Shown one piece after another: positions 1 to 64,000 of a stretch of 64,000 bases of DNA (its first letter is position 1; every line of letters begins with the position of its first letter). Under the pieces are notes generated by a model, which was given only the letters and a program-made list of their open reading frames with translations, did not search any database and was not told the DNA's origin. The DNA comes from Methanomicrobiales archaeon HGW-Methanomicrobiales-2 (GTDB lineage Archaea > Halobacteriota > Methanomicrobia > Methanomicrobiales > Methanoculleaceae): contig PGYL01000006.1 of assembly GCA_002839645.1 (NCBI GenBank), forward strand, positions 1 through 64,000. The letters are read 5' to 3'. The position numbers and the translations under genes were made by a program.

Positions 1-80
1 CTGGTCGGACTTCTCTTCCTGCCGGTTGCCCCCGCGGCGGTATCGACCCTCACGTCAGGGCTGTCGTGGTGGTGACCTCC

Positions 81-362
81 TCAGCCCTGCGCCTTTCGCT
101 CCGCCCAGTAGGCCTCCGCCTCTTCCTCCATCTTCTCGAGTCGGTCGTAGTAGTCGGGGAACTCGTTTAAGTGCGCAAGCGTTATTTTCGCCGTCAGGAA
201 GAGGTCGTCGTCGGTGACGTTCGTCGCCGGGTCATGGAGGCCGTGTTCGAGTTCCACGGCCATGCCGCGCCGGAACTGCTCGACATCGAACTCCTTCCAG
301 GTGATGCCGAGCAGCTCGCCCATCGCCTTTGCTTCATTTGGGGTTACGTCTCTTCGTGCCAT
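81..362 (-). CDS. DUF5661 family small protein
   Basis: A 93-residue acidic soluble protein. The stretch with VELEHGLHDP, TNVTDDD and LAHLNEFPDYY is characteristic of the DUF5661 family, which is found in bacteria and archaea and has no established function. It has no signal peptide or membrane segment. The ATG is preceded by GAGGAT about seven bases upstream, which supports this start. It is a single minus-strand gene, divergent from the membrane protein that follows. The family call is by recognition and the function is unknown. Confidence 0.85.
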   Translation of the reverse strand: MARRDVTPNEAKAMGELLGITWKEFDVEQFRRGMAVELEHGLHDPATNVTDDDLFLTAKITLAHLNEFPDYYDRLEKMEEEAEAYWAERKAQG

Positions 363-474
363 GTGGGTATCCTCAACGAGGAATAACTTCTGAGGTTATG
401 AGCCTGACGGCGGTGTAATGCGGATGATTCGGAACCTCTTTCCTCACCCGGAGAGCAGTATACGTACGAAAATC

Positions 475-873
475 ATGACAGAACCGATTGGATTCACCGG
501 AACGGGAGATCCGGGGACGAGGGCGGGTACTCCGGTTGTGGGGGAGAAGAACCCGGCCTTTGCGGCGGGGCTCTCCCTCCTCTTTCCGGGGCTCGGGCAG
601 GTCTACAACGGGGAGACGGGCAAGGGCGTTCTGGTACTCTTCGGGGTGCTTGCAGGGCTCCTCGTGATGCTGATCCCCGGGATAGCCGTCTGGCTCTTCG
701 GGATTTACGATGCCTGGGCCACGGCGCGAAGGATGAATGCGGGGACCGTCCCGTTCCGGGAGGCCCGTCTGGTGACGGTCGTCCTCTTCATGGTCGTCTG
801 GGCGGCCGGGATGCTTGCCTTCCTGACGCTTCTCGCGTTCGCAGCGATCGCGGCCCTCACCGTGGCGGTATAG
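475..873 (+). CDS. Small membrane protein with TM2-like hairpin
   Basis: A 132-residue protein from the ATG at 475; an in-frame ATG at 418 would add 19 poorly conserved residues. After a polar N-terminus, residues about 25-40 (LSLLFPGLGQVYNG) match the start of TM2-like and related small membrane proteins, in which this turn precedes a membrane segment. Hydrophobic segments follow at about 46-66 and 98-130, and a short GIYDAWATARRMN stretch lies between them. It is probably an inner-membrane protein of unknown role. The start is the main uncertainty. Confidence 0.75.
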   Translation: MTEPIGFTGTGDPGTRAGTPVVGEKNPAFAAGLSLLFPGLGQVYNGETGKGVLVLFGVLAGLLVMLIPGIAVWLFGIYDAWATARRMNAGTVPFREARLVTVVLFMVVWAAGMLAFLTLLAFAAIAALTVAV

Positions 874-942
874 GGCGAGACGGCATCGGAGCCTCTCGCG
901 GAATACATATTATCAGGTAAATGTGATACTGGACTGATACAC

Positions 943-1263
943 ATGCACCCCTCATTTCGCACCGCGCTCGACAAGTTTCTTGCGAGGGCCACCCAGCAGT
1001 GGGGCGGCCGTATCGAGGAGGTGATCCTCTTCGGCTCGACGGCACGCGGCGAAGCGACAGCGGCATCGGACGTCGACCTGCTGGTGATCACGAGTGGGGA
1101 GGACTTCCATCTCAGGCGGAACCTGATCGGGCTCGCCTACGACATTATGCTGGAAACCGGCGTGAACCTCTCGGTCAAGGTGCTTTCCCGCGACGATATG
1201 GAGAGGGGGCGGAATTCACCGTTTTTAAAGGCGGTACTGACCGAAGGTGCCCGGGTTGGATGA
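943..1263 (+). CDS. MNT-type nucleotidyltransferase (HEPN/MNT antitoxin)
   Basis: A 106-residue minimal nucleotidyltransferase. The motif GSTARGEATAASDVDLLV at about residues 29-46 is the GSx10DxD signature of the MNT family. These proteins pair with HEPN RNases; in characterised pairs the MNT partner neutralises the toxin by adding AMP to it. The next gene is a HEPN protein overlapping by 17 bases, so the two form one operon. A TATA-like ATACATATTATC lies at about 903-914, roughly 30 bases before the ATG. Pair membership is well supported; toxin and antitoxin activity is inferred. Confidence 0.88.
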   Translation: MHPSFRTALDKFLARATQQWGGRIEEVILFGSTARGEATAASDVDLLVITSGEDFHLRRNLIGLAYDIMLETGVNLSVKVLSRDDMERGRNSPFLKAVLTEGARVG

Positions 1264-1636
1264 GAAGGCGACGGTTCACGAGCTGCTCCGGAAATCGGAG
1301 CAGAGGCTGGCTGCCGCCCGGTATCTGCTGGAAGAAGGGTTTTATGAGGACTCCGCGAACCGTGCATATTACTCCATGTTCTTCGCGGCAACAGCACTGC
1401 TGCTCACTCGTGGTATCACAATCCGGACGCATAGGGGTTTGATCGCCACGTTTGGATCGGAATTTATCCAGACGGGCTTCATCGACCCGGAGTTCGGCAA
1501 GGCGCTTCGCATCGCTGAAGAACTCCGGGAGGAGGTCGACTATTCGATCTTGCGGGTGCTCCTGATCGAAGAAGTACAGGCCGTTATCAATGATGCAGAA
1601 CGGTTTCTGGAGAAAACCAAAGAGAAGATACGGTGA
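1247..1636 (+). CDS. HEPN domain protein (putative toxin partner)
   Basis: A 129-residue all-helical protein. ANRAYYSMFFAATALLL at about residues 38-54 and RTHRGLIATFGSEF at about 61-74 are typical of the HEPN/UPF0332 family found beside MNT proteins. HEPN proteins often act as ribonucleases through an Rx4-6H motif; here the arginine-histidine pairs around residues 61-63 are close together, so catalytic competence is uncertain. The start is a GTG at 1247 inside the end of the MNT gene, and a TTG at 1256 is an alternative. The overlap suggests translational coupling. Confidence 0.85.
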   Translation: MPGLDEKATVHELLRKSEQRLAAARYLLEEGFYEDSANRAYYSMFFAATALLLTRGITIRTHRGLIATFGSEFIQTGFIDPEFGKALRIAEELREEVDYSILRVLLIEEVQAVINDAERFLEKTKEKIR

Positions 1637-1901
1637 CTGTTCTCCCTCCTCTCGTCGGGGGGCGTCCGGGTTTTCAGTCCGGTGATTGTAGCCCCGACCT
1701 CAGCATTTAAGGCTGCAGGAATCATCGAAATCGAATTGCTCCGGCTGCCTTCGACGGGCTACCGGGAAGGGACCGGGGCGGACTACGTCTATGCCTTCTC
1801 CGTCATGCCGTTCGTCTCCGTCGCCCCGTTGCCCCGCTTCCCCGGGTCACAATCCCCTCTCCCGCAACTCTTATCCCTCACGGCCCCCTCTACCCCCGTC
1901 C

Positions 1902-2114
1902 ATGCAACGCCAGACCGTCGAGTCCACCAACATCAAATCGGTCGGCTACGACCCGGAAGACGAGATCCTGGAGGTTGAGTTCCATAGCGGCGGGGTCTAC
2001 CACTACGTCGGTGTTCCGCCCGCGGTCTATGATGGAATGCTTGAGGCCCGGTCGAAGGGACGATATTTCGGGGACTTCATCAGGCTGCGCTATCCCTACG
2101 AGAAGGTCCGGTGA
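1902..2114 (+). CDS. KTSC domain protein 1
   Basis: A 70-residue protein starting at ATG 1902. It contains a KTSC domain: VESTNIKSVGYDPEDEILEV followed by GGVYHYVGVP and a YDGMLEA-type helix. KTSC is a short alpha/beta fold found alone or fused to nucleic-acid enzymes such as lysyl-tRNA synthetase, and its role is not firmly known. A second KTSC gene follows 58 bases downstream on the same strand. The open frame extends upstream to 1791, but that part is proline- and serine-rich and does not look coding. Confidence 0.8.
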   Translation: MQRQTVESTNIKSVGYDPEDEILEVEFHSGGVYHYVGVPPAVYDGMLEARSKGRYFGDFIRLRYPYEKVR

Positions 2115-2172
2115 GACTCCCGTCGGTACCCGCCGCAACCACTATCATCACCGCCAACCACACCCGGCTCGT

Positions 2173-2412
2173 ATGGCTCAACAGTCAGTCGGACGTGGAG
2201 GCGGCATACGGTCCGTCGGCTACGACCCGACAACGAAGGCGCTCCTTGTCGTCTGTGAGAGTGGCAACGCCTACCGATACGCCGGTGTTCCCAAAGAGGT
2301 CTACGATAGCCTCTTCGCGGCCGCATCGAGAGAGCAGTTCGTCCGCGAATCCGTCCAGGGCCGGTATCCCCGGGAGAAGTACCCCTGCATGGCGGTGGGA
2401 GAGGACGTCTGA
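2173..2412 (+). CDS. KTSC domain protein 2
   Basis: A 79-residue paralogue of the preceding gene. It keeps IRSVGYDPTTKALLV, SGNAYRYAGVP and VYDSLFAA, followed by a basic C-terminus. The ATG at 2173 begins MAQQSVGRGGGIRSVGYD, and upstream codons in the same frame overlap the first KTSC gene. The two proteins share domain layout but differ clearly in sequence, so the duplication is probably old. Function is unknown. Confidence 0.78.
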   Translation: MAQQSVGRGGGIRSVGYDPTTKALLVVCESGNAYRYAGVPKEVYDSLFAAASREQFVRESVQGRYPREKYPCMAVGEDV

Positions 2413-2510
2413 CCGGGGAGTTCCGGTGCCGCTCCCGGCCGGAGGGTTTATTCGGCTGGTTTGCGTAATCTCGTGAAGAGAAGCACCTATCCTTCACAGG
2501 AGTGACTCAT

Positions 2511-3437
2511 ATGACGACCGTGATTGCCGTTGACCTCGGCGGAACCAACCTCCGCGCCGCCCTGGTAGGCTCCGACGCGACCCTGCTCGCCCATGCCGCC
2601 GTCCCGACGCCGACAGTGGGGCCGTCCGGGGAGGTGATCACCGCCGCGATCGTCGCCCGGGTAGAAGCCCTCCTCGCGTCGCCGCAGGGGCGCAAAATCG
2701 CGGCCATCGGCGTCGCATCGGCAGGCCCCCTGGACCCCGGCCGCGGGTGGGTCGTCGGCTCTCCGAACATCGCGTTCCCGATCGTGGAGATCGTTGAGCC
2801 GCTCCGGGAGCGGTTCGGCCTTGAGGTCGCCCTTATCAACGATGCCCGGGCCGGTGTCCTCGGCGAGCGGTGGGCGGGGGCCGCCCGTGGCTCCGATAAT
2901 GTCGTCTACGTCACCCTCTCCACGGGCATCGGCGGCGGTGCGGTGGTGAACGGCCGCCTGCTCCTGGGAGCGAGCGGGAATGCCGGGGAGATCGGGCACA
3001 TCCCCGTCGATACCCGTTACAACCTCGTCTGCGGGTGCGGCTTTGCCGGCCACTGGGAGGGCTACGCCTCGGCTAAGTATGTTCCCCGGTTCTTCGCAGC
3101 CTGGCGGGAGGAAAACGACGTTCGGCGGGTAACCTTCGACGCCGGTTCCACCCGGGCGATCTTCGAGGCGGCCCGGATGGAGGATCCGGTCGCCCTCGCC
3201 TTCATGGAGGCACTCGGGGAGGTGAACGCGCGGGGGATCTCAGGCGTCATCGTCGCCTACAACCCCGAGGTGATCGTGCTCGACGGGCCGCTCGCCCGCT
3301 ACTACGGAGATATCGTGATCCGGCACATGGAACCTTACATCGACCGCTACCTCGCCCTCCCCCGGATAGTCGTCTCCGGCCTTGAGGGACAGGCACCGCT
3401 CCTCGGGGCTGCGGCGTACGCGCTGGAGATGTGCTGA
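2511..3437 (+). CDS. ROK family sugar kinase (glucokinase-like)
   Basis: A 308-residue ROK-family kinase likely to phosphorylate a hexose or N-acetyl sugar with ATP. The N-terminus has the phosphate-binding VDLGGTNLRAAL; further motifs are INDARAGVLGE, LSTGIGGGAVV and GNAGEIGHI. The zinc motif is CGCGFAGHWEGYAS, where the usual third cysteine is replaced by histidine. AGGAGTGA lies about six bases before the ATG at 2511, making that start better than the in-frame GTG at 2502. The phosphatase gene follows closely, suggesting a short operon. The substrate cannot be read from sequence. Confidence 0.88.
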   Translation: MTTVIAVDLGGTNLRAALVGSDATLLAHAAVPTPTVGPSGEVITAAIVARVEALLASPQGRKIAAIGVASAGPLDPGRGWVVGSPNIAFPIVEIVEPLRERFGLEVALINDARAGVLGERWAGAARGSDNVVYVTLSTGIGGGAVVNGRLLLGASGNAGEIGHIPVDTRYNLVCGCGFAGHWEGYASAKYVPRFFAAWREENDVRRVTFDAGSTRAIFEAARMEDPVALAFMEALGEVNARGISGVIVAYNPEVIVLDGPLARYYGDIVIRHMEPYIDRYLALPRIVVSGLEGQAPLLGAAAYALEMC

Positions 3438-3451
3438 AGGGGACGGAGAGC

Positions 3452-3961
3452 ATGATCGAGATCTACCAGAACCTGTACATCGGGACGCAGGAGGACTACG
3501 AGGTCGCGGTAGAGACCCACGAGACCTGGTGCGTGGTGCACGCCTGCCGGAGCCCCTACCACTGCCTGGCAGTCACCTACTCGCCCCTCGGCACGGTGCC
3601 GCCGGACCACCCCGAATACCTGGTCGCCCGGCGCGGGAACCGGCTGATGCTCAACCTGGTCGACTCGAGGAACCCCGACGACGTGCCGAAGGAGGCCATC
3701 GACGCAGCCCTGCGCTTCATCGACCGGTGCCTTGGCGAGGGCCGGCCGGTGCTGGTCCACTGCGGTTTCGGCATCTCCCGGTCGGCGGCGATCGGGCTCC
3801 TCTACCTCGCGGCCTACACGAGCATCCTGCCGACGGAGAGCCTTGACGATGCCGAGGAGGCCTACCGCCGGATATACCCGCTGTATAAACCCGGCAGGGG
3901 GATCCGGGGGTTCCTCGAGGCGCACTGGGATGAGTACACGAGGAAGCGGGTGACCGCGTGA
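3452..3961 (+). CDS. Dual-specificity-type protein phosphatase
   Basis: A 169-residue protein-phosphatase-like protein. The signature VLVHCGFGISRSAA at about residues 100-113 is the HCx5R active-site loop of cysteine-based tyrosine/dual-specificity phosphatases. An aspartate in LNLVDSRNPDD, about 30 residues upstream, is a candidate general acid. No signal peptide is seen. The start is the ATG at 3452, preceded by GGAG; an upstream GTG at 3431 overlaps the ROK gene. It ends in a GTGA overlap with the next gene, so the two are probably co-translated. Substrate unknown. Confidence 0.87.
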   Translation: MIEIYQNLYIGTQEDYEVAVETHETWCVVHACRSPYHCLAVTYSPLGTVPPDHPEYLVARRGNRLMLNLVDSRNPDDVPKEAIDAALRFIDRCLGEGRPVLVHCGFGISRSAAIGLLYLAAYTSILPTESLDDAEEAYRRIYPLYKPGRGIRGFLEAHWDEYTRKRVTA

Positions 3962-4326
3962 CCGCGGAACCCCTTGGCACCGCCGTGACCGAGGTCCGGC
4001 GATCCCGGTTCTACGCTCACCTCTACCGGGTCGAGGGGCCGGAGGACATCGCCCGGGTTCTTGCCGGTCACCATGAGGCCTACCGGAAGGCCGCCCACCA
4101 CTGCGCTGCTCTCCGGTGCGGAACACTGGAGGAGTTCAAGAACGACGGTGAGGTCGGCCGGCCGGGAAGGGTGCTCCTCGACCTGCTCCGCAAGCACAGT
4201 CTCGGGAGCCACGCGCTGGTGGTCTCAAGGATCTTCGGCGGAGTCCTCCTCGGTCCGGGGAACGTCGGACGGGCGTTCCGCGACGTCGGGGAGGCAGCGA
4301 TCCGCGAGGCAGGGGTTAGCCGGTGA
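3958..4326 (+). CDS. IMPACT/YigZ (UPF0029) N-terminal domain protein
   Basis: A 122-residue protein consisting only of the UPF0029/IMPACT N-terminal domain. The stretch AVTEVRRSRFYAHLYRV, a histidine-rich H(H)EAYRKAAHHC region, KNDGEVGRPGRVLL and VVSRIFGGVLLGPG are the family's conserved blocks. Bacterial YigZ is longer, with a second domain that is absent here. IMPACT proteins are linked to translation regulation in eukaryotes; the role in archaea is unknown. The GTG start overlaps the preceding stop as GTGA, consistent with translational coupling to the phosphatase. Confidence 0.82.
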   Translation: MTAEPLGTAVTEVRRSRFYAHLYRVEGPEDIARVLAGHHEAYRKAAHHCAALRCGTLEEFKNDGEVGRPGRVLLDLLRKHSLGSHALVVSRIFGGVLLGPGNVGRAFRDVGEAAIREAGVSR

Positions 4327-4342
4327 CCAAGGGAGGGCCAAT

Positions 4343-5194
4343 CTAAAACCATTTATCTAGCGTTTGGTTTTGGTATTTTGGTTCGACGTTTTTTGGAGGA
4401 GAGCCTATTTTTGGAGGATAATATAGTCCTATAATCAACCATGTGGGCTGAAGCGAATGCATGCCAACAACGAAATAAAGATCTCTTTCGTTTATCATCC
4501 ATGTGTAAAACTTGTCGTATAGTTTTTCCCATAGAATCTGGATGTCTCCATACTCTTGGCCCCATCTACGATATGCCTCCAATAATTCCCAATCTTCACA
4601 TAAGATATTGTGGGGTTTATTCGAACAGGTTAAACAATTGTCAGAGCACCTAAAAAGATATGCAAATGGATATGGAATTTTTTGAATTACGGGGGTTTTC
4701 GATCCATCAAGTCCTTGCCGATATTGATTTGGATCCATGTAGATTTCAAGTTCCCGCCGGCTATAAAATTTTAGAACTTCTTTAGGTTTAATCAATCCAA
4801 GTGAGGTCTTATCTTCCTTGTACTTGTAATCTAAGTGACTTAAAGAAGGATCGACTTTATCGAGAATTAGCTTGTTGCGTTTGTCCCAAATTTTGCTGTT
4901 GGGAGCGCCACTCAAACTGCGATCTATGATAGTTATATCCGAACCATCTTTAACCTTATAACTCTCTTTCCTCCCGAGTTTTTCGGACTCTGCTTTCTGA
5001 CAAGTGACCTCTACAAGATCAAACTTACGAATCTTATTGTCTCCCATATAATGTTTCGTTGAAATAGGATACAACCGGATCCAATTTCCTTCTTCGGTAA
5101 TCCCAGCTGTACAGGCGACCTCACCTCGAGATCTTCGACTGTATTCAGGATAAGTTTTTACTATAATCCAGACTCGCTTTTGTTCCCAACTCAC
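4343..5194 (-). CDS. Uncharacterised protein coupled to the DUF488 gene
   Basis: A 283-residue protein with no assigned catalytic motif. The N-terminal part (MSWEQKRVWIIVKTYPEYS, then VACTAGITEEGNWIRLYP) resembles proteins that accompany DUF488 genes and have been proposed to carry tandem OB-like domains; this is from memory and unverified. A CSDNCLTCSNKPH stretch near residue 190 could bind zinc. The GTG start overlaps the stop of the upstream DUF488 gene (GTGA, 5191-5194), so the two are coupled. Codon use is AT-rich throughout. It is a candidate accessory or defence gene with function unknown. Confidence 0.75.
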   Translation of the reverse strand: MSWEQKRVWIIVKTYPEYSRRSRGEVACTAGITEEGNWIRLYPISTKHYMGDNKIRKFDLVEVTCQKAESEKLGRKESYKVKDGSDITIIDRSLSGAPNSKIWDKRNKLILDKVDPSLSHLDYKYKEDKTSLGLIKPKEVLKFYSRRELEIYMDPNQYRQGLDGSKTPVIQKIPYPFAYLFRCSDNCLTCSNKPHNILCEDWELLEAYRRWGQEYGDIQILWEKLYDKFYTWMINERDLYFVVGMHSLQPTWLIIGLYYPPKIGSPPKNVEPKYQNQTLDKWF

Positions 5195-6009
5195 AAGTCA
5201 ACGATCTCCCACCCCTCCTTGCGTAATCGGTCTGCAATAACTCCTCTATGACAGTTGCTGGCGTTTTTTTCAAAGCACATCAGGGCAACTTTTTCTTCTC
5301 TTCCCAATGCCTTTACTTTTTCGATCAGGTCGCCTTTATACTCCAGTTCGGAAGAATATTGTTTAAACAAATCTTGATACCCACTTTGGGTGATATTCTG
5401 CCTTCGACTGGATTCTATTCCCAGTTCAGGGATGTGAACGTACTTGATACAAAAGTTCTGTAAATTCTTTGATAATGCCTCTTTTGAGTAACCGTACTTC
5501 CTGCTGAATGCATTTCTCCTCACATCCACAAGTAAGGTAACGTGGTTAGCGATCAGTGTCTGGAAAAATTGATCGATGTCTTTTCCCTCGTACCCTATTG
5601 TTGTAATGCCCTTCTCTTCCGAGATTTGCTCCATTTTTGGCTTCAGTTTACTGAATATTGTATATTCCGGGAAATGACCATAGACATAGTCAATAATGTC
5701 CATATCCGTGGAATCCTGAAACTTTTGAGCATATGAAGAGATAATCTCCTGCAAAAAGAAGTCCGGTTTTGGAAATATCGTATCGACGATCTGAACATTT
5801 TCGCCTGCTATTGAAACGCAACCCGATTTTTCGAGATTAGACAGATCCCTGTATAGTTGGAACGAAAAGGGACCGTACTTGTATGGAATAAAATTGTATA
5901 AGCTTCGCTCTTGTGAGATCAAGAACATAAGTTTGACCAATTTCATCTTTGAAATCTTTTCATAACGAGCAATTAGGTAAAGAATCGCTCGTTGACTTTT
6001 ATTTATCAT
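5191..6009 (-). CDS. YwgA-like domain fused to DUF488
   Basis: About 272 residues. The first 100 (SQRAILYLIARYEK, KLVKLMFLI, YKYGPFSFQLYRDL) resemble YwgA/Panacea-like regions. The C-terminal half is DUF488: TTIGYEGKDIDQF, VDVRRNAFSRKYGYS, YVHIPELGI and CFEKNASNCHR, which carries the conserved Cys and CHR residues of the family. DUF488 has no proven biochemistry, but it recurs in defence-like neighbourhoods. The ATG at 6009 gives the natural YwgA-like N-terminus; a GTG at 6084 would add 25 residues. It is the upstream gene of a coupled pair. Confidence 0.8.
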   Translation of the reverse strand: MINKSQRAILYLIARYEKISKMKLVKLMFLISQERSLYNFIPYKYGPFSFQLYRDLSNLEKSGCVSIAGENVQIVDTIFPKPDFFLQEIISSYAQKFQDSTDMDIIDYVYGHFPEYTIFSKLKPKMEQISEEKGITTIGYEGKDIDQFFQTLIANHVTLLVDVRRNAFSRKYGYSKEALSKNLQNFCIKYVHIPELGIESSRRQNITQSGYQDLFKQYSSELEYKGDLIEKVKALGREEKVALMCFEKNASNCHRGVIADRLRKEGWEIVDL

Positions 6010-6179
6010 CTCCAATAATCCCCTGATGATACGTGCAATATTAGGGTTTAGGTACGCGGGTTGAAAGTATTTGTTGTGCCCCACCTCAAAACATCAAGCA
6101 CCTTCCCTGGGTACTGCTCACCGTAATCAGGACAAACGTCTGTGGTTGGTCACCTTCTGCGCGATCTGTGGGGCGCCGC

Positions 6180-6572
6180 CTACCCGGTGACGGGGATCTG
6201 CCACCGGGCGGCCGGGACGCTTCCCGGCAGGATCGCCGAGACGGGTGCAAAAGCGGCAGCCCGGGCGAGGACAGCCCGGAGCGCCGCGGCCGACACCGAG
6301 TAGCGCTCCCCCGGGACGAGCTCGAAGACGATCGCCTTCCCCGTCCGCGACCGCTCCGCGCGGCCGACCGTATCCCCGAGAACCGGGCCCCAGTCATCGC
6401 GAAGCAGCCTGACCCGGGCCGGTCGCCGGCCGTCGAGCGCCTGCCGGAGTTCACCGACCCTGGTTCCGAACCGCCGGCCGTCGAGGGAGATCTCGACGAT
6501 GCGCCAGGCTCTCCCCTCCTCGTCCACCGCGGCGCACCTGCTGTTCTGGAGGTAGCCTGCTCTCTGTAGCAT
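6180..6572 (-). CDS. Hypothetical protein
   Basis: A 130-residue soluble protein with no recognised family. The sequence alternates short beta-like and charged stretches (AWRIVEISLDGRRFGTRVGE, ARVRLLRDDWGPVLGD, KAIVFELVPGERYSVSAAAL), which looks like real coding sequence and is GC-rich like the host genome. The ATG is preceded by a weak GGA. It lies just outside the AT-rich island and reads the same way as the downstream ABC genes' strand. Function unknown. Confidence 0.6.
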   Translation of the reverse strand: MLQRAGYLQNSRCAAVDEEGRAWRIVEISLDGRRFGTRVGELRQALDGRRPARVRLLRDDWGPVLGDTVGRAERSRTGKAIVFELVPGERYSVSAAALRAVLARAAAFAPVSAILPGSVPAARWQIPVTG

Positions 6573-6628
6573 ACTTCCGGAGTCTCCCGCAGGGGTTTAA
6601 AAGCTGCGCCGTGCGGGGGGTGAAAGTG

Positions 6629-8032
6629 TCAGTACCCCGGCATCTCCCACGCCTGCCACTTCGTCCGCCCGCGGGAGAGGAGGAGCGCCGCCGGCACTAT
6701 GAGGAGGAGGCTCCCGAATGCGTATGCCGGGTCGAGGATCGACGCGAAGATCAGGAGAAGGAGCGCCGGGCTTATCGCGAGCAGGTAGCGGAGGAAGACC
6801 CCGGCAGAGTACAGCATCACGTTCGGGTGGAGCCCCGTGAGGTAGACTGTCACCGCGAGGGTGTAGGCCGAGACCGAGAGGTACGCGGCAAGGGCCGGGA
6901 GGAACGCCCCCGCCCCGCCGGAGGTCGCCGCAAGTGCGAGCACTGCGACCGGGAGGAGGCCGAGGAGGGCATAACTCTTCAGTTTGCTGTCGATCACCTC
7001 CGATACCTCCACCGGCAGGAAGGCGTAGGAGGTGAAGGAGTCGAACTCGGTCAACCAGTTGTAGATGGTGGCCGATATCACCCCGAGGAGGACCGCAAAG
7101 ACCACGAGGGGATCGATCCCCGGGATGAACCGGATCAGGACCTGGAGGCAGACCCAGATGAGGCCGATGGGGAGGAGGAACGAGAAGATAACCTTCCCGG
7201 CACCCCCCTCGCTCCGCAGCAGGTCCAGCGCGTCCTTGGCGATGAAGTGCGCACTCCCGAGGGCGCGGAGCCTCTCCGCGAGGGGGTCGAGACTGTTGTT
7301 GAACCGTTTTGTCCTGTCCGGGTATTCGACGGTGACGAAGAGGACCGATACGGCCGACGGGACCAGGATGAGGAGGAGCGCGAGCGCGAGCGGTCCCGGG
7401 CCCGGGTCGAGGAAGAAGGCGTATGGGGGGAGGACGGTGGAGACAGTGATCGCCCCGAGACGGAGCGCCGCAAGCGCGAGCACCCCGAGCACCACGACCG
7501 TTCCGGTGAGGAGTCTGACGGAGTGTGCGTAGAGGGTCGAGAGGAAGCAGACGATAGAGAGGCCCATGAGGAAGGCGAGTGTCAGGGAGACGAACGCAAG
7601 GGGGCCCCAGGCCGGGTCGAGGGAGATGAAGGGGGTCGCTGCGGCAAACCCCACGGCGAAGGGGAGGACGTAGAGCAGGATGTAGTAGACGGTGTCTTTC
7701 ACGAGGAACGCGGCAAATATCCGCCGCTCCGAGACCGGGAGGCTCCGGGAGGCATAGGCGACGAGGCTTGCCTGCCCGAACCTGCGGTTCATGAACTCGC
7801 GACCCATGAGGCCGAACGATCCCACCATCACGCCCATCAGCAGAAAGAGGATCTGCGCGAGGAGCGCGACCGCGGCGTACGGGAGCGCGTCACGGAAGAG
7901 CGGCAGGGTGAGCGATCCAAGGAAGGCAAAGAAGGCGACCACCGCCGGGAAGAGCGCGAACCCGAGGCTCCCGAAGATTGTCGAGTGGATCCGCCACTCC
8001 TCCTTCATCATCGCGAGGAAGAGGTCAGGCAC
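6629..8032 (-). CDS. ABC transporter permease
   Basis: A polytopic membrane protein of about 467 residues with at least ten hydrophobic segments and little extra-membrane sequence. It is the permease of an export-type ABC system whose ATPase gene lies immediately upstream. The GTG at 8032 begins VPDLFLAMMKEEWRIH, a typical N-terminus for this permease type, and has GGGGCGAT upstream; it overlaps the ATPase gene by eight bases. ATG at 8011 is an alternative start. The substrate is not evident. Confidence 0.82.
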   Translation of the reverse strand: MPDLFLAMMKEEWRIHSTIFGSLGFALFPAVVAFFAFLGSLTLPLFRDALPYAAVALLAQILFLLMGVMVGSFGLMGREFMNRRFGQASLVAYASRSLPVSERRIFAAFLVKDTVYYILLYVLPFAVGFAAATPFISLDPAWGPLAFVSLTLAFLMGLSIVCFLSTLYAHSVRLLTGTVVVLGVLALAALRLGAITVSTVLPPYAFFLDPGPGPLALALLLILVPSAVSVLFVTVEYPDRTKRFNNSLDPLAERLRALGSAHFIAKDALDLLRSEGGAGKVIFSFLLPIGLIWVCLQVLIRFIPGIDPLVVFAVLLGVISATIYNWLTEFDSFTSYAFLPVEVSEVIDSKLKSYALLGLLPVAVLALAATSGGAGAFLPALAAYLSVSAYTLAVTVYLTGLHPNVMLYSAGVFLRYLLAISPALLLLIFASILDPAYAFGSLLLIVPAALLLSRGRTKWQAWEMPGY

Positions 8033-8741
8033 CGGTATCGCCCCGCACCAGGTCGAGGAAGAAGGACTCCAGGTGCCGGCCGGACCCGGTGAGGTCTTCG
8101 ATGGGGCCGGAGTGAAGGAGCCTGCCGTTGTGGATGATCCCGATCCGGTCGCAGATCTCCTCGGCGATCTCGAGGATGTGGGTGGAGAAGAAGACGGTCC
8201 CACCGTTATGGACGTATTCCTGCAGGAAGTCTTTGACCGTCCGCTGCATGATGGGGTCCAGGTTGATCAGCGGTTCGTCGATGAGGGCAAGTTTAGGTTC
8301 GTGGAGGAAAGCCTGTGAAAACATCAGTTTCTGCCGGGTGCCCCGCGAGAGGTCCTTGCAGAGGACGTCCCTTTTGTCCCCGAACTCCAGCAAATCGAAC
8401 CAGCGGTCGCACCGCTCGTCGATGGAATCGAGGTTGCGGATGCTGGCCACGAAGTGGAGGTACTCCTCTGCGGTGAGGAAACTCGGCGGCGTCTCCTGTT
8501 CGGGGATGATCCCGACGAGTCCACGGACCCCGATGGGATCGTCCGCCGCATCGAGCCCCATCACCCGGGCCGACCCGGAGGTCGGCGGAATCTGACCGGT
8601 CAGCATCCGGATCATCGTCGTCTTGCCCGAGCCGTTCGGCCCGAGGAGGCCGAAGAGTTCCCCTTCTGCGACAGAGAACGATACCCTGTTCACTGCGGTG
8701 ACGTTGCCGTAGTTTTTCGTGAGTTCGGTTGCCTCTATCAT
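8025..8741 (-). CDS. ABC transporter ATP-binding protein
   Basis: A 238-residue nucleotide-binding subunit. It has the Walker A GLLGPNGSGKTTMIRML near residue 33, a Q-loop region (VGIIPEQETPPSFL), the signature variant LSRGTRQKLMFSQAFL, Walker B LALIDEPLINLDP and the H-loop STHILEIAE. The signature reads LSRGT instead of LSGGQ, seen in some exporter subfamilies. ATG 8741 gives MIEATELTKNYG; a GTG at 8750 is also possible. It forms an operon with the overlapping permease gene. Confidence 0.92.
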   Translation of the reverse strand: MIEATELTKNYGNVTAVNRVSFSVAEGELFGLLGPNGSGKTTMIRMLTGQIPPTSGSARVMGLDAADDPIGVRGLVGIIPEQETPPSFLTAEEYLHFVASIRNLDSIDERCDRWFDLLEFGDKRDVLCKDLSRGTRQKLMFSQAFLHEPKLALIDEPLINLDPIMQRTVKDFLQEYVHNGGTVFFSTHILEIAEEICDRIGIIHNGRLLHSGPIEDLTGSGRHLESFFLDLVRGDTGA

Positions 8742-8800
8742 CTGCCGCACGCGAGATACGCTCCTTCAGACTTTTCTTGAAGGAACATCGGCGACATGTA

Positions 8801-8815
8801 CATATAATATATTTC
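8801..8815 (-). promoter_or_regulatory. TATA-like promoter of the ABC operon
   Basis: On the minus strand the run AAATATATTATATG lies 60-75 bases upstream of the ABC ATPase start. It is the only strongly AT-rich block in the 260-base gap and fits an archaeal box A with a leader of about 40 bases. The spacing is by inspection only. Confidence 0.5.
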
Positions 8816-8966
8816 TATCTGCCCGGGCCGCTTTCGGGTCGTATCAGCAAAAATTGCCTCTACAACCCCGTCGTTCTTCCGGCATCCCCTCTCAGAGAGA
8901 TCGTGGGAAGCGGTCTACCAACCTTCGTACCACTTCCGCCCCGTGCTGTGCCGGGGATGGATAAGG

Positions 8967-8974
8967 TATAAGTA
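8967..8974 (+). promoter_or_regulatory. TATA box of the 2TM gene
   Basis: TATAAGTA sits 27-34 bases before the ATG at 9001. With the usual archaeal spacing, transcription would start only a few bases before the start codon. Its preservation suggests the downstream gene was disrupted recently. Confidence 0.5.
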
Positions 8975-9000
8975 TCCTGCTGGCTGGTTACCGGAACCAT

Positions 9001-9279
9001 ATGGACGAACAGGAACGGTATGCGCGTGCAAAGGAGCATGTCGAGGCGCTTCAGGGCTTCTATGTACATCTTGCAGCCTATATCATCGTGAACGTCCTCC
9101 TCTTCGCCGCCAATATCCTGACCGACCCCGGGGGGCTCTGGTTGTACTGAGTGGCTATCTTCTGGGGGGTTGGTCTGGCCCTGCACGGGCTCGGCGTCTT
9201 TGCCGGGGACCGGTTCCTCGGCAGAGACAGGGAGGAGCGAAAGATCCGGGAGATCATGGAGCGCGAAGAGCGCCGGTGA
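9001..9279 (+). pseudogene. 2TM domain protein interrupted by an in-frame TGA
   Basis: From ATG 9001 the frame reads a charged N-terminus (ERYARAKEHVEAL), a first membrane segment (FYVHLAAYIIVNVLLFAAN), then GGLWLY followed by TGA at 9148-9150. Without any frame change it continues VAIFWGVGLALHGLGVFAGD, a perfect second membrane segment, and a charged tail to TGA 9277. This is the 2TM domain layout, in which a tryptophan normally stands at the interrupted position (TGG to TGA). It is a nonsense mutation, a sequencing error, or less likely readthrough. The rest of the gene looks undamaged. Confidence 0.8.
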
Positions 9280-9347
9280 GCCGGGTCCCGCCCGCCTGGC
9301 CCTCGTGACAGAAGCACTTATCAGGTGCGACAGGTAATGCCGGTCGA

Positions 9348-11561
9348 ATGAAGACGGAGATACCCTATGACCGGTTCACCCACGTCCCGGAGCGGATCTT
9401 CGGGCTCGTCGATCTCGCGTACAACCTCTGGTGGAGCTGGCACTCCTCGGCGAAGGTGCTCTTCAAGCTGCTGAACCGGGCGGAGTGGAAGATGAGCCGC
9501 CACAACCCGGTCAGGATGCTCCGGGAGACTCCGCCGCGGTTCTTTGAGCGGGCGGCAGCGAACCCGGATTACCTCCGCCGCTACGACATCATCATGCACC
9601 GGTTCCGGGAGTACATGGTGCCGGGGACGAGCTGGTTTGCACAGCACTATCCCGTGCGGTCGCCGCTGACGATCGCCTACCTCTCAAGCGAATTCGGACT
9701 GCATCACTCACTCCCATTCTACGCGGGGGGGCTCGGGATCCTCGCGGGCGACCACATCAAAACGTCGAGCGATCTCGGCGTGCCGACGATCGCCGTTGGG
9801 TTCATGTACGCCGAAGGCTACCTCCACCAGCATATTGAGGGGAACGGGTGGCAGAAGAACGTCGCGGAGATCCTGGACCGCGACGCCGCACCGGTTCTCC
9901 GGGTGCTCGACGACGCCGGGAGGCAGCTTGTGGTGCAGGTCCCCCTGGTCGACCCGCCGATCTACGTCGCGGTCTGGAAGGTGCAGGTAGGAAGGGTCCC
10001 TCTCTACCTCCTCGATACCCATATCGATGAGAACCTCCCCGAGAATCGGAGCATCTCGCACCGCCTTTACTTAAAAGAGCTTGAGTGCCGGCTCCGGCAG
10101 GAGGTGGTGCTCGGTCTCGGCGGGAGGAAGGTCCTCCATACGCTCGGCGTGGAGTACTCGGCGATGCACTTAAACGAAGGCCATTCTGCGTTTGCCATCC
10201 TCGAACGGCTCCGGGAGCGGCTTGTAGCGGGGATGCCGCCCGAAGAGGCGCGCGAGCAGGTCCGGGGCACCTCGGTCTTCACCACACACACCCCCGTCCC
10301 GGCCGCCCACGACGTCTTCCCCGAGGACCTGATGGCGAAGTACTTCCGCAGTTACTGCGCGTCGCTCGACCTCACCTGGGACGAGTTCATGGCGCTCGGG
10401 GGCGACCCGCATAACCCGGGCGGCGGGTTCAACATGACCGCCTTTGCCCTCCGGATGAGCCGATTTCACAACGGCGTCTCGCAGAAGCACGGTGAGGTCG
10501 CCCGTGAGATGTGGCAGCCTCTCTGGCCCGACCTCCCCGTCGAGAAGGTGCCGATCGACGCCATCACGAACGGTGTCCACATGCCCACATGGTTGAACCA
10601 CCGGATCGAGACGCTCTTCGACCGGTATATGGATGCGGTCTACCCGAACTGGCGGGAGGATTACGATAATCCGGCTATCTGGGAGGTGGTCGACGAGATA
10701 CCGGACGATGAACTCTGGCGCGAGCACCAGTGGCTGAAGATGAAACTCTTTGCCCGCATCCGGGAGCGGAAACGTCGCAAATGGGCGAACCTCCGTGACG
10801 AGCCTGCGAACCTTGCGGCCGAGGGGCTCATGCTCGATACCTCGGCGCTGACGATAGGGTTCGCCCGCCGGTTCGCCGAGTACAAGCGGTCGGATATCAT
10901 CTTTGAGGACCTGGACCGGCTTGACCGGATCGTGAACAACCGCTGGAGACCGGTGCAGTTCGTCTTCTCGGGGAAGGCCCACCCTGCCGATGAACGGGGC
11001 AAGCGTATCCTCCAGGAGATCTACCAGTATTCCCAGGATCCCCGGTTCGGCGGGCGAATAGCGTTTGTCGAGGACTACGATGAGCAGCTGGCGCGCTACA
11101 TGGTCCACGGGGTCGATGTCTGGATGAACACCCCCGTCCCGCTCATGGAGGCGAGCGGCACGAGCGGCATGAAGGCGGGGATGAACGGGGTGCTGAACCT
11201 CTCGGTCCTCGACGGGTGGTGGGTCGAGGGTTACAACGGCAGGAACGGCTGGGGGATCGAAGGCCACGCTCCCTATGCGGGAAAGAACCAGGCGGACGCG
11301 GAGACAATCTATGACCTCATCGAGAACGAGGTCGCACCGCTCTATTACTCGCGGACGATGGATAACGTCCCGCACAAGTGGGTCCGGATGATGAAGGAGT
11401 CGATCAAGAGCATCGCCCCGCAGTACTGCTCCGTCCGGATGCTCAAGGATTACGTCACCAGGTACTACCCCTCGGTCTGCAGGTATGCGGCCGGGCCGGG
11501 AGAGCAACTGGCCGGGCTTGAAGGGGTCTGCCCGCCGGGCCCCGAGCCCAGGATGAGGTGA
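9348..11561 (+). CDS. glgP: Alpha-glucan phosphorylase (GT35)
   Basis: A 737-residue GT35 phosphorylase that releases glucose 1-phosphate from glycogen or maltodextrin. The short archaeal/thermophile type is clear from the N-terminal NLWWSWHSSAKVLF, the block IAYLSSEFGLHHSLPFYAGG and GVPTIAVGFMYAEGY. Near residue 595, MEASGTSGMKAGMNGVLNL contains the PLP-binding lysine region, followed by GWWVEGYNGRNGWGI. It lacks the allosteric N-terminal extension of animal enzymes. It stands alone on the plus strand and implies intracellular glycogen use. Confidence 0.95.
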   Translation: MKTEIPYDRFTHVPERIFGLVDLAYNLWWSWHSSAKVLFKLLNRAEWKMSRHNPVRMLRETPPRFFERAAANPDYLRRYDIIMHRFREYMVPGTSWFAQHYPVRSPLTIAYLSSEFGLHHSLPFYAGGLGILAGDHIKTSSDLGVPTIAVGFMYAEGYLHQHIEGNGWQKNVAEILDRDAAPVLRVLDDAGRQLVVQVPLVDPPIYVAVWKVQVGRVPLYLLDTHIDENLPENRSISHRLYLKELECRLRQEVVLGLGGRKVLHTLGVEYSAMHLNEGHSAFAILERLRERLVAGMPPEEAREQVRGTSVFTTHTPVPAAHDVFPEDLMAKYFRSYCASLDLTWDEFMALGGDPHNPGGGFNMTAFALRMSRFHNGVSQKHGEVAREMWQPLWPDLPVEKVPIDAITNGVHMPTWLNHRIETLFDRYMDAVYPNWREDYDNPAIWEVVDEIPDDELWREHQWLKMKLFARIRERKRRKWANLRDEPANLAAEGLMLDTSALTIGFARRFAEYKRSDIIFEDLDRLDRIVNNRWRPVQFVFSGKAHPADERGKRILQEIYQYSQDPRFGGRIAFVEDYDEQLARYMVHGVDVWMNTPVPLMEASGTSGMKAGMNGVLNLSVLDGWWVEGYNGRNGWGIEGHAPYAGKNQADAETIYDLIENEVAPLYYSRTMDNVPHKWVRMMKESIKSIAPQYCSVRMLKDYVTRYYPSVCRYAAGPGEQLAGLEGVCPPGPEPRMR

Positions 11562-11761
11562 TACGGAACCGCCGGCGCGGAGCGAAGAGGGGGTGTCTCT
11601 CCCGCGGATCGGCTCCGGCAGGAAGACCCCGGACCCCCGTCCGCATTTGATTCTCATATTAACCCGTTTCGGAATGATTCGCCACCTGAGCACAACAGTT
11701 AACGTTTTTTAACGGTAGATAGCAAACATCTCTACCGGAGGCTGTTACCCGGGGTTCTGAT

Positions 11762-12718
11762 ATGGAGTGGAAGGACGTTCTCCCCGTTCTTATGGGCGGG
11801 CTCGTGATCCTGGTCGTCGCTCTCGTAGTGAAACCCCTCCTCCTCGGGGAACCGCTCGGCCTCGTCTCTGGGCCGGTGCAGATGCAGCAACCTCCCGTCT
11901 ACGTCCCGCCCGCGCCGGTATCGATGCCGACGCCGCTCGCGGACGACGGCGAGGTCTACACCCAAAATTTCCGCTGGACGGCGATCGACGGCGGCGTCCA
12001 GACGACGCAGGTCCGTGTCCCGGAGGCGCTCTTCCTCGCGCACCGGGAGACACCGCGGTTCAGCGACTATACCTCCTGGGGGAGGTATGCGCTCGCGGAT
12101 GCCGACCGGCCGATCCTCGAGGCCCTCGCCCGCCGGATCGCGCCCCCGACCGCCAACCCCGACGAGGGCTACTTCCGGCTGATGAACCTCGTCTTCTTTG
12201 TCCAGCAGGTCCCCTACGATATGGACGACAATATGACCTCGTACACCGAGGGCGTCCTCCCCCGTCACGCCATGTACAGGAAGGACAGTGTCGAGTATCC
12301 GAAATACCCCGTCGAGATGCTCGTCGACGGGAGGGGGGACTGCGAGGATGCGGCCATCCTGATGGCGGGGCTCCTCGACGCCCTCGGGTATGATACGGTG
12401 CTGCTCCGATACTCGGATCACATGGCCCTCGGCATCCGGATGAACGAGTTCAACCCCTACTACGCGAAGTACACGCCGAAATATTTCGAGCACGAGGGGA
12501 AGCACTACTACTACATCGAAGGAACGGGCTTTGATAGGGAGTATTTCTCGGACAATTCCACGCGGTTTTGGGGGAGACCGCATCCTATCGGTGACGCTGC
12601 CGGCACGGATATCCCGAGCGTGAAGTCGGAGACCCCGCAGATCATCCCCCTCCACTACATCCTCGAGCCGGGGGAGTACCGGATCCGTCCCGTCCGTCTG
12701 CTGGCGGGGGGAGCGTGA
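11762..12718 (+). CDS. Membrane-anchored transglutaminase-like protein
   Basis: A 318-residue protein with one N-terminal membrane segment (about residues 8-28) and an extracytoplasmic part. Residues about 190-225 hold VDGRGDCEDAAILMAGLLDAL followed by YSDHMALGI: the Cys of GDCED and the His of DHMA match the catalytic Cys and His of transglutaminase-like proteases. The third residue is not assigned. The ATG has GGGGTTCTGAT upstream. It overlaps the next gene by four bases (GTGA), so the two are an operon. Probable role in envelope protein processing or crosslinking; substrate unknown. Confidence 0.82.
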   Translation: MEWKDVLPVLMGGLVILVVALVVKPLLLGEPLGLVSGPVQMQQPPVYVPPAPVSMPTPLADDGEVYTQNFRWTAIDGGVQTTQVRVPEALFLAHRETPRFSDYTSWGRYALADADRPILEALARRIAPPTANPDEGYFRLMNLVFFVQQVPYDMDDNMTSYTEGVLPRHAMYRKDSVEYPKYPVEMLVDGRGDCEDAAILMAGLLDALGYDTVLLRYSDHMALGIRMNEFNPYYAKYTPKYFEHEGKHYYYIEGTGFDREYFSDNSTRFWGRPHPIGDAAGTDIPSVKSETPQIIPLHYILEPGEYRIRPVRLLAGGA

Positions 12719-13344
12719 GAGGCATGGATCCCGATAACCCCAAACCGTCCGGAGGCCTGAAGATCCCCAGGATCCCGGACCTGAAGATCCCGAAGATCGC
12801 CGTCAGCTGGAAGCAGGCACTCGCGGCCGCCGGGACGGTGGTTTTCGTGGTGGTGGTCGTTTTCGTCGGAGCGGCGACCCTTCTCAACTACACCGAAGAT
12901 CAGCGGGTCGCGGCGTTCGGCAGCCATGTGTCGGCATCGGAGGCCGACCTCTTCCAGGTCTACGATAAGATCTCCACGCATATGCGCTCTCTCCCGGAGA
13001 GTTCGTCTGTCGCGGAAACCGACGCATCTGTGCGGGAGTTTGCCGCTATAGCCGGCTACGGCAGGGCCGTTACGACCTATAACCGGCAGATTGTCGCGGC
13101 TGATACCGTCCCGGAAGCCTATCTCGGCGTGCAGTCCGCGTACGTCCGGGCGCTCGATAACCTGAACCGCGCCTTCTCTCTCTGGTCGTCGGCTGCGGCT
13201 GCCTATGATGCGCGGGCCTATGCGGCGGCCGAAGAGAACCTTGCCCGCGCTGACGAGGCCTGGAGGGAGTACGCCGCCGCAATCGAGGACTACGATCGGG
13301 AGCTCCGGGCCGCAGAGGAGGGAAGAGAGGTTCCTCTCGCCTAG
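12715..13344 (+). CDS. Single-pass membrane protein with helical exterior
   Basis: A 209-residue protein. A short proline- and lysine-rich N-terminus (KIPRIPDLKIPKI repeats) precedes one membrane segment at about residues 38-60. The rest is alanine-rich and helical, with AAAAYDARAYAAAEENLARADEAWREYAAA suggesting a coiled coil or helical bundle outside the cell. The GTG start overlaps the transglutaminase-like gene's stop; an ATG at 12724 is an alternative. It may work with that enzyme, but no family is recognised. It converges with the next gene, overlapping by four bases. Confidence 0.75.
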   Translation: MRGMDPDNPKPSGGLKIPRIPDLKIPKIAVSWKQALAAAGTVVFVVVVVFVGAATLLNYTEDQRVAAFGSHVSASEADLFQVYDKISTHMRSLPESSSVAETDASVREFAAIAGYGRAVTTYNRQIVAADTVPEAYLGVQSAYVRALDNLNRAFSLWSSAAAAYDARAYAAAEENLARADEAWREYAAAIEDYDRELRAAEEGREVPLA

Positions 13345-14012
13345 ACGAGGTACTTCTCCGGGACCAGGACGGTGAGGTTGAGCGACTTGAGCGACTCCGA
13401 GCGGATGACAAAGTAATAGTCGCCGTACCCGTCCCGGATGGTGAACGTCTCCCTCTTTTCGATTGAACTGTTCTCTACGGAGGTGCTTCGTGTGGTGTCG
13501 TTTCCGGCATACAGTATATCTCCCCGGGAGTACCGGACCTCCTTCACGACCCGATTCGGGTCCTCCGGGTCCCGGACCTCGATTACAAGCCAGGGGTATT
13601 CGTTCATCGGCGTGACGCTCACGTTCAGGTCCCAGTATGGGTAAGGGATGTGGTAGACCTCGGTAGCGAGAACGCGGGGAGGGTGGTCGCAGGTCACCAC
13701 CGCGTACTTCACCATCTGCCCGGAGACCCGGAGGTCGTCAGGCAGTTTCGTCATTGTGATCGTGGGCGTCGGAGTCGGGAGATGGTAGGTCTGCGGGTCG
13801 ACGAAATCCACTTTCTGCGGCGTCTGATCCCCCCTGACGGGTCCGGCCGGTGTGGGGGCCGGCTGGCCTGCTCCCATCGCCTCCTCCGGCGTCGGGGAGG
13901 GGGTGGGAGAGGTCGGCTGGGTGTTTGGAGCAGTAGTCTCCGGCGCCGTACAGCCTCCGGCGACGACGGCGGCCGTGAGAAGGATCAGGAGCAGGAGATT
14001 GCGTCCTTTCAT
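13341..14012 (-). CDS. Lipoprotein, proline/threonine-rich linker
   Basis: A 223-residue secreted lipoprotein. The N-terminus MKGRNLLLLILLTAAVVAGGC ends in a lipobox (AGGC), followed by a Pro/Thr/Ser-rich linker to about residue 75. The C-terminal 140 residues are beta-rich (VKYAVVTCDHPPRVLATEVY, YDWDLNVSV-like region, GDYYFVIRSESLKSLNLTVL). It is probably surface-anchored. This layout is common in Methanomicrobiales surface proteins, and no enzyme motif is visible. Confidence 0.78.
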   Translation of the reverse strand: MKGRNLLLLILLTAAVVAGGCTAPETTAPNTQPTSPTPSPTPEEAMGAGQPAPTPAGPVRGDQTPQKVDFVDPQTYHLPTPTPTITMTKLPDDLRVSGQMVKYAVVTCDHPPRVLATEVYHIPYPYWDLNVSVTPMNEYPWLVIEVRDPEDPNRVVKEVRYSRGDILYAGNDTTRSTSVENSSIEKRETFTIRDGYGDYYFVIRSESLKSLNLTVLVPEKYLV

Positions 14013-14109
14013 AATATTCTCTTTTTGAGGGGCTCTATTAGTAATTACCTATCTGCCCTGCTACCCGGTCAGCTAAAAAGGGGTTTGTGCTTATTCCCGG
14101 AGGGGAATC

Positions 14110-14610
14110 TCACGTCCCCTCGTAGGCTTCCATGGCAAGGCCGGTGAACGCCTCGCTCGACTGCTCGAACGCCTTCTCCACCTCGGCGATGCCGGCCGGA
14201 TCGCCCAGTTTCAACAGAGCCGCAGCGGTCAGGGCCCGGCAGCACTCGGACTGGCTGGCCCGGAGGGCGCCGATCAGCGGGTTGACCGCCTGGGGGTCGC
14301 CGATCTCGGCGAGCGCCCAGATTGCCGGGTTCTTGATCTCGTCGTCCGCGACGAGCACGACCCCGGTGAGCGGCTCCACGGCTTCAGCCCCGACCCGGGC
14401 GAGCGCCATCGCCACGACCCAGCGTGCATCGCTGTCGACGGCAAGCAGGGCCTCCACCAGCGGCCCGACCGCCGGGGCCCCGATGGCCCCGAGGGCGCCG
14501 ATCGCCTGCAGGCTGGTGTAGGTGTCGGCGTTGAGCATGACGTGCATCAACTCCCGGATCTCCGCGTTGTCTTCCTCCTTTACCTCTCTCCTCTCGATGA
14601 TCTTCTGCAT
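14110..14610 (-). CDS. HEAT-repeat protein
   Basis: A 166-residue protein made of about four HEAT repeats (LQAIGALGAIGAPAVGPLVEAL, VAMALARVGAEAVEPLTGVV, NPAIWALAEIGDPQAVNPLI, LTAAALLKLGDPAGIAEVEK). HEAT repeats form helical scaffolds for protein binding and occur in the phycocyanobilin-lyase-like superfamily. Nothing suggests an enzyme. It lies downstream, on the same strand, of the wHTH-PAS regulator gene, and a second short HEAT protein lies beside a STAS gene at 30.4 kb. Confidence 0.82.
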   Translation of the reverse strand: MQKIIERREVKEEDNAEIRELMHVMLNADTYTSLQAIGALGAIGAPAVGPLVEALLAVDSDARWVVAMALARVGAEAVEPLTGVVLVADDEIKNPAIWALAEIGDPQAVNPLIGALRASQSECCRALTAAALLKLGDPAGIAEVEKAFEQSSEAFTGLAMEAYEGT

Positions 14611-14715
14611 CTCCTCACCTCCTGGTACGGATGCGGGGTGTCCCGGAGAAATAATAAGCCTTTACGAGCCAGAATCGCCGTGCAGTACTGCGGAACGGCA
14701 GTGCCGGGCATACGT

Positions 14716-16605
14716 TTATACGTCCGGCCTGGATTGGCGGGCCGTCGCCGCCGCCATCATCCCGATCACCCTGCCGCCTTCAGCCACGATCGGCGTCCCG
14801 AGGAGGTCCACCGGGAACCTCGTCCCGTCGTTCCGGTGGGCGGTCTGCTCACCGTGCCAGGCTCCGCCGTTAAGGACCGTCCGGACGATCTCCCGGATCT
14901 CGTCAGGATGCTCCCAGAACCGGGAGAAATCTGAGCCCTGCACCTCATCTGCGACCGGGTAGCCCCAGAGGGCGAGGTATGCGGCGTTCGCGTAGGTCAC
15001 CACCCCGTCCGGAGCGAGGAGGGCGACCGCCCGCCGGGTGGAGGCTATCGCCTGGTCTTTGATGAGGAGCTCCTGCTCCCGCCGCCGCAGGTCGGCGATA
15101 TCCATGACGAGGAGGCGGTAGGCCCGCGCCTCCTCGGTGATATCCTCACAGGTGATATACTCCGTCCCGTCGGGGAGGGTGACGGCGCGGGAGAGGATCG
15201 TCTTCTTCGCCCTGTCCCGGTCCCGGATGGTGAACGTCCGGGGCCGGACCTGGCCCGGGACCGACCGCTCGAGATCCGCATGCCAGGCGTCGATGGCTTC
15301 CTGCCGGTAATCATCGTCGGGAAAGATCTGCCGGACCCATTCGGGGGATGTGGTCCCCTTGTCCGGTTCGTAGCCGAAGATCTCTACGAACCGACGGTTG
15401 ACGTAGGCGAACCGCCTGTCATCGTCGACGAGCGCGACCCCGAAGGGGGATGAATCGAGCATGCCCCGGAACCGTGCCTCGCTCAGCCGGAGCTGCTCGG
15501 CGGTCTCGCGCCGGGCAAGCGCGATGGACGCCAGCCGGACGAACGACTCCACTGTCTCCCGGCTCTCAACCTCTCTTCCCGGAGGAAGGAAGATGCCTGT
15601 CATGCCGAAGAGGTGATCCCGCCACACCAGTCCCATGAAGCAGAACTTCACGATATCGAACCGTTCCAGGATCGCCTCGCAGACCTCCTCCGGGATCGCC
15701 CGAAAGCAGAGGTCGTAGAACGACCATGAGGATGGTTCGGGACGGAGGACGAACTCCTGGAGGTCGCGCAGCGAGAGGGGGGTCTGGTGATAGGGGGCGT
15801 CGAAGGCGCGGGTGGCCGGGAAGGCCAGGTTGACGGGGTCCCTTCCCAGGAGTTCCGTGAGTCCCTCCCGGAATCCCTCACCCGCGACCGCCCGGATGGC
15901 GAACTGGTGGTCGGTCTCGCTGTAGGAGAGGATATAGCCGTATGCACCCGGCACGAGTTCCTGCAACCGGTCGAGGATGTAGCCGTAGATATCCTCCACC
16001 GGCTGGAGGTCGACGAGGTCGATCGCGGTCCGGGCGAGGAACGCCATGTTCCGGAGATATCGTTTCTGCTCGGTGATATCCTCGAGGACGATCGTGCACC
16101 CTTTCTCCCCGCCCTCAAACGTCGTCGGGATCGCCTGCATACGATAGAAGGACTCCCTGCCGTCGTCCCGCCGGTGGCAGATATCGGTGATCACCTGCTC
16201 CCGCTCGAGCCCCTCGACGACGGTGAGCGCTTCCGGCGAGGAGACAACCGGAAGGGCCGCTTCCTGGAGGTTCTGGCCCACGAGTTCCTCTTTTGCACGC
16301 CCAAACCGTCTGAGGCACTGGTCGTTTGCCTGGACGATCGTCAGGTCGGCGTCGAGGACCAGGATCAGGTTCTTCGTGAAACAGAGAAACGCCGAGAGGG
16401 GCACCCTTTGTGCGATGGAATAGACCTTGGCGTTGCCGACGAGCCGTGCCTCGACCTGGCCCGCCGCCTGCATCACCTCGAGGTGCTTTGAGGCCGAGTT
16501 CCGGTTTGCCTTAAGGGCACGTGCGATCTCGGTGATCGTCATACCCTTGGGCCGGAACTTGAGGGTCCGCAGGATCCTTCCCGGGATATCCTGCTCCGGC
16601 TGCAT
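14716..16605 (-). CDS. wHTH-multi-PAS-GAF signalling regulator
   Basis: A 629-residue cytoplasmic protein. Residues 1-75 form a winged helix (ITEIARALKANRNSASKHLEVMQAAGQVEAR). Next come a PAS domain (about 75-180, ending in VLEDITEQKRY), a GAF-like domain (about 185-360), a PAS (about 370-480, ending CEDITEEARAY) and a last PAS (about 500-625). There is no kinase or output domain after the PAS domains, so it is likely a one-component DNA-binding sensor. A TATA-like run lies about 25-40 bases upstream. A paralogue with the same plan is at 24695. Confidence 0.85.
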   Translation of the reverse strand: MQPEQDIPGRILRTLKFRPKGMTITEIARALKANRNSASKHLEVMQAAGQVEARLVGNAKVYSIAQRVPLSAFLCFTKNLILVLDADLTIVQANDQCLRRFGRAKEELVGQNLQEAALPVVSSPEALTVVEGLEREQVITDICHRRDDGRESFYRMQAIPTTFEGGEKGCTIVLEDITEQKRYLRNMAFLARTAIDLVDLQPVEDIYGYILDRLQELVPGAYGYILSYSETDHQFAIRAVAGEGFREGLTELLGRDPVNLAFPATRAFDAPYHQTPLSLRDLQEFVLRPEPSSWSFYDLCFRAIPEEVCEAILERFDIVKFCFMGLVWRDHLFGMTGIFLPPGREVESRETVESFVRLASIALARRETAEQLRLSEARFRGMLDSSPFGVALVDDDRRFAYVNRRFVEIFGYEPDKGTTSPEWVRQIFPDDDYRQEAIDAWHADLERSVPGQVRPRTFTIRDRDRAKKTILSRAVTLPDGTEYITCEDITEEARAYRLLVMDIADLRRREQELLIKDQAIASTRRAVALLAPDGVVTYANAAYLALWGYPVADEVQGSDFSRFWEHPDEIREIVRTVLNGGAWHGEQTAHRNDGTRFPVDLLGTPIVAEGGRVIGMMAAATARQSRPDV

Positions 16606-16723
16606 ACAACCACAGGTAGTTAACCACCGTCATATAGTATATATGTCTTTCCCGTCGTGCCGGGATTGCATCCCCGATGGACCGGCCGCCCCTCCGGCGA
16701 TGAACGGGGGCGGCCGTTGGCCT

Positions 16724-16737
16724 GCCTGCCGGCAGGC
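16724..16737. repeat. 14-bp perfect palindrome
   Basis: GCCTGCCGGCAGGC is a perfect palindrome in the 200-base gap between the divergent wHTH-PAS gene and the methyltransferase gene, about 70 bases before the latter's start. It could be an operator or a short hairpin. Only one copy was noticed. Confidence 0.4.
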
Positions 16738-16805
16738 CGGAGCGGTGCGCAGGGCTTTATGAGGGGGAGGCGTATCCTGTACGAGAGGCCCGGAGGATCA
16801 CCGAG

Positions 16806-17543
16806 ATGGAGAACAACGAACTTGTCAGCATATCACAGGGAGCGCTCGCGATCATGAACCCCACCACGCCGGAGAAGGTGCTCGCCGCCGGGCGGGCGGC
16901 AGGGCTCCGGAAGGGGTCCCGCGTCGTGGAGGCCGGGTGCGGGAACGGCACGATCCTCGCGCTCTGGGGCCGTGAGTATGGGGTATCCGGGGTCGGTGTC
17001 GAGGCCCGGGAGGATGCCTGCAGCCGGGCGGAGGAGACGTTCCGGACGGCGGGGCTCGGCGATGCGATCGCCGTCCGGTGCATGGACGCCCGGGAGTACG
17101 TCCCCGACGAGCCGTTCGACTGCGCGATAGCGATCGGGGCGTCACACATCTGGGGCGGGTTTGCGGCGACGCTCGATGCTCTCCTCAGTATGGTCACGGA
17201 CGAGGGGACCATCGTCATCGGCGACCGCTGCTGGGGGTCCGACCGCACCCCGCCCGAGTTCGCTCGCGAATGGCCCGAGGTCCTGACCGAGTACGAGATC
17301 CTCGGTGTCGTGCGGGAGGCCGGACTCGACGTCGCCGCGGTAATCCGGGCCAGCGACGATGACTGGGACCGCTACGAGTCGGGGATCTGGCAGTCGCTCC
17401 TCTCCTGGCTCGCCGAAAACCCCGGCCATCCCGAGCGCGAACTCGTGATCGACTACCTCCACCGTCTCCAGGAAGAGTATTTCGGCTACAGCCGCGAGCA
17501 TATGGGCTGGGCGATCTTCGTTCTGGTGCCCGGGTTCTGGTAA
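16806..17543 (+). CDS. Class I SAM-dependent methyltransferase
   Basis: A 245-residue Rossmann-fold methyltransferase. Motif I is VVEAGCGNGTILALWG (about residues 40-55), the acidic residue after strand 2 is in GVGVEAREDA, and the motif IV region is FDCAIAIGASHIWGG. The C-terminal half (SGIWQSLLSWLAENPGHPERE, REHMGWAIFVLVPGFW) resembles methyltransferases acting on small molecules. The substrate is not determined. It is divergent from the wHTH-PAS gene, which may regulate it. A GGAG lies near the ATG. Confidence 0.85.
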   Translation: MENNELVSISQGALAIMNPTTPEKVLAAGRAAGLRKGSRVVEAGCGNGTILALWGREYGVSGVGVEAREDACSRAEETFRTAGLGDAIAVRCMDAREYVPDEPFDCAIAIGASHIWGGFAATLDALLSMVTDEGTIVIGDRCWGSDRTPPEFAREWPEVLTEYEILGVVREAGLDVAAVIRASDDDWDRYESGIWQSLLSWLAENPGHPERELVIDYLHRLQEEYFGYSREHMGWAIFVLVPGFW

Positions 17544-17550
17544 ACGGCCG

Positions 17551-17559
17551 AAAAAAAAA
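17551..17559 (-). terminator. Oligo-T terminator
   Basis: Nine As on the plus strand give T9 on the minus strand, about 85 bases downstream of the cache-domain lipoprotein gene and between two convergent genes. Archaeal transcription ends at such T runs. Confidence 0.4.
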
Positions 17560-17644
17560 GTATTGCCCGCCATCTCTCAGTTTGCAGGGGCGCCCAACCC
17601 CTGCCCGGATGGCGGCCGGGGGTTATCCTCTTTAATACCTACTC

Positions 17645-19288
17645 TCAGGCATATATGCCGGAACCGACAAACCACTCTTTGTCCACCGGAGCCACGTAAC
17701 AGAGCTTCAGCCCGTCAAGGCCGGTATCGGGATTATAGTAGGTGACGTATACGAACCCTCCCCCGGCCTCTGCGGCGGCACTCTCCAGCAAAATCACCGC
17801 AACACCGTACCGGTCCTCAAAATCAAGGCGGTTCGTCCCGACGAGCTCCGGCTGGTAGGGGAGAGCGAGCGTTGTCCCGTTCGTACTGTATGCAAAGATA
17901 TATGCCCCGCCGTCGGCGAATTCGCCGGAGAGGTTGTTGAAGGCGGTGCATGCCGCCTCCCGTCCATACTCCTGCGCATGGTCTCTTGCAGACTTCACCC
18001 GCTGTACGAGCGTCTCCCTCGCGTATGTGTCAAAACCCGTGCCGACCCCCGGGAGATAGATGCCTGAGCCGACGAACCAGGTCCCGTCCACCGGCATGAC
18101 ATACCCCAGTTTGAGTTCTTCGGCATACCCGTTTGCCGGGTTTGGGTAGACGTAGTAGACGCTGCCGCCCCCTTCCGCCGCAACCCTGCTCATGCTGTAG
18201 ATGTATGCCACGCCGCTTGAGTCGTGCACCCCACTGCGGTCCGTGCCGATGAGAGCCTGCTGGAAGGGAAGGGCAAGAACGGTGCCGTTCATATCGTAGG
18301 CGAATATGTAGAGTTCATCCCTGACGAACTCCCCGTCCGGGTCGTTGAACGCGGCAAGCGCGTCCGTCCGGTTGTGCTCCCGGGCGTAGAGAGCCGCCCC
18401 GGCAACGAAATCCTTCATCTCGTCGGCCGTATCTGCCGCAGGCGACTTATCGCGTATTGCGGTCTGCTGCTCTCCCGCATCCGTGCTCCGCGTGACAACG
18501 ACGTGCCACCCGGCCCCGTCGATGCCGGCGGTACCCCATTGTGCCTCCTTCGTCACGTTCCGTCCCCAGTTCCGGTCCCAGAACGAGTATTCAAGGGATC
18601 CGGAGGGCTCGGCAACGATCCGGGTAAACGCCTCCTGGAGTCCTGCGGACTGGTATCCCGGGTCCGAGAAGAGGTTCTTCCCGATCTCTTCGGGAGTCGT
18701 GTCGTAGAGCACTGTACCGTCGGTCTGTGTCACCCAGATGTCGTACGGAGTGCCGTTTGTCAGAGGCACGATCACCCGGCCGATGAGAGCGTCGGGCCGG
18801 TACGCGAGACTCACGTATCCCAGGTACTCCGTCCCAAAGACCGGATAACTCTGGGTGATCCCGAAGAACCCTTCCTCCAGATAGAATGCCTCGCTGACGA
18901 TCGGCTTCTGTTCCCGGGTTGCCCGCTCTGTCTGCGGCTGGGACGAGATGTTCTTGTTCACCAGGTCGGCGTAATTATCAGGCACGGCCATGACTACGAC
19001 ACCGTCGCTTGCGATCACCAGCGCCGACTCCGCCCAGGAGTGCGTCAGCATCGTCTGCCGTATTGCCTCTTTCCCTGCGGCACCGGTAAGCCCGGTCTCC
19101 CCGAGCACCCGGGCGTCCTCCGCGGTCGAGGCCCGGACCGACTCCAGTTCGTCGTTTATTCCGGAGACGGCATTCTGGAGCACCAGGGCCCCGGTTCCCT
19201 GCAGGTGAGACGGGCTCTCTTCGGTGCAGCCCGCCCCGAGCACCGCGACGGCGACGAGAAGGGTGGCGATTAATGCTGTTATTCGCAT
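17645..19288 (-). CDS. Multi-Cache-domain lipoprotein
   Basis: A 547-residue extracytoplasmic lipoprotein. The signal MRITALIATLLVAVAVLGAGC ends in a lipobox. Residues about 30-290 form a double-Cache-like sensor (ALVIASDGVVVMAVPDNYADLV, EYLGYVSLAYRPD, TPYDIWVTQTDGTVLYDT). Two tandem copies of a Cache_2-like repeat follow (about 300-420 and 425-547), each with a YIFAYxxNGTxLALP motif and ending WFVGSGIY. Cache domains bind small ligands. No membrane-signalling domain is attached, so it may act as a binding protein. A TATA box lies about 25 bases before the ATG. Confidence 0.85.
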   Translation of the reverse strand: MRITALIATLLVAVAVLGAGCTEESPSHLQGTGALVLQNAVSGINDELESVRASTAEDARVLGETGLTGAAGKEAIRQTMLTHSWAESALVIASDGVVVMAVPDNYADLVNKNISSQPQTERATREQKPIVSEAFYLEEGFFGITQSYPVFGTEYLGYVSLAYRPDALIGRVIVPLTNGTPYDIWVTQTDGTVLYDTTPEEIGKNLFSDPGYQSAGLQEAFTRIVAEPSGSLEYSFWDRNWGRNVTKEAQWGTAGIDGAGWHVVVTRSTDAGEQQTAIRDKSPAADTADEMKDFVAGAALYAREHNRTDALAAFNDPDGEFVRDELYIFAYDMNGTVLALPFQQALIGTDRSGVHDSSGVAYIYSMSRVAAEGGGSVYYVYPNPANGYAEELKLGYVMPVDGTWFVGSGIYLPGVGTGFDTYARETLVQRVKSARDHAQEYGREAACTAFNNLSGEFADGGAYIFAYSTNGTTLALPYQPELVGTNRLDFEDRYGVAVILLESAAAEAGGGFVYVTYYNPDTGLDGLKLCYVAPVDKEWFVGSGIYA

Positions 19289-19310
19289 AATCGAAATTAC
19301 CCGGTCGTAT

Positions 19311-19320
19311 TATTAAATAT
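19311..19320 (-). promoter_or_regulatory. TATA box of the Cache lipoprotein gene
   Basis: ATATTTAATA on the minus strand is centred about 27 bases upstream of the ATG at 19288. This spacing places the transcription start at or next to the start codon, so the mRNA is probably leaderless. Confidence 0.5.
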
Positions 19321-19452
19321 GCTGAAATCCTGCATGACGGTTTCTCGAAAAAGACCCGGTAATGGGTAGGTTAACGCGTTCATCGGCGGTGGATCCGGGT
19401 TTCAGGCGGCAGCCGGAAGGATTGTATCCCGTGCCTGCCGAAAGGTCCCGGC

Positions 19453-20145
19453 ATGGAGGTCTATGTCGGCACGAGCGGATGGGCGTACGCGTGGAACCAG
19501 GGAGGCAACCTCGCGTGGTTTGTGGAGCAGTCGGGTCTGAACGTTATAGAGTTAAAAGCAAGTTTTTATGGGTTTCCTTCGGAGAAATCAGTTCGTTCCT
19601 GGGCCGATGCAGGGTCGGGGCTGCGGTGGAGCGTCAAGGTGAACCGGTCGGTCACTCACCGGCACCGGCTCAACGAGCAAGCGGCTCCTGTCTGGGAGCG
19701 GTTCCATGAACGGTTCCTCCCCCTCGACGACCACATCGACTTCTACCTCTTCCAGGCCCCACCCGCGTTCACGGACGTCGATCGCATCATCGCGTTTGTA
19801 GAGGCGATAGACCTCGGGCAGCGATGTGCGGTGGAGATCAGGAACCCCACGGTGCTCGGTGACGACGGAGCGTGCCGGAGACTGCGTGAGGTGGCCGTTC
19901 TGGTCTCGGTCGACTCTCCCGACTTCCGGGAACGGATATTCCCCGGCGATACCGTCTACCTCAGGATGCACGGTCGGGAGGGCTGGTACCGGCATGACTA
20001 CACGGACGGCGAGCTCACTACCGTCAGGGATAAGATCGCCGGCATCTGCCCGGAGCGGGCGTATATCTTCTTCAACAACAATCACGCCATGCTCGAGGAT
20101 GCCAGAGCGATGATGCGCCTCTTCGAGGGGACACCTTCCGGGTGA
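19453..20145 (+). CDS. DUF72 family protein (YecE-like)
   Basis: A 230-residue TIM-barrel-like protein of the DUF72 family. The N-terminal VYVGTSGWAYAWNQG, the middle NVIELKASFYGFPSEKSVRSW and FLFQAPPAFTD-type strand, and the C-terminal YLRMHGREGWYRHDYTDGEL with YIFFNNNH are the conserved blocks. The shorter-than-usual length is typical of archaeal members. Biochemical function is unknown. It starts at the ATG at 19453 and stands alone on the plus strand. Confidence 0.9.
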   Translation: MEVYVGTSGWAYAWNQGGNLAWFVEQSGLNVIELKASFYGFPSEKSVRSWADAGSGLRWSVKVNRSVTHRHRLNEQAAPVWERFHERFLPLDDHIDFYLFQAPPAFTDVDRIIAFVEAIDLGQRCAVEIRNPTVLGDDGACRRLREVAVLVSVDSPDFRERIFPGDTVYLRMHGREGWYRHDYTDGELTTVRDKIAGICPERAYIFFNNNHAMLEDARAMMRLFEGTPSG

Positions 20146-20307
20146 TGGCAGGGAACGGTTCGTTCCCGCATGTAACGCCGATTTGTCGTTTGTTTCGTCA
20201 TCTGGGGGTGCGAAGCAGGAATCGTTCCGGAAACGCCGGGCTCTTCTAAAGCGTTTCGGTAAATTACGGCGAAAATGGGGATTGGCGGTGATATTAGAAT
20301 AGAATTG

Positions 20308-20315
20308 TATAAATA
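20308..20315 (+). promoter_or_regulatory. Strong TATA box without a following gene
   Basis: TATAAATA in an AT-rich stretch (about 20285-20335) is a near-ideal archaeal box A. Plus-strand transcription would begin near 20338, but no plus-strand reading frame longer than a few codons follows for hundreds of bases. The box is nearly symmetric and could also act leftwards. Confidence 0.45.
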
Positions 20316-20337
20316 TCGCATGCGTCATCTAATAGTT

Positions 20338-20430
20338 TGGGGAACTATTACCCCGGTGACATGAGAGAACTGTAGACGCGAGTGGAACGCCTCCCGGTGG
20401 GAGGTGTTCCCACTCACTCGTCGCGTGCGG
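20338..20430 (+). ncRNA. Candidate structured small RNA
   Basis: Downstream of the TATA box at 20308 lies GGGG-N8-CCCC (20339-20354). A long hairpin follows whose arms are 20380-20395 and 20399-20415, pairing about 16 bases with a 3-base loop, one bulge and one G-T pair. Outer bases ACGC and GCGT extend it. There is no open frame. The hairpin also abuts the stop codon of the 64-codon minus-strand gene, so it could instead be that gene's 3' end. Identification as an RNA gene is tentative. Confidence 0.3.
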
Positions 20431-20608
20431 CATTCAGCACGTTCGGGCGGCCGGGTGGGTATCCACCCCCCGCACCTCCTTTAGCGCTGTTACGCTCTCT
20501 TTTCCGCTCCGATAAGCGTAACCTGACCTCATTGTCCACGAACCGGAGAGGAATACTCTGTTTTCGTGCGATCGCCGCGAGGAGCACCCTCTCTCGTTCG
20601 GTATTCAT
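20414..20608 (-). CDS. Small basic protein
   Basis: A 64-residue frame beginning MNTERERVLLAAIARKQSIP and continuing with a charged helical stretch (NEVRLRLSERKRERN) and a Gly/Pro-rich tail. GGAGGTTATC lies seven bases before the ATG, and TTTTTTATGC at 20655-20664 would be a suitably spaced TATA box, so it appears expressed. No family is recognised. The basic helix could bind nucleic acid, but this is a guess. Confidence 0.5.
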   Translation of the reverse strand: MNTERERVLLAAIARKQSIPLRFVDNEVRLRLSERKRERNSAKGGAGGGYPPGRPNVLNAARDE

Positions 20609-20694
20609 GATTCGATAACCTCCAATCCTCGGACGCGGACTGGAGGCTCCACGCATAAAAAAGTGCCGCCCGGGGGCGGTGCCGGCATATCCGA

Positions 20695-21186
20695 CTACAT
20701 ATAGAGCGCCTGGAGGGCCACGACCTCGGTGCTGTCTTTCGCCCGTGCGTAGTCCTCCAGGGGGTCGGCGTTCACCTCAATGAATCGCAGGCCCCACCCG
20801 AACGGAGCGAGGATCGCCTGTGCCTGCTCCTTCTCCCCGAGGATGTAGAGCGTCGCGGCCATTGCCTCCACCGAGGTGAGCCGGAACGGCCGGCCGAAGT
20901 TCACGGGGTTTGCGGCCACGAGAAAGGGGAGCGCCCGGCGGTTGCGCCAGGAGGCGACTGCCCCGGTATCGAGCACCTCCCAGGAGCAGTCGAGCGCCGT
21001 TATCGAGCGGAGGTCCCGGTCGGCGGGGGAGACCGCCTGCTCCGCGGTTGGATCGAGGAGGAGGGTCGAGCGGGGGATCCTTGCGATGGCGGTGACGATC
21101 CTGGCAAGCCCGCGGTGTGCCAGCTTCTTCACCGTACACTTCCGGGGGTCGCAGGAGTTGTCCCGATAGGCGTAGAGCGGTATCAT
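20695..21186 (-). CDS. tsr3: 16S rRNA aminocarboxypropyltransferase Tsr3 (DUF367)
   Basis: A 163-residue protein of the DUF367/Tsr3 family, which transfers the 3-amino-3-carboxypropyl group of SAM to a small-subunit rRNA nucleotide. It is identified by YRDNSCDPRKCTVKKLAHRG at the N-terminus, ALDCSWEVLDTG, the AANPVNFGRPFRLTSVEA block and a C-terminal FGWGLRFIEVNADPLEDYARAKDS. The ATG at 21186 gives the family N-terminus; the longer upstream frame overlaps the divergent gene's leader. Confidence 0.93.
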   Translation of the reverse strand: MIPLYAYRDNSCDPRKCTVKKLAHRGLARIVTAIARIPRSTLLLDPTAEQAVSPADRDLRSITALDCSWEVLDTGAVASWRNRRALPFLVAANPVNFGRPFRLTSVEAMAATLYILGEKEQAQAILAPFGWGLRFIEVNADPLEDYARAKDSTEVVALQALYM

Positions 21187-21221
21187 CTGTCTTGTTATGG
21201 TACGCCACCCAGGTACTATCA

Positions 21222-22061
21222 ATGTACGTGCTCGTCGCCCCCTGCATCGCAAGTCCCGCGTGTCGCGCCCGCGGAATAACAACCGATGAGGACCTCGGCT
21301 ATTTCCAGCGGGTCATTGAGCGCTGCCGGCGCTTCTCGATCGAGATGGTCCCGCTCCCCTGCCCGGAGACGATCTACCTCGGGGCAGACCGGCCGCCGGG
21401 ATCCTATCTTGAGCGGCTCGCGACCGACGAGTTTACCGCGCTCCTCGACCGGCTCGAAGCGGAGGTCCGCGCCGTCATCCGTGAACGTGGAGAACCGCCG
21501 CTCGCGATCGTCGGGGTGGACTCCTCTCCCACCTGCGGGGTGACGGCGACCTACTATTCGTCCGTAAAACAGCCCGGTCGCGGGGCGTTCTTCGCCCGGC
21601 TCCCGGATATCCCGGCGGTCGACGTGAAAGAGTTTGCCCGCCACCGGGTCTACCTCGCCGCTCCGCTCTTCTCAGAGGCGGAACGGGCCTACAACCTCGT
21701 CCTCCGCGACCTCCTGCAAGCGCACCTCTTCGATGTCTACCTCCCCCAGGAGGTGGGGGACACGAGCCACACCCGGTGCCAGGAGGAGCACCGGGCTATC
21801 TTTGCGCAGCACCTCCTGGCGCTCCGCGACGTCGATATCGTTGTCGCAGTCATCGACGGTGCGGACGCCGATTCGGGAACCTGCTGGGAGATGGGGTATG
21901 CGTACGCTCTCGGTAAAAGGATCGTCGCGCTCCGGACCGACTTCCGCGCCGTCGGCCACCACGAACTGGTCAACCTGATGCTCGAGGAGTCGGCCGTGGT
22001 CGCCACGGCGAAGGAGGACCTTCCCCGGGTGCTCGGATCGCTTCTCGCGATGTCAGGGTGA
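21222..22061 (+). CDS. Fusion of a DUF523-like domain with a nucleoside 2-deoxyribosyltransferase domain
   Basis: A 279-residue two-domain protein. Residues 1-135 resemble small DUF523-like or 'predicted secreted' proteins (VLVAPCIASPACRARG; IVGVDSSPTCGVTATYY) with several conserved cysteines. Residues about 145-279 form a nucleoside 2-deoxyribosyltransferase-like domain: RVYLAAPLFSEAERAYN, ADADSGTCWEMGYAYALGK and KRIVALRTDFR. In that family SGTxxExGxA supplies the catalytic glutamate, here in CWEMG. The ATG at 21222 is 35 bases from the divergent tsr3 start. Substrate unknown; nucleotide salvage or thio-nucleotide chemistry is possible. Confidence 0.82.
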   Translation: MYVLVAPCIASPACRARGITTDEDLGYFQRVIERCRRFSIEMVPLPCPETIYLGADRPPGSYLERLATDEFTALLDRLEAEVRAVIRERGEPPLAIVGVDSSPTCGVTATYYSSVKQPGRGAFFARLPDIPAVDVKEFARHRVYLAAPLFSEAERAYNLVLRDLLQAHLFDVYLPQEVGDTSHTRCQEEHRAIFAQHLLALRDVDIVVAVIDGADADSGTCWEMGYAYALGKRIVALRTDFRAVGHHELVNLMLEESAVVATAKEDLPRVLGSLLAMSG

Positions 22062-22466
22062 CGCTGGCCGCTTCTTCTCCATCGAGAGGAGGTTTTTCTC
22101 TCCTTTGCGGGTGTAGGACACGCTGTCCATCACTGTCCGGATGAAGTGGACCCCGAGGCCCCCGATCGGCCGCTCTTCTGCCGGGGTGTCGAAGAGCGGC
22201 GTCGGGGCGCTGAGCGGGTCGAAGGCAACGCCGTCGTCGGCGATCGTCACGCGGACGGCGTCGTCGTCCACGGTGCAGGTGATCGTGATCGTCCCTGCCT
22301 CCCCGCCGGGGTACCCGTAGAGGATGGTGTTGCTGCAGGCCTCGTCGACGGCGAGCTGCGCCGCAAAGACCATCTCGTCGCCGCTCCCGGCGAGCACTTC
22401 GGCGAGAAACTCGGCGATCGTCGCGAGTTCCGTGAGTTCCGCCCGCACGGTGAGTTCCGCCATCAT
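22053..22466 (-). CDS. RsbW-like anti-sigma-type kinase domain protein
   Basis: A 137-residue GHKL ATPase-fold protein of the RsbW/SpoIIAB type. The N box is FAAQLAVDEACSNTILYGYPG, and the G boxes are VTIADDGVAFDP and IGGLGVHFIRTVMDSVSY. In bacteria these proteins bind a sigma factor or phosphorylate a STAS antagonist. Its start overlaps the stop of the upstream PP2C-type phosphatase gene by four bases, and a STAS gene lies upstream of that, giving a full partner-switching set. Archaea have no sigma factors, so its target is unknown. Confidence 0.88.
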   Translation of the reverse strand: MMAELTVRAELTELATIAEFLAEVLAGSGDEMVFAAQLAVDEACSNTILYGYPGGEAGTITITCTVDDDAVRVTIADDGVAFDPLSAPTPLFDTPAEERPIGGLGVHFIRTVMDSVSYTRKGEKNLLSMEKKRPASP

Positions 22467-23830
22467 GCCACCCGCAGGACCATGAGGGTCAGGTCGTCGA
22501 ACTGAGGCTCGTCCCCCGAGAACTCTGTGACCGCGTCGCGGATCCGACCGATGATCTCTGCCGGAGGCAGGTTGCGGCAGCCCGTGACGGTCTCGATCAG
22601 CCGTTTCTCTCCGAACTGCTCCTCGTCGGGGTTGATCGCCTCGGTGACGCCGTCGGTGTAGAAGAGAATAAGATCCCCGCTCTCGAGGTTGAGGGTCTCC
22701 TCCCGGTAATCGGCCTCCGGCATGACCCCGAGGATGATCCCGGTCCCCTTCAGTTCTGCGGGCCCGCCGCCGCCCGACCGGAAGAGGAGAGGCGGGTTGT
22801 GCCCTGCGTTGACGTAGGTGAACATCTTCGTTGCCGGGTCGACGACCGCGTAGAAGAGGGTGACGAACATCCCGGACTTTGCGTCCTCGGCGATCAGCAT
22901 GTTGGCCTCACTGACGGCTTCGCGGGCGCTCCTCGGCACCAGTGCGTTCGCCCGCAACACCGTCCGCGAGAGCGCCATGAAGAGCGCCGCAGGGACGCCT
23001 TTACCCGAGACATCGGCGATGACGAAGGCGGTCCGGTTCCCCGGGAGGGGGATCGCGTCGTAGAAGTCCCCGCCGACCTCTTTTGCCGGGACCGAGAGGG
23101 CGGCGAGCTCGAAGCCCGGGACCTCCGGCAGCCGTTCGGGGAGGAAACTCATCTGGATGTCATGTGCGATATGGAGTTCGGCCTTCTTCCGCTCGAGTTC
23201 AGAGAGGTAGGAATCCCGCTCCGCCTTTGTCTGCCGCTCGACGATCAGGTTCCCGATGAGGAACGCGAAGATGAAGACGCCGGTGGCGTTGGCGATGATC
23301 ATCGGGAAGGCCACCCCCTCGACGACCCCAAGCGCCTGCTCAAACGGCCGGCAGAGGACGAGGGTGATCCCCATGTGGAACACCTCCATGCCGACGGCGA
23401 AGAGGACCGCGCCATGCATTCCGATGAACTTCCGCCCGGCGGCAAGGAAGATTGCCCCCCCGACGAGGCCCGCGAGGATGGTTGCCGTCGCGCATGGAAC
23501 GGCGGTGAACCCCCCGAGGGAGAAGCGGTACGCGGCGCCGATCAGGCCGGCGCCAAGGCCCACAACCGGGCCGCATGCGAGCCCCCCGACCATGGGGCCG
23601 AGGTCGCGGACGTTCGCGGTGGCGCCGAGGATGGTGATGCCGCTCTCGGTGCCGTAGATGGAGAGGGCCCCGAAGAGGAGGATGAGGGTCGCCTGGCCCT
23701 TCCAGGTGACGATGCCGTCGAGCACCTGGGTGAACGACGCCGTCCGGGTGATCAGGTAGGCGATCACCACGATGACACAGATCATCTGCAGGAGCACAAA
23801 GAACATATCGCCGAAGGTCTCGAACGCCAT
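22463..23830 (-). CDS. Membrane RsbU-like PP2C/SpoIIE phosphatase
   Basis: A 455-residue protein. Residues 1-200 contain about six membrane segments resembling the 5TM-LYT sensor region (GPMVGGLACGPVVGLGAGLIGA). A short coiled region follows (ERDSYLSELERKKAELHIAHDIQMSF). Residues 215-455 are a SpoIIE/PP2C phosphatase domain with VGGDFYDAI, VIADVSGKGVPAALFM, YVNAGHNPP and LILFYTDGVTE, including the metal-binding aspartates. It probably dephosphorylates the STAS protein in response to a membrane signal. It is translationally coupled to the RsbW-like gene. Confidence 0.9.
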   Translation of the reverse strand: MAFETFGDMFFVLLQMICVIVVIAYLITRTASFTQVLDGIVTWKGQATLILLFGALSIYGTESGITILGATANVRDLGPMVGGLACGPVVGLGAGLIGAAYRFSLGGFTAVPCATATILAGLVGGAIFLAAGRKFIGMHGAVLFAVGMEVFHMGITLVLCRPFEQALGVVEGVAFPMIIANATGVFIFAFLIGNLIVERQTKAERDSYLSELERKKAELHIAHDIQMSFLPERLPEVPGFELAALSVPAKEVGGDFYDAIPLPGNRTAFVIADVSGKGVPAALFMALSRTVLRANALVPRSAREAVSEANMLIAEDAKSGMFVTLFYAVVDPATKMFTYVNAGHNPPLLFRSGGGGPAELKGTGIILGVMPEADYREETLNLESGDLILFYTDGVTEAINPDEEQFGEKRLIETVTGCRNLPPAEIIGRIRDAVTEFSGDEPQFDDLTLMVLRVA

Positions 23831-23855
23831 ATCGGTTTACCGCCCCGGATGCCGC

Positions 23856-24212
23856 TCAGGGCCCCGTCGAGAACCCGGCAAGCGCCGCTGCTTCGTCGGG
23901 GGAGAGAGAAAATATGCGGTGGAACCCTGCCATGGTGAAGACCTCAAGGATCTGCGGTTGTGCACAGGCGATTCGGAGCGCCCCACCGTCCTTCTTCAAC
24001 CGCTTCAGCGCGACAAGCAGCACCCGGAGGCCGGAGCTGCTGATATAGTCGAGGTCGCAGAGGTTGACGAGGAGGCTTCTCCCCCCGGCATCAAGCACCT
24101 TATTGATATGCTCTTCCGCCTTCTCTGAAGAGCCGGCGTCGAGCCGTCCCTTCACCACGATGATATCGACGGCACCCGCTCTTCTCTCGAGGATCTCAAC
24201 ATGCCCGCTCAT
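23856..24212 (-). CDS. STAS domain antagonist (RsbV-like)
   Basis: A 118-residue STAS protein. The hallmark LCDLDYISSSGLRVLLVALKRL carries the serines phosphorylated in RsbV/SpoIIAA. The N-terminus has AGAVDIIVVKGRLDAGSSEKAEEH. It starts at ATG 24212, and upstream codons in frame do not look coding. It is the first gene of a STAS, phosphatase, kinase set and is the expected switch component. The promoter region is shared with the structured region upstream. Confidence 0.9.
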   Translation of the reverse strand: MSGHVEILERRAGAVDIIVVKGRLDAGSSEKAEEHINKVLDAGGRSLLVNLCDLDYISSSGLRVLLVALKRLKKDGGALRIACAQPQILEVFTMAGFHRIFSLSPDEAAALAGFSTGP

Positions 24213-24337
24213 TAAACAGTTTTTCGTTCTGATGGAAGATAGATGTTGCTTTCCGTTTCGGGACGTTTCTCCCAGAGCGAGCAAAAAAAGAGGTGTATTG
24301 TCGGGTGTGTGATAACCATGCGGCGTCTCCGGGAGAT

Positions 24338-24580
24338 CCCGGGCGGTTGTGCCTCCCGCCCGGGTTCCCGTTCAGCGTGCCGGTATAAGTGTTTAGAGAG
24401 GTGTGCCTGGATGCACCGGGGTATCTCCGGTACACCGTGACGTTGTGCAATCAGCGTGGTGAATGTTCTGTTCACCGATCCCAGCCGTTTTGTGCCGGTC
24501 CGAACCACCGTGCCTTTGTGGTCCGGTCTGTCAGAGAGATTCCCCGTCTCTCGACTCTGGGGATCATGAGTTGATCTGAG
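24338..24580 (+). ncRNA. Stem-loop-dense intergenic region (candidate structured RNA)
   Basis: The 480-base gap between the divergent STAS and wHTH-PAS genes has no credible reading frame but many perfect short stems. They are 24338-24346 with 24356-24364 (9 bp), 24415-24419 with 24427-24431, 24458-24463 with 24471-24476, 24504-24508 with 24518-24522, 24534-24539 with 24547-24552, and 24562-24566 with 24572-24576. The CCCC at 24542-24545 can instead pair with GGGG at 24559-24562, an alternative fold. A TATA box at 24384 would start a transcript near 24412. It may be a free RNA or a long leader of the PAS gene. Confidence 0.4.
24384..24391 (+). promoter_or_regulatory. TATA box inside the stem-loop region
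   Basis: TATAAGTG, with expected transcription start near 24412, immediately before the series of stem-loops. It supports the idea that this region is transcribed rightwards. Confidence 0.4.
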
Positions 24581-24583
24581 TGG

Positions 24584-24592
24584 ATAATATAC
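24584..24592 (+). promoter_or_regulatory. TATA box proximal to the wHTH-PAS gene
   Basis: ATAATATAC lies about 105 bases before the ATG at 24695. A transcript from here would start near 24615 and carry a leader of about 80 bases, excluding the stem-loops. Two alternative promoters may therefore serve the gene. Confidence 0.4.
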
Positions 24593-24694
24593 TTTTTGGT
24601 CAATGCCTTGCATTATGGTGTGGCGTTGCGTGTGGCATCATAGCATGCAGCACTGCAAAACCCTATATCTCCCTGCGTGAAATGCTGTTTGCAC

Positions 24695-26371
24695 ATGGAT
24701 CCCACTACCGACGCACTCTCTCTCCTGCTCAGTGCCTTGAAAGAGCACCCGCGCGGCATGTCGGTCTCTGATCTTGCCGCCGCCGTCGGGATCAACAGGA
24801 ACACTGTCTCCCGATATCTTGACGTCCTCCTCGTCTCGGGCCAGGTGGAGATGGAGACCTACGGGAAGGCCAAAGTCTTTTACCTCTCGCAACGGGTCCC
24901 CATCGCCGCCATGCTCAACTTCTCGTCGGATCTCGTGCTGGTCCTCGACCGCGAGCGCCGGATCGTCCAGGCAAACGATGCCGTCTGTGCGTTTACCGGG
25001 AGAGAACGAGATGCTATCATCGGGAATGGTATCGAGACATCGCCGCTCGCCGCGTTCGATCATCCTCTGATATGGAGCCGGATCACCGATGCCCTGAACG
25101 GCCGCGAGGTCACGGAAGAACTCCGGTTCCTGCGGCACGCCGGGGAGCTCTTCTTCCGGATCAAGTTCCTGCCCACAGTCTTCAACGACGGGGCGCCGGG
25201 TGTCACCATCATCCTCGAGGATATCACCGAGGGGCGGCGGGCGGAGGAGGCGCTGCGCGAGAGCGAGCTGCTCTTCCGCAGCCTCGTCGAGAATATCAGC
25301 GACCTGATCCTGAACGTCGATGAGACCTGCACGTTCACCTATGTCAGCCCCAAAAGCCAGGATATTCTCGGCTACGCGCCCGAGGAGATGCTCGGGAAGA
25401 CGCCCTGCGACTTCATGGCCCCGGAGAAGGCCGAACTGGTCCGTGCGCAGTTCGCGGTGCTCTTCGCCGACCCGAAGCCCGGCGTCCTCTTTGAGTGGAC
25501 GATGCATCACCGGGACGGGAGTGCCGTCATCCTTGAGGTAAGCGGGACACCGGTCTACGACATGATCGGCGACTTCACCGGCTACCGGGTGGTCTGCCGT
25601 GACGTCACCGAACGGACGCGTGCCACGAAGAGAGTGACCCAGTGGAAGTCGTTCCTCTACTCGGTGGTCAACAACATCCCGAGCATGGTCTTCGTCCGGG
25701 AGGTAGAGGGGAACACGTTCGTCTTCTCGAACCGTGCTGCCGAGGCCTTCCTCGGGATGACGCAGGAGGAGATGGCGGGAAAACGGGCGACGGATCTCTT
25801 TCCGCTGGAGATGGCGGCCTTCTTTGCCGACGGCGACCGGGAACTCTTAGAGCGGGCGGCCGCCCTTGAGGAGAAGGTCCACCTCCCGGGTGGACGGACA
25901 CTCTCCATGAGGAAGATCCCGATCTTCAACTCCCGGGGCATGCTGAAATACATGCTCGGAATCGCCGAGGACGTCACCGACCGCGCCGCCGCCGAGGACC
26001 TCCTGGTCACCGAGCGTGACCGGGCGCAGGGTTATCTGGACGCGGCCGGCGTGATGATCGCGGTGATCGGGGCTGACGGCACCATCGACCTCGTCAACCG
26101 GAAGGGGAGCGAGATCCTGGGCTATGCCGAGGAAGACCTCGCCGGCCGGAACTGGTTTGCAAAGGTCGTCCCGGAGCGCCTGCGCGACCGCCTCGCGCAA
26201 AACTTTGTTCGCCTGGTGGCCGGCCAGATCGAGCCCCCTCCCTTCGAGGAGAGCCCGGTCGTCACCCGGGACGGTCGGGAGCGAGCGATCCTCTGGCACA
26301 ACGCCCTCCTCCGGGATGCAGACGGCAACGTCGTGGCGATGGTGAGCTCCGGCGAGGAGATAGCGGAGTAG
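24695..26371 (+). CDS. wHTH-multi-PAS signalling regulator
   Basis: A 558-residue paralogue of the protein at 14716-16605. The winged helix (SVSDLAAAVGINRNTVSRYLDVLLVSGQVE) is followed by four PAS domains, at about 70-175, 190-305, 315-430 and 440-555, with linkers ending in the usual VLEDITE, CRDVTE and AEDVTD. There is no kinase domain, so it is probably a DNA-binding sensor. ATG 24695 (MDPTTDALSLLLSALKEHPRGM) aligns with the paralogue's N-terminus. It is divergent from the STAS/phosphatase/kinase genes. Confidence 0.87.
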   Translation: MDPTTDALSLLLSALKEHPRGMSVSDLAAAVGINRNTVSRYLDVLLVSGQVEMETYGKAKVFYLSQRVPIAAMLNFSSDLVLVLDRERRIVQANDAVCAFTGRERDAIIGNGIETSPLAAFDHPLIWSRITDALNGREVTEELRFLRHAGELFFRIKFLPTVFNDGAPGVTIILEDITEGRRAEEALRESELLFRSLVENISDLILNVDETCTFTYVSPKSQDILGYAPEEMLGKTPCDFMAPEKAELVRAQFAVLFADPKPGVLFEWTMHHRDGSAVILEVSGTPVYDMIGDFTGYRVVCRDVTERTRATKRVTQWKSFLYSVVNNIPSMVFVREVEGNTFVFSNRAAEAFLGMTQEEMAGKRATDLFPLEMAAFFADGDRELLERAAALEEKVHLPGGRTLSMRKIPIFNSRGMLKYMLGIAEDVTDRAAAEDLLVTERDRAQGYLDAAGVMIAVIGADGTIDLVNRKGSEILGYAEEDLAGRNWFAKVVPERLRDRLAQNFVRLVAGQIEPPPFEESPVVTRDGRERAILWHNALLRDADGNVVAMVSSGEEIAE

Positions 26372-26469
26372 CCGGTCGCCCGGGAAAGTGTGGCCGATAC
26401 GGAGAACCCGGGCGATTCCTGTCGTATCCGGGGTTTCCCGCTCCTCCAGGCAGTTCCGGGGGTCATCCC

Positions 26470-26477
26470 TTAAATAC
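26470..26477 (+). promoter_or_regulatory. TATA box of the lemA operon
   Basis: TTAAATAC is centred about 27 bases upstream of the GTG at 26501, the spacing expected when the transcript begins at the start codon. The lemA mRNA is probably leaderless. Confidence 0.5.
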
Positions 26478-26500
26478 GCCGCAGGGCACATACTGTATTG

Positions 26501-27076
26501 GTGACAATCTTGGTGGACATCATCTCTCTTGTCCTTATCGCCGTCGTGGTGCTGGTCGTCATCGGCATCGCGGCAGCCGTAATAGGCATCTATAACCGGT
26601 TCTTCTCCCTCAAGAACTCCGCCGAAGCGACGGTCGGACAGGTGAAGGTCGCGATGAAGAAGCGGCTGGATATGATCGAGCAGCTTCTCGGCGCGGTGAA
26701 GAGCTATGCAACCTTCGAGAAGGAGACCCTGACCGGGGTGACCGCAATGCGGGCTCGCATCGGCAGCGCCGGCCCCGGCGACTTGAACGAACTGGAACGC
26801 GAATCCCGGTCAGTCCTCGGGCGGCTGCTCGCCGTCGCGGAGAACTACCCCGACCTCAAGACCTCGCAGACAGTGCAGGAACTGATGGGCGCGATCAGGG
26901 GGATCGAAGACGAGATCGCCCGGCATCGTTACACCTACAACAACATCGCCCAGCAGTACAACACCATGACCGACACGATTCCCTCGAACCTGGTCGCCGG
27001 CGTCATGGGCTTTACGAAGCTCGAGTACCTGGAGTTCGGCGAGGAGATCGAGCGGGTCCCGACGATATCATTCTGA
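26501..27076 (+). CDS. lemA: LemA family protein
   Basis: A 191-residue LemA protein. An N-terminal membrane helix (about residues 6-30) is followed by [29 protein letters not shown], a long helical region, and the conserved [21 protein letters not shown] with C-terminal FTKLEYLEF. Family function is poorly known; it is envelope-associated. The GTG at 26501 is preferred over a TTG three bases earlier. The DUF2207 gene follows six bases downstream, a pairing common in bacteria and archaea. Confidence 0.92.
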
Positions 27077-27082
27077 TAAACC

Positions 27083-28906
27083 ATGCGCGTGACTGAACGG
27101 CAGCAGATTCTCACCCTCGTTGCCATCACCCTGCTCGTCGGGGTGCTGGCGGTCGCCGGAGCGGCTGCCCTCCCCGGCCTCTTTGGTGGGAACCTGGATG
27201 TCAAGTACTACGACGCCGTCTTTTATGAGAACGGAACCCTGGTCGAGCGCTATACCTACGATGTTCGGTCGGCGGGAGAGTATCGGATGCTCTTTCGCTA
27301 CTGGGACGCCTCGCTCACCTTCGACGCCGTAGACCGGCCGCATATCGAGTTTCTCGGGATGACCGCCCCGCCCGGGACCATCGGCTACGTCAAGGACTCT
27401 GAGGGCGAGGTGCGGACAGCCGCCGGGACCGCGACCTCCACCGATCTCGCGGCGATCCGGAGCCTTGCGTTCGACAACGAGGTGGGCCTCTACAACCCCG
27501 GCTACTTCGAACCGGGCACCTACACGGTCGAATACCGCTACCAGGTTCGGCCGCCGATCGAGTACGACGACCAGTGGGCGCACCTGAACCTGAAACTCGT
27601 TGACGAGCACGTTCCCTACCGGAGCCTGCGCATCACTCTCCCGTTCGCGGGGGATATCGAGGAGGTCTACACGCATCCCCCGACCCTCGAGGTCGAGCGG
27701 ACGGCTGACGCCGTCGTCATCACGGGGAGCGCTCCCCAGGACGATGCGTTAAACGTCGAACTGATCCTCGATCCGTCGTTTACCGGGAAGGTCGGCGGCT
27801 TTGGGGAGTTCGTCCCGGATGTCCGGCAGCAGACGGCCGACGCAAACCGGTGGCCCCCCATCCTCTACGGGGCGGCGAGCATCCTCTATGGCCTCGCAAC
27901 CGTTCTCGTCCTCGTTATGCCGTTTGTCCTTCTTGGCGTCTACCTCCGCTACGGCAGAGAGAAACCGTTTACTGTGCCTGAATACCTGAGCTTCACGCCG
28001 AATACGCGTCTCAAGCCCTGGCAGGTGAACCTCCTCTTCAAGGGTGACGCCCTCGAGTTCGACAACAACGGGTTCTACGCGACGGTCCTCGATCTCCACC
28101 GGCAGGGAAAGATCGTGATAACCGAGAAGCCAGAGGGCAACGCTGTCACGGTCCGGATCGTCTCGGGAGAGTCCTCCGACCCCTACGAGCAGCGGGTGCT
28201 CAATTTCCTTGCAAACATCGCCGACGACCATGTCGTGGACACCGCCGAACTGGCGGCGTTTGCCGAGACCGCCCGGCGGAGCCCCGGCTACCAGCACCGG
28301 ATCCTGCAGTACCAGCAGTCGCTTACGGCCCTGACCCGGGACGTGGATACCACGCTCTCCCGGAAGTATATCAAGGACGGCCGGACGATGATCATCCCGC
28401 TCGTCTTCCTTGGGGCCATCCCCTGCGGGCTTGCGATCCTGGCGTTCATCTTCGCGCCGGGCGCGGCCTATCTGCTGATCCCGGCCGGCGTCCTCTCCTT
28501 CATTGTCGCGGTCCAGGTCGGGATCGCGGCCCTCTACCCCTCGACGCTCTTCGGCTTCTGGAAGGACGACCACTACAAAGAGAAACTCGAGTGGGACGCG
28601 TTCGCCTACTTCCTCTCAGACCTCGCGTTGATCCGGCAGTACTCCCCCGCCGACCTCTCGATGTGGGGTGAGTGGCTGGTCTACGGGACAGCGCTCGGCC
28701 TCGGTGATAAAGTGGAGCAGGCGATGAAGAACTTAAACATCAGCCTCCCGGACGTCGGGGTGCCGCTCTACTCGAACATGCCGATGATCTTTGCCCCGAT
28801 CGTCCTCTTCTCCCCGCCGTCGTCGGGCGGCAGCGGAGGGTTCGGGGGCGGAGGGTCCTTCGGCGGCGGTGGCGGCTTTGGGGGCGGCGGTGTCGGCGGA
28901 CGGTAA
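27083..28906 (+). CDS. DUF2207 membrane protein
   Basis: A 607-residue membrane protein of the DUF2207 family. A signal anchor (about residues 8-30) precedes an extracellular beta-rich domain to about 260. Then come a membrane segment (about 260-285), a cytoplasmic part, a pair of membrane segments near 440-490 and a C-terminal glycine-rich tail ending in repeated GGGGSFGGGG-like units. This tail is typical of the family. It is cotranscribed with lemA; the pair is envelope-associated but of unproven function. Confidence 0.9.
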   Translation: MRVTERQQILTLVAITLLVGVLAVAGAAALPGLFGGNLDVKYYDAVFYENGTLVERYTYDVRSAGEYRMLFRYWDASLTFDAVDRPHIEFLGMTAPPGTIGYVKDSEGEVRTAAGTATSTDLAAIRSLAFDNEVGLYNPGYFEPGTYTVEYRYQVRPPIEYDDQWAHLNLKLVDEHVPYRSLRITLPFAGDIEEVYTHPPTLEVERTADAVVITGSAPQDDALNVELILDPSFTGKVGGFGEFVPDVRQQTADANRWPPILYGAASILYGLATVLVLVMPFVLLGVYLRYGREKPFTVPEYLSFTPNTRLKPWQVNLLFKGDALEFDNNGFYATVLDLHRQGKIVITEKPEGNAVTVRIVSGESSDPYEQRVLNFLANIADDHVVDTAELAAFAETARRSPGYQHRILQYQQSLTALTRDVDTTLSRKYIKDGRTMIIPLVFLGAIPCGLAILAFIFAPGAAYLLIPAGVLSFIVAVQVGIAALYPSTLFGFWKDDHYKEKLEWDAFAYFLSDLALIRQYSPADLSMWGEWLVYGTALGLGDKVEQAMKNLNISLPDVGVPLYSNMPMIFAPIVLFSPPSSGGSGGFGGGGSFGGGGGFGGGGVGGR

Positions 28907-28911
28907 CACTC

Positions 28912-28918
28912 TTTTTTT
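28912..28918 (+). terminator. Oligo-T terminator after DUF2207
   Basis: T7 begins six bases after the stop codon of the DUF2207 gene, as expected for an archaeal terminator. Confidence 0.5.
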
Positions 28919-29011
28919 GACGGGCCAACGGCTCTTTTAGGCGGATAAGTCCGAATTCCTTCGTAGTTAAGGCAATCTACTTACATCCGGCCGGAGAATG
29001 TATCGTTGTTG

Positions 29012-29971
29012 ATGCCTATGACGGGTTCATATTCGAAGTATCTGGTCGTCGTCTTTGTTCTCTTCGGGGCCATCGTCGCCTGCGGGTGCATGGCCGCCGG
29101 GGAAGAGGATACGCGGGCCGACCGCATCTCCGGGAACGGGACGGTCACCTACGTCGATCTCGAGGGCGGGTTCTACGGAATCGTCGCTGATGAGGACGGC
29201 ATGAATTATCTCCCCTCCAACCTCCCGGAGGAGTACCGGATTGACGGTCTTTCCGTGCAGTTCAGCGCCGATCTGGAAGAGGATGCCATGGGGTCCCATA
29301 TGTGGGGAACACCGGTGAAGATCAGGACGATCGAACCCACCGGCGGCGTGCAGCTCGTCTCCGGGAACGCCACGGTCACCTATGTCGACCTTGAGGGCGG
29401 CTTTTACGGACTCGTTACCGAGAGCGGCGAGCGTTACCTCCCGCTCGGTCTCGACGAGACCTGGCTGGTCGACGGCATGAACGTGACGTTTGCCGCCCGG
29501 GTTAACGAGGATGTCATGACCGTCCAGCAGTGGGGCACCCCTGTAGAGGTCATCGCCATCGATACGGCCGGGAACGCCACCTTCGTCGCGAAGACCGGGA
29601 CGGTCAGCTATATCGACCTCGAGGGCGGGTTCTACGGCATCGTTGCCGATGACGGCGAGCGCTACCTGCCGCTCGGACTTAACGAATCTTACCGCGTCGA
29701 CGGGATGCTTCTTGCCTTCGTCGGGGAGATTGCCCGCGATACCGTGACCCTCCAGCAGTGGGGGACGCCGATCGATATTATCGATATCCCGTGGGCTTGC
29801 GCCCGGTGCGGTGAAACCGTCGGCCTCGCGAACCCGGCCGCGGTCTGGTGCATCGAGCAGGGCCACGCCTACGAGATCCGGAAGAACCCCGACGGAAGCG
29901 AGTATGGAGTCTGTATCTTTGCGAACGGCACTGTAATCGATGCGTGGGACTACTACCGACAGACCCACTGA
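29012..29971 (+). CDS. Lipoprotein with three internal repeats and a DUF333 tail
   Basis: About 319 residues from ATG 29012; ATG 29018 is equally possible. A signal peptide ends near IVACGC, a plausible lipobox. Three repeats of about 75 residues follow, each with G-TVTY(V/I)DLEGGFYG, a YLPLGL-type strand, VDGM and a (Q)QWGTPVxxI ending. The last 50 residues (NPAAVWCIEQGHAYEIRKNP, GVCIFANGTVIDAWDYYR) are a DUF333 domain, known from small secreted proteins. It is probably surface-exposed, with a likely ligand-binding or structural role. A T8 terminator follows directly. Confidence 0.82.
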   Translation: MPMTGSYSKYLVVVFVLFGAIVACGCMAAGEEDTRADRISGNGTVTYVDLEGGFYGIVADEDGMNYLPSNLPEEYRIDGLSVQFSADLEEDAMGSHMWGTPVKIRTIEPTGGVQLVSGNATVTYVDLEGGFYGLVTESGERYLPLGLDETWLVDGMNVTFAARVNEDVMTVQQWGTPVEVIAIDTAGNATFVAKTGTVSYIDLEGGFYGIVADDGERYLPLGLNESYRVDGMLLAFVGEIARDTVTLQQWGTPIDIIDIPWACARCGETVGLANPAAVWCIEQGHAYEIRKNPDGSEYGVCIFANGTVIDAWDYYRQTH

Positions 29972-29977
29972 CCATTC

Positions 29978-29985
29978 TTTTTTTT
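29978..29985 (+). terminator. Oligo-T terminator after the repeat lipoprotein
   Basis: T8 starts seven bases after the stop codon, fitting an archaeal oligo-T terminator. Confidence 0.5.
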
Positions 29986-30071
29986 AATGAGCAAGTCCCC
30001 GACGCCAGGCTCCTGCCCGGGCCCCGGTGTAAAACGAGCGGCTTTTTCCCTTCCGCGTCGATAGAAGAACC

Positions 30072-30440
30072 ATGGATGTCTCGGTCAGCGAGCGGGACGA
30101 TACGGCAATCGTATCGGTGGACGGCAGAATCGATGCAGAGTCGGCGGAGCGCCTGGATACGGCAATCTCCGGGGTTCTGGCACGCGGCGGGCGAAAGGTG
30201 CTCGTGAACCTGGAGAAGGCGGCCTACATCAGCAGCAGCGGTCTCCGGGTGCTCCTCGGCAAGTTCCGTGACCTGCGGCGGACGGACGGCGAGATGGCGC
30301 TCTGCTCGCTCCAGCCCGATGTCTACCGGGTATTCCTGCTCGCGGGCGTCCATGAGGTCTTCCCGATCTACGTAGGCCTGGACGAGATCCTCGCCGCCAA
30401 CGATTCTGGACTGGAGAAGAAGGAGGAAGAGTCCCCGTGA
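30072..30440 (+). CDS. STAS domain protein (RsbV-like, second copy)
   Basis: A 122-residue STAS antagonist-type protein. It has AIVSVDGRIDAESAERLDTA and the serine motif NLEKAAYISSSGLRVLLGKFRDL, the same phosphorylation-site context as the RsbV-like protein at 23856. It overlaps a short HEAT-repeat gene by four bases (GTGA), so the two are co-translated. It may share the kinase and phosphatase encoded at 22-24 kb. Sites and partners are inferred. Confidence 0.88.
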   Translation: MDVSVSERDDTAIVSVDGRIDAESAERLDTAISGVLARGGRKVLVNLEKAAYISSSGLRVLLGKFRDLRRTDGEMALCSLQPDVYRVFLLAGVHEVFPIYVGLDEILAANDSGLEKKEEESP

Positions 30441-30748
30441 CAGACAGGATCGGAGCACTGATCCCTCTTCTCCACGATGGCGAGAGTGCCGAGAGGATGA
30501 CAGCGGCGAAGGCCCTCGCCGGCATCGGCCCGGCCGCCCTCCCGGAGCTTCTCATCGCGCTCGGTGACCCCGATCCCCGCCTCCGGATGTGGGCAGCCTA
30601 CACCCTCGGGATGATCGGGGACAAAGGAGCGGTCCCGGCGCTTATGTCCGCGCTCGAAGATGGCGACCCGGGTGTGGCGAAATGGGCAGCCGCCGCCCTT
30701 CGCCGTATCCGGGACGCAACCGGTGGCTGCGGCTGCCGGTCCTGTTGA
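30437..30748 (+). CDS. Short HEAT-repeat protein with C-terminal Cys cluster
   Basis: A 103-residue protein with about three HEAT repeats (MTAAKALAGIGPAALPELLIAL, RMWAAYTLGMIGDKGAVPAL, VAKWAAAALRRIRDA). It ends in GGCGCRSC, a compact cysteine cluster that could bind metal. The GTG start overlaps the STAS stop, so it is probably a partner or scaffold for that protein. No enzyme motif is visible. Confidence 0.82.
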   Translation: MTDRIGALIPLLHDGESAERMTAAKALAGIGPAALPELLIALGDPDPRLRMWAAYTLGMIGDKGAVPALMSALEDGDPGVAKWAAAALRRIRDATGGCGCRSC

Positions 30749-30752
30749 TCGC

Positions 30753-31757
30753 TCACCGGCGCCTGGCAATGAGAACGACGGCGAGACCGAGCGCCCCGAT
30801 GACCACCGTGACCGGGAGCGGTGCCGCGGTCGGTGTGGGGGTTGCCGGCACTGTCGTTTCAGTCGCGGTCGGTACCGGCGTGATGGTCTCCGTCGCCGTC
30901 GGTGCGGTCGTGGGCGGGGTCGTCGCGACGGTTGTCGGTGCGGAGGTTGCCGTCGGTGAGGCCGTCGGTGTCGCGGTCGTATCAACCCCGACGCGGTTCC
31001 CAACCGTGAACGTCACGGGTTCGGTGTCGGCGGCGTAGGCGTCGAAGGCTGCCGGCGTCCTCCACATGGCCCGGACAGAGTAGGTTCCTGGCGCACCAAG
31101 GTCGCCGAGCCGGACTGCGCCGGGCCTGCCGGGATCGTCGGTATAGAACCGGGTCGAACTGACGTTCAGCCCGGCAACGTTGATATCGCCGATCCTGGTC
31201 GTCTCCGCACCACCTGGCGTGGTGAGCACAAGGTCGATCGTTGCCGGGTAGACGCCGCCCACCTGGTAGAAGGACCCGACGTCGGGGGAGGCTATCCGGA
31301 ACGCTATCCGGGTGTTTTCGGAAACGGTGAGCCCGGTCAGTGGCTCGTTGTGGTTGGGGTTTGCGAGCACCACGTCGAGGAAGAGCCTCGGCTCCCGGAT
31401 GAACACGAGTGCCGTTCTCCCATCCTGGGGGTTGTAGGCGTAATAGGTCCCGTAATCCTCGCCTACGAGGAAGTCCTGCACCTCGAAGTTCGTGTCGTCG
31501 GTGACCGGGATGCTCTTCGTGATCCCCCTGTCAGGGTTGTCGTTCTGATATTTCCTGAGCTCCGTGATGGGGTTGTCCGTGGTCGCGTTACGGAGTTGCG
31601 AGAGGTCGAGCCCCTCTTCGTAGATGAAGATCGTGTCGTAGGGCTGGATATCGCTGATCGCCGGGCCGCGGGCTCCGACCTGCCCCACACAGAGGGCGAT
31701 GATGCAGACGGCGAGGAGGATGACGGGACCTCGCCTGTGGGTCCACTCTGGTGTCAT
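30753..31757 (-). CDS. DUF3821-type surface protein with C-terminal anchor
   Basis: A 334-residue secreted protein. A signal peptide (about residues 10-32) precedes AISDIQPYDTIFIYEEGLDL and a beta-rich DUF3821-like domain, typical of Methanomicrobiales. A long Thr/Pro/Ala stalk follows (repeated TPTAT-like units), then a C-terminal hydrophobic segment and Arg-Arg-Arg, giving anchoring in the membrane. ATG 31757 starts the signal peptide; the open frame continues upstream without coding character. Function unknown; probably a cell-surface component. Confidence 0.85.
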   Translation of the reverse strand: MTPEWTHRRGPVILLAVCIIALCVGQVGARGPAISDIQPYDTIFIYEEGLDLSQLRNATTDNPITELRKYQNDNPDRGITKSIPVTDDTNFEVQDFLVGEDYGTYYAYNPQDGRTALVFIREPRLFLDVVLANPNHNEPLTGLTVSENTRIAFRIASPDVGSFYQVGGVYPATIDLVLTTPGGAETTRIGDINVAGLNVSSTRFYTDDPGRPGAVRLGDLGAPGTYSVRAMWRTPAAFDAYAADTEPVTFTVGNRVGVDTTATPTASPTATSAPTTVATTPPTTAPTATETITPVPTATETTVPATPTPTAAPLPVTVVIGALGLAVVLIARRR

Positions 31758-31930
31758 GGTGTTTCGTATGGCCGATTCTGCTGATATAAGTTGGTACGGT
31801 GACGCGGCGGTTCCTCTCCATTGGGGCCGGTTTCGGCTGCGTCCGGTTCGGTCTGTCACAGGAAAATGGCGTTTACGTTTCTCGAATCCAGTTATGCCTC
31901 TTTTAATTTGGCCAAATTCGATTCCTTAAA

Positions 31931-31940
31931 CTTAAATAAT
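31931..31940 (+). promoter_or_regulatory. TATA box of the DASS transporter gene
   Basis: CTTAAATAAT is centred 25 bases before the ATG at 31961, indicating a leaderless transcript. Confidence 0.5.
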
Positions 31941-31960
31941 TTCTTCTCCCATTCCTGATA

Positions 31961-33469
31961 ATGAGCAGGGTCGCCTTTATCATCGCATCAATCCTCGTCT
32001 TCCTCCTGGTTCTGGCGATTCCTATCGATCCTGCCGTACTTTCGCCCGAGGCAAAGTCCGTTGCAGCAGTCACCGTCCTTATGGTCCTGTTCTGGGTCAC
32101 GGGCGTCGTCCCCCTGGAGGCGACCGCACTGCTTCCGCTGGTCCTCTTCCCGGTGCTCGGGGTCCTCTCCCCGGTGAAGGTGGCGGAGTCCTACGGCAAC
32201 GAGGTGATCTTTCTCTTCCTTGGGGGGTTCATCATCGCTATGTCGATGCAGCGGTGGGGCCTGCACCGGCGCATCGCCCTCAATATCATCCGGGTCGTGG
32301 GGACGAGCCCGAGACGCCTGGTGCTCGGGTTCATGGTCGCTACCGGGTTCCTCTCGATGTGGATCTCGAACACCGCGACGGCGATGATGATGATCCCGAT
32401 CGCGGTCGCGATCATCCTGACGATCCTTCCAGGCGCCGATAAATCGTTTGAAAGCCTCGACAGGGGAGAACAGAGCCTCGCCCGGTGTCTGATCATCTCC
32501 ATCCCCTATGCCGCGAGCATCGGGGGGATCGCCACGATCATCGGCACGCCGCCGAACGGGATTTTCATCGCCCAGCTCGCGACGATCTTTCCTGACGCGC
32601 CCACCATCGACTTTTTCACCTGGATGAAGTTCGGCGTTCCGTTTGCCGCCATATTCCTCTCCCTCGCCTGGATCTGGCTCACCCGGGGCCCTTACCGTGA
32701 GATGGGGTCGGCCCTCCCGGGCGCCAGGGGGATCATCCGCGAAGAGATCGGGAAACTCGGTCCGATCTCCGCCGGGGAACGGTGGACGCTGATCGTCTTC
32801 ACCCTGACCGCCCTCGCCTGGATATTCGAGCAGACGAAAGAGATCGATGGGCTGGTCATCCCGGGCCTCGATATGATCTTCCCCGGGATCAAGGACTCCA
32901 CCATCGCGATCTTCGGCGCGCTCCTCCTCTTCGTCCTCCCGGTCGACGCGAAGAAGGGCATCTTTACCATGGAGTGGGAGTGGGCGGTGAAGATTCCCTG
33001 GGGCATCCTCCTCCTCTTCGGCGGCGGCATCGCCCTCTCGAACGGGTTCCTGGAGAGCGGGCTTGCCGCGACGATCGTCGAGTCACTCACCCTCATCAAC
33101 GGGCTCCCGGTCGTCCTCCTGATCCTCATTGTGGCGCTGGGGGTCGTGTTTGCGGGGGAGATCGCCTCGAACACCGCCATCGCCGCCATCTTGATGCCGA
33201 TCATGGCGATCGCGGCCATCAGCATGGGCGTAAACCCGATCATCCTGATGATGACCGCCGCGGTCTGTGCCTCGATCGGGTTCATGCTCCCGGTCGCCAC
33301 CCCGCCAAACGCTGTCGCCTACGGGAGCGGCTACATCGATGCGAAAGACCTCCTCAAGTCCGGCTGGGCGCTCGACCTCATCGGTGTCGCGCTCTGGATG
33401 GTCTGCCTCTACACAATCGTCCTCTGGGCGCTCGGTATCCCCCTCGACATTCCTGCCTGGGCACTCTGA
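31961..33469 (+). CDS. DASS/SLC13 family anion transporter
   Basis: A 502-residue membrane protein with about twelve hydrophobic segments. Two inverted-repeat hallmarks of the divalent anion:Na+ symporter family are visible: SNTATAMMMIPIAVAI near residue 130 and SNTAIAAILMPIMAI near residue 405. IIGTPPNGIFI and VATPPNAVAYGSGY are the ligand-binding loops. It probably imports dicarboxylates, phosphate or sulfate with sodium. The substrate cannot be settled from sequence. Confidence 0.93.
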   Translation: MSRVAFIIASILVFLLVLAIPIDPAVLSPEAKSVAAVTVLMVLFWVTGVVPLEATALLPLVLFPVLGVLSPVKVAESYGNEVIFLFLGGFIIAMSMQRWGLHRRIALNIIRVVGTSPRRLVLGFMVATGFLSMWISNTATAMMMIPIAVAIILTILPGADKSFESLDRGEQSLARCLIISIPYAASIGGIATIIGTPPNGIFIAQLATIFPDAPTIDFFTWMKFGVPFAAIFLSLAWIWLTRGPYREMGSALPGARGIIREEIGKLGPISAGERWTLIVFTLTALAWIFEQTKEIDGLVIPGLDMIFPGIKDSTIAIFGALLLFVLPVDAKKGIFTMEWEWAVKIPWGILLLFGGGIALSNGFLESGLAATIVESLTLINGLPVVLLILIVALGVVFAGEIASNTAIAAILMPIMAIAAISMGVNPIILMMTAAVCASIGFMLPVATPPNAVAYGSGYIDAKDLLKSGWALDLIGVALWMVCLYTIVLWALGIPLDIPAWAL

Positions 33470-33511
33470 TCCCCCGGCACCTATTTTATCCCGGGCGTCC
33501 ATGCCGGCCCG

Positions 33512-34867
33512 ATGGCAGACACTCGATATTATAATCCGGCGGTGGAGACACTCGCGCGAGCGGACCTTGACTCGCTCGTCGATGAGCGGATCCGCGCCAC
33601 CGTCCGGTATGCGGAGGAGCACTCCCCCTTCTACCGCCGGTGGTTTGCGCGACACAACATCCACCCGGAGGCGATCCGGGAGCACGAGGACCTCCGCGAG
33701 CTTCCCATCATCTCCGGGGCGACAATCCGGCGCTACCAGCCCCCGCAGGCGGAGGAGTTCTGTTTCAAGAGCGTTCCCTGGGAGGCGGTTTTCACGGTCA
33801 ACGAGACCTCCGGGACGAGCGGGGTCCCGAAGGCCTTCTTCCTCACCTGGGAGGACTGGGAGCGGTATGCCGGGAAGTACGCCCGGATATTCGTCTCGCA
33901 GGGCTTTCTTCCGGGCGACCGGATGGTGGTCTGTGCCTCCTACGGGATGAACGTCGGGGCAAACACCATGACGCTCGCCGCCCGGGACCTCGGGGTGACG
34001 GTCATCCCGGAGGGGAGGTGCACCTTCCCGGTCCGGGTGATGGCGCACTACCGCCCGACGGCGGTGATCGGGAGCATCTTCAAGCTCCTCCGGCTCGCCC
34101 GCCGTATGGAGATGGAAGGGATCCCGCCGCAGGAGGCGGGTGTTGTGCGGCTCGTCATCGGTGGGGAGAGTTTTGCCCCGGAATCGAGACGCTACCTGGA
34201 GGAGGTCTGGGGATGCCCGGTCTACAACATCTACGGGAGCACCGAGGGGACGATGTGCGGCGAGTGCACCCGCCAGGCCGGGCTCCATGTCCCTGAGGAT
34301 CTGGTTCATTTCGACCTCTACGATCCGGGGATGGAGCGGTTTGTCCGGGACGGCGAAACCGGCCGGCTGGTCTATACGACGCTCCTCCCGCCGGGCGGGA
34401 AGGTGGGAACACTTCTCATCAATTACGATACGGAAGACACCTGTTCGGTCGTCTCGCGGGAGCGGTGCCGGTGCGGGCGAACGCACATGCGGATCGGCAA
34501 CCCCCGGCGCGAGGCGGAGACAGTCCTGGTTGCAGGGGTCCCGCTCAACCGGGTGGACGTGGAGGCGGCGGTCTTTGCACCGGGGAATATGGTCGTCCTG
34601 AACGGAGAGTACGAGGCGTTCATCTATGGTGGCGACGAGGCAGGAGAGACCGTCCTCCGGGTGAGCATGGAGTGCATCGATCCCGCCCGCGTCGACCCGG
34701 GCGAGGTCGAGAAGACGTTTCTCTCCGCCCTCTTCCGGTCGGTCCCGGCCCTCCCGGCGGCATATGAGGACGGAACGCTCAAGATCGTCTGCACCGTCAC
34801 GCCGCCGGGCGGGCTCGAACTCCACCGGGTGCCCGGCAGGCCGAAACGGATCGTGGACCGGCGATGA
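33512..34867 (+). CDS. PaaK-family adenylating enzyme (coenzyme F390 synthetase-like)
   Basis: A 451-residue adenylate-forming enzyme of the phenylacetate-CoA ligase family. SGTSGVPKAFFLT near residue 97 is the ATP-binding P-loop, and YNIYGSTEGTMCGEC near 241 is the A5 motif. In methanogens this family includes coenzyme F390 synthetases, which join AMP or GMP to oxidised F420, and aryl-CoA ligases. The cysteine-rich RERCRCGRTHMRIG block near 320 is family-typical. F390 synthesis is the more likely role here, but this is an inference from the host. Confidence 0.82.
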   Translation: MADTRYYNPAVETLARADLDSLVDERIRATVRYAEEHSPFYRRWFARHNIHPEAIREHEDLRELPIISGATIRRYQPPQAEEFCFKSVPWEAVFTVNETSGTSGVPKAFFLTWEDWERYAGKYARIFVSQGFLPGDRMVVCASYGMNVGANTMTLAARDLGVTVIPEGRCTFPVRVMAHYRPTAVIGSIFKLLRLARRMEMEGIPPQEAGVVRLVIGGESFAPESRRYLEEVWGCPVYNIYGSTEGTMCGECTRQAGLHVPEDLVHFDLYDPGMERFVRDGETGRLVYTTLLPPGGKVGTLLINYDTEDTCSVVSRERCRCGRTHMRIGNPRREAETVLVAGVPLNRVDVEAAVFAPGNMVVLNGEYEAFIYGGDEAGETVLRVSMECIDPARVDPGEVEKTFLSALFRSVPALPAAYEDGTLKIVCTVTPPGGLELHRVPGRPKRIVDRR

Positions 34868-35100
34868 GGTGCCTGGAAGTACGGAGTGGTCCGTGTTGTG
34901 ACCGGTGTCACACCTGGTCTCGCGCAAAGCGTGAAGGCGCACGGGTTGGGGGGTATTCGAACACCGTTCGTCCGGGCGTTCATCACGGTCTCACGCGAAG
35001 GCGCGAAGATCACGAAGTCTGGTTTATGGGGCTGATAACGCTCCTTCGCGGTATGTGGCGATGCCTCAGGCCTAACTGACGAAAAAGAGTGCTCCGGCCC

Positions 35101-35661
35101 CTACCGCCGCCGCACCAGGTAGCCGGCCAGCCCTGCTGCGAAAGCCGCCGCCAACGGGAGAGCGGGTCCTGCCGCGGTCGGCGTGGGGCTCGGTTCCGGC
35201 GCCGTCGTCGGCGGGGCGGTGGCGGTGACCGTTGGGGCCGTCACCGTCGCCGTCGGGGTTGCCGCTGGCGCCTCGGTGACGGTGAAGGTGGTGCTTGCAG
35301 TGGCGTCGCCCTCGACCCACTCCACGGTCACGGTATATTCGCCGGGTTCAAAGCCGGACGTATCTACCGGGAACGACCAGGTGTTCGCGGTTGCGTTCCC
35401 CTCCTGTACAACGGCCGTCCCCGATGCTCCTGCCGCCCCGTCCGGTGCGGACTTGTTTGTCGGCTCAAAGCCGACCGGTGTCACCGTGACGATCAGGTGG
35501 TTGCCGGGGGCGAGGTTCGTCGTCCCGCCGATCGTGATCGTCTCGTTGGCTGTGACCATACCGATCTCATTGATGCTCGTCCCCTGTGCGGCGGCAGTGC
35601 CGCAGATCCATGCCGCGAGCACGAGCACGGCCGCGACTCCGGCAAGTTTCCTGACGTTCAT
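35101..35661 (-). CDS. Surface protein with C-terminal anchor
   Basis: A 186-residue secreted protein. It has a signal peptide (residues 1-25, ending AAAQ) and a beta-sandwich-like domain (INEIGMVTANETITIGGTTN, FEPGEYTVTVEWVEGDATAS). A Thr/Pro/Ala stalk and a C-terminal hydrophobic segment with Arg-Arg-Arg follow. The layout matches the DUF3821-type protein at 30753. It is probably anchored at the cell surface. No function is recognised. Confidence 0.82.
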   Translation of the reverse strand: MNVRKLAGVAAVLVLAAWICGTAAAQGTSINEIGMVTANETITIGGTTNLAPGNHLIVTVTPVGFEPTNKSAPDGAAGASGTAVVQEGNATANTWSFPVDTSGFEPGEYTVTVEWVEGDATASTTFTVTEAPAATPTATVTAPTVTATAPPTTAPEPSPTPTAAGPALPLAAAFAAGLAGYLVRRR

Positions 35662-35823
35662 ATCTTCCTTTCACCTCACCCCTTCCTCCTGCACGGCGGG
35701 ATAAGAAGGTATCCGGGCCCGGTCATCCGGCCGGACTAACCCCTTTCCGGGGAAAAAATCCGCCTGTTTTTTCTCCTTTGCAGTGTAACACTGGTCAATT
35801 AGCTCTATCTCTGGGTGCGCGCA

Positions 35824-37461
35824 ATGCTCGACGATCAGCAATGGCAACCGGTACCAGGAACAGCCGGTGCCGAGATCTACCCCTTCCTCCGGAAACCGGA
35901 CGTCACCTGCTCGAATGCCTACCTCATCCGGACACCCGGGGAGATCCTCCTTATCGACACCGGGGCGGACGCCGATCAGATGGACCGGATCATGGCGCTC
36001 GTGGATGCTCTCCTTCGGGAGGCCCCGCGCCCGGTCACCCTCTTCCTCACCCACTGCCACGTCGACCATTGTTTCCAGGCCATACGGGACCGGCGTTTCC
36101 GGTCTCTCCCCGGCCTCTGTGTCGCCGCGGAGGAGACAGGCGCCCGGGCGCTCGAGATCGCCGATGCGACCCGGACGGTCGCGGAGATCATGGGGTGGGA
36201 GATCGAGCCGCTCCCGGTCGCCCTCCCTCTCCTCACCGCCCGCGACCGCGAGACGGTCGATGGCATCGCCCTCCATCGCCAGCAGGTACCGCTCCGTTCC
36301 GGGGATAACCTTACGGTCTACCGCACCCCGGGACATTCGCACGACAGCATCTGCATCCGCTTCGGCGAATACCTCTTCATCGGCGACCTCCTCTTCTCGA
36401 CGAGCCCCGGGGTCGCCGGGATTGCCGGCTGGGACCAGCCGGCGCTGCTCGCGTCCATTGGACGGGTCCGGTGGATCCTTGACCACGAGCCGGTGAGTCT
36501 CTGCTGTCCCGGCCACGGCAGGTGTATCCCGACCCCGGCGATGCCGGCGCTCCTCGATCGGCTCGGGGGGGAAGCGGAGAGGCTCGCCGGTATCGGCACG
36601 TTCGACCGCGACCGGCTCGACGACTCCCTTGAGCACACCGTGGATCTGCTCCAGGAGGCCAACCGGGTCTTTACGGTGATCGCGGGACGCCTCGACGCCC
36701 TCGCCTACCGCCTCGAAGACCTCGGCGAGGCTGAAGAGGCCCGGCGCTACCTGGAACTGTTCAGGTCCGACCGGATCGATGAGTTCCTGGCGGAGTTTTC
36801 GCAGTTCGCCGACGAATTCCGGGCCGGGAAAAAGATCGAGGTCCAGCTCGTCCTCAAGGCCGTCCAGGTCATCCAGCGGATTGAGGCGCATTTTGCAGGC
36901 GACTGTCTCAACCACGTCGTCGATGCGTCGCTCCTCCGCAGGACCGGCCGCCTCCTCACCGACTTCATGAACACGATCATGGGCTACCGGGACACGGCTC
37001 ACGTCTCCGCCGTGGACCTCTCGTCGGTGCTCCGCGACACGGTCGCCGGGATCTCAACCCTGCCGTTCTCGGACGAGGCGTTTATCGAGGCGGCAGAAGA
37101 TCCGGCGGCATATCGCGCTGAGCTGGTCTCACGACTGGCGTACCTCCCACTTTTCGAGGACGTCGCCCTCTCGCTCGATACCGGCCTCTCCTCCATCCCG
37201 CCTGTTCTGGTCGACCGGGAACGGTTCTCCGACGAGGTCGTCGGCGTGCTCGAGGATCTGGTAGCCGCCGGCGCCGTGGAGATCCGGCTCTCCCTCCGGC
37301 GGGAGGGGGATGCCGTCGGGCTCCTGATCCAGGGTCCCGGCATCCTCTCCGCGAGGAGGCTCCGGTTCTACCGGCGGAAGTTCGGCCTCGCCGGGGCGTC
37401 GCTTGCGATCTCCCGGGACGCTACCGGCCTTCTCCTCGTCCTCCGGCCGGCTGTCTCCTGA
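35824..37461 (+). CDS. Metallo-beta-lactamase domain fused to a histidine-kinase-like C-terminus
   Basis: A 545-residue protein. Residues about 5-240 are a metallo-beta-lactamase fold: LTHCHVDHCFQA is the HxHxDH metal site, TPGHSHDSICI and the late CPGHG complete it. The rest is helical: LKAVQVIQRIEAHFAGDC and RRTGRLLTDFMNTIMGYRD resemble a dimerisation bundle. The end (LVAAGAVEIRLSLRREGDAV, ISRDATGLLLVL) resembles a degraded GHKL ATPase domain lacking clear N and G boxes. It may be a sensor or scaffold attached to a hydrolase. ATG 35824 is preferred to the GTG at 35815. Confidence 0.78.
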   Translation: MLDDQQWQPVPGTAGAEIYPFLRKPDVTCSNAYLIRTPGEILLIDTGADADQMDRIMALVDALLREAPRPVTLFLTHCHVDHCFQAIRDRRFRSLPGLCVAAEETGARALEIADATRTVAEIMGWEIEPLPVALPLLTARDRETVDGIALHRQQVPLRSGDNLTVYRTPGHSHDSICIRFGEYLFIGDLLFSTSPGVAGIAGWDQPALLASIGRVRWILDHEPVSLCCPGHGRCIPTPAMPALLDRLGGEAERLAGIGTFDRDRLDDSLEHTVDLLQEANRVFTVIAGRLDALAYRLEDLGEAEEARRYLELFRSDRIDEFLAEFSQFADEFRAGKKIEVQLVLKAVQVIQRIEAHFAGDCLNHVVDASLLRRTGRLLTDFMNTIMGYRDTAHVSAVDLSSVLRDTVAGISTLPFSDEAFIEAAEDPAAYRAELVSRLAYLPLFEDVALSLDTGLSSIPPVLVDRERFSDEVVGVLEDLVAAGAVEIRLSLRREGDAVGLLIQGPGILSARRLRFYRRKFGLAGASLAISRDATGLLLVLRPAVS

Positions 37462-37519
37462 CCCGGGCTTTCCGGGGGACAAACTACTTATCTTTCGCTC
37501 CCGGAGTCAGAGTGATCGT

Positions 37520-37801
37520 ATGGTGATGCAGCATGTGTCCGGCGCTGATCGCGGCAGGGTGGTTCTCTACGCCCTGAGCACCTGCGGCTGGTGTGCCCGG
37601 ACAAAGGAACTTCTCACCGCCCTCGGTGTCGGGTTCTCGTACGTCTACGTGGACCTGCTCGCGGGCGAGGAGCGTGACCGCGTGGTCCGGGAGGTCGAAC
37701 GCTGGAACCCACGGCTCTCGTTCCCGACGGTCGTCGTCGACGACGCAAAGGTGATCGTGGGGTTTCGCGAGGATGAGATCCGGGAGGCAGTCGGTGCCTG
37801 A
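37520..37801 (+). CDS. Glutaredoxin-like protein
   Basis: A 93-residue thioredoxin-fold protein. [19 protein letters not shown] gives the redox-active CGWC at about residues 23-26, and [17 protein letters not shown] contains the cis-proline strand. Methanogen glutaredoxin-like proteins often work with thioredoxin reductases other than NADPH-dependent ones. The FTR-rubredoxin gene begins inside its 3' end, so the two are coupled. ATG 37520 gives [20 protein letters not shown]. Confidence 0.9.
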
Positions 37802-38306
37802 TCCGGCGAGCGACGGAGAGGTCGACCGTTTTATGAGCGACCTCGCCAGCGAGGCGGAGGCCGGCGGCTACCACCTCAACCCCGACCGTGAGTTCACCCG
37901 GGGCCTCGTCCGGGGCCTGCTCGCGAACCGGGAACGCTACGGCTACATCTCCTGCCCCTGCCGGCTTGCCTCGGGGAACCGGGAGGACGATCTCGACATC
38001 ATCTGCCCCTGCGACTACCGGGACCCCGATCTCGCCGACTACGGCGCCTGTTACTGCGCCCTCTACGTCACCGCCGACGTGGAGGGTGGGGTCCGTGCCG
38101 CCGACTCCGTTCCGGAACGGCGGCCACCCCCGGGGGAGCGGCGGCGGCAGAAAGAGGAGCGCGCCCTGGCCGGCGTGGCCCCGGGAACCCTGAAGTATCC
38201 GGTCTGGCGGTGCCGGGTCTGCGGCTACCTCTGCGCGCGGAGCGAGCCGCCCGAGACCTGCCCGATCTGCCGGGTGCCCCGCGACCGGTTCGAACGGTTC
38301 ATGTGA
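37794..38306 (+). CDS. FTR catalytic subunit-like protein fused to rubredoxin
   Basis: A 170-residue protein. Residues about 50-100 contain the ferredoxin:thioredoxin reductase pattern: CPC, then CPC after 16 residues, then CYC after eight. These bind the [4Fe-4S] cluster and the redox disulfide. After a charged linker, residues about 135-165 form a rubredoxin-like site (RCRVCGYLC and CPICRVP). The GTG at 37794 has GGGAGG upstream and overlaps the glutaredoxin gene by eight bases. It probably reduces that glutaredoxin with electrons from ferredoxin, possibly via the fused rubredoxin. Confidence 0.88.
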
Positions 38307-39564
38307 GCCGGACGAGGCACGCATAGACGATAAACGCGACGATGATCCCGTTCACCGGGGGAATGCCCGGGATCACGAGGGCGGCGAGGGAGCCGGCGGC
38401 ATACGCCGCGATCCCCTCCCGGTTGAACCGGGGAACGACCGCTTCGCCGAGCGCGGGGTAGCATCCCCGGTGGCGGACAAAGAAGTCGGCCATGATCACC
38501 CCGCCGAGTGGGGGGATGAGCATCCCCATCGCCACCATGTAGGGGATCAGCCAGTCGTACATGCCGAGGAGGGCGAGCAGGGTCCCGGCGGCGGCGCCGA
38601 CGAACGTGACCAGCCGCCGCCGTTCGGTCCGGCAGAAGTGGCACCCGGCGACCGAGAAGTTGTAGATGGTATTGTCCTGGGTCGTCCAGATGTTCGAAAA
38701 AAGCATCAGGACCCCGGCGGCAAGGAGGCCCTGGACCGCCAGCACTTCGACGATGTCGGAGAGCCCGTAGACAGTGGCCCCTACGGCCCCGGTAACGATC
38801 ATCAACCCGTTCCCGAAGAAGAAGGCGAGGAGCGTGGAGCCGACGGCGGCCCGGGCCGACCCGGAAAAGCGCGTCCAGTTGGCGACCTGGGTGCCGCCGG
38901 AGACGAAGGTGCCGACGACGATGGTGAGGGCCTCGGCGACCGTGAGCCCACCCGCCGACCCTGCCGTGAGGAGGCCGGCGGCGCCCCCGGCGTCCCGGAG
39001 GGCTACCCCGGCGCTTACGGCGATGAGGAGGAGCATCGCCGGGACCGAGACGATGGAGAGGGCTGCAAGCCCCCTTGAGCCGACATACGCCGTCACGCAG
39101 AAGACGAGGCCGAAGACGATCATCAGGGGCGCCTGCAGCGAAAGATCAAGATCCAGGAGCCGGACGAGGATGATCGTGACCGTCGCGGTCCCCCAGGCGT
39201 ACCACCCGATCTGGGTGAGCCCGAGGAGGGCGTCGGACCACCGGCTTCCCAGGTCACCGAAGGCGAACCGGGCGGAGAGGACTGTGGCGAGGCCGCTTTT
39301 GTAGCCGACATACCCGAGACCGGCGACATAGACAGCGAGGATCGCGCTCCCGCAGAGGATGATCCCGACGAGGTCGGGCCAGAACTGGAACGCAGCCCCG
39401 AGGCTGCCGCCGCCCCACATCGTGGCGGAGAAGAAGGTGAACCCGAGCAGCACCAGGGCGATCGGCCAGAATCCCTGCCGGGCTTCGTCCGGGACGGCAG
39501 AGAGCGGGTAGTCCTCCGTGCCGCTCCGGCCTGGCGCGTCGCCGGTTGCCTCTGTCCGAACCAC
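38299..39564 (-). CDS. NCS1-family cytosine/nucleobase permease-like transporter
   Basis: About 421 residues with some twelve membrane segments. [22 protein letters not shown] and [29 protein letters not shown] match the CodB branch of NCS1 transporters, which import cytosine and related bases. A GTG at 39564 follows an AT-rich TATA-like AATTTTATCC by a suitable distance; no good ATG is present near the domain. It converges with the FTR-rubredoxin gene, overlapping by eight bases. The substrate is inferred from the family. Confidence 0.85.
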
Positions 39565-39864
39565 TGCTGCTCTTGCGATGGTTGAGTTTCTCTGTTGCGG
39601 GATAAAATTTGTTTCGAATTTCCTGCCGTGCAGAGTCCGGCCGGCGCTGTTCTGGCCCCGAACTGCCGGCATGCGGCCGGAGCGCCCGGCCCACTCCGGA
39701 GAGGCCGCGCAGCGGCACATCCTGTCGAGGGGACCTGTCCCGGGACCGCTCATCCCCTCGTATCGCCTCGCTCTGGTGGGATCGACCCGGTTTATCCGAA
39801 AAAGCCTGAAGTTACCGGTGGCTGATCCAGAGGTGTCATATAGCGGGCCGGGCGATTCTCCTGT

Positions 39865-40077
39865 ATGCCGAGCGTGCGGATCAACGACGGAGACCTTCCC
39901 TCCGGGACCGGTGTGGAGGGGGGACGAAAGAAGAGACCCGACGAGACCCCGGCGCCTGCCCGCCGGGAGCCCGAACCGGAGACCAGCAAGACGGAAGAGA
40001 GCCCGGAAAAGCCCCGGCACACCCGGCCCCTCTTTGGAGATGCCGACGGCGCCGATATCTTCTACACAAAGAAGTAG
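39865..40077 (+). CDS. Small hydrophilic protein
   Basis: A 70-residue highly charged protein rich in Glu, Lys and Pro, ending GDADGADIFYTKK. It looks intrinsically disordered. A TATA-like CATATAGC lies about 25 bases upstream of the ATG. No family is recognised. The frame ends one base before the stop of the convergent OB-fold gene. The coding call is moderate. Confidence 0.5.
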   Translation: MPSVRINDGDLPSGTGVEGGRKKRPDETPAPARREPEPETSKTEESPEKPRHTRPLFGDADGADIFYTKK

Positions 40078-40078
40078 G

Positions 40079-40444
40079 TCATTTCAACACCCGGATATCC
40101 GCGGCGGAGGCCACCACCACCTCCCGCTCCCCGCGGTAGGTCTGGACAATCCCGTAGACCGTTACGTTCTCGTTCTCGTGAAGTTCCAGCCCAGCAGCCA
40201 CGTTCTCGGGCAGAAAGACCGGGGTGCCGTTGACGGTGAGGATCAGGTGCTCGCCGGTCGAAGTCTCTTTGATCCCTTCGATACTTCCTTCCAGGAGGAC
40301 CAGTGCCCCGTCCGGGACCGCTTCTGAGTATGGGTCCGTCAGCAGCGGCCGGCCGACGGCGTCAAAGAGGAGGTGCGCCGCAAACACGATCCCGACGACG
40401 CATACGAGCACGGCGAGTGCCGTTTTCTCCTGCCGTTCCAGCAT
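40079..40444 (-). CDS. Membrane-anchored OB-fold protein
   Basis: A 121-residue protein. An N-terminal membrane segment (about residues 9-27) precedes a small beta-rich domain (GALVLLEGSIEGIKETSTGE, LILTVNGTPVFLPE, ENVTVYGIVQTYRGEREVVV) that looks like an OB fold of the type found in secreted nucleic-acid-binding proteins. The OB domain is likely outside the membrane. It is divergent from the small HTH gene and may share a TATA region with it. Confidence 0.75.
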   Translation of the reverse strand: MLERQEKTALAVLVCVVGIVFAAHLLFDAVGRPLLTDPYSEAVPDGALVLLEGSIEGIKETSTGEHLILTVNGTPVFLPENVAAGLELHENENVTVYGIVQTYRGEREVVVASAADIRVLK

Positions 40445-40464
40445 AGATCTCCTATAGTCTTTTG

Positions 40465-40478
40465 GGATTATAACATCC
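40465..40478. promoter_or_regulatory. Shared bidirectional TATA region
   Basis: GGGATTATAACATC contains the palindromic TTATAA. On the minus strand it lies about 26 bases before the OB-fold gene's ATG (leaderless spacing); on the plus strand it is about 42 bases before the HTH gene's ATG. One box may serve both directions. Confidence 0.45.
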
Positions 40479-40491
40479 GTCAGTTTGATAT

Positions 40492-40506
40492 GTTAACAGC
40501 GTTAAC
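40492..40506. promoter_or_regulatory. Candidate operator GTTAAC-N3-GTTAAC
   Basis: Two copies of the palindrome GTTAAC separated by three bases lie between the TATA region and the start of a small HTH gene at 40515. The position fits repression, perhaps by one of the two HTH proteins encoded just downstream. Confidence 0.4.
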
Positions 40507-40514
40507 TATCCTGC

Positions 40515-40748
40515 ATGGATGATGTGAACCTTCCCCCGTCCTCCCGGAAGATCCTCCTGCTGCTGGAAGATGGGGGTTCCCTGACCCACAAGGAGCTCGT
40601 CCGTCTCAGCAGCCTGGCCCCCCGGACTGTCCGCTATGCCTTAAAGAGACTCAAAGATAACGATATGATCGTGGAGAAGTTCAATTTCAGGGACGCCCGG
40701 CAGATCCTCTACGAGTACAAAGACTCACAGCTGGTGTCCGTGCAATGA
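40515..40748 (+). CDS. Small winged-helix regulator
   Basis: A 77-residue protein that is almost entirely a winged helix: SSRKILLLLEDGGSLTHKEL, then the recognition region SSLAPRTVRYALKRLKDNDM and a beta wing (VEKFNFRDARQILYEYK). It resembles MarR/ArsR-type DNA-binding domains without a ligand domain. Its last codons overlap the next HTH gene (ATGA), so the two regulators are translated together. Confidence 0.85.
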   Translation: MDDVNLPPSSRKILLLLEDGGSLTHKELVRLSSLAPRTVRYALKRLKDNDMIVEKFNFRDARQILYEYKDSQLVSVQ

Positions 40749-41062
40749 CCGAGCCCCCTTCCTGCGATATCATGCGCTGTGACACCCTCGCCCGGAGGCT
40801 GCTTCCCCAGATGCGTGCTGAGATGGTCTACCGCCTGGTGAACGAGCGCGGCATCAGCCAGAGCGAGGCCTCAAAGCGCCTCGGGATCAGCAGGGCCGCG
40901 GTATCACAGTATATGAGTCGCAAACGCGGATATACCCGGCAGGACTTCCCCGTCGACCTCGAGACAGTCATCGAACGGTGGGTCTCCGCCGTTGCCTCGG
41001 GCGAAGGGACGATCACCATCTGCGACGTCTGCCGCTCCACCGATCTTACCGGAAGATGGTGA
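40745..41062 (+). CDS. HTH regulator with C-terminal cysteine site
   Basis: A 105-residue protein. An HTH of the XRE/Fis-like type lies at about residues 30-60 (ISQSEASKRLGISRAAVSQYMSRKRG). The last 20 residues have ICDVCRSTD, a CxxC that, with the N-terminal CDIMRCD, could bind a metal or an iron-sulfur cluster. It resembles a conserved archaeal group of predicted transcription regulators. It is co-translated with the preceding winged-helix protein. Confidence 0.83.
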   Translation: MTEPPSCDIMRCDTLARRLLPQMRAEMVYRLVNERGISQSEASKRLGISRAAVSQYMSRKRGYTRQDFPVDLETVIERWVSAVASGEGTITICDVCRSTDLTGRW

Positions 41063-41071
41063 GCGGCCGTC

Positions 41072-42748
41072 TCAGGTGCGTCTCCGCCGATAGAGGTAAA
41101 GCCCCGTAAGGGCGGCGAGTATGCACGCCGCCGCCACTATTTTGAGCCGGTCCGGTCCGGTAGTACCATTCGCCCCGCCCTCTCCCGAGGCATCCCAGTC
41201 GTCCTCAAAGACCCCGGTATAGTAGGCGGCGATATCCGGGTGCTCGATGATCACGCCTGCTTCCCGGTTGAACGCCGGCGAGTTGGCGTTCCAGTTGATG
41301 CTGCTGACGAGCACCGTCCGGCCGTCGACGATGACCCCTTTGTTGTGGATCTTGGCCAGGTTGTTCGCCTCCAGGTCCGCGAGCCGAGCTTCGAGCGGCA
41401 GCCCTTCGGCCGCGGCGATCCGGTTGATCATCCCGGCCATCTCGTCGTTGTCCGCGTCGTCCTCGGTGTTGAACCAGGCGGCATCAAGGAGCACCCGCAC
41501 TGCAACCCCTCGCCGGGAGGCGTTGAGTGCAGCCGCGAGGTAGGGGTTCAGGTCGTATGCCGTCTCGTTCGTGATGTAGGCCTGCTCGATCGCGATGCTC
41601 TCCTGTGCCCCCTCGATCAACCCGAGGATGAGAGCGCTCGTGTCAGGTGAGACGACCGGGGTTACCCGCGCTCCCTCCGCGCGGCAGGGGGCGAACTCCA
41701 CCGGGTATGAGGGAGCCCAGGGTGTGCGGGGCTCGGTCGCCGTGCCCTCGAAGGGGACGATATCTCCGCCCGCCGCGTCGAGGAGGAAGACCTCGCGGAA
41801 GTAGGCCGCGAGTCCGGCGTTCTCAAGAGAGACCCCCCACCCACGGTTGCCCTGCAGCCCCGGCGCCGGGTAGCCGCCGGGCTTGAAGTTCTCGCTCCCG
41901 ACAAGGACCGCCTCCCCATCGATGACGAGATACTTGGCGTGGTCGTAGCGGTATTTCGCGTGGGCGGCATCGGTCGTCGTCATCGAGAGAACCACAATAC
42001 CACTCCGGTTGAGGGCACCCGCGATCGCCCGCTCCTCGGCGGATACACCGCCCACCGGTCCACCCTCGAGGAGGACGGTCACCGTCACGCCCCGCTCTCG
42101 GGCGCAGATGAGATCGGCTGCCATAGTCGGGTCGGTGAACTCATAGACGTTTACGAGGATCTCGTGCTCTGCAGACGCGACGGCTTCCGAGAAGACCTCA
42201 TACGAACAGTCCGGGGCGACGAAGGCCTTCACCGCGACGCCCTCAAAGGTTGCGGGTAAAAGGCGGGACTGGCCGATGGAGAGCGGGCGCGGGTCCCAGA
42301 TCTCGTCTTCGAGGTAGTGGATCTGCCCTTCCCGGGGACGGACATCGGCGGGCCAGGCGACCTGCTGGACGAGGGTGGTCCCCTGGTAGAGGAGGAGTTC
42401 GTCGGCCTGGTTGGCCATCAGGAGGTTCCCGTTCGGGATCACGTCCGGCACGGCCAATGTCCGCTCCTCGATCTCGAAGTCGGGAGGGTAACCGTGGGCC
42501 TGCTCGAACGCGGGGCCGCTCCTCGCGATCACCAGCCGCCCGTCGATCGTGGTTCCCGGCGGGAACCGGTACCCTCCCTCGCCGTCCGAGAGGACGAACC
42601 CGTCGAGCACCCCCGCCCCCTCAATCACCAGGTACTCGTCGGGGTCGCCGGCCTGGTAGGGGTCCGGGCAGAATTCGACGATCCGCACACCGCCGGCTGT
42701 GCCGGCAAGGAGACACAGGAGCAGGATGGCCACGGCGATCCGGCGCAT
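41072..42748 (-). CDS. Secreted, membrane-anchored phospholipase D-like protein
   Basis: A 558-residue protein with an N-terminal signal peptide (MRRIAVAILLLCLLAGTAGG) and a C-terminal membrane segment followed by RRRR. Residues about 20-150 resemble a lamin-tail-like or other beta domain. Two phospholipase D motifs are present: YDHAKYLVIDGEAVLVGSEN near residue 268 and AKIHNKGVIVDGRTVLVSSI near 475. Each has H and K, with D about six residues later, although the first reads H-A-K and the second H-N-K. It probably hydrolyses a phosphodiester outside the cell. Substrate unknown. Confidence 0.88.
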   Translation of the reverse strand: MRRIAVAILLLCLLAGTAGGVRIVEFCPDPYQAGDPDEYLVIEGAGVLDGFVLSDGEGGYRFPPGTTIDGRLVIARSGPAFEQAHGYPPDFEIEERTLAVPDVIPNGNLLMANQADELLLYQGTTLVQQVAWPADVRPREGQIHYLEDEIWDPRPLSIGQSRLLPATFEGVAVKAFVAPDCSYEVFSEAVASAEHEILVNVYEFTDPTMAADLICARERGVTVTVLLEGGPVGGVSAEERAIAGALNRSGIVVLSMTTTDAAHAKYRYDHAKYLVIDGEAVLVGSENFKPGGYPAPGLQGNRGWGVSLENAGLAAYFREVFLLDAAGGDIVPFEGTATEPRTPWAPSYPVEFAPCRAEGARVTPVVSPDTSALILGLIEGAQESIAIEQAYITNETAYDLNPYLAAALNASRRGVAVRVLLDAAWFNTEDDADNDEMAGMINRIAAAEGLPLEARLADLEANNLAKIHNKGVIVDGRTVLVSSINWNANSPAFNREAGVIIEHPDIAAYYTGVFEDDWDASGEGGANGTTGPDRLKIVAAACILAALTGLYLYRRRRT

Positions 42749-42788
42749 ACGCAGGGTTATGTATCCCCCGGTTTAATAGCAGAACGAT

Positions 42789-43391
42789 ATGACTTCGCTC
42801 ACGCCCCCGCTGGTCGTCAAGGTGGGTGGAAGCCTCTTTGACCGGGTCGTGCCCCTGCTCGCGGTCTTCCGGGAGGTCGGGCGCCCGGTGCTGATCGTGC
42901 CCGGCGGCGGGAAGTTCGCTGACCTCGTCCGGCGCCTCGCCGTCTCCGACACCGCCGGCCACTGGATGGCGATCGCCGGCATGGAGCAGTTTTCGTGGTA
43001 CATCGCCTCGCACGACGTCCCGGCGGTCTCCACTCTCACGCTTCCTGCGGAGGTGACGGTCCTCCTCCCCTACTGTGCCCTGCGGCGGGCCGACCCCCTC
43101 CCCCACTCCTGGAACGTCACCTCCGACACCATCGCCGCCTGGGTCGCGAAAGAACTCTCGCTCGACCTCCTTCTCCTCAAATCGGTCGACGGCATCCGCC
43201 ACCACAGGAAACTCCTCTCACGGGTTGAGGACCCCTCTCTCACCCCCGACGAGGTCGATCCTGCGTTCATCAGGTTCGTCTTCGAGCACAATCTGCGGGC
43301 CCGGGTAGTCAACGGGAGGCACGACGACCGGGTCCGCCAGGCACTCCGGGACGAGGCGGTCATCGGGACTCTTGTTGATCCGAGATTTTAA
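42789..43391 (+). CDS. mfnE: Amino-acid-kinase family MfnE-like protein
   Basis: A 200-residue amino-acid kinase-fold protein. It has VVKVGGSLF, IVPGGGKFADLVRRL, an AGHWMAIAGMEQF segment, HSWNVTSDTIAAWVAKEL, VDGI and a closing ARVVNGRHDDRVRQAL. This matches MfnE, the [5-(aminomethyl)furan-3-yl]methyl phosphate kinase of methanofuran synthesis. Methanofuran is the first C1 carrier in methanogenesis from CO2, so this supports the host assignment. Confidence 0.85.
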   Translation: MTSLTPPLVVKVGGSLFDRVVPLLAVFREVGRPVLIVPGGGKFADLVRRLAVSDTAGHWMAIAGMEQFSWYIASHDVPAVSTLTLPAEVTVLLPYCALRRADPLPHSWNVTSDTIAAWVAKELSLDLLLLKSVDGIRHHRKLLSRVEDPSLTPDEVDPAFIRFVFEHNLRARVVNGRHDDRVRQALRDEAVIGTLVDPRF

Positions 43392-43436
43392 TTGCTGCAG
43401 AGACGATATGATAGGTTAACATTCGAGGAAATAACG

Positions 43437-43601
43437 ATGACAGCAAGAGATCGATGTACCTCCTGCAACGCCACGCTGGCCGAGGAAGGCTCCACCTGGT
43501 TCCCGTGCCCCGTATGTGCGCACGAGATCAACAGGTGCTACCGGTGCAGGGAACAGAGCATAGCATATACATGTCCGAAGTGTGGGTTCCGGGGGCCATA
43601 A
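43437..43601 (+). CDS. Small zinc-ribbon RNA-binding protein
   Basis: A 54-residue protein with four CxxC knuckles: CTSCNATL, CPVCAHEI, CYRCREQ and CPKCGF. This is the archaeal zinc-ribbon family that is regularly found upstream of aEF-1beta. GAGGAAATAACG precedes the ATG, a good Shine-Dalgarno. The elongation factor gene follows three bases downstream. It is predicted to bind RNA. Confidence 0.9.
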   Translation: MTARDRCTSCNATLAEEGSTWFPCPVCAHEINRCYRCREQSIAYTCPKCGFRGP

Positions 43602-43604
43602 CCG

Positions 43605-43859
43605 ATGGGAAACGTAGCCATCATTGTAAAGATAATGCCCGAATCCCCCGATGTCGACCGTGAAGCACTCAAAGCCGCCGTCAAGGCGGCCGTCCCGGTC
43701 GACGATATCAGAGAAGAGCCGATTGGCTTCGGTCTCGTGGCACTGAAAGCCGCCATCGTCGTCCCCGACAAAGCGGGGGCTCCCGATGAGATCGAAGCAG
43801 CGCTCCAGAAGCTTGAAGGCGTCGGAAGCGCTGAGATCATCGAATCCACTCTCATATAA
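43605..43859 (+). CDS. ef1b: Translation elongation factor aEF-1beta
   Basis: An 84-residue protein matching archaeal EF-1beta, the nucleotide exchange factor of aEF-1alpha. MGNVAIIVKIMPESPDVDRE at the start, PIGFGLVALKAAIVVPDK in the middle and GVGSAEIIESTLI at the end are typical. Archaeal members are this short. It is in an operon with the zinc-ribbon gene. Confidence 0.95.
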   Translation: MGNVAIIVKIMPESPDVDREALKAAVKAAVPVDDIREEPIGFGLVALKAAIVVPDKAGAPDEIEAALQKLEGVGSAEIIESTLI

Positions 43860-43885
43860 GTGGATTCCCATACCCATTTTCTGCC

Positions 43886-44839
43886 CTAACGAGCCTCTTC
43901 AAGCCGCTCCATCACTTCAGCAGTGATCCTGCGTATCTTTTTGACCGACTCGCGGAATCCGGCGACTTCGTCCTCTTCGAGGTTGAGCGGAACCGGGAAG
44001 ACGCCGTCACGGTTGATGCGGGCGGGCACGCCGATGCAGACATCGCCGATCCCGTGGATTTCGCGTCCTATGTGACTTGAGACGGTGAGGATACGGTTCT
44101 CGTCTCCGAGGATCGTCCGGACGAGCGTTGCAATCGCTTCTCCGGGCCCATAGACTGTAGAGCCCTTATCCCTGATGATCGCCTCGCCGCTCGTTTTGAC
44201 GGTGTCGACCATCTCCTGCACGGGCAGTCCCGAGAAGGTAGGCAGGTTGTTGATCCGGATACCGCCGATCGTTGTCGCCGACCAGAGCGGGACCATGCTA
44301 TCACCGTGCTCGCCGATGATACGGGTATGCACCTCACTGACGTGGACACGGAAGTATCGTGCAATCAGCGACTTCAAGCGCATCGAGTCGAGGTGCGTCC
44401 CGAGGCCGAAGACATGCCTTGACTGGAACCCCGAATACTTCAGGGCGACGGCGGTGATGACGTCGACGGGATTTGTCACGAGAAAGAGGATAGCATCGGG
44501 CGAAGACTGGCCGATCGTCTCGGCGGTCTCGGCGATGAGTTTCGCGTTCTCGAAGGCGAGGTCGTTTCGGTCCTGGCCGAGCTGACGGGGCACTCCCGCT
44601 GTACAGATGATAATATCCGAGTCTTTTGTATCCGCGAGATCGGTGCTGTACGAGAGCCGGATGTCGGTACCTCGGGCAGCAAATGAATCGGAAAGGTCAC
44701 GGCAGCAGCCCGCGAGAAAATTTTCACGCCCGGGTCTCCCGACGAGCAGCATGTCGCTGACGTACGGGATCTCGGATATGGTGTGGGCCGCAAATATGCC
44801 GACGTTCCCTGTAGCCCCAAGAATCGTTACTTTTGCCAT
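43886..44839 (-). CDS. mdh: Malate/lactate dehydrogenase
   Basis: A 317-residue NAD(P)-dependent dehydrogenase. The nucleotide-binding loop is TILGATGNVGIFAAHTI, with GATGNVG as in the archaeal MDH-like group. VTNPVDVITAVA and RIIGEHGDSMVPLWSA contain the catalytic histidine, and the substrate-binding arginine region is VGRPGREN-like. It interconverts malate and oxaloacetate most likely, though lactate cannot be excluded. ATG 44839 is right for the family; the frame continues upstream through the SRP RNA gene and that part is not coding. Confidence 0.9.
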   Translation of the reverse strand: MAKVTILGATGNVGIFAAHTISEIPYVSDMLLVGRPGRENFLAGCCRDLSDSFAARGTDIRLSYSTDLADTKDSDIIICTAGVPRQLGQDRNDLAFENAKLIAETAETIGQSSPDAILFLVTNPVDVITAVALKYSGFQSRHVFGLGTHLDSMRLKSLIARYFRVHVSEVHTRIIGEHGDSMVPLWSATTIGGIRINNLPTFSGLPVQEMVDTVKTSGEAIIRDKGSTVYGPGEAIATLVRTILGDENRILTVSSHIGREIHGIGDVCIGVPARINRDGVFPVPLNLEEDEVAGFRESVKKIRRITAEVMERLEEAR

Positions 44840-44852
44840 GGAGATCGCCGTT

Positions 44853-45158
44853 GGGGGCACGTCCTCGGTCGACCATGCGCACAGGCATTCACCACTGCAT
44901 CCCTCCTCCACCCCGCAACCCCATGGGCGCCGAACGTCCACGGTAAGTCTGCTCCCTTCCGGGCCTGAACCGGTACCCGCGGCAAAAGGTCGCCACCCCC
45001 TCCGGGGCTTTGATACCTCTCCGCCGACCTCATGGGACGAGGCTTCTCCGTCGGGACGCAGTGGATCCTGCAGGCCGCTGTGGCCTTCCTCAGACTTCGC
45101 CTCCCGCTAACGGCGGGTTCGGGGAACAGGTGACGCCGAGCCACCCAGGCTAGCCCCC
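44853..45158 (-). ncRNA. Archaeal SRP RNA (7S)
   Basis: About 306 bases on the minus strand. Near the 3' half, CAGGCCCGGAAGGGAGCAG (44949-44969 region) is the near-invariant domain IV loop of signal recognition particle RNA. The 5' end GGGGGC (45158-45153) pairs with GCCCCC at the 3' end (44858-44853), forming helix 1, and the length is normal for archaea. TTTTTATC at about 45182-45189 is a suitably placed TATA box. It binds SRP19 and SRP54 for membrane protein targeting. Ends are set by pairing and could shift by a few bases. Confidence 0.92.
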
Positions 45159-45172
45159 GTATATACTGGGGT

Positions 45173-46198
45173 CTATGGGATAAAAATAGCTCCGCCTACC
45201 GAAGCCCGCCAGGCACTGGTGATCTGCCCGACCTTCCCGGCGTCCGCCTTTTCAAAGAGGTCGAGGGCGGTAAGGTCGATTTCGGCCGGGAGGACGGTCG
45301 GGAGCAGCCGGAGATCGCCCTGGTAGACATGAGCCTCCTGCGTGCCGGCGGCTGTCGCGACCAGGATTGGGTCCCGCGCGACCGGTCGGCGACGGAGATC
45401 GTCGTAGGAACGGTGCATCGTCACCTCCCCGATCCCGAGGAACTCCCGGTTCACCTGGAGGTTGCATGCGGTCCAGTAAGCCGCTGCATACCAGGCGTCG
45501 TTCGCAATCACGCGCGGGACGCCCGCCCGGACGGCGGCAAGGCCGAGGGTGCCGGCGCCGGAGCAGGCGTCAACAAAGGTCCGGGGCCGATGCCGCCCGA
45601 TCTCCCGCTCGAGAGCCAGGATCTTTGGATCGCGGTCCCGGGGAAACTCGATATGCAGGGCCGACTGCTGCTTGTAAACGACGATGGGTCCCGCGCGGGT
45701 GTGAAAGATGTCGGCGCGGACGTCGCAACCCGCGAGCAGGGTGTACGCACCCGGCTCCGCGTCGGTATCTTTGATCCCCGGCGTCGCGGCACCCGTCCGG
45801 ACGACGCCACGGACCTCCGGGACCTCGGCGACCAGACGGGCAGCGGCCCGCTCGCCGACCGAGCGGGAGAGGAGGACGAGCGATCCCGGCGGGAGGTAGG
45901 GGGCTCTGTGCATCGCAGTCCCGGGATGAACGAGCGGCGTCCCGACAGCCGCGAGGGGTTCGGTCCCGACAAGGTCTCCTTCAGCGACCATCACCCGGTA
46001 GATCCGGGCAAAAACCTCGTCGATGAACCGCTTCCCGCAGGAAGGGCAGGGCTCCACGGTATCGATATCGGGCGGTGGGCTCTGCTTGTCATAGACGAGC
46101 CCCATACAGTCGGGACACGGGGCGAAACGCCCGGGAAGTTCCGTGAGGAGTGCGCGGGCGTCCGTGACGCAGTCGTGCCCGCAGACCGGACAATGCAT
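45173..46198 (-). CDS. Zinc-ribbon methyltransferase-like protein
   Basis: A 341-residue protein. The N-terminal 60 residues have two CxxC pairs (MHCPVCGHDC; APCPDCMG; EPCPSCGKRF), a zinc-binding region. The C-terminal half is a Rossmann methyltransferase-like domain: TFVDACSGAGTLGLAAVRAG is motif I, and VIANDAWYAAAYWTACNLQVN is the strand-2 acidic region with a tRNA-methyltransferase flavour. Substrate unknown; RNA is a reasonable guess. It ends 15 bases before the SRP RNA start. Confidence 0.78.
   Translation of the reverse strand: MHCPVCGHDCVTDARALLTELPGRFAPCPDCMGLVYDKQSPPPDIDTVEPCPSCGKRFIDEVFARIYRVMVAEGDLVGTEPLAAVGTPLVHPGTAMHRAPYLPPGSLVLLSRSVGERAAARLVAEVPEVRGVVRTGAATPGIKDTDAEPGAYTLLAGCDVRADIFHTRAGPIVVYKQQSALHIEFPRDRDPKILALEREIGRHRPRTFVDACSGAGTLGLAAVRAGVPRVIANDAWYAAAYWTACNLQVNREFLGIGEVTMHRSYDDLRRRPVARDPILVATAAGTQEAHVYQGDLRLLPTVLPAEIDLTALDLFEKADAGKVGQITSAWRASVGGAIFIP
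45182..45189 (-). promoter_or_regulatory. TATA box of the SRP RNA
   Basis: On the minus strand ATTTTTAT lies 24-31 bases upstream of the predicted 5' end of the SRP RNA. It falls inside the last codons of the upstream methyltransferase gene. Confidence 0.5.
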
Positions 46199-46232
46199 AC
46201 CCGAGGATTGGAGTCCGGGATATATAGGCGTT

Positions 46233-46625
46233 TCATGCCGGTTGCGGTGGGACTAGAAGCCCCTCCCGGAGCCAGCCCCAGGCATCCCGGAGGCGGTTCT
46301 CCGGGAAGTATCGCACGTCGACCCCGGCAAAGCCGACAAAGAGCCCCGGCAGGTGGTTCATCCATTCCCGCCACCGCTCTCCGCCGACTACGGCGATCCG
46401 GTCGACCCTCTCCAGACCTGGCCACTGTTTGAAGGCATCCCAGCCCTCCCCCGGCCTCCAGCTCCGGAAACTCTCGATTTTTAAGAGGATCCGGACGTTC
46501 TCGTGCTCTTCCATCGCTCGCTCGAGCTCGGGGATCAGGATGGTGGCGTAATCGCTCTCACTCAGCTTCCCATCAAACCGGAACCCGAGAACACTTCCTG
46601 AACTTTCCTTCATCCGGTCAAGCAT
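46233..46625 (-). CDS. SpoIIAA-like (STAS/SEC14-type) protein, copy A
   Basis: A 130-residue protein of the SpoIIAA-like family: GFRFDGKLSESDYATILIPEL, NVRILLKIESFRSWRPGEGW, VDRIAVVGGERWREWMNHLP and DVRYFPENRLRDAWGWL. These fold like STAS domains but are thought to bind lipid or small hydrophobic ligands rather than being phosphorylated. A close paralogue lies at 51614, and the DNA is nearly identical over about 70 bases of the middle. The region upstream holds inverted repeats and a gene remnant. Confidence 0.88.
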   Translation of the reverse strand: MLDRMKESSGSVLGFRFDGKLSESDYATILIPELERAMEEHENVRILLKIESFRSWRPGEGWDAFKQWPGLERVDRIAVVGGERWREWMNHLPGLFVGFAGVDVRYFPENRLRDAWGWLREGLLVPPQPA

Positions 46626-46969
46626 GGCTCCCTCTATCTACTTCTGAAGGGAAAAGGCTATGGCTGGCCGGACTATCCGCGGATCCTCTCCGCATCATAC
46701 TCTTCATTTCACCCGCGAACCACCAGCGCCCGCGCCTCTTTCTCTGCGTGAATATACGGCGGTTCGCCGGAGATGTCCACCCCACGGCTGACCCGGGATA
46801 CGTATGCCTCTCTCCTGGTGACGGGAGTCCTTATGGCGATAGCCGGGAAGATGAGCCCGGACCCGGTGCGCTCCGGTGCATGTATCCCGGGTCACCCGGC
46901 AGATACACGCACATATTCTCCTGTGTGAAGGTAGAGGGTACTGCCCCGTTCCAGCAGGGAGTCTCGCGA
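46626..46969. other. Intergenic stretch with a 13-bp inverted repeat
   Basis: No gene is supported here. TGACCCGGGATAC (46791-46803) and its inverse GTATCCCGGGTCA (46882-46894) flank a 78-base spacer containing a GC-rich hairpin-prone segment. An AATATACG at about 46752 could be a TATA box for rightward transcription towards the decayed gene that follows. Confidence 0.5.
46791..46894. repeat. 13-bp inverted repeat pair
   Basis: Exact 13-base arms at 46791-46803 and 46882-46894, with imperfect extension of the arms inward (ATGC-containing). The whole could fold into a large stem-loop or be the ends of a small decayed element. No target-site duplication was identified. Confidence 0.5.
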
Positions 46970-47160
46970 ACGGAACTGAAGATCACGATAGAGATCATCT
47001 TCGCCGTCGCTATCGTCTTCTTAGAGAAACCCCACAACGACAACGGCCTGGCTGATGGCCCCCTTCTTCCTGCCCCCGGTCGGGTTTGTGCTCTACCTGC
47101 TCTCCGGGCAGAACTCTGCCCGGTCAGAGGATGTTCGTCATCGAGGAACGGGTGCTGCTA
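46970..47160 (+). pseudogene. Decayed cardiolipin-synthase-type N-terminus (PLDc_N)
   Basis: Three pieces in successive frames join into a recognisable PLDc_N sequence: TELKITIEIIFAVAIVFLE (from 46970), RNPTTTTAWLMAPFFLPPVG continuing GFVLYLLSGQN (from 47025) and MFVIEERVLLREE (from 47131). In intact proteins FLE-RNPTTTxAWL is continuous and precedes a G-F-x-L-Y-L-x-x-G-Q-N turn, then an RMFxIK segment. The two frameshifts and the end at the ion-channel gene's stop mark it as a truncated pseudogene. The catalytic domain is absent. Confidence 0.7.
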
Positions 47161-49074
47161 CGGGAAGAGTGCCACGATGGCAATGAGCGCCGCAAGATAC
47201 GCCGCCGGGTAGAGCCAGATCATCAACCGGTCGATACGCTCCGCAATCTCCTTCTGTCTCTCCGTTGCCAGCCACTTCAGGTAGAGATTGTAGGCGACGG
47301 TTGCACCGGTGATCACGAAGATGGTGACCAGGATGGCATCAAGGAACGTGAGGTAACCGAGACGCGGCAGGTCCCCGGCGATGGTGAAGTTGAACGCAAT
47401 GAAGAGGAGCAGGTTGGCGCTCGCGACTTCGGCCCGTTTCCCGTAGTCCCTGAGGAGGAACGTGATGTAGGTCAACAGGACGATGATCAGGATCGGTACC
47501 AGGATACGGAAGATGTAGAAGGTCAGGTGGCGGGCCGCCTCGAAGTGGAAAGAGTAGCGGGAGTTCTGGGTGGTGATCGGGGTGCTGCTCACGTTGGTAC
47601 CGTATGCAGTGATGTACCACTCCTCCTCTCCGAGCTGGGTGCCTACGACGGTCTTCTCCGGCCAGGGCTCATAGACATATAGTTCTTCAGGGTAGAGCGA
47701 GTCGATGCGGATGTAGAAATCCTGGGTATCGAACGGGTAGGCCCTGAAGTTGAAGTCCGGGGCCTGCAGGGTCGTCCAGAAGTGCTCGAAGTAGGTGGCG
47801 GTGCCGTTGGGCTGCACCACGACGATCTGGTTCTGTGTCCAGCGCTGCGCCTGCTGGTTGTAGAGTGTGAACTCCGGCCAGCGTGACCCCTCGGCTGCGA
47901 CGAAATCGTCGATGCTCCGGTAGATCTTGACCCGGCAATTGCATTCATCCGGGCTGAACGCCAGGGCGGGGTCGGTCCATTCCATCCAGATGTTGGTCAC
48001 CACGGCGAAATTTTCGCAGACCTGATCCACGCTGGTGATCTGGTCTAGTTCGACGCCGACCTTGACCGGAATGGGCTCCTGCAGGACGGAGCGACCTCCG
48101 GGCGACTCGTTTCCCCCGAGCACGCCGGGGGCGTTCAGGCCGGTTAGCAGGCGGAAGTCTCCTGTCGTGTTGGCTCCGTTCAGCGGGCTGGCGAGCACCT
48201 CCAGCCGGTTGTTGCTGCTGGCGCCGGAGAAGGTGTACTGGAGCGTGGCGCTCGTCGTCCCCGTTGCAGGAGCCACCGCTGCGAGTGGCTTGCCGCCGTA
48301 GTCCCGCAGGACCATCGCCGGGATCAGGTTCCCGGAGGTCGCTTCGATGAAGGCGTAGAAGGTATCGTTCGTTTCTATTGGACTGAGGGTGTAGTAGGTC
48401 GATGTTCTGTTGGCGGAGAGGTTCCCCGTCACCTTCTGGACACCGAGGCGCATCTTCGAAACGGATGCATTCAGGATCGCGATGATGGCTCCGGTCGGTT
48501 CGGCCTGGCCGGCCAGCACCTGCGGGGCGTCGATCCCGATCAGGAGGCGGTAATCCCCGAAGGTCTGCTGGCGTTTTGCCGGAGAGCCGATTACGATCAG
48601 GAGATAGTCGCCGTCGGCGGGAATGCGGTGCTGCAGGGCGGAGTTGTAGGTGCCGTTCGTATCATCGTTCCAGGCGAGGAAGTACCGCCGGGCAGTCTCC
48701 GGGATCACCCTGAGCGGGTCCTCCCCTGCCGCCAGGGAGCGGTTCACGTCGTTTGCGAACTCGGTGCGCACCCGGCCCGGGGTGAGATCCGCGCTCGCTA
48801 CGGCAAGGAACGGGTCCAGGTCTCCTGACGTTCTCTCCGCATAGGCGTACAGGGTCTCTCCCGCCTGCAGGCCGGGGAGATCATAAACGATTGCCTGACC
48901 GGGTTCTATTCTCCCGGAAAGCTCCTGGGCGCCGGCATTATCCTGCATCTGGGCGGCCCCCGTGCCCATCAGTACGCCGAGCAGGAGAGCCAGGAAGAGC
49001 GCTCCCTCTACTGCACGGGCTCGACCGTTCCGGCTTCCCGGTTCCCGCACCGGCCATCCGGTCCGGGCATGCAT
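47158..49074 (-). CDS. Pentameric ligand-gated ion channel homologue with PPC-like domains
   Basis: A 638-residue protein. Signal segment at about 22-41; two tandem PPC-like beta domains at about 50-165 and 200-315; then a Cys-loop-family ligand-binding domain to about 500 with RAYPFDTQDFYIRIDSLYPE, the conserved YPFD turn. Four membrane segments follow: FYIFRILVPILIIVLLTYIT, a pore helix RAEVASANLLLFIAFNFTIA, FLDAILVTIFVITGATVAYN and WLYPAAYLAALIAIVALF. Prokaryotic pLGICs gate cations or anions on ligand binding. GGAG and a TATA box support ATG 49074. The ligand is unknown; PPC domains are unusual in this context. Confidence 0.88.
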   Translation of the reverse strand: MHARTGWPVREPGSRNGRARAVEGALFLALLLGVLMGTGAAQMQDNAGAQELSGRIEPGQAIVYDLPGLQAGETLYAYAERTSGDLDPFLAVASADLTPGRVRTEFANDVNRSLAAGEDPLRVIPETARRYFLAWNDDTNGTYNSALQHRIPADGDYLLIVIGSPAKRQQTFGDYRLLIGIDAPQVLAGQAEPTGAIIAILNASVSKMRLGVQKVTGNLSANRTSTYYTLSPIETNDTFYAFIEATSGNLIPAMVLRDYGGKPLAAVAPATGTTSATLQYTFSGASSNNRLEVLASPLNGANTTGDFRLLTGLNAPGVLGGNESPGGRSVLQEPIPVKVGVELDQITSVDQVCENFAVVTNIWMEWTDPALAFSPDECNCRVKIYRSIDDFVAAEGSRWPEFTLYNQQAQRWTQNQIVVVQPNGTATYFEHFWTTLQAPDFNFRAYPFDTQDFYIRIDSLYPEELYVYEPWPEKTVVGTQLGEEEWYITAYGTNVSSTPITTQNSRYSFHFEAARHLTFYIFRILVPILIIVLLTYITFLLRDYGKRAEVASANLLLFIAFNFTIAGDLPRLGYLTFLDAILVTIFVITGATVAYNLYLKWLATERQKEIAERIDRLMIWLYPAAYLAALIAIVALFP

Positions 49075-49122
49075 CAGGTTCGCTCCGTCAGCAGTCCAAT
49101 CACCTCGTAGACGATATCTATT

Positions 49123-49131
49123 GTATATTTT
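49123..49131 (-). promoter_or_regulatory. TATA box of the ion-channel gene
   Basis: AAATATACA on the minus strand lies about 50 bases before the ATG at 49074, giving a leader near 27 bases. The 12-mer TATATTTTGGGG (plus strand) occurs at 49124-49135 and again at 49181-49192, so a second promoter or a regulator site is possible. Confidence 0.45.
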
Positions 49132-49209
49132 GGGGTTCGATCGCAAATTTCGGTTGATTGCATTACTATTGCCAATATATTATATTTTGGGGGACGTGCG
49201 GTCTATCGG

Positions 49210-50250
49210 TCACCGGGGCGGTTCTCCGGTACTTTCGATATCGTTGGACGGCTCCATCAATACTGCCAGCCACCGCGTCTCTTCCGAGATCGCCAGCATC
49301 GCCTTTACCATCAGGGTCAGGGGAGCACCCAGGAACAGTCCCGGTACGCCGAGCACCAGCGTCCAGGCGAGGACCGAGAGGATGATCACCAGCGGGGAGA
49401 TCCCGAGCGCCTTCTCGGCAGGGTACGGCATGAGTGCCCGGCTGACAAACAGGTCGATGACGAAGATGCCGACCGCGACGGCGAGCGCTCCCGGGAGCCC
49501 GTACTGGAGCCAGGCAAGACTTATCGGGGGCACCGAGGCGATGGGCCGCCCGAAGTAGGGGATGTAGCCGAGTACGACAATGAGGACCGCCCAGAGCACC
49601 GGGGCGTCGATCCCGAGGAGCAGCAGGAGCATCGCCACAGCGATACCGGTGGCAAGGCCGCCCCGGGTGCTGAGGGACGCATATGCAGCCAGATTACTTG
49701 CGGAACGGCTGAGTTCCGCCATGGCGTCGGATCCCAGGCTTCGCACGAGTTTCGAGCGAAAAGAGGCTACCTCCAGGAGCATGAAGACCGTCACGATCAG
49801 GATAACCAGAAAATCGATGGCCAGAACGGAGAGTCCGGCGAGGATCTCCCAGAGTGGCGGGATGAACACGGATCCGTTCGGCGCTTCGAGTGGTTGCACC
49901 GATACCGGAATTCCCCGGCCTGCAAGCCATGACTGCAACTCCTCGAGCTGTGCTTGCAGAAGATCCTGGTAGGCGGGCAGGGCGCTGTCGAGTTCGATCA
50001 GAGACAGGCTGAAGACTGCGACGAGCACCAGGGCAGCCCCGGCGATCGCCCCGATCATCGCCAGCACCGCCCCCAACCGGGGCAGTCCCCGCCCTTCCAG
50101 GCGATGCACGGTCGGCGTGACAATGACCGCCAGGATGAACCCGACGAGCACCGGGTTGACGACCGGGGCGCCGAGGTACATTCCGGTGACGGCGATGGCA
50201 CCGATGACGATAACCCGGGTGAGGGGTGCGAGGCGGAACGGAGCGGTCAT
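49210..50250 (-). CDS. AI-2E family transporter, copy A
   Basis: A 346-residue membrane protein of the AI-2 exporter/UPF0118 family. It has two N-terminal membrane segments, an extracytoplasmic loop (about 100-170), and a cluster of membrane helices. The motif SVPPISLAWLQYGLPGALAVAVG and the end VLGVPGLFLGAPLTLMVKAM are typical. Members export small molecules or act as Na+(Li+)/H+ antiporters; the substrate here is not known. A paralogue is at 54044. ATG 50250 is the family-like start; longer upstream codons look non-coding. Confidence 0.88.
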   Translation of the reverse strand: MTAPFRLAPLTRVIVIGAIAVTGMYLGAPVVNPVLVGFILAVIVTPTVHRLEGRGLPRLGAVLAMIGAIAGAALVLVAVFSLSLIELDSALPAYQDLLQAQLEELQSWLAGRGIPVSVQPLEAPNGSVFIPPLWEILAGLSVLAIDFLVILIVTVFMLLEVASFRSKLVRSLGSDAMAELSRSASNLAAYASLSTRGGLATGIAVAMLLLLLGIDAPVLWAVLIVVLGYIPYFGRPIASVPPISLAWLQYGLPGALAVAVGIFVIDLFVSRALMPYPAEKALGISPLVIILSVLAWTLVLGVPGLFLGAPLTLMVKAMLAISEETRWLAVLMEPSNDIESTGEPPR

Positions 50251-50479
50251 GGTCGTCTCCCTCTCGCAGGCAGGGATGCCGGGCTCCCCCGGAAAGATCC
50301 GCTGTTCTTCTGTCTTCCCATGTCGATCCTCTACACTTCCGTCTCCCCGTTTGCCTCCCTCCTGATTATACTGTCGCCGAGTGCCTCCCTCGAGAACCGC
50401 CCGGGACAACCCGGTGGACACCGTCGGGTCGGTCTCCATAGCCTGGGTGTGAGACAAGCGCGCCGATCAGGGGCCTGAA

Positions 50480-50575
50480 GAAAGGGGATTTGCCTGGTTT
50501 TCTATCTGAATTGCGAGCGAAGAGACCCGGCAGAGGATGTTCGCCATTAAGAAGCGGGAGGGCCGCGGGTCTTGC
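50480..50575 (+). pseudogene. Second short remnant resembling PLDc_N
   Basis: CAGAGGATGTTCG at 50531-50543 matches 47125-47137 exactly, and the reading from ATG 50537, MFAIKKREGRGS, is the same RMFxIKxRE segment of cardiolipin synthases that ends the remnant at 46970. Codons just before (GIC-LVFYL in an adjacent frame) weakly recall the G-F-x-L-Y-L turn. It is too short for certainty and lies just downstream of the PHP gene's stop. Confidence 0.4.
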
Positions 50576-50593
50576 GGGAGAACCGCACCGTCT

Positions 50594-51520
50594 CTACCGG
50601 GCGCCACCCCGTCCGGTCTCCCGGCTTTTCTCGTCTTCCGGGCGAGGGGAGGCCGGTCCGTTCAGTCGGGCCCGGACGAACCTCCTGATCCAGGGGAGGC
50701 TCTGTTCCCAGCGGGCCTGGAGGATAGGGACGGTGTAGGGGAGGTGGTGCGGGAGGACTGCGGTCCCCATCACCGCCTTCTCGACGAGCGGCCGCTCACG
50801 ACCGATGATGACGGTCTTCCTCGCCCGGATGGCGTCGAGGAGTTCTTCGACGGTATCGGCCTCGGCGCAGGTGACGACCCCGCCGAGTTCGTGGAGGAGG
50901 TGGCCGTCGGTCCCGCCGGTCCGCCCGAGGCCGTGGGCGACGGCGAGCCCGGCAGCCTTCAGGTTATGGGACCGGGCCATCCCACCGCAGATCACCTCGA
51001 GGGCGTCGAGGCAGGAGAAGACTTCTTCGCCGATGCACGCACCGGCGACGCACCGCTGGACCCCCCGGTTTAAGAAGGCGTAGCCGCAGGGGTGCGCCTC
51101 GACGGCGATGCAGGAGTAGTCCTCCCGGCGGTCGAGAATGTCGGGGGTGTCCAGGTGTATCGCGGTGAACGGACCGTCCCTCCGGTTATTCTCGACGTGA
51201 CGCCGGTCGAAGTCCAGAAGGTCGGAGGCCGAGTAGAAGTAGAGGAGGATATGCGGACCGTCGTTGGCACTGACCTCGATCCCGGGGATGAGGGGGACGT
51301 GGATCTTCTGCCGCTCTGCATCGGCCACGCCGCTGACCTGGTTGTGGTCGGTGATCGCAAGCCCGACTCCCCGGCGGGCCGCGAGTTTCAACGCATCCCG
51401 CACCCGTGTGGCCGAGTCGGAGTGCCGGGTGTGGAAGTGGAGGTCCGCCGGGAGCAGCCCAAGACGCCGGATCTCTTCGGGCAGGGGCTTTTCGAATATG
51501 ATATCTTTATAATAGTGCAT
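50594..51520 (-). CDS. PHP-domain metal-dependent phosphoesterase
   Basis: A 308-residue PHP-domain protein. PADLHFHTRHSDSATRVRDAL is motif 1, AITDHNQVSGV is motif 2, LIPGIEVSANDGPHILLYF is motif 3, AVEAHPCGYAF gives a further metal histidine, and GRTGGTDGHLLHELG supplies the last DxH. These ligate two or three metals for phosphoester hydrolysis. Family members range from histidinol-phosphatase-like enzymes to RNases; the substrate is open. ATG 51520 opens MHYYKDIIFEKPLPEEIRRL. Confidence 0.9.
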   Translation of the reverse strand: MHYYKDIIFEKPLPEEIRRLGLLPADLHFHTRHSDSATRVRDALKLAARRGVGLAITDHNQVSGVADAERQKIHVPLIPGIEVSANDGPHILLYFYSASDLLDFDRRHVENNRRDGPFTAIHLDTPDILDRREDYSCIAVEAHPCGYAFLNRGVQRCVAGACIGEEVFSCLDALEVICGGMARSHNLKAAGLAVAHGLGRTGGTDGHLLHELGGVVTCAEADTVEELLDAIRARKTVIIGRERPLVEKAVMGTAVLPHHLPYTVPILQARWEQSLPWIRRFVRARLNGPASPRPEDEKSRETGRGGAR

Positions 51521-51613
51521 GGGATCGTTATCTGTCCGATCACCGGTAGGCTGCCCGGGGTAAAAAAGGGTTGCCCGCCCTCCGGGGAGGCGGTCTCTCG
51601 CACCACCGCGGGG

Positions 51614-52015
51614 CTATTGCACCTCAACGACAGTCCCTTCGGAGGCTATCGGCTCCCGCAGCCAGTCGAGGGCGCCGTCCAGGTGGCCTTCGGTGAAGTA
51701 TCGCACATCGACCCCGACAAAGCCGACAAAGAGCCCCGGCAGGTGGTTCATCCACTCCTCCCACTTCTCCCCGCCGGCGATCGCGATCCGGTCGACCCTC
51801 TCCATACCCGGCCAGTCCTTGAGGGTCTCCCAGTACCCGTGCGTCTTCCAGCCGTGGAAACTCACGATCTGGAAGAGTATCCTGAGGACCGGATGGTTTT
51901 TTCTCGCTCCATCAAGTGCCGGTATCAGCGCCCCGTTGTAATCGCCGGCAGTCATCTCGCCGTTGAACCGGAACCCGACGACGTTCTCTGCACCTGTCTC
52001 CATCTGCTCAAGCAT
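51614..52015 (-). CDS. SpoIIAA-like (STAS/SEC14-type) protein, copy B
   Basis: A 133-residue paralogue of the protein at 46233. It has GFRFNGEMTAGDYNGALIPAL, VLRILFQIVSFHGWKTHGYW, RVDRIAIAGGEKWEEWMNHLP and LFVGFVGVDVRYFTEGHL. The central part is nearly identical to copy A even at the DNA level, while the ends diverge, suggesting recent duplication or gene conversion. It may bind a hydrophobic ligand. Confidence 0.88.
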   Translation of the reverse strand: MLEQMETGAENVVGFRFNGEMTAGDYNGALIPALDGARKNHPVLRILFQIVSFHGWKTHGYWETLKDWPGMERVDRIAIAGGEKWEEWMNHLPGLFVGFVGVDVRYFTEGHLDGALDWLREPIASEGTVVEVQ

Positions 52016-52057
52016 GGCGCCCCCTCTCCGGGGCGAATCAGAAAAAGGTTCCGGCCG

Positions 52058-52708
52058 TCACCCGGCCCGGCGCTCTTCGCGGTCGACCGGCTCTCCGGAA
52101 GCCCCCGCCTCTTCGGGGATGACCATCCTCCCGGTAATCTCTTCCTTTGAGGACCGCGAGAGGTAATGGTTCCCGGCGAATGCGACGCCGATCGAGCCGA
52201 TGAGGACGGCGATCATATCGAGCATGGTATCGTCGAGACCATACTGGAGGTTTGTCCCGAGGAAAGTGTCGAACAACCACTCGTAGATCTCCCAGAACCC
52301 TTCCATCGCCATCGCGGCGATGATGGAGAACCCGACGATCATCCACCGGGAGAGGTTCAGCCCGCTAAACCGGTCGAGCAGCAGGACGATGACGAAGGCG
52401 AGCACCGAGACGGTTACCCCGGAGATGAGGTGGGCGACCTTGTCGTAGTAGGGGTAATAGAGCACGTAGAACCCCCAGATCTCGCCCGCGATGTGGAGGT
52501 AGAGCGAGAGGGCGACGAGGAGGCTGACCCCCCAGGGAAGCGTGATGCTCCACCGGCGGGTGACGACAGCGGGGACCATTGTTAAGCCGAGCCCGATGAC
52601 GCCGCCGAAGACCTGCGAGTATTCGCCGAGCGAGAGCGCGATGAGGACGTTTACAGCGATGAGGAACTGGAAGAGGTAGGCGAGGTAGAGGCCGGCTGGT
52701 CTCTTCAT
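52058..52708 (-). CDS. Polytopic membrane protein, YjdF/DUF2238-like
   Basis: A 216-residue protein with about six membrane segments. The block AMEGFWEIYEWLFDTFLGTN followed by LQYGLDDTMLDMIAVLIGSIG is typical of YjdF/DUF2238-type proteins, where Glu and Asp lie in and between helices. The hydrophilic C-terminus is Glu-rich. Function is unknown. It is one of several minus-strand membrane genes lying close together here. Confidence 0.75.
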   Translation of the reverse strand: MKRPAGLYLAYLFQFLIAVNVLIALSLGEYSQVFGGVIGLGLTMVPAVVTRRWSITLPWGVSLLVALSLYLHIAGEIWGFYVLYYPYYDKVAHLISGVTVSVLAFVIVLLLDRFSGLNLSRWMIVGFSIIAAMAMEGFWEIYEWLFDTFLGTNLQYGLDDTMLDMIAVLIGSIGVAFAGNHYLSRSSKEEITGRMVIPEEAGASGEPVDREERRAG

Positions 52709-52763
52709 GGAGTAGCGTTGGGCATCGCTCCCTAAACATCTTCTGCACGGTGATCCGCCGGTC

Positions 52764-53324
52764 TCACCACCCCTCGACCAGAATCTCGATGCCCGCGAGT
52801 TTTCGGTAAACCTGGCGTTTTCGCAGCTCGCGCCGGTAGTCGTAGACGAAGTACTCGTAGGTGTCCCAGACCGTCACCCAGTTTAAGATGGTGACAAAGC
52901 CGGCGAGCAAGGCCACGATGGGCCCCTCGAGATACCCGGCAAAGACCACGACAAAAAGGATAGCGATCGTCGCGTTGAAGATGGCGAGGGCGAGACTGAT
53001 CCTCCCTTCCCGGCGGGAGACCCTTCTGTCGTCATCGAGGTCGGCTATGCGGAACGAGAAGTGCCGCCGGATCGTCTCCGGGAGGAGCGCGACCTCCTCG
53101 GGAGTGAGCGACTCCCGGGGGAGGCTGACGACGATGCTGGCGATCTTCTTGAGGTTGCACCCGTCGAGGTAACTTGCGATGTACTCTTCGGCAAACTCTG
53201 TGACTTCCCGCGCGGGGAGAGGGGACGGGTCGTCCGGGTCGAGGAGTTGATCCATCGATTTGAACCGGAACCCAATCTCGAGCGCTCCGTTCTGCTTGAT
53301 TCTCGTAACCCTGACTTCCCGCAT
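52764..53324 (-). CDS. Two-TM hypothetical membrane protein
   Basis: A 186-residue protein. The N-terminal 105 residues are soluble (EIGFRFKSMDQLLDPDDP, NLKKIASIVVSLPRESLTPE), followed by two membrane segments at about 112-132 and 135-155 and a basic tail (YDYRRELRKRQVYRKLAGIE). No family is recognised. It is close to the upstream and downstream membrane genes on the same strand. Confidence 0.68.
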   Translation of the reverse strand: MREVRVTRIKQNGALEIGFRFKSMDQLLDPDDPSPLPAREVTEFAEEYIASYLDGCNLKKIASIVVSLPRESLTPEEVALLPETIRRHFSFRIADLDDDRRVSRREGRISLALAIFNATIAILFVVVFAGYLEGPIVALLAGFVTILNWVTVWDTYEYFVYDYRRELRKRQVYRKLAGIEILVEGW

Positions 53325-53424
53325 ACCATACCCCGGGCAACGCGGCGACCCGCTACGTCTCCATCCTGAATTCGCGTTGCGGCGTAATGAACGTTTGCGC
53401 CGGGATATCCGGCCCGATTCCTGG

Positions 53425-53430
53425 AAAAAA
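53425..53430 (-). terminator. Oligo-T after DUF1269
   Basis: T6 on the minus strand about 18 bases past the DUF1269 stop codon, consistent with an archaeal terminator. Confidence 0.4.
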
Positions 53431-53447
53431 GAGTGAGATGCTGCCGC

Positions 53448-53969
53448 TCACACGGGAGGCGGCGGGACCTCCGCCTTTGCCGCCGTCCCGGCGCCGAAAG
53501 CGCCGCGGAGGTTCTCCTCCTCCGTCTCCGAGAGTGACGTCCGGATGACGCGGCCCCCGTACTCCCTGATGGCGTCGACCACCTTGTCGGGGGTCATCTT
53601 CCGGACAAGCAGGAAGACCGCGGAGTTGCCCGGCCCGACACTCTCCGCGACCTCTTTGATGAATTTGTCGTCGATGCCGTAGTCAGCGAACCGCCCGCTG
53701 ACTGCTCCGGCGATCGCCCCGATGGCGAGCCCGAAGATCGGTGCAAAGAAGATCAGGCCGATCAGGAGCCCCCAGAAAGCGCCGGAGAGCGCCCCCATGC
53801 CGGCCAGGTTGGTCGTCTGCTTGATCTCGGTCTTCCCGTCATGGTGGTGGACGGCGACCACCAGGTCCTCCAGTTCGATGATGTGCTCCTTCGTCAGTTG
53901 AACAAGCCGGTCCCTGACCCGGAACGCGGTATCCTCGCCATCGTATGCGATGGCAATCAGATCACTCAT
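53448..53969 (-). CDS. DUF1269 family membrane-associated protein
   Basis: A 173-residue protein with DUF1269 features: MSDLIAIAYDGEDTAFRVRD, LEDLVVAVHHHDGKTEIKQTTN, and a central glycine-rich segment (GALSGAFWGLLIGLIFF; GLAIGAIAGAVSGRFADYG). GNSAVFLLVRKMTPDKVVDAI follows. The glycine zipper may associate with membrane. It is a stress-linked family of unknown function. GGAGGATCC lies immediately before the ATG, deciding the start. Confidence 0.88.
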   Translation of the reverse strand: MSDLIAIAYDGEDTAFRVRDRLVQLTKEHIIELEDLVVAVHHHDGKTEIKQTTNLAGMGALSGAFWGLLIGLIFFAPIFGLAIGAIAGAVSGRFADYGIDDKFIKEVAESVGPGNSAVFLLVRKMTPDKVVDAIREYGGRVIRTSLSETEEENLRGAFGAGTAAKAEVPPPPV

Positions 53970-54043
53970 GGATCCTCCACTGCAATTGAGATGCAGCCGA
54001 AAATATAATTGAGGATATATATTCCCTGCGGTCGGCCCGGGCC

Positions 54044-55066
54044 TTACTCCCGCCGCCCCCCGTTGCCCAGCAACTCCCCCATCCACCGGGTCTCTTCCCA
54101 GCTCTCGAGGAGGAGCTTCACCGCGATCGTCAGCGGTATGGCGAGGAAGACCCCGATCACCCCGAGGACGAATCCCCAGAAGATGACGGAGAAGAGAACG
54201 ACGAAAGGCGAGAGGTTGAGTTCCCGGCCGGCCATCCGGGGGAGGACGAGGTTCTCGGCGGCGGCGTCGATGAGGGCTACGGCGGCGATGACGGCCACGG
54301 CCCCGGCCGGCCCCAACTCGATGAGAGCGAGGAGGGTGGGCGGTATCGCGGCTGCAACGAGCCCGATGTAGGGGACGTAACTCAGGACGAAAGCGACAAA
54401 GCCCCAGAGCACCGCAAAGTCGACCCCGAGGAGGGCGAGGAAGAGCCCGGTCCCGACGCCGGTGATCAGGTTCACCTTTGTCCTGACCACCACGTAATCG
54501 ATGAGGAGCTGGCTCGACTGCGAGAAGTGCCGGTAGGGGGAGCTCTGTGGGCCCAGGCGCCGGGCGAGGGCTGCCGCGAGCCGGGGCGCCTCGAGGAGGA
54601 GGAACCCGATCCCGACGAAGACGATGAAGGCGTCAACGGCGATGTTCCCGATCTGCCGGGCGAGCCCGGCTACCTGCTGGATCACGAACCCCTGGTCGAT
54701 GTAGTCCCATATGGTGAAACTGCCGGGGTCGATGCCGTAATCGGCGAGGACGGCAGCCTGCGCCTCGAGGCTCGCCTGGTAGCGTGGCAGGGAGCGGATA
54801 AACCCCGCGAAGGCCACACCGAGGAAGGCGACCAACCCGGCAAGAACACCGATGAGCCCCACGACTACGGTTCCGGCAGCAAGGACCGGAGGCACCCCCC
54901 GGCGGGTCAGCCACGTCATGATGGGCGCAGTGATCATGGCGAAGAAGACAGCCACGAGGAACGGGCCGAGGATCGGGGTGGCCACCTGGATACCCGCGAG
55001 GACGATGACGACCGCCGCGCCGACGATTGCGATCCGGGCAGGGGGGGAGAGGCTTTCGACGGTCAT
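54044..55066 (-). CDS. AI-2E family transporter, copy B
   Basis: A 340-residue paralogue of the protein at 49210. It has IVGAAVVIVLAGIQVATPILGPF, an extracytoplasmic loop with LPRYQASLEAQAAVLADYGI, YVPYIGLVAAAIPPTLLALIEL and the closing VLGVIGVFLAIPLTIAVKLLLESW. The family exports small molecules or exchanges cations. The two copies differ over most of their length, so this duplication is older than that of the SpoIIAA-like genes. ATG 55066 is chosen; a GTG at 55087 would add seven residues. Confidence 0.87.
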   Translation of the reverse strand: MTVESLSPPARIAIVGAAVVIVLAGIQVATPILGPFLVAVFFAMITAPIMTWLTRRGVPPVLAAGTVVVGLIGVLAGLVAFLGVAFAGFIRSLPRYQASLEAQAAVLADYGIDPGSFTIWDYIDQGFVIQQVAGLARQIGNIAVDAFIVFVGIGFLLLEAPRLAAALARRLGPQSSPYRHFSQSSQLLIDYVVVRTKVNLITGVGTGLFLALLGVDFAVLWGFVAFVLSYVPYIGLVAAAIPPTLLALIELGPAGAVAVIAAVALIDAAAENLVLPRMAGRELNLSPFVVLFSVIFWGFVLGVIGVFLAIPLTIAVKLLLESWEETRWMGELLGNGGRRE

Positions 55067-55117
55067 ATTCACAGAGGGTATGGGCACTCCCGAAAGAAAG
55101 AGTTTTCCGGGCAGGCG

Positions 55118-56779
55118 CTAGGGCTTCTCCCGGACCAGGGCTTCTCCCGCCTGAATCGCCTCCATGAGCGACTCCCCGATGACCGGCGTCGCGAGGAATA
55201 TGTTCTCGCGGCCGATGGCTGCGGCCCCGCCGGTCTCTTCGAGGCCCGCAAGAAGCCGGGGGTCGACCTCGGCGAGGATGAGCCGGTTCCCCCGGGCTGC
55301 AACCTGCCGGGCATAGCGCTCCAGCATCCGGAAGAGCCCGGTGCCGGCCTCGACCCTCCCCCGGAGGCCGAGGATCACGACGGCGCCCTCTGCCCCCTCG
55401 GGGGACGGGAGCGATCGTCCCATCGCCCGGAGGGTGGCGAAGTAGACGCTGCCGGAGATCGAGAGGACGATGAGATCGCCGGTCGGGAGCCGGGCAGGCG
55501 GCGGTTCTTCCCGGAACATGCCCCCACCCGCCGGGACGAGGCGGACCACGGTTGCCTCCCGGGTGGAGGTGACCAGGTAGATGGCGAGCGAGAGGAGGAC
55601 GCCGATGTAGATGCTGTACTGGAGCGGCAGGACCTGGGTGGAGACGAAGGTGGCGACCATCGGCCAGCGCCCGGAGCGGGAGTACTTCCAGACACAGGTG
55701 ATCTCCCGGGGCTGGTACATGAGTTCGATCCCGATGAGAATCAGGAGGCCGGCGAGGGCCGGGAGCGGGATCAGCTCCGCGAGCGGTCCCGCGAGGACGA
55801 TGACCACTCCAACGAGGGCGCCCGAGATGAAGTTCGCTGCCCTGGTCTCCGCCCCCGCGCTGACGTTGAGTGCCGTCGCCGAGAGCGATCCGGCCGCCGG
55901 TGCGCACTGGAGGAAGCTCGCGAGGATGTTCGTGATCCCCTGCCCCGAGAAGTCCCGGTTCACGTCGGCGATGGTGCCGTCCGGCTCGGGAATCGTCTCC
56001 GTGACCCCGACGGCCATGACCAGCCCGATGATGGCGAGGGCGAGTGCCGGGACGAGGAGCCCCGGCGCGAGGGCGAGGTCGGGGATGGCGGGTATCGGGA
56101 GGCCGGCGGGGATGGTGGCGATGTCGCCGACGAGCGCGACATCCGGGAATGCGGCCGGGACGAGGAGGGTCGCTATGATGATCGGAAGGAGGAGAGCGAC
56201 GAAATTGAGGCGCGGCACCCGCCGGAAGACGAGTACGAGGGCGATGGTGAGGAGGCCGACCGCGAGCGCCTGCGGCTGGATCTCGCCTGCGTGGAGGATC
56301 AGGCCGGGGATGGCAAGGATCTGGATCGCCTCCCGCGGGAGCTGGTAGCCGGTGAGGTTGCCGAGCTGCCCAAGGATGATGAGGAGCGCCGCCCCGATGA
56401 CGAACCCGGTGAGGACGGCGTTCGAAATGAACCGGGTCAGGCTGCCCGCCTTGATAAGCCCAAACCCGAGCTGAAATATTCCGACGAGGAGCGTGAGGAC
56501 GAAGAGGGTGGCCGGGACATCGGCCTCGGGGACCGGGGCAAGGACCGAGTAGATCGAGACCGCGAGGACGTTCGAGAGCATCACCTTGAGGTAGGTGGAA
56601 CCGGTGAGGAACGCCCCGATCGCCGTCGAGAACGCGGCGGTGTAGAGGCCGTAGATGGGGTTGATCCCGGCGACGAGGGCGAACCCCATCACCTGCGGGA
56701 TGCCGACGAGGGCGGTGGTCGCCCCGGCGACGATGTCGGCGGGGAGGCTCTTCCTCCACTGGGGTGCACCGGTGGGCAT
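55118..56779 (-). CDS. SulP family anion transporter with STAS domain
   Basis: A 553-residue protein. The N-terminal 400 residues carry some twelve membrane segments with the SulP signature region near the start (VGIPQVMGFALVAGINPIYG) and SLSATALNVSAGAETRAANFIS later. The C-terminal 150 residues are a STAS domain (DLIVLSISGSVYFATLRAMG, AVVILGLRGRVEAGTGLFRM). SulP proteins move sulfate, bicarbonate or carboxylates; the substrate is open. ATG 56779 begins MPTGAPQWRKSLPADIVAGAT. Confidence 0.92.
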   Translation of the reverse strand: MPTGAPQWRKSLPADIVAGATTALVGIPQVMGFALVAGINPIYGLYTAAFSTAIGAFLTGSTYLKVMLSNVLAVSIYSVLAPVPEADVPATLFVLTLLVGIFQLGFGLIKAGSLTRFISNAVLTGFVIGAALLIILGQLGNLTGYQLPREAIQILAIPGLILHAGEIQPQALAVGLLTIALVLVFRRVPRLNFVALLLPIIIATLLVPAAFPDVALVGDIATIPAGLPIPAIPDLALAPGLLVPALALAIIGLVMAVGVTETIPEPDGTIADVNRDFSGQGITNILASFLQCAPAAGSLSATALNVSAGAETRAANFISGALVGVVIVLAGPLAELIPLPALAGLLILIGIELMYQPREITCVWKYSRSGRWPMVATFVSTQVLPLQYSIYIGVLLSLAIYLVTSTREATVVRLVPAGGGMFREEPPPARLPTGDLIVLSISGSVYFATLRAMGRSLPSPEGAEGAVVILGLRGRVEAGTGLFRMLERYARQVAARGNRLILAEVDPRLLAGLEETGGAAAIGRENIFLATPVIGESLMEAIQAGEALVREKP

Positions 56780-56936
56780 GCTCCGGGAGGGGGTGGGACG
56801 CGGGATATAGGTTGTCCTTCTGGCGGGGTGCCGTCGTCGTGGCTCGTCGGTATACGGAAGCGTGGCTGCCCCTCTTCTCCACGAAGCGAAGGCACTATCT
56901 GCACGTGGGACGGAGATCTTCTCCGGAGATGATACC

Positions 56937-57311
56937 ATGAGCACGAGCGAGCCCGGCGAGGGGTGCGACCGCCGCGGGCGGGGCCGGCCCCGGGTGCGCC
57001 GGACGGTCCGGGATCGGGGAGTGTTTCGTTGTTTCGGCCCCCTCTGCGGGAGGCCCGACGAGTTCGTCGTCATCCTCCCCGAGGAGGTGGAGACCCTGCG
57101 GCTCGTCGACCTCCAGGGACTCGAACAGGAAGAGGCCGCCGTCGCCCTCGGCGTCTCCCGAAAGACCCTCTGGCGTGACCTCCACGAGGCGCGGGCCAAG
57201 GTCGCCGACGCCCTGGTGCACGGGAAGACGATCCGGATCGCCGAATGCGGCCGCCGGCAGGAGGAGGGGTGTCCGGAAGACAGGGAGACTCACACCGGTC
57301 AGTCGCCCTGA
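56937..57311 (+). CDS. DUF134 family HTH protein
   Basis: A 124-residue protein of the DUF134 family. RGRPRVRRTV at the N-terminus and VVILPEEVETLRLVDLQGLE followed by QEEAAVALGVSRKTLWRDLH (a sigma-like HTH) and ARAKVADALVHGKTIRIAE are diagnostic. Members are predicted DNA-binding regulators, often near NifX-like dinitrogenase cofactor genes; one lies at 63.4 kb here. The start is the ATG at 56937. Confidence 0.88.
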   Translation: MSTSEPGEGCDRRGRGRPRVRRTVRDRGVFRCFGPLCGRPDEFVVILPEEVETLRLVDLQGLEQEEAAVALGVSRKTLWRDLHEARAKVADALVHGKTIRIAECGRRQEEGCPEDRETHTGQSP

Positions 57312-57361
57312 TCGGAGATGCAGGGCGTCCGCTCTGCACAGTTTTTTTGCAAAGATGAGAG

Positions 57362-57436
57362 TGGGCCCGGAGGGATTCGAACCCACGACCGCCCGGTTAT
57401 GAGCCGGGCGCTCTGACCGGACTAAGCTACGGGCCC
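57362..57436 (-). tRNA. tRNA with CAT anticodon (Ile2 or elongator Met)
   Basis: A 75-base cloverleaf on the minus strand. The acceptor stem pairs GGGCCCG with CGGGCCC, the anticodon stem-loop is CCCGG-CTCATAA-CCGGG with CAT at 57399-57401, the T arm contains GTTCGAATC, and the discriminator is A. CCA is not encoded and no intron is seen. The 5' GGGCCCG suggests the CAT-reading isoleucine tRNA (modified at C34) rather than initiator Met; elongator Met remains possible. AATAAATGC at about 57475-57482 is a fitting TATA box. Confidence 0.95.
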
Positions 57437-57489
57437 AGGAATTGTGATGCGGCCGACCTGAATTCGGAAACGACGCATTTATTGCGAAT

Positions 57490-57507
57490 TTCCAGGATTT
57501 CCTGGAA
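57490..57507. repeat. Inverted repeat TTCCAGGA-TT-TCCTGGAA
   Basis: Two perfect 8-base arms with a 2-base centre lie about 55 bases upstream of the tRNA 5' end and 170 bases past the stop of the ATP-cone gene. An AT-rich TAAATATTATTC follows to the right. It may be an operator or a small hairpin. Confidence 0.45.
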
Positions 57508-57677
57508 TCCCTATTCACATAAATATTATTCTTTGATCATAAAAACGTTGTGCGCGTTCTGCAGGGCATCCACCTACCCGACAGGCGTAATGTCCAAAAG
57601 TCCGCCGTGCAACCTGCGAACGGGCCTCCGGCACCTGTACTACGAGAGACTGCCTGCAGAATGCTCTAAGAAACTCC

Positions 57678-57965
57678 TTACTGCATCTTCTGGTGCTGCT
57701 CTTTCCACTTCATCCAGTTGTTGTAGGCGTCCATATCCCTCTGCTTGAGGATCTCCTGGACACTGTTGTCGATCTCGGTGGTCGTCATCCCGCTGTGCGT
57801 ACTCCCCTGGATCTGCTGGGTGATCTCGTCCGCCAGCTGCTGGTCCGCTCCGGCGTTCTGCACCGACCTCCTGATCTTGTCAGGATTGAACTGCTCCTCC
57901 TGGTTGTTGGTCTTCCGGACCATGGTCTCCTGCCAGGACCGGGACTCCATCTGCTGTTCTGCCAT
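57678..57965 (-). CDS. Stand-alone ATP-cone domain protein
   Basis: A 95-residue protein. After a short N-terminus (MAEQQMESRSWQET) comes an ATP-cone: VRKTNNQEEQFNPDKIRRSV, NAGADQQLADEITQQI and TTEIDNSVQEILKQRDMDA. ATP-cones bind dATP/ATP and regulate ribonucleotide reductases or, in NrdR, DNA binding. No catalytic or zinc domain is attached, so it may be a nucleotide sensor acting in trans. GGTGATGAAA sits before ATG 57965; ATG 57977 is an alternative start. Confidence 0.8.
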   Translation of the reverse strand: MAEQQMESRSWQETMVRKTNNQEEQFNPDKIRRSVQNAGADQQLADEITQQIQGSTHSGMTTTEIDNSVQEILKQRDMDAYNNWMKWKEQHQKMQ

Positions 57966-58336
57966 TTTCATCACCATGTCAATACTCGTTCTGCTTTCCT
58001 GGCCCGGGGCCTGGGTGCCCGTTGCATCCCGGTTCTTTTTCCCGGATAACAGTTGCCAGGATCTTCACCCAACCCTGCTTCAATTGCAAGCTGCAGCCTG
58101 CCGGGCAACAGTGGGATATCGGATACTTATAGATTGCGGCTGCCGGCCACTGTGTCCCTCCCACCGAGCAATGGATAAACGGCACCTTCTTGCGCGATGA
58201 AGAACTGAACGACTCTCCCCGCATGGGGCATGCAGCACGGCGGGGCCGTTATGGAGGAGAGGGCGTCCGGTTAAGGTGCGTGAATCAGTGGGTCCGATGC
58301 GATTTGAACACATGGCCGCCCGGTTATAAGCCGTCC
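57966..58336. other. Intergenic stretch with tRNA remnant
   Basis: No gene is supported. The stretch holds a TATA-like ACTTATAG at about 58118-58127 on the plus strand, a few short open frames without coding character, and a degenerate tRNA 3' half at its right end, three bases from the stop codon of the phosphomannomutase gene. Confidence 0.5.
58288..58333 (-). pseudogene. Degenerate 3' half of a tRNA
   Basis: 46 bases align without gaps to 57361-57406, the 3' part (anticodon 3' arm, variable loop, T arm, acceptor 3' strand) of the CAT tRNA, with nine mismatches. A T loop (TTCAAAT) and a closing CGGACCC remain. The 5' half is missing: the upstream end joins the phosphomannomutase stop codon. 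tRNA 3' halves are typical attachment-site scars of integrated elements, though no element is left here. Confidence 0.75.
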
Positions 58337-59683
58337 TCATACCTCCCTCACTGCCGGGTCGGCGTCCCGGATGACCGAGAGGACCTCCCGCCTCTTCTCG
58401 TCGAGGAGGCTCCCCGTATCTGCCTCCAGGTTCAGCCGCACCACCGGCTCGGTGTGGGAGCGGCGGATGTTGAACCACCAGTCCGGGTAGCCAACCGTCA
58501 GCCCGTCGAGGTGGTCGAGGTCCGCGTTCCGGTAGCGCACTGCAAGCACCGCGAGCACCGCCGCGGGGTCGCCCACGTGGAGGTTGATCTCCCCGGTTGA
58601 GGGATAACGGTCGAGCGGTCGGACGAGTTCGGAGAGCGGCCGGCCGCTCGCGGCGAGCAGGTTCGCGACGAGGACCATCGTCAGGAGCCCGTTGTCAGTA
58701 AACCCCATATCCCGGTAGTAGTAGTGCCCGGAGAGTTCCCCGGCGAATATGGCATCCTCCTCCCGCATCAGCGCCTTGATGAAGGCGTGGCCCACCCGGG
58801 ACCGGACAGGCCGGCCGCCGGCCCTCTCGATCGCCTCCACCACAGCCCGGCTCGACCGGAGGTCGTAGAGGATCGTCGCCCCCGGGTTCTGTTCGAGCAG
58901 GAACGCCGCGATGAGCGCGGTCACCAGGTCCTCCCGGACCCGCTCGCCTCGCTCGTCGATGAACCCGCACCGGTCGCCGTCGCCGTCGAACGCCACCCCG
59001 AAGTCTGCCCCCTCGGCCGCGACCCGTTCTTGCAGTTCGCGGGTGGTTTCGGGGTCGAGCGGGTTTGCGTGGTGGTGGGGGAACCGACCATCGGGCTCGG
59101 TATACATCGGCACAAGCCGCCATGCCGGAACCCGCTCAAAGAGCCGGGGGATCTCCGGCCCGACCATCCCGTTCCCCGCGTCCACGACGGCCGTGAGGGG
59201 CTTTGCCGCCCGGACGAACCCGGCCACCTTCCCGATGTAGGCGTCCAGCATCCCGGACTCGCGGCACGACCCGCCGGCCCGGGCGACCGGCTCCTCCCGG
59301 ACCCGTGCCTCCAGGAGTGGGAGATCCCGGTCACCGGAGAGGGGGATGGCGTCCTCGCGGGCGAGTTTGAACCCGTTCATCTCCCCCGGGAGGTGGGAGG
59401 CCGTCACCATCACCCCGCCGTCGAACCTCCCGTCGCTGACGGCGTAGTTGAGGAGCGGGGTGCTCGCCATCCCGATATCGGTGACCTCCGCCCCACCTGC
59501 AATTGCGCCTTTCGTAAACGCCCGGGCAAGCGACGCGGACGAGAGCCGCATATCCTGCCCGATGACGACCCGCTCCGCCGCAAGGAGCCGGACGAAGGCG
59601 TTTCCGATCCTCTCCGCCGTCGCCTCATCGAGTTCGTCCGGGTAGCGCCCCCGGATGTCGTAGGCCTTGAAGATGCCGGCCAT
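58337..59683 (-). CDS. Phosphomannomutase/phosphoglucomutase
   Basis: A 448-residue alpha-D-phosphohexomutase. The N-terminal FKAYDIRGRYPDELD, the phosphoserine loop VMVTASHLPGEMNGFKLARE (Ser near 97), the metal site VAFDGDGDRCGFIDE, the sugar-binding loop FAGELSGHYYYRD, and the phosphate-binding RRSHTEPVVRLNLEA are all present. It interconverts mannose or glucose 6- and 1-phosphates for surface sugars. It starts four bases from the cysteine desulfurase stop (ATG/TGA touching), so the two were probably one transcription unit. Confidence 0.93.
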   Translation of the reverse strand: MAGIFKAYDIRGRYPDELDEATAERIGNAFVRLLAAERVVIGQDMRLSSASLARAFTKGAIAGGAEVTDIGMASTPLLNYAVSDGRFDGGVMVTASHLPGEMNGFKLAREDAIPLSGDRDLPLLEARVREEPVARAGGSCRESGMLDAYIGKVAGFVRAAKPLTAVVDAGNGMVGPEIPRLFERVPAWRLVPMYTEPDGRFPHHHANPLDPETTRELQERVAAEGADFGVAFDGDGDRCGFIDERGERVREDLVTALIAAFLLEQNPGATILYDLRSSRAVVEAIERAGGRPVRSRVGHAFIKALMREEDAIFAGELSGHYYYRDMGFTDNGLLTMVLVANLLAASGRPLSELVRPLDRYPSTGEINLHVGDPAAVLAVLAVRYRNADLDHLDGLTVGYPDWWFNIRRSHTEPVVRLNLEADTGSLLDEKRREVLSVIRDADPAVREV

Positions 59684-60802
59684 CAGGTCCCCTCCCGGAG
59701 TGGCGACATTGCCCGCAGCCGTTTGATCACGCCGGGGAGGACACTGAGGACGTAGTCGACATCCTCCTCGGTGTTCCGGTGGCCGAGGGTGAGCCGGAGC
59801 GAGCCGTGAGCGTGCTCGGGAGGGAGGCCGCAGGCAGTCAGGACGTGCGAGGGCTCAAGCGACGCCGAAGTGCAGGCGCTCCCGGTCGAGGCGGCGATCC
59901 CGTGGGCGTCGAGCATGAGGAGGATCGATTCGCCCTCGACGTAGCGGAACGCGACGTTGACGTTATTCGGGAGCCGCTCGACCGGGTGACCGTTTAGCCG
60001 GGTGTCGGGGATCGTCTCCAGGAGCCCCCGGATCAGCCGATCCCGCATCGCGGCGTTCCGGACAGCGTTCCGGGCCATCCCGGCGACCGCAAGGTCGATC
60101 GCTTTCCCGAGCCCCACGATCCCGGGGACGTTCTCGGTCCCGCCCCGCCGGCCCCGCTCCTGCGCCCCGCCGTCCATGAACGTCCCTATCCGCGTTTTCC
60201 GCCGGACATACAGCGCCCCCGCCCCCTTCGGCCCGCCGAACTTGTGGGCGGAGATGGCGAGGAGGTCGGCCCCGATCTCGTTCACATCCACCGGAAAGGC
60301 CCCGATCGCCTGGACCGCGTCGGTATGGAACGGGACACCGTGGTCGTGTGCGATCGCTGCGATCGCCCGGACCGGCTGGACCGTCCCGATCTCGTTGTTC
60401 GCGGCCATCACCGAGACGAAGATTGTCCGATCGGTGATCGCCTCCTCGACCCGTTCCGGCTCCACCCGGCCGAACTCGTCGACGGGCAGGTAGGTCACCC
60501 GGTAGCCCTGCTTCTCGAGCGCCCGGCAGGTATGGAGGACGGCGTGGTGCTCGATTGAGGAGGTGATGATATGGTCGCCCTTTTTTTTATTCGCCGCCGC
60601 GACCCCCTTGATCGCCCAGTTGTCGGCCTCCGTCCCGCCCGCGGTGAAGAAGACCTCCTCGGGGCTCGCGCCGATCGCCGCCGCCACCCGTCCCCGGGCC
60701 TCCTCCACCGCCTCCTTCGCCTCGCGGGCGAGGGCGGGCGACCTCGGCCCGCGCCGGCGTCGTCGCCGCATGGTCCATGTAGACCAACCGTCTCTGCTCC
60801 AT
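59683..60802 (-). pseudogene. nifS: NifS/IscS-type cysteine desulfurase, damaged N-terminus
   Basis: The start MEQRRLVYMDHAATTPARAEV (from ATG 60802) is a normal NifS N-terminus. After it, the frame is wrong; the correct sequence resumes one frame over with ALAREAKEAVEEARGRVAAA. The conserved middle (about 20 residues including the GNPSS turn) is missing, so a deletion of non-triplet length joined the two parts. The rest is intact: SAHKFGGPKG holds the PLP lysine and STGSACTSAS the catalytic cysteine. It is inactive as read, or an assembly error. It overlaps the Lon-like gene's stop region. Confidence 0.8.
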
Positions 60803-60807
60803 CCCGG

Positions 60808-63204
60808 TCATTTCGCCATCATCGGGTGGAACCCTTTGAGGGTCTCCGCCATCTCCCGGAGCCGCCGGTCCACCAGGTAGTTCACGGTCCCCTCCTCGTA
60901 GGTCCCGTCCTCCCGCCGGGTGCCCGCCGGGACACCTGTCAGGACCTCGATCCCCTCGTCGATCGTCCGCACCGGGTAGATCCGGAACCTTCCGGCCTTC
61001 GCGGCCTCGACGATCTCCTCTTTGAGCATCAGGTTCTGGACGTTGCTCGCCGGGATCAGCGCTCCCTGGTTCCCGTTGAGCCCTTTGGCCTTGCAGACCT
61101 CAAAGAACCCTTCCAGTTTCTCGTTCACGCCCCCGATCGCCTGGACCTCGCCCTTCTGGTTCACCGAGCCCGTGACGGCGAGGTACTGCTTTAAGGGGAG
61201 GCCCGAGAGCGCCGAGAGGAGGGCGTAGAGCTCGGTGCTCGACGCGGAGTCGCCCTCGATCCCCTCGTAACTCTGCTCGAAGACGAGCCGGGCCGAGAGG
61301 CCGAGCGGCTTGTCTCCCGCGTAGTTGTTGTTGAGGTAACCGTTGATGATCAGGACGCCTTTCGTGTGGATCGGCCCGCCGAGCGCCGCCTCCCGCTCGA
61401 TATCCATGATCCCCTCGCGCCCGACCCCGATGCTCGCGGTCACCTTCGACGGCCGGCCGAAGGCGAAGTCCCCGAGGCCGATGACCGAGAGGCCGTTCAC
61501 CTGGCCGACCTTCTCCCCCTCGGTCTCGATGAGGAAGATCCCCCGCTGGATATACTCCTGGATCTTCTGCTGGATCAGGTTCGAGCGGTAGACCTTCTCA
61601 TCGATCGCCTTCATGACGTGCTGCCTCCCGATCTGTTCCGCGCCGTCGCTTGCGGCGTAGAAGTTCGCCTCCCGGATGAGGTCAGCGACCGCGGCGAACT
61701 GGGTCGAGAGCTTCTCCTTGTCCGCGGCGAGTCTTGAACCATACTCGATCACCCGGGCGATTGCCTCCCGGTCCAGGTGCCGGAGTTTCTCCTCCCGGAC
61801 GAGGTTGCACATGAAGTCGGCGTACTTTCCGGCGTTCTCGTCGCTTCTCTCCATAACAGTGTCGAAGTCGGCCTTGACTTTGAAGAGTTCCTTGAAGTCG
61901 GGGTCCATCTGGTAGAGGAGTTGGTAGATCATCGGGGTCCCGATGAGGGTCACCTTGATGTCGAGTGGGACGGGCTCGGGCTTGATCGTCTTTGCAGTGA
62001 TAAACCCCATTCGCTCTCCCGGCTCCTCGATGACGGCCTCCCCGGTCTTTAATGCCGTCTTGAGCCCGTCCCAGGAGAGGGGGGTGCGCAGGAGGTCTTC
62101 GACGTTGAGGATGAGGTAGCCGCCGTTGGCTTTATGCAGCGAGCCCGGTCGGATCATCGTGAAATCGGTCGTGAAAATGCCGAACTGGACCTCCTTCTCT
62201 ATCTTCCCGAGGAGGTTCTGGAAGGTGGGGTTCTGCTCGACGATCACCGGGGCGCCCCCGGCATCGGCGTTGTCCACGACGACGTTCACGTCGTACTTCC
62301 GGAACGGGAGCTCCCGGATGAAGGCCTGGAACTGGGGCGGGGCGCCCGGCTGCTCGGGGACCCCGAGGAAGGCCTGGAGGTTCTCGAGGATGTCGTTCTG
62401 GACGGCGTCGATGTATTCGGGGACCTCCGGGACGTCGGCATAGTTCTCCTTGAGTTCGGCGACGAGGTTGCCGATCGCGTAGAGGGCGATGTCGTGGTTC
62501 ACGTTCTTGACTGCCTCGGCTCCCTGCCGCTCGATCTCCTGCACCTGCCGGAGCGTGCTCCGGAGGTCGGCGTTGAGGGCATCCCGCCGCCGCTGGACCT
62601 CTGCCCGCACCTCATCGGGGAGGGTGATGAACTCCTCCTCGGGGACCGGTTTGCCGTTGATGATCGGGATGGTCAGGAGGCCGATGGGGCTCATCTGGAT
62701 GACGAACCCCGCCTCCTGAGCACGCTGGTTGATCCGGGCGATGAGGTCGGCCCTGTTTCCCTGGAGCGACTGGAGGGTCTCGTCCCGTCGTTTGGCATAC
62801 TCCTCGCTCTCGAAAGCCCGCGGAAGCGCCTGCCGGGCCTCTTCGATGAACCGCTTCATATCCTCCCGGAACCGTGGCCCCCTCCCCCCCGGGAGGGCGA
62901 TGGCGTTGGGCTCGTACTGGTTCTCGAAGTTGTGGACGTAGACCCAGTCGCTTGCCCGGGGTTTGGCCTTCGCGAGCTCGTCAAGGAAGCTCCGGACAGC
63001 GGTCATCCGCCCGGTCCCCTGGGCGCCCGCAGTGTAGACATTAAACCCCTTCTCCCTGATCTCGAGGCCGAATCGCAGCGCCCGGAGCGCCCTTTCCTGG
63101 CCGATAATCTCCTCCATCGGGCGCATTTCCCCGGTGCTGGCACACTCTACCTTTCCCGGCTCGTAGGCGTTCCGGTACTCTCCGACAGCTAAAGGTTGAA
63201 CCAT
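60808..63204 (-). CDS. Lon-like ATP-dependent protease (AAA_32 type)
   Basis: A 798-residue protein of the LonC/AAA_32 family. The ATP-binding region near residue 60 reads AGAQGTGRMTAVRSFL, a P-loop variant with arginine in place of the usual lysine. The catalytic dyad is Ser in EGDSASSTELYA (about residue 653) and Lys in IGGVNEKLEGFFE (about 696), 43 residues apart as in Lon. A long helical insertion (about 100-260) is family-typical. ATG 63204 follows GGTGAGATTG. It degrades misfolded or regulatory proteins. Confidence 0.92.
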   Translation of the reverse strand: MVQPLAVGEYRNAYEPGKVECASTGEMRPMEEIIGQERALRALRFGLEIREKGFNVYTAGAQGTGRMTAVRSFLDELAKAKPRASDWVYVHNFENQYEPNAIALPGGRGPRFREDMKRFIEEARQALPRAFESEEYAKRRDETLQSLQGNRADLIARINQRAQEAGFVIQMSPIGLLTIPIINGKPVPEEEFITLPDEVRAEVQRRRDALNADLRSTLRQVQEIERQGAEAVKNVNHDIALYAIGNLVAELKENYADVPEVPEYIDAVQNDILENLQAFLGVPEQPGAPPQFQAFIRELPFRKYDVNVVVDNADAGGAPVIVEQNPTFQNLLGKIEKEVQFGIFTTDFTMIRPGSLHKANGGYLILNVEDLLRTPLSWDGLKTALKTGEAVIEEPGERMGFITAKTIKPEPVPLDIKVTLIGTPMIYQLLYQMDPDFKELFKVKADFDTVMERSDENAGKYADFMCNLVREEKLRHLDREAIARVIEYGSRLAADKEKLSTQFAAVADLIREANFYAASDGAEQIGRQHVMKAIDEKVYRSNLIQQKIQEYIQRGIFLIETEGEKVGQVNGLSVIGLGDFAFGRPSKVTASIGVGREGIMDIEREAALGGPIHTKGVLIINGYLNNNYAGDKPLGLSARLVFEQSYEGIEGDSASSTELYALLSALSGLPLKQYLAVTGSVNQKGEVQAIGGVNEKLEGFFEVCKAKGLNGNQGALIPASNVQNLMLKEEIVEAAKAGRFRIYPVRTIDEGIEVLTGVPAGTRREDGTYEEGTVNYLVDRRLREMAETLKGFHPMMAK

Positions 63205-63252
63205 CAATCTCACCAGATCCCTGATCGCAGGTATACCGCAGGATGTCGCATG

Positions 63253-63264
63253 CATTAAAAAAGG
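63253..63264 (-). promoter_or_regulatory. TATA box of the Lon-like gene
   Basis: TTTTTTAATGCA on the minus strand lies 49-60 bases before ATG 63204, giving a leader near 30 bases, which fits the Shine-Dalgarno that precedes the start. Confidence 0.45.
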
Positions 63265-63339
63265 TTCCCGGGATTTCACTCCCGCTACCGGATGGTACGA
63301 TAGGTGGTTTTACTTACTTTCGCGCTTATGTGTAGTATG

Positions 63340-63347
63340 TTTATATG
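63340..63347 (+). promoter_or_regulatory. TATA box of the NifX-like gene
   Basis: TTTATATG lies about 45 bases before ATG 63389, so transcription should begin near 63369 with a leader of about 20 bases that includes the AGGTGAG ribosome-binding site. Confidence 0.5.
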
Positions 63348-63388
63348 CGGCTTACCACTTGCACGGGGCCGCAGGAACAGGTGAGATC

Positions 63389-63748
63389 ATGAGGATTGCA
63401 ATTGCACAGGACGGAAACAAGGTATCCGAACACTTCGGGCACTGCGGGGAGTATGCGATATTTGACGTGGAGGATTCGATCATCTACCGGAGGAACGACC
63501 TCCCGAGCCCCGGCCACGAACCCGGACGGCTCCCGGTCTTTCTCGCGGAGCACGGGGTCAATCAGATCATCGCCGGTGGGATGGGGCCACGGGCCGTCGA
63601 CATCTTCCACGAGAACGGTATCGGGGTGCTCCTCGGCATCAGCGGAAACGTCGATTATGTCGCGCAGGACTATATCGCTGGCCGCCTCTCGCCGGGGGAG
63701 AGCTCCTGCCATCACGAAGACGGCGGGGAGTGCGACGGGGCGCACTGA
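63389..63748 (+). CDS. NifX/NafY-type dinitrogenase cofactor family protein
   Basis: A 119-residue protein of the dinitrogenase iron-molybdenum cofactor biosynthesis family: MRIAIAQDGNKVSEHFGHCG, then an FDVED strand, AEHGVNQIIAGGMGPRAVD and GIGVLLGISGNVDYVAQDYI. A His/Cys-rich tail (SSCHHEDGGECDGAH) probably binds metal. Many methanogens carry such genes outside nif clusters, where they may handle iron-sulfur or other metal clusters. AACAGGTGAGATC precedes the ATG. A ferredoxin gene follows two bases downstream. Confidence 0.9.
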   Translation: MRIAIAQDGNKVSEHFGHCGEYAIFDVEDSIIYRRNDLPSPGHEPGRLPVFLAEHGVNQIIAGGMGPRAVDIFHENGIGVLLGISGNVDYVAQDYIAGRLSPGESSCHHEDGGECDGAH

Positions 63749-63750
63749 GC

Positions 63751-63924
63751 ATGCCGGCGGTGGTTGATCCGGAGGGATGCACAGGGTGCGAGACGTGTGT
63801 GGCGGCCTGCCCTGCGGCCGCAATCACCATGGAGGGCGACAGGGCGAAGATCGACCCCGGGCTCTGCGTGGACTGCGGAACCTGCGTGGACGAATGTCCG
63901 GCAGGCGCCATCTCGCTTGAGTGA
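63751..63924 (+). CDS. 2[4Fe-4S] ferredoxin
   Basis: A 57-residue ferredoxin with two clusters: CTGCETCVAACP and CVDCGTCVDECP, both CxxCxxCxxxCP. It starts at ATG 63751, right after the NifX-like gene's stop, and shares its operon. The likely role is electron transfer for cluster or cofactor assembly. Confidence 0.93.
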   Translation: MPAVVDPEGCTGCETCVAACPAAAITMEGDRAKIDPGLCVDCGTCVDECPAGAISLE

Positions 63925-63990
63925 TGCGGTGTTGCATCACCCCTAGTATTATGCTCATATGAGTAATAATTGCCAGAGGAGTGTATCTGA

Positions 63991-64000
63991 ATGAAAGTCT
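63991..64000 (+). CDS. Start of a gene cut by the window end
   Basis: ATG AAA GTC at the very end of the window is preceded by GAGGAGTG at a good distance, and follows the ferredoxin operon on the same strand. Only three codons are visible, so nothing can be said about the product. Confidence 0.4.

Follow-up and report, generated by a model that had tools for sequence, protein, structure and literature searches.

Structures of the two N-terminal domains (NTD1 and NTD2) of DeCLIC, a pentameric ligand-gated ion channel (pLGIC) from Desulfofustis sp., have reportedly been solved since 2020. As late as 2025, DeCLIC was referred to as the sole pLGIC whose NTD had been partially characterized, two inserted helices were described for its NTD1, a collagen-binding domain was named among the fold neighbours of the NTD, and the physiological context of the channel was called poorly characterized (PMC12664993). 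Its calcium ligands are D76, D123, and D124 in NTD1 and, at the interface of the extracellular domain (ECD), E347 together with E479-E481 of loop F (PMC12664993, PMC9897478). The gates of DeCLIC are L554 (9') and F561 (16'), and its cation selectivity is based on two acidic rings (PMC9897478). In the open-licence literature that we searched, no paper dealt jointly with Methanoculleus and ligand-gated ion channels, and the presence of DeCLIC-type channels in methanogens, the conservation of their calcium sites, and their gene neighbours were not described.

We analysed a window of 64,000 nucleotides from a methanogen assembly of 2.78 Mb in 69 contigs. The gene at positions 47158-49074 of this window encodes a pLGIC subunit of the DeCLIC type with 638 amino acid residues; it lies on the minus strand, as do all of its features given below, and runs exactly from an ATG at 49074 to a TAG at 47158. 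A TTG start giving 662 residues was considered and dropped, the conserved ATG with its GGAG being preferred. A Pfam search of the protein found Neur_chan_LBD (PF02931) as the sole family, over the curated cut-off at residues 332-505 (E = 6.9e-12), with the Pfam transmembrane model marginal (E = 0.95). Against PDB sequences, phmmer aligned residues 38-633 with DeCLIC (E = 6e-128, 37% identity), and gave about 1e-77 for sTeLIC, over the core only, and about 1e-22 for GLIC. An AlphaFold2 (AF2) monomer prediction, for which the alignment consisted of 48 sequences, all from the window or from retrieved loci, reached a pLDDT of 86.5 and a pTM of 0.77, superseding a single-sequence run with a pLDDT of 39.8. 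The model comprises a signal helix, two beta lobes, a beta-sandwich ECD, and four membrane helices. When it was compared with the PDB using Foldseek, the top 20 matches were all DeCLIC (TM up to 0.76/0.81); sTeLIC matched with a TM of 0.90 over the sTeLIC length and GLIC with about 0.82 on the core. Judged from these alignments and the model, the gene is a full-length homologue of DeCLIC, and what is new here is an archaeal branch of an already known channel type.

The original prediction of a pLGIC homologue in a methanogen was thereby borne out; the YPFD turn, the ligand-binding domain, and the four membrane helices with a pore-type second helix that it named were all found, and the check that it proposed on the membrane part, run on the AF2 monomer with Foldseek, gave the pLGIC fold. 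Its label of a Cys-loop-family receptor is right for the superfamily, since the protein has the PF02931 domain, the Pro-loop proline (P447, kept in 48/48 relatives), the aromatic-P-F-D motif, and four transmembrane helices with a pore-lining M2. The label fails for the cysteine pair: the only cysteines are residues 353, 378, and 380, none of them at the loop, so that the eukaryotic Cys-loop pair is absent and the sequence places the protein in the Cys-less (Pro-loop) branch.

The protein begins with a signal peptide region (residues 1-43; 48946-49074), where the model has a hydrophobic helix at residues 16-45 and which is kept in the orthologues. NTD1 (residues 46-192; 48499-48939) was delimited by phmmer, the secondary structure of the model, and site conservation as a jelly-roll lobe with two inserted helices, and this piece alone matched DeCLIC NTD1 in phmmer at 8.6e-22. 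NTD2 (residues 193-328; 48091-48498), a second jelly-roll lobe, follows from the full-length DeCLIC alignment and the model. The canonical extracellular, or ligand-binding, domain (residues 329-515; 47530-48090), defined by PF02931 and conservation, contains the Pro-loop YPFD without a Cys pair, E354, and the loop F motif QLGEEE (residues 480-485; 47620-47637), which aligns with DeCLIC Q476-E481, is near-invariant in 48 relatives, and would form the acidic half of the predicted interface calcium site. The transmembrane domain (TMD; residues 516-638; 47161-47529) holds M1-M4 as model helices 517-540, 544-566, 577-602, and 605-636. In the pore helix M2 (residues 544-566; 47377-47445), the DeCLIC numbering and conservation place E549 at 2', L556 at 9', and F563 at 16'.

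The original prediction had also assigned two extra N-terminal beta domains to a PPC-like type, noted that such domains usually bind sugars or proteins, and suggested that ligand sensing may therefore be unusual. Two such domains are indeed present, at residues about 46-192 and 193-328, but the sequence evidence for a PPC identity is weak: Pfam gave no match of PPC (PF04151) to NTD1 or NTD2 of the channel, sub-threshold matches occurred in two relatives only (E = 0.0045 and 0.17), and PPC membership was dropped for want of Pfam support. Because the whole protein aligns with DeCLIC and the AF2 model matches DeCLIC best, the pair corresponds to NTD1 and NTD2 of DeCLIC. The same pair being already present in DeCLIC, it is not a peculiarity of this protein, and a sensing of sugars or proteins by these domains found no support, whereas calcium binding did.

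The DeCLIC ligands D76, D123, and D124 correspond to D87, D137, and D138 in the archaeal channel, and E347 and E479-E481 correspond to E354 and E483-E485. Across a set of 48 relatives, drawn from archaea and from several phyla of bacteria, the acids of predicted calcium site 1 in NTD1 are kept in 47/47 (D87), 48/48 (D137), and 44/48 (D138) sequences. E354 of predicted calcium site 3 is kept in 47/48; E483 and E485 are each present in 48/48, and E484 in 45/48, with Asp in the other three. The protein has two marks of the DeCLIC type, homologues of NTD1 and NTD2 and the acids of calcium sites 1 and 3; through the family-wide invariance of these acids, what was seen in one protein becomes a rule that can be tested. 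The gates are similarly conserved (9' L556 in 48/48, 16' F563 in 47/48). Position 2' is acidic in 47/48 relatives and a second acid, D543, is kept in 46/48; from the sequence, we infer that these two positions may be the two acidic rings meant for DeCLIC.

We favour, with a probability of roughly 60%, a calcium-inhibited, cation-selective pentameric channel that is opened by the loss of external divalent cations, possibly also by acid or another ligand. This reading starts from the observed full-length homology, monomer fold, residue conservation, and purifying selection, and borrows the pentamer, the calcium block, the cation selectivity, and the direction of gating from DeCLIC by analogy. 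The protein would be exported, with NTD1, NTD2, and the ligand-binding domain outside, and its subunits would assemble into a homopentamer or possibly, with a paralogue, a heteropentamer. At each subunit interface, calcium or another divalent would link loop F to the beta1-beta2 loop of the adjacent subunit; it would also bind NTD1 and keep the channel shut at the rings of 9' Leu and 16' Phe. Loss of the external divalent, protonation of the acids, or another ligand would then free the NTDs, so that a cation-selective pore would open, its inner mouth lined by the acidic rings. Calcium depletion activates DeCLIC, but calcium-free DeCLIC still had closed pores in cryo-EM (PMC12664993); depletion may therefore not be the full trigger.

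The conserved acids would bind other divalents or protons too, and acid is a competing trigger because, according to the PDB titles, DeCLIC structures obtained at pH 5 are open both in the presence and in the absence of calcium (9fth, 9fti). The same pLGIC might be gated mainly by protons, by acid as in GLIC or by alkaline pH as in sTeLIC, with the acids as pH sensors and calcium as a modulator only. The core is near that of sTeLIC (42% identity; PDB title 'gated by alkaline pH') and related to GLIC, and DUF308 (HdeD-like) membrane proteins adjoin some orthologues. However, the acids of NTD1 and of the ECD interface are kept as a set, up to the invariant D137, and pH sensing alone needs no such set; we consider proton gating unlikely, although it is the strongest competitor. 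Somewhat less probable in our view is a small organic ligand, such as an amine, a carboxylate, or a sulfated or glycan-derived compound, in the canonical pocket, with the NTDs delivering or sensing it. A structure of sTeLIC with phenethylamine exists (9ewa), ligand-binding N-terminal fusions have been described in other prokaryotic pLGICs by Tasneem et al. (PMC549065), and several relatives have sulfatase and glycosidase genes nearby; against this, the NTDs have no significant match to known ligand-binding families in Pfam.

The dN/dS against relatives was about 0.23-0.35 over the channel gene, indicating purifying selection, which was strongest in the ECD (0.16-0.24). An alignment of 10 upstream regions revealed a promoter block, CAAAAT(A/G)TAATATATTGGCAATA (49159-49189), with a TATA-like element about 101-108 nt 5' of the ATG; the block is kept in 9/10 orthologues, including two with an otherwise different upstream region. 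A GGAG ribosome-binding site 8 nt 5' of the ATG (49083-49086) is kept in 10/10, so that conservation backs the TATA box and ribosome-binding site that had been proposed for this gene. Rfam detected no known RNA or riboswitch in the channel leader. That the protein no longer conducts ions and is merely a relic or decoy with a structural or binding role might be suspected from the patchy presence in the genus, a degenerate NTD1 remnant and a frameshifted copy in relatives, and the disrupted AI-2E gene beside the paralogue, but it is very improbable given the open frames, the dN/dS values, the invariant pore and gate residues, and the conserved promoter.

A second DeCLIC-type pLGIC with 71% identity is encoded in the same genome (contig C33, about 63094-64977, minus strand). 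It adjoins a disrupted AI-2E gene and a DUF308-like gene, and its nearest relative is a gene of Methanoculleus FWC-SCC1 at the syntenic site of the window. Diagnostic sites divide the window gene in two: before residue 491, 299 sites are orthologue-like and 13 paralogue-like, and in the C-terminal segment that starts at about residue 491 (47161-47604), 11 are orthologue-like and 25 paralogue-like. Before this switch, the DNA is about 70% identical to the gene's own paralogue and about 93% identical to the orthologues; after it, the values are 91% and 83%. The pattern of sites makes gene conversion between both copies, or between their lineages, the likely source of this mosaic. The gene would thus represent a naturally occurring exchange of the transmembrane part close to the outer-domain boundary, of a kind that channel biophysicists otherwise make by hand.

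Full-length DeCLIC-type genes, counted as matches with E < 1e-150, occur in 19/393 genomes of a phylum sample (20 genes). When 84,980 species genomes were scanned, at least 73 loci were detected, a lower bound because the scan was pattern-limited, with hosts including Methanoculleus, Methanofollis, Methanolinea, Methanotrichaceae, many Chloroflexota, proteobacteria, Nitrospirota, Xenococcus, and Desulfofustis PB-SRB1, which we take to be the source lineage of DeCLIC. Plasmid carriage was rejected, as no match was found among 72,556 plasmid records. In a 56-row tree, from a quick search without bootstrap in which several deep forks were weak and the outgroup was non-monophyletic, the 15 archaeal rows formed a single clade with an SH-aLRT of 100, placed among Chloroflexota, and this nesting suggests one old transfer into methanogens. 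The place of the mosaic window gene within the archaeal clade is a mixture, and the clade rests on many other rows. Many close relatives, including several species of the genus, have no channel gene, and in one (G011) the next conserved gene (45173-46198 in the window) comes immediately after the AI-2E gene; the channel is therefore accessory. The degenerate NTD1 remnant (G031:C5:17975-18202) is apparently a decayed second channel gene. Other members of the host order carry short pLGICs without NTDs, at three loci.

An AI-2E family transporter gene (49210-50256, minus strand; PF01594, 4.8e-38) lies 135 nt upstream of the channel, and the pair also occurs in other Methanoculleus. We rejected AI-2E as an obligate partner, since G011 has it without a channel and other channel loci lack it. 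Sulfatase genes lie within 5 kb of the channel in 6/40 loci versus 0.33 expected from each genome's own sulfatase count (P about 6e-7, or about 3e-4 with three Desulfobulbales-type loci taken as one), P values that are optimistic because the family was picked after seeing the loci and the other loci are still related by descent. The distance is 1.8 kb in Desulfofustis PB-SRB1 and 1.5 kb in a gammaproteobacterium, where this gene is the only strong sulfatase match in the genome. In various bacteria, sulfatases lie 0.4-3.3 kb from DeCLIC- or TeLIC-type channels (L051, L076, L077, L086, L097, and L098), and a HAD-family gene adjoins the sulfatase in L076 and L086. Archaeal and Chloroflexota channels recurrently have DUF1269-like genes nearby, and every DUF1269 match of two Chloroflexota genomes adjoins the channel. 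P-type ATPase genes, whose closest PDB match is a calcium pump, stand beside the channel in four loci, of a Methanofollis and three Chloroflexota; the best PDB match of the one in L044 is the calcium ATPase lmo0841 (9.8e-40).

These neighbours are leads on function, not proof. It is conceivable, though doubtful, that DeCLIC-type channels are part of a transferable set of cell-envelope genes common to bacteria and methanogens, comprising a sulfatase, a GH63/MGH1-like glycosidase, DUF1269, an AI-2E transporter, and sometimes a calcium-type P-ATPase, in which they would sense the loss of surface divalents; if true, this would be the first physiological role for such channels. Methanogens with one or two copies, gene-free relatives with the flanks kept, the bacterial-to-archaeal tree, and the recurrent sulfatase neighbours provide natural comparisons.

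Elsewhere in the window, two SpoIIAA-like (PF11964) proteins, 55% identical, are encoded at 46233-46625 and 51614-52015 (minus strand) and flank the AI-2E, channel, and PHP genes. Downstream of the channel, about 150 bases (46996-47147) match several other sites in the genomes of relatives and are possibly a small membrane-protein gene. An archaeal SRP RNA gene (44851-45160, minus strand; Rfam RF01857, 180.7 bits) overlaps the start of a 351-residue dehydrogenase-like open reading frame (43886-44941), the true start of which is therefore probably an internal ATG (MAKVTILGATGNVG).

Among known archaeal channels, the pLGICs of Methanosarcina (PMC549065) and those later reported in ten further genera of archaea, Thaumarchaeota among them (PMC4795631), belong to the same superfamily, but the N-terminal domains reported in Methanosarcina are Cache and MCP-N. 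GLIC/ELIC-type channels share the Pro-loop without cysteines and M1-M4, but have no NTDs; GLIC is proton-gated and shows 26% identity to the archaeal channel. The sTeLIC core of ECD and TMD, at the 42% identity given above, shares the EEE of loop F and a DLPRLGY motif, whereas sTeLIC is without NTD1 and NTD2. DeCLIC (PDB 6v4a, 6v4s, 7q3g/h, 9ev1-9evb, and 9ftg-9ftj) has in common with the archaeal channel the order signal-NTD1-NTD2-ECD-TMD, the two inserted NTD1 helices, identical calcium-coordinating acids, the pore residues 2' E, 9' L, and 16' F, and the outer-vestibule Trp (W412, equivalent to W407). The archaeal channel differs from it in overall sequence (37% identity), in N405 of the vestibule constriction, which is replaced by Gln, in a TMD that appears to have been exchanged between paralogue lineages, and in its host, a methanogen with two paralogues.
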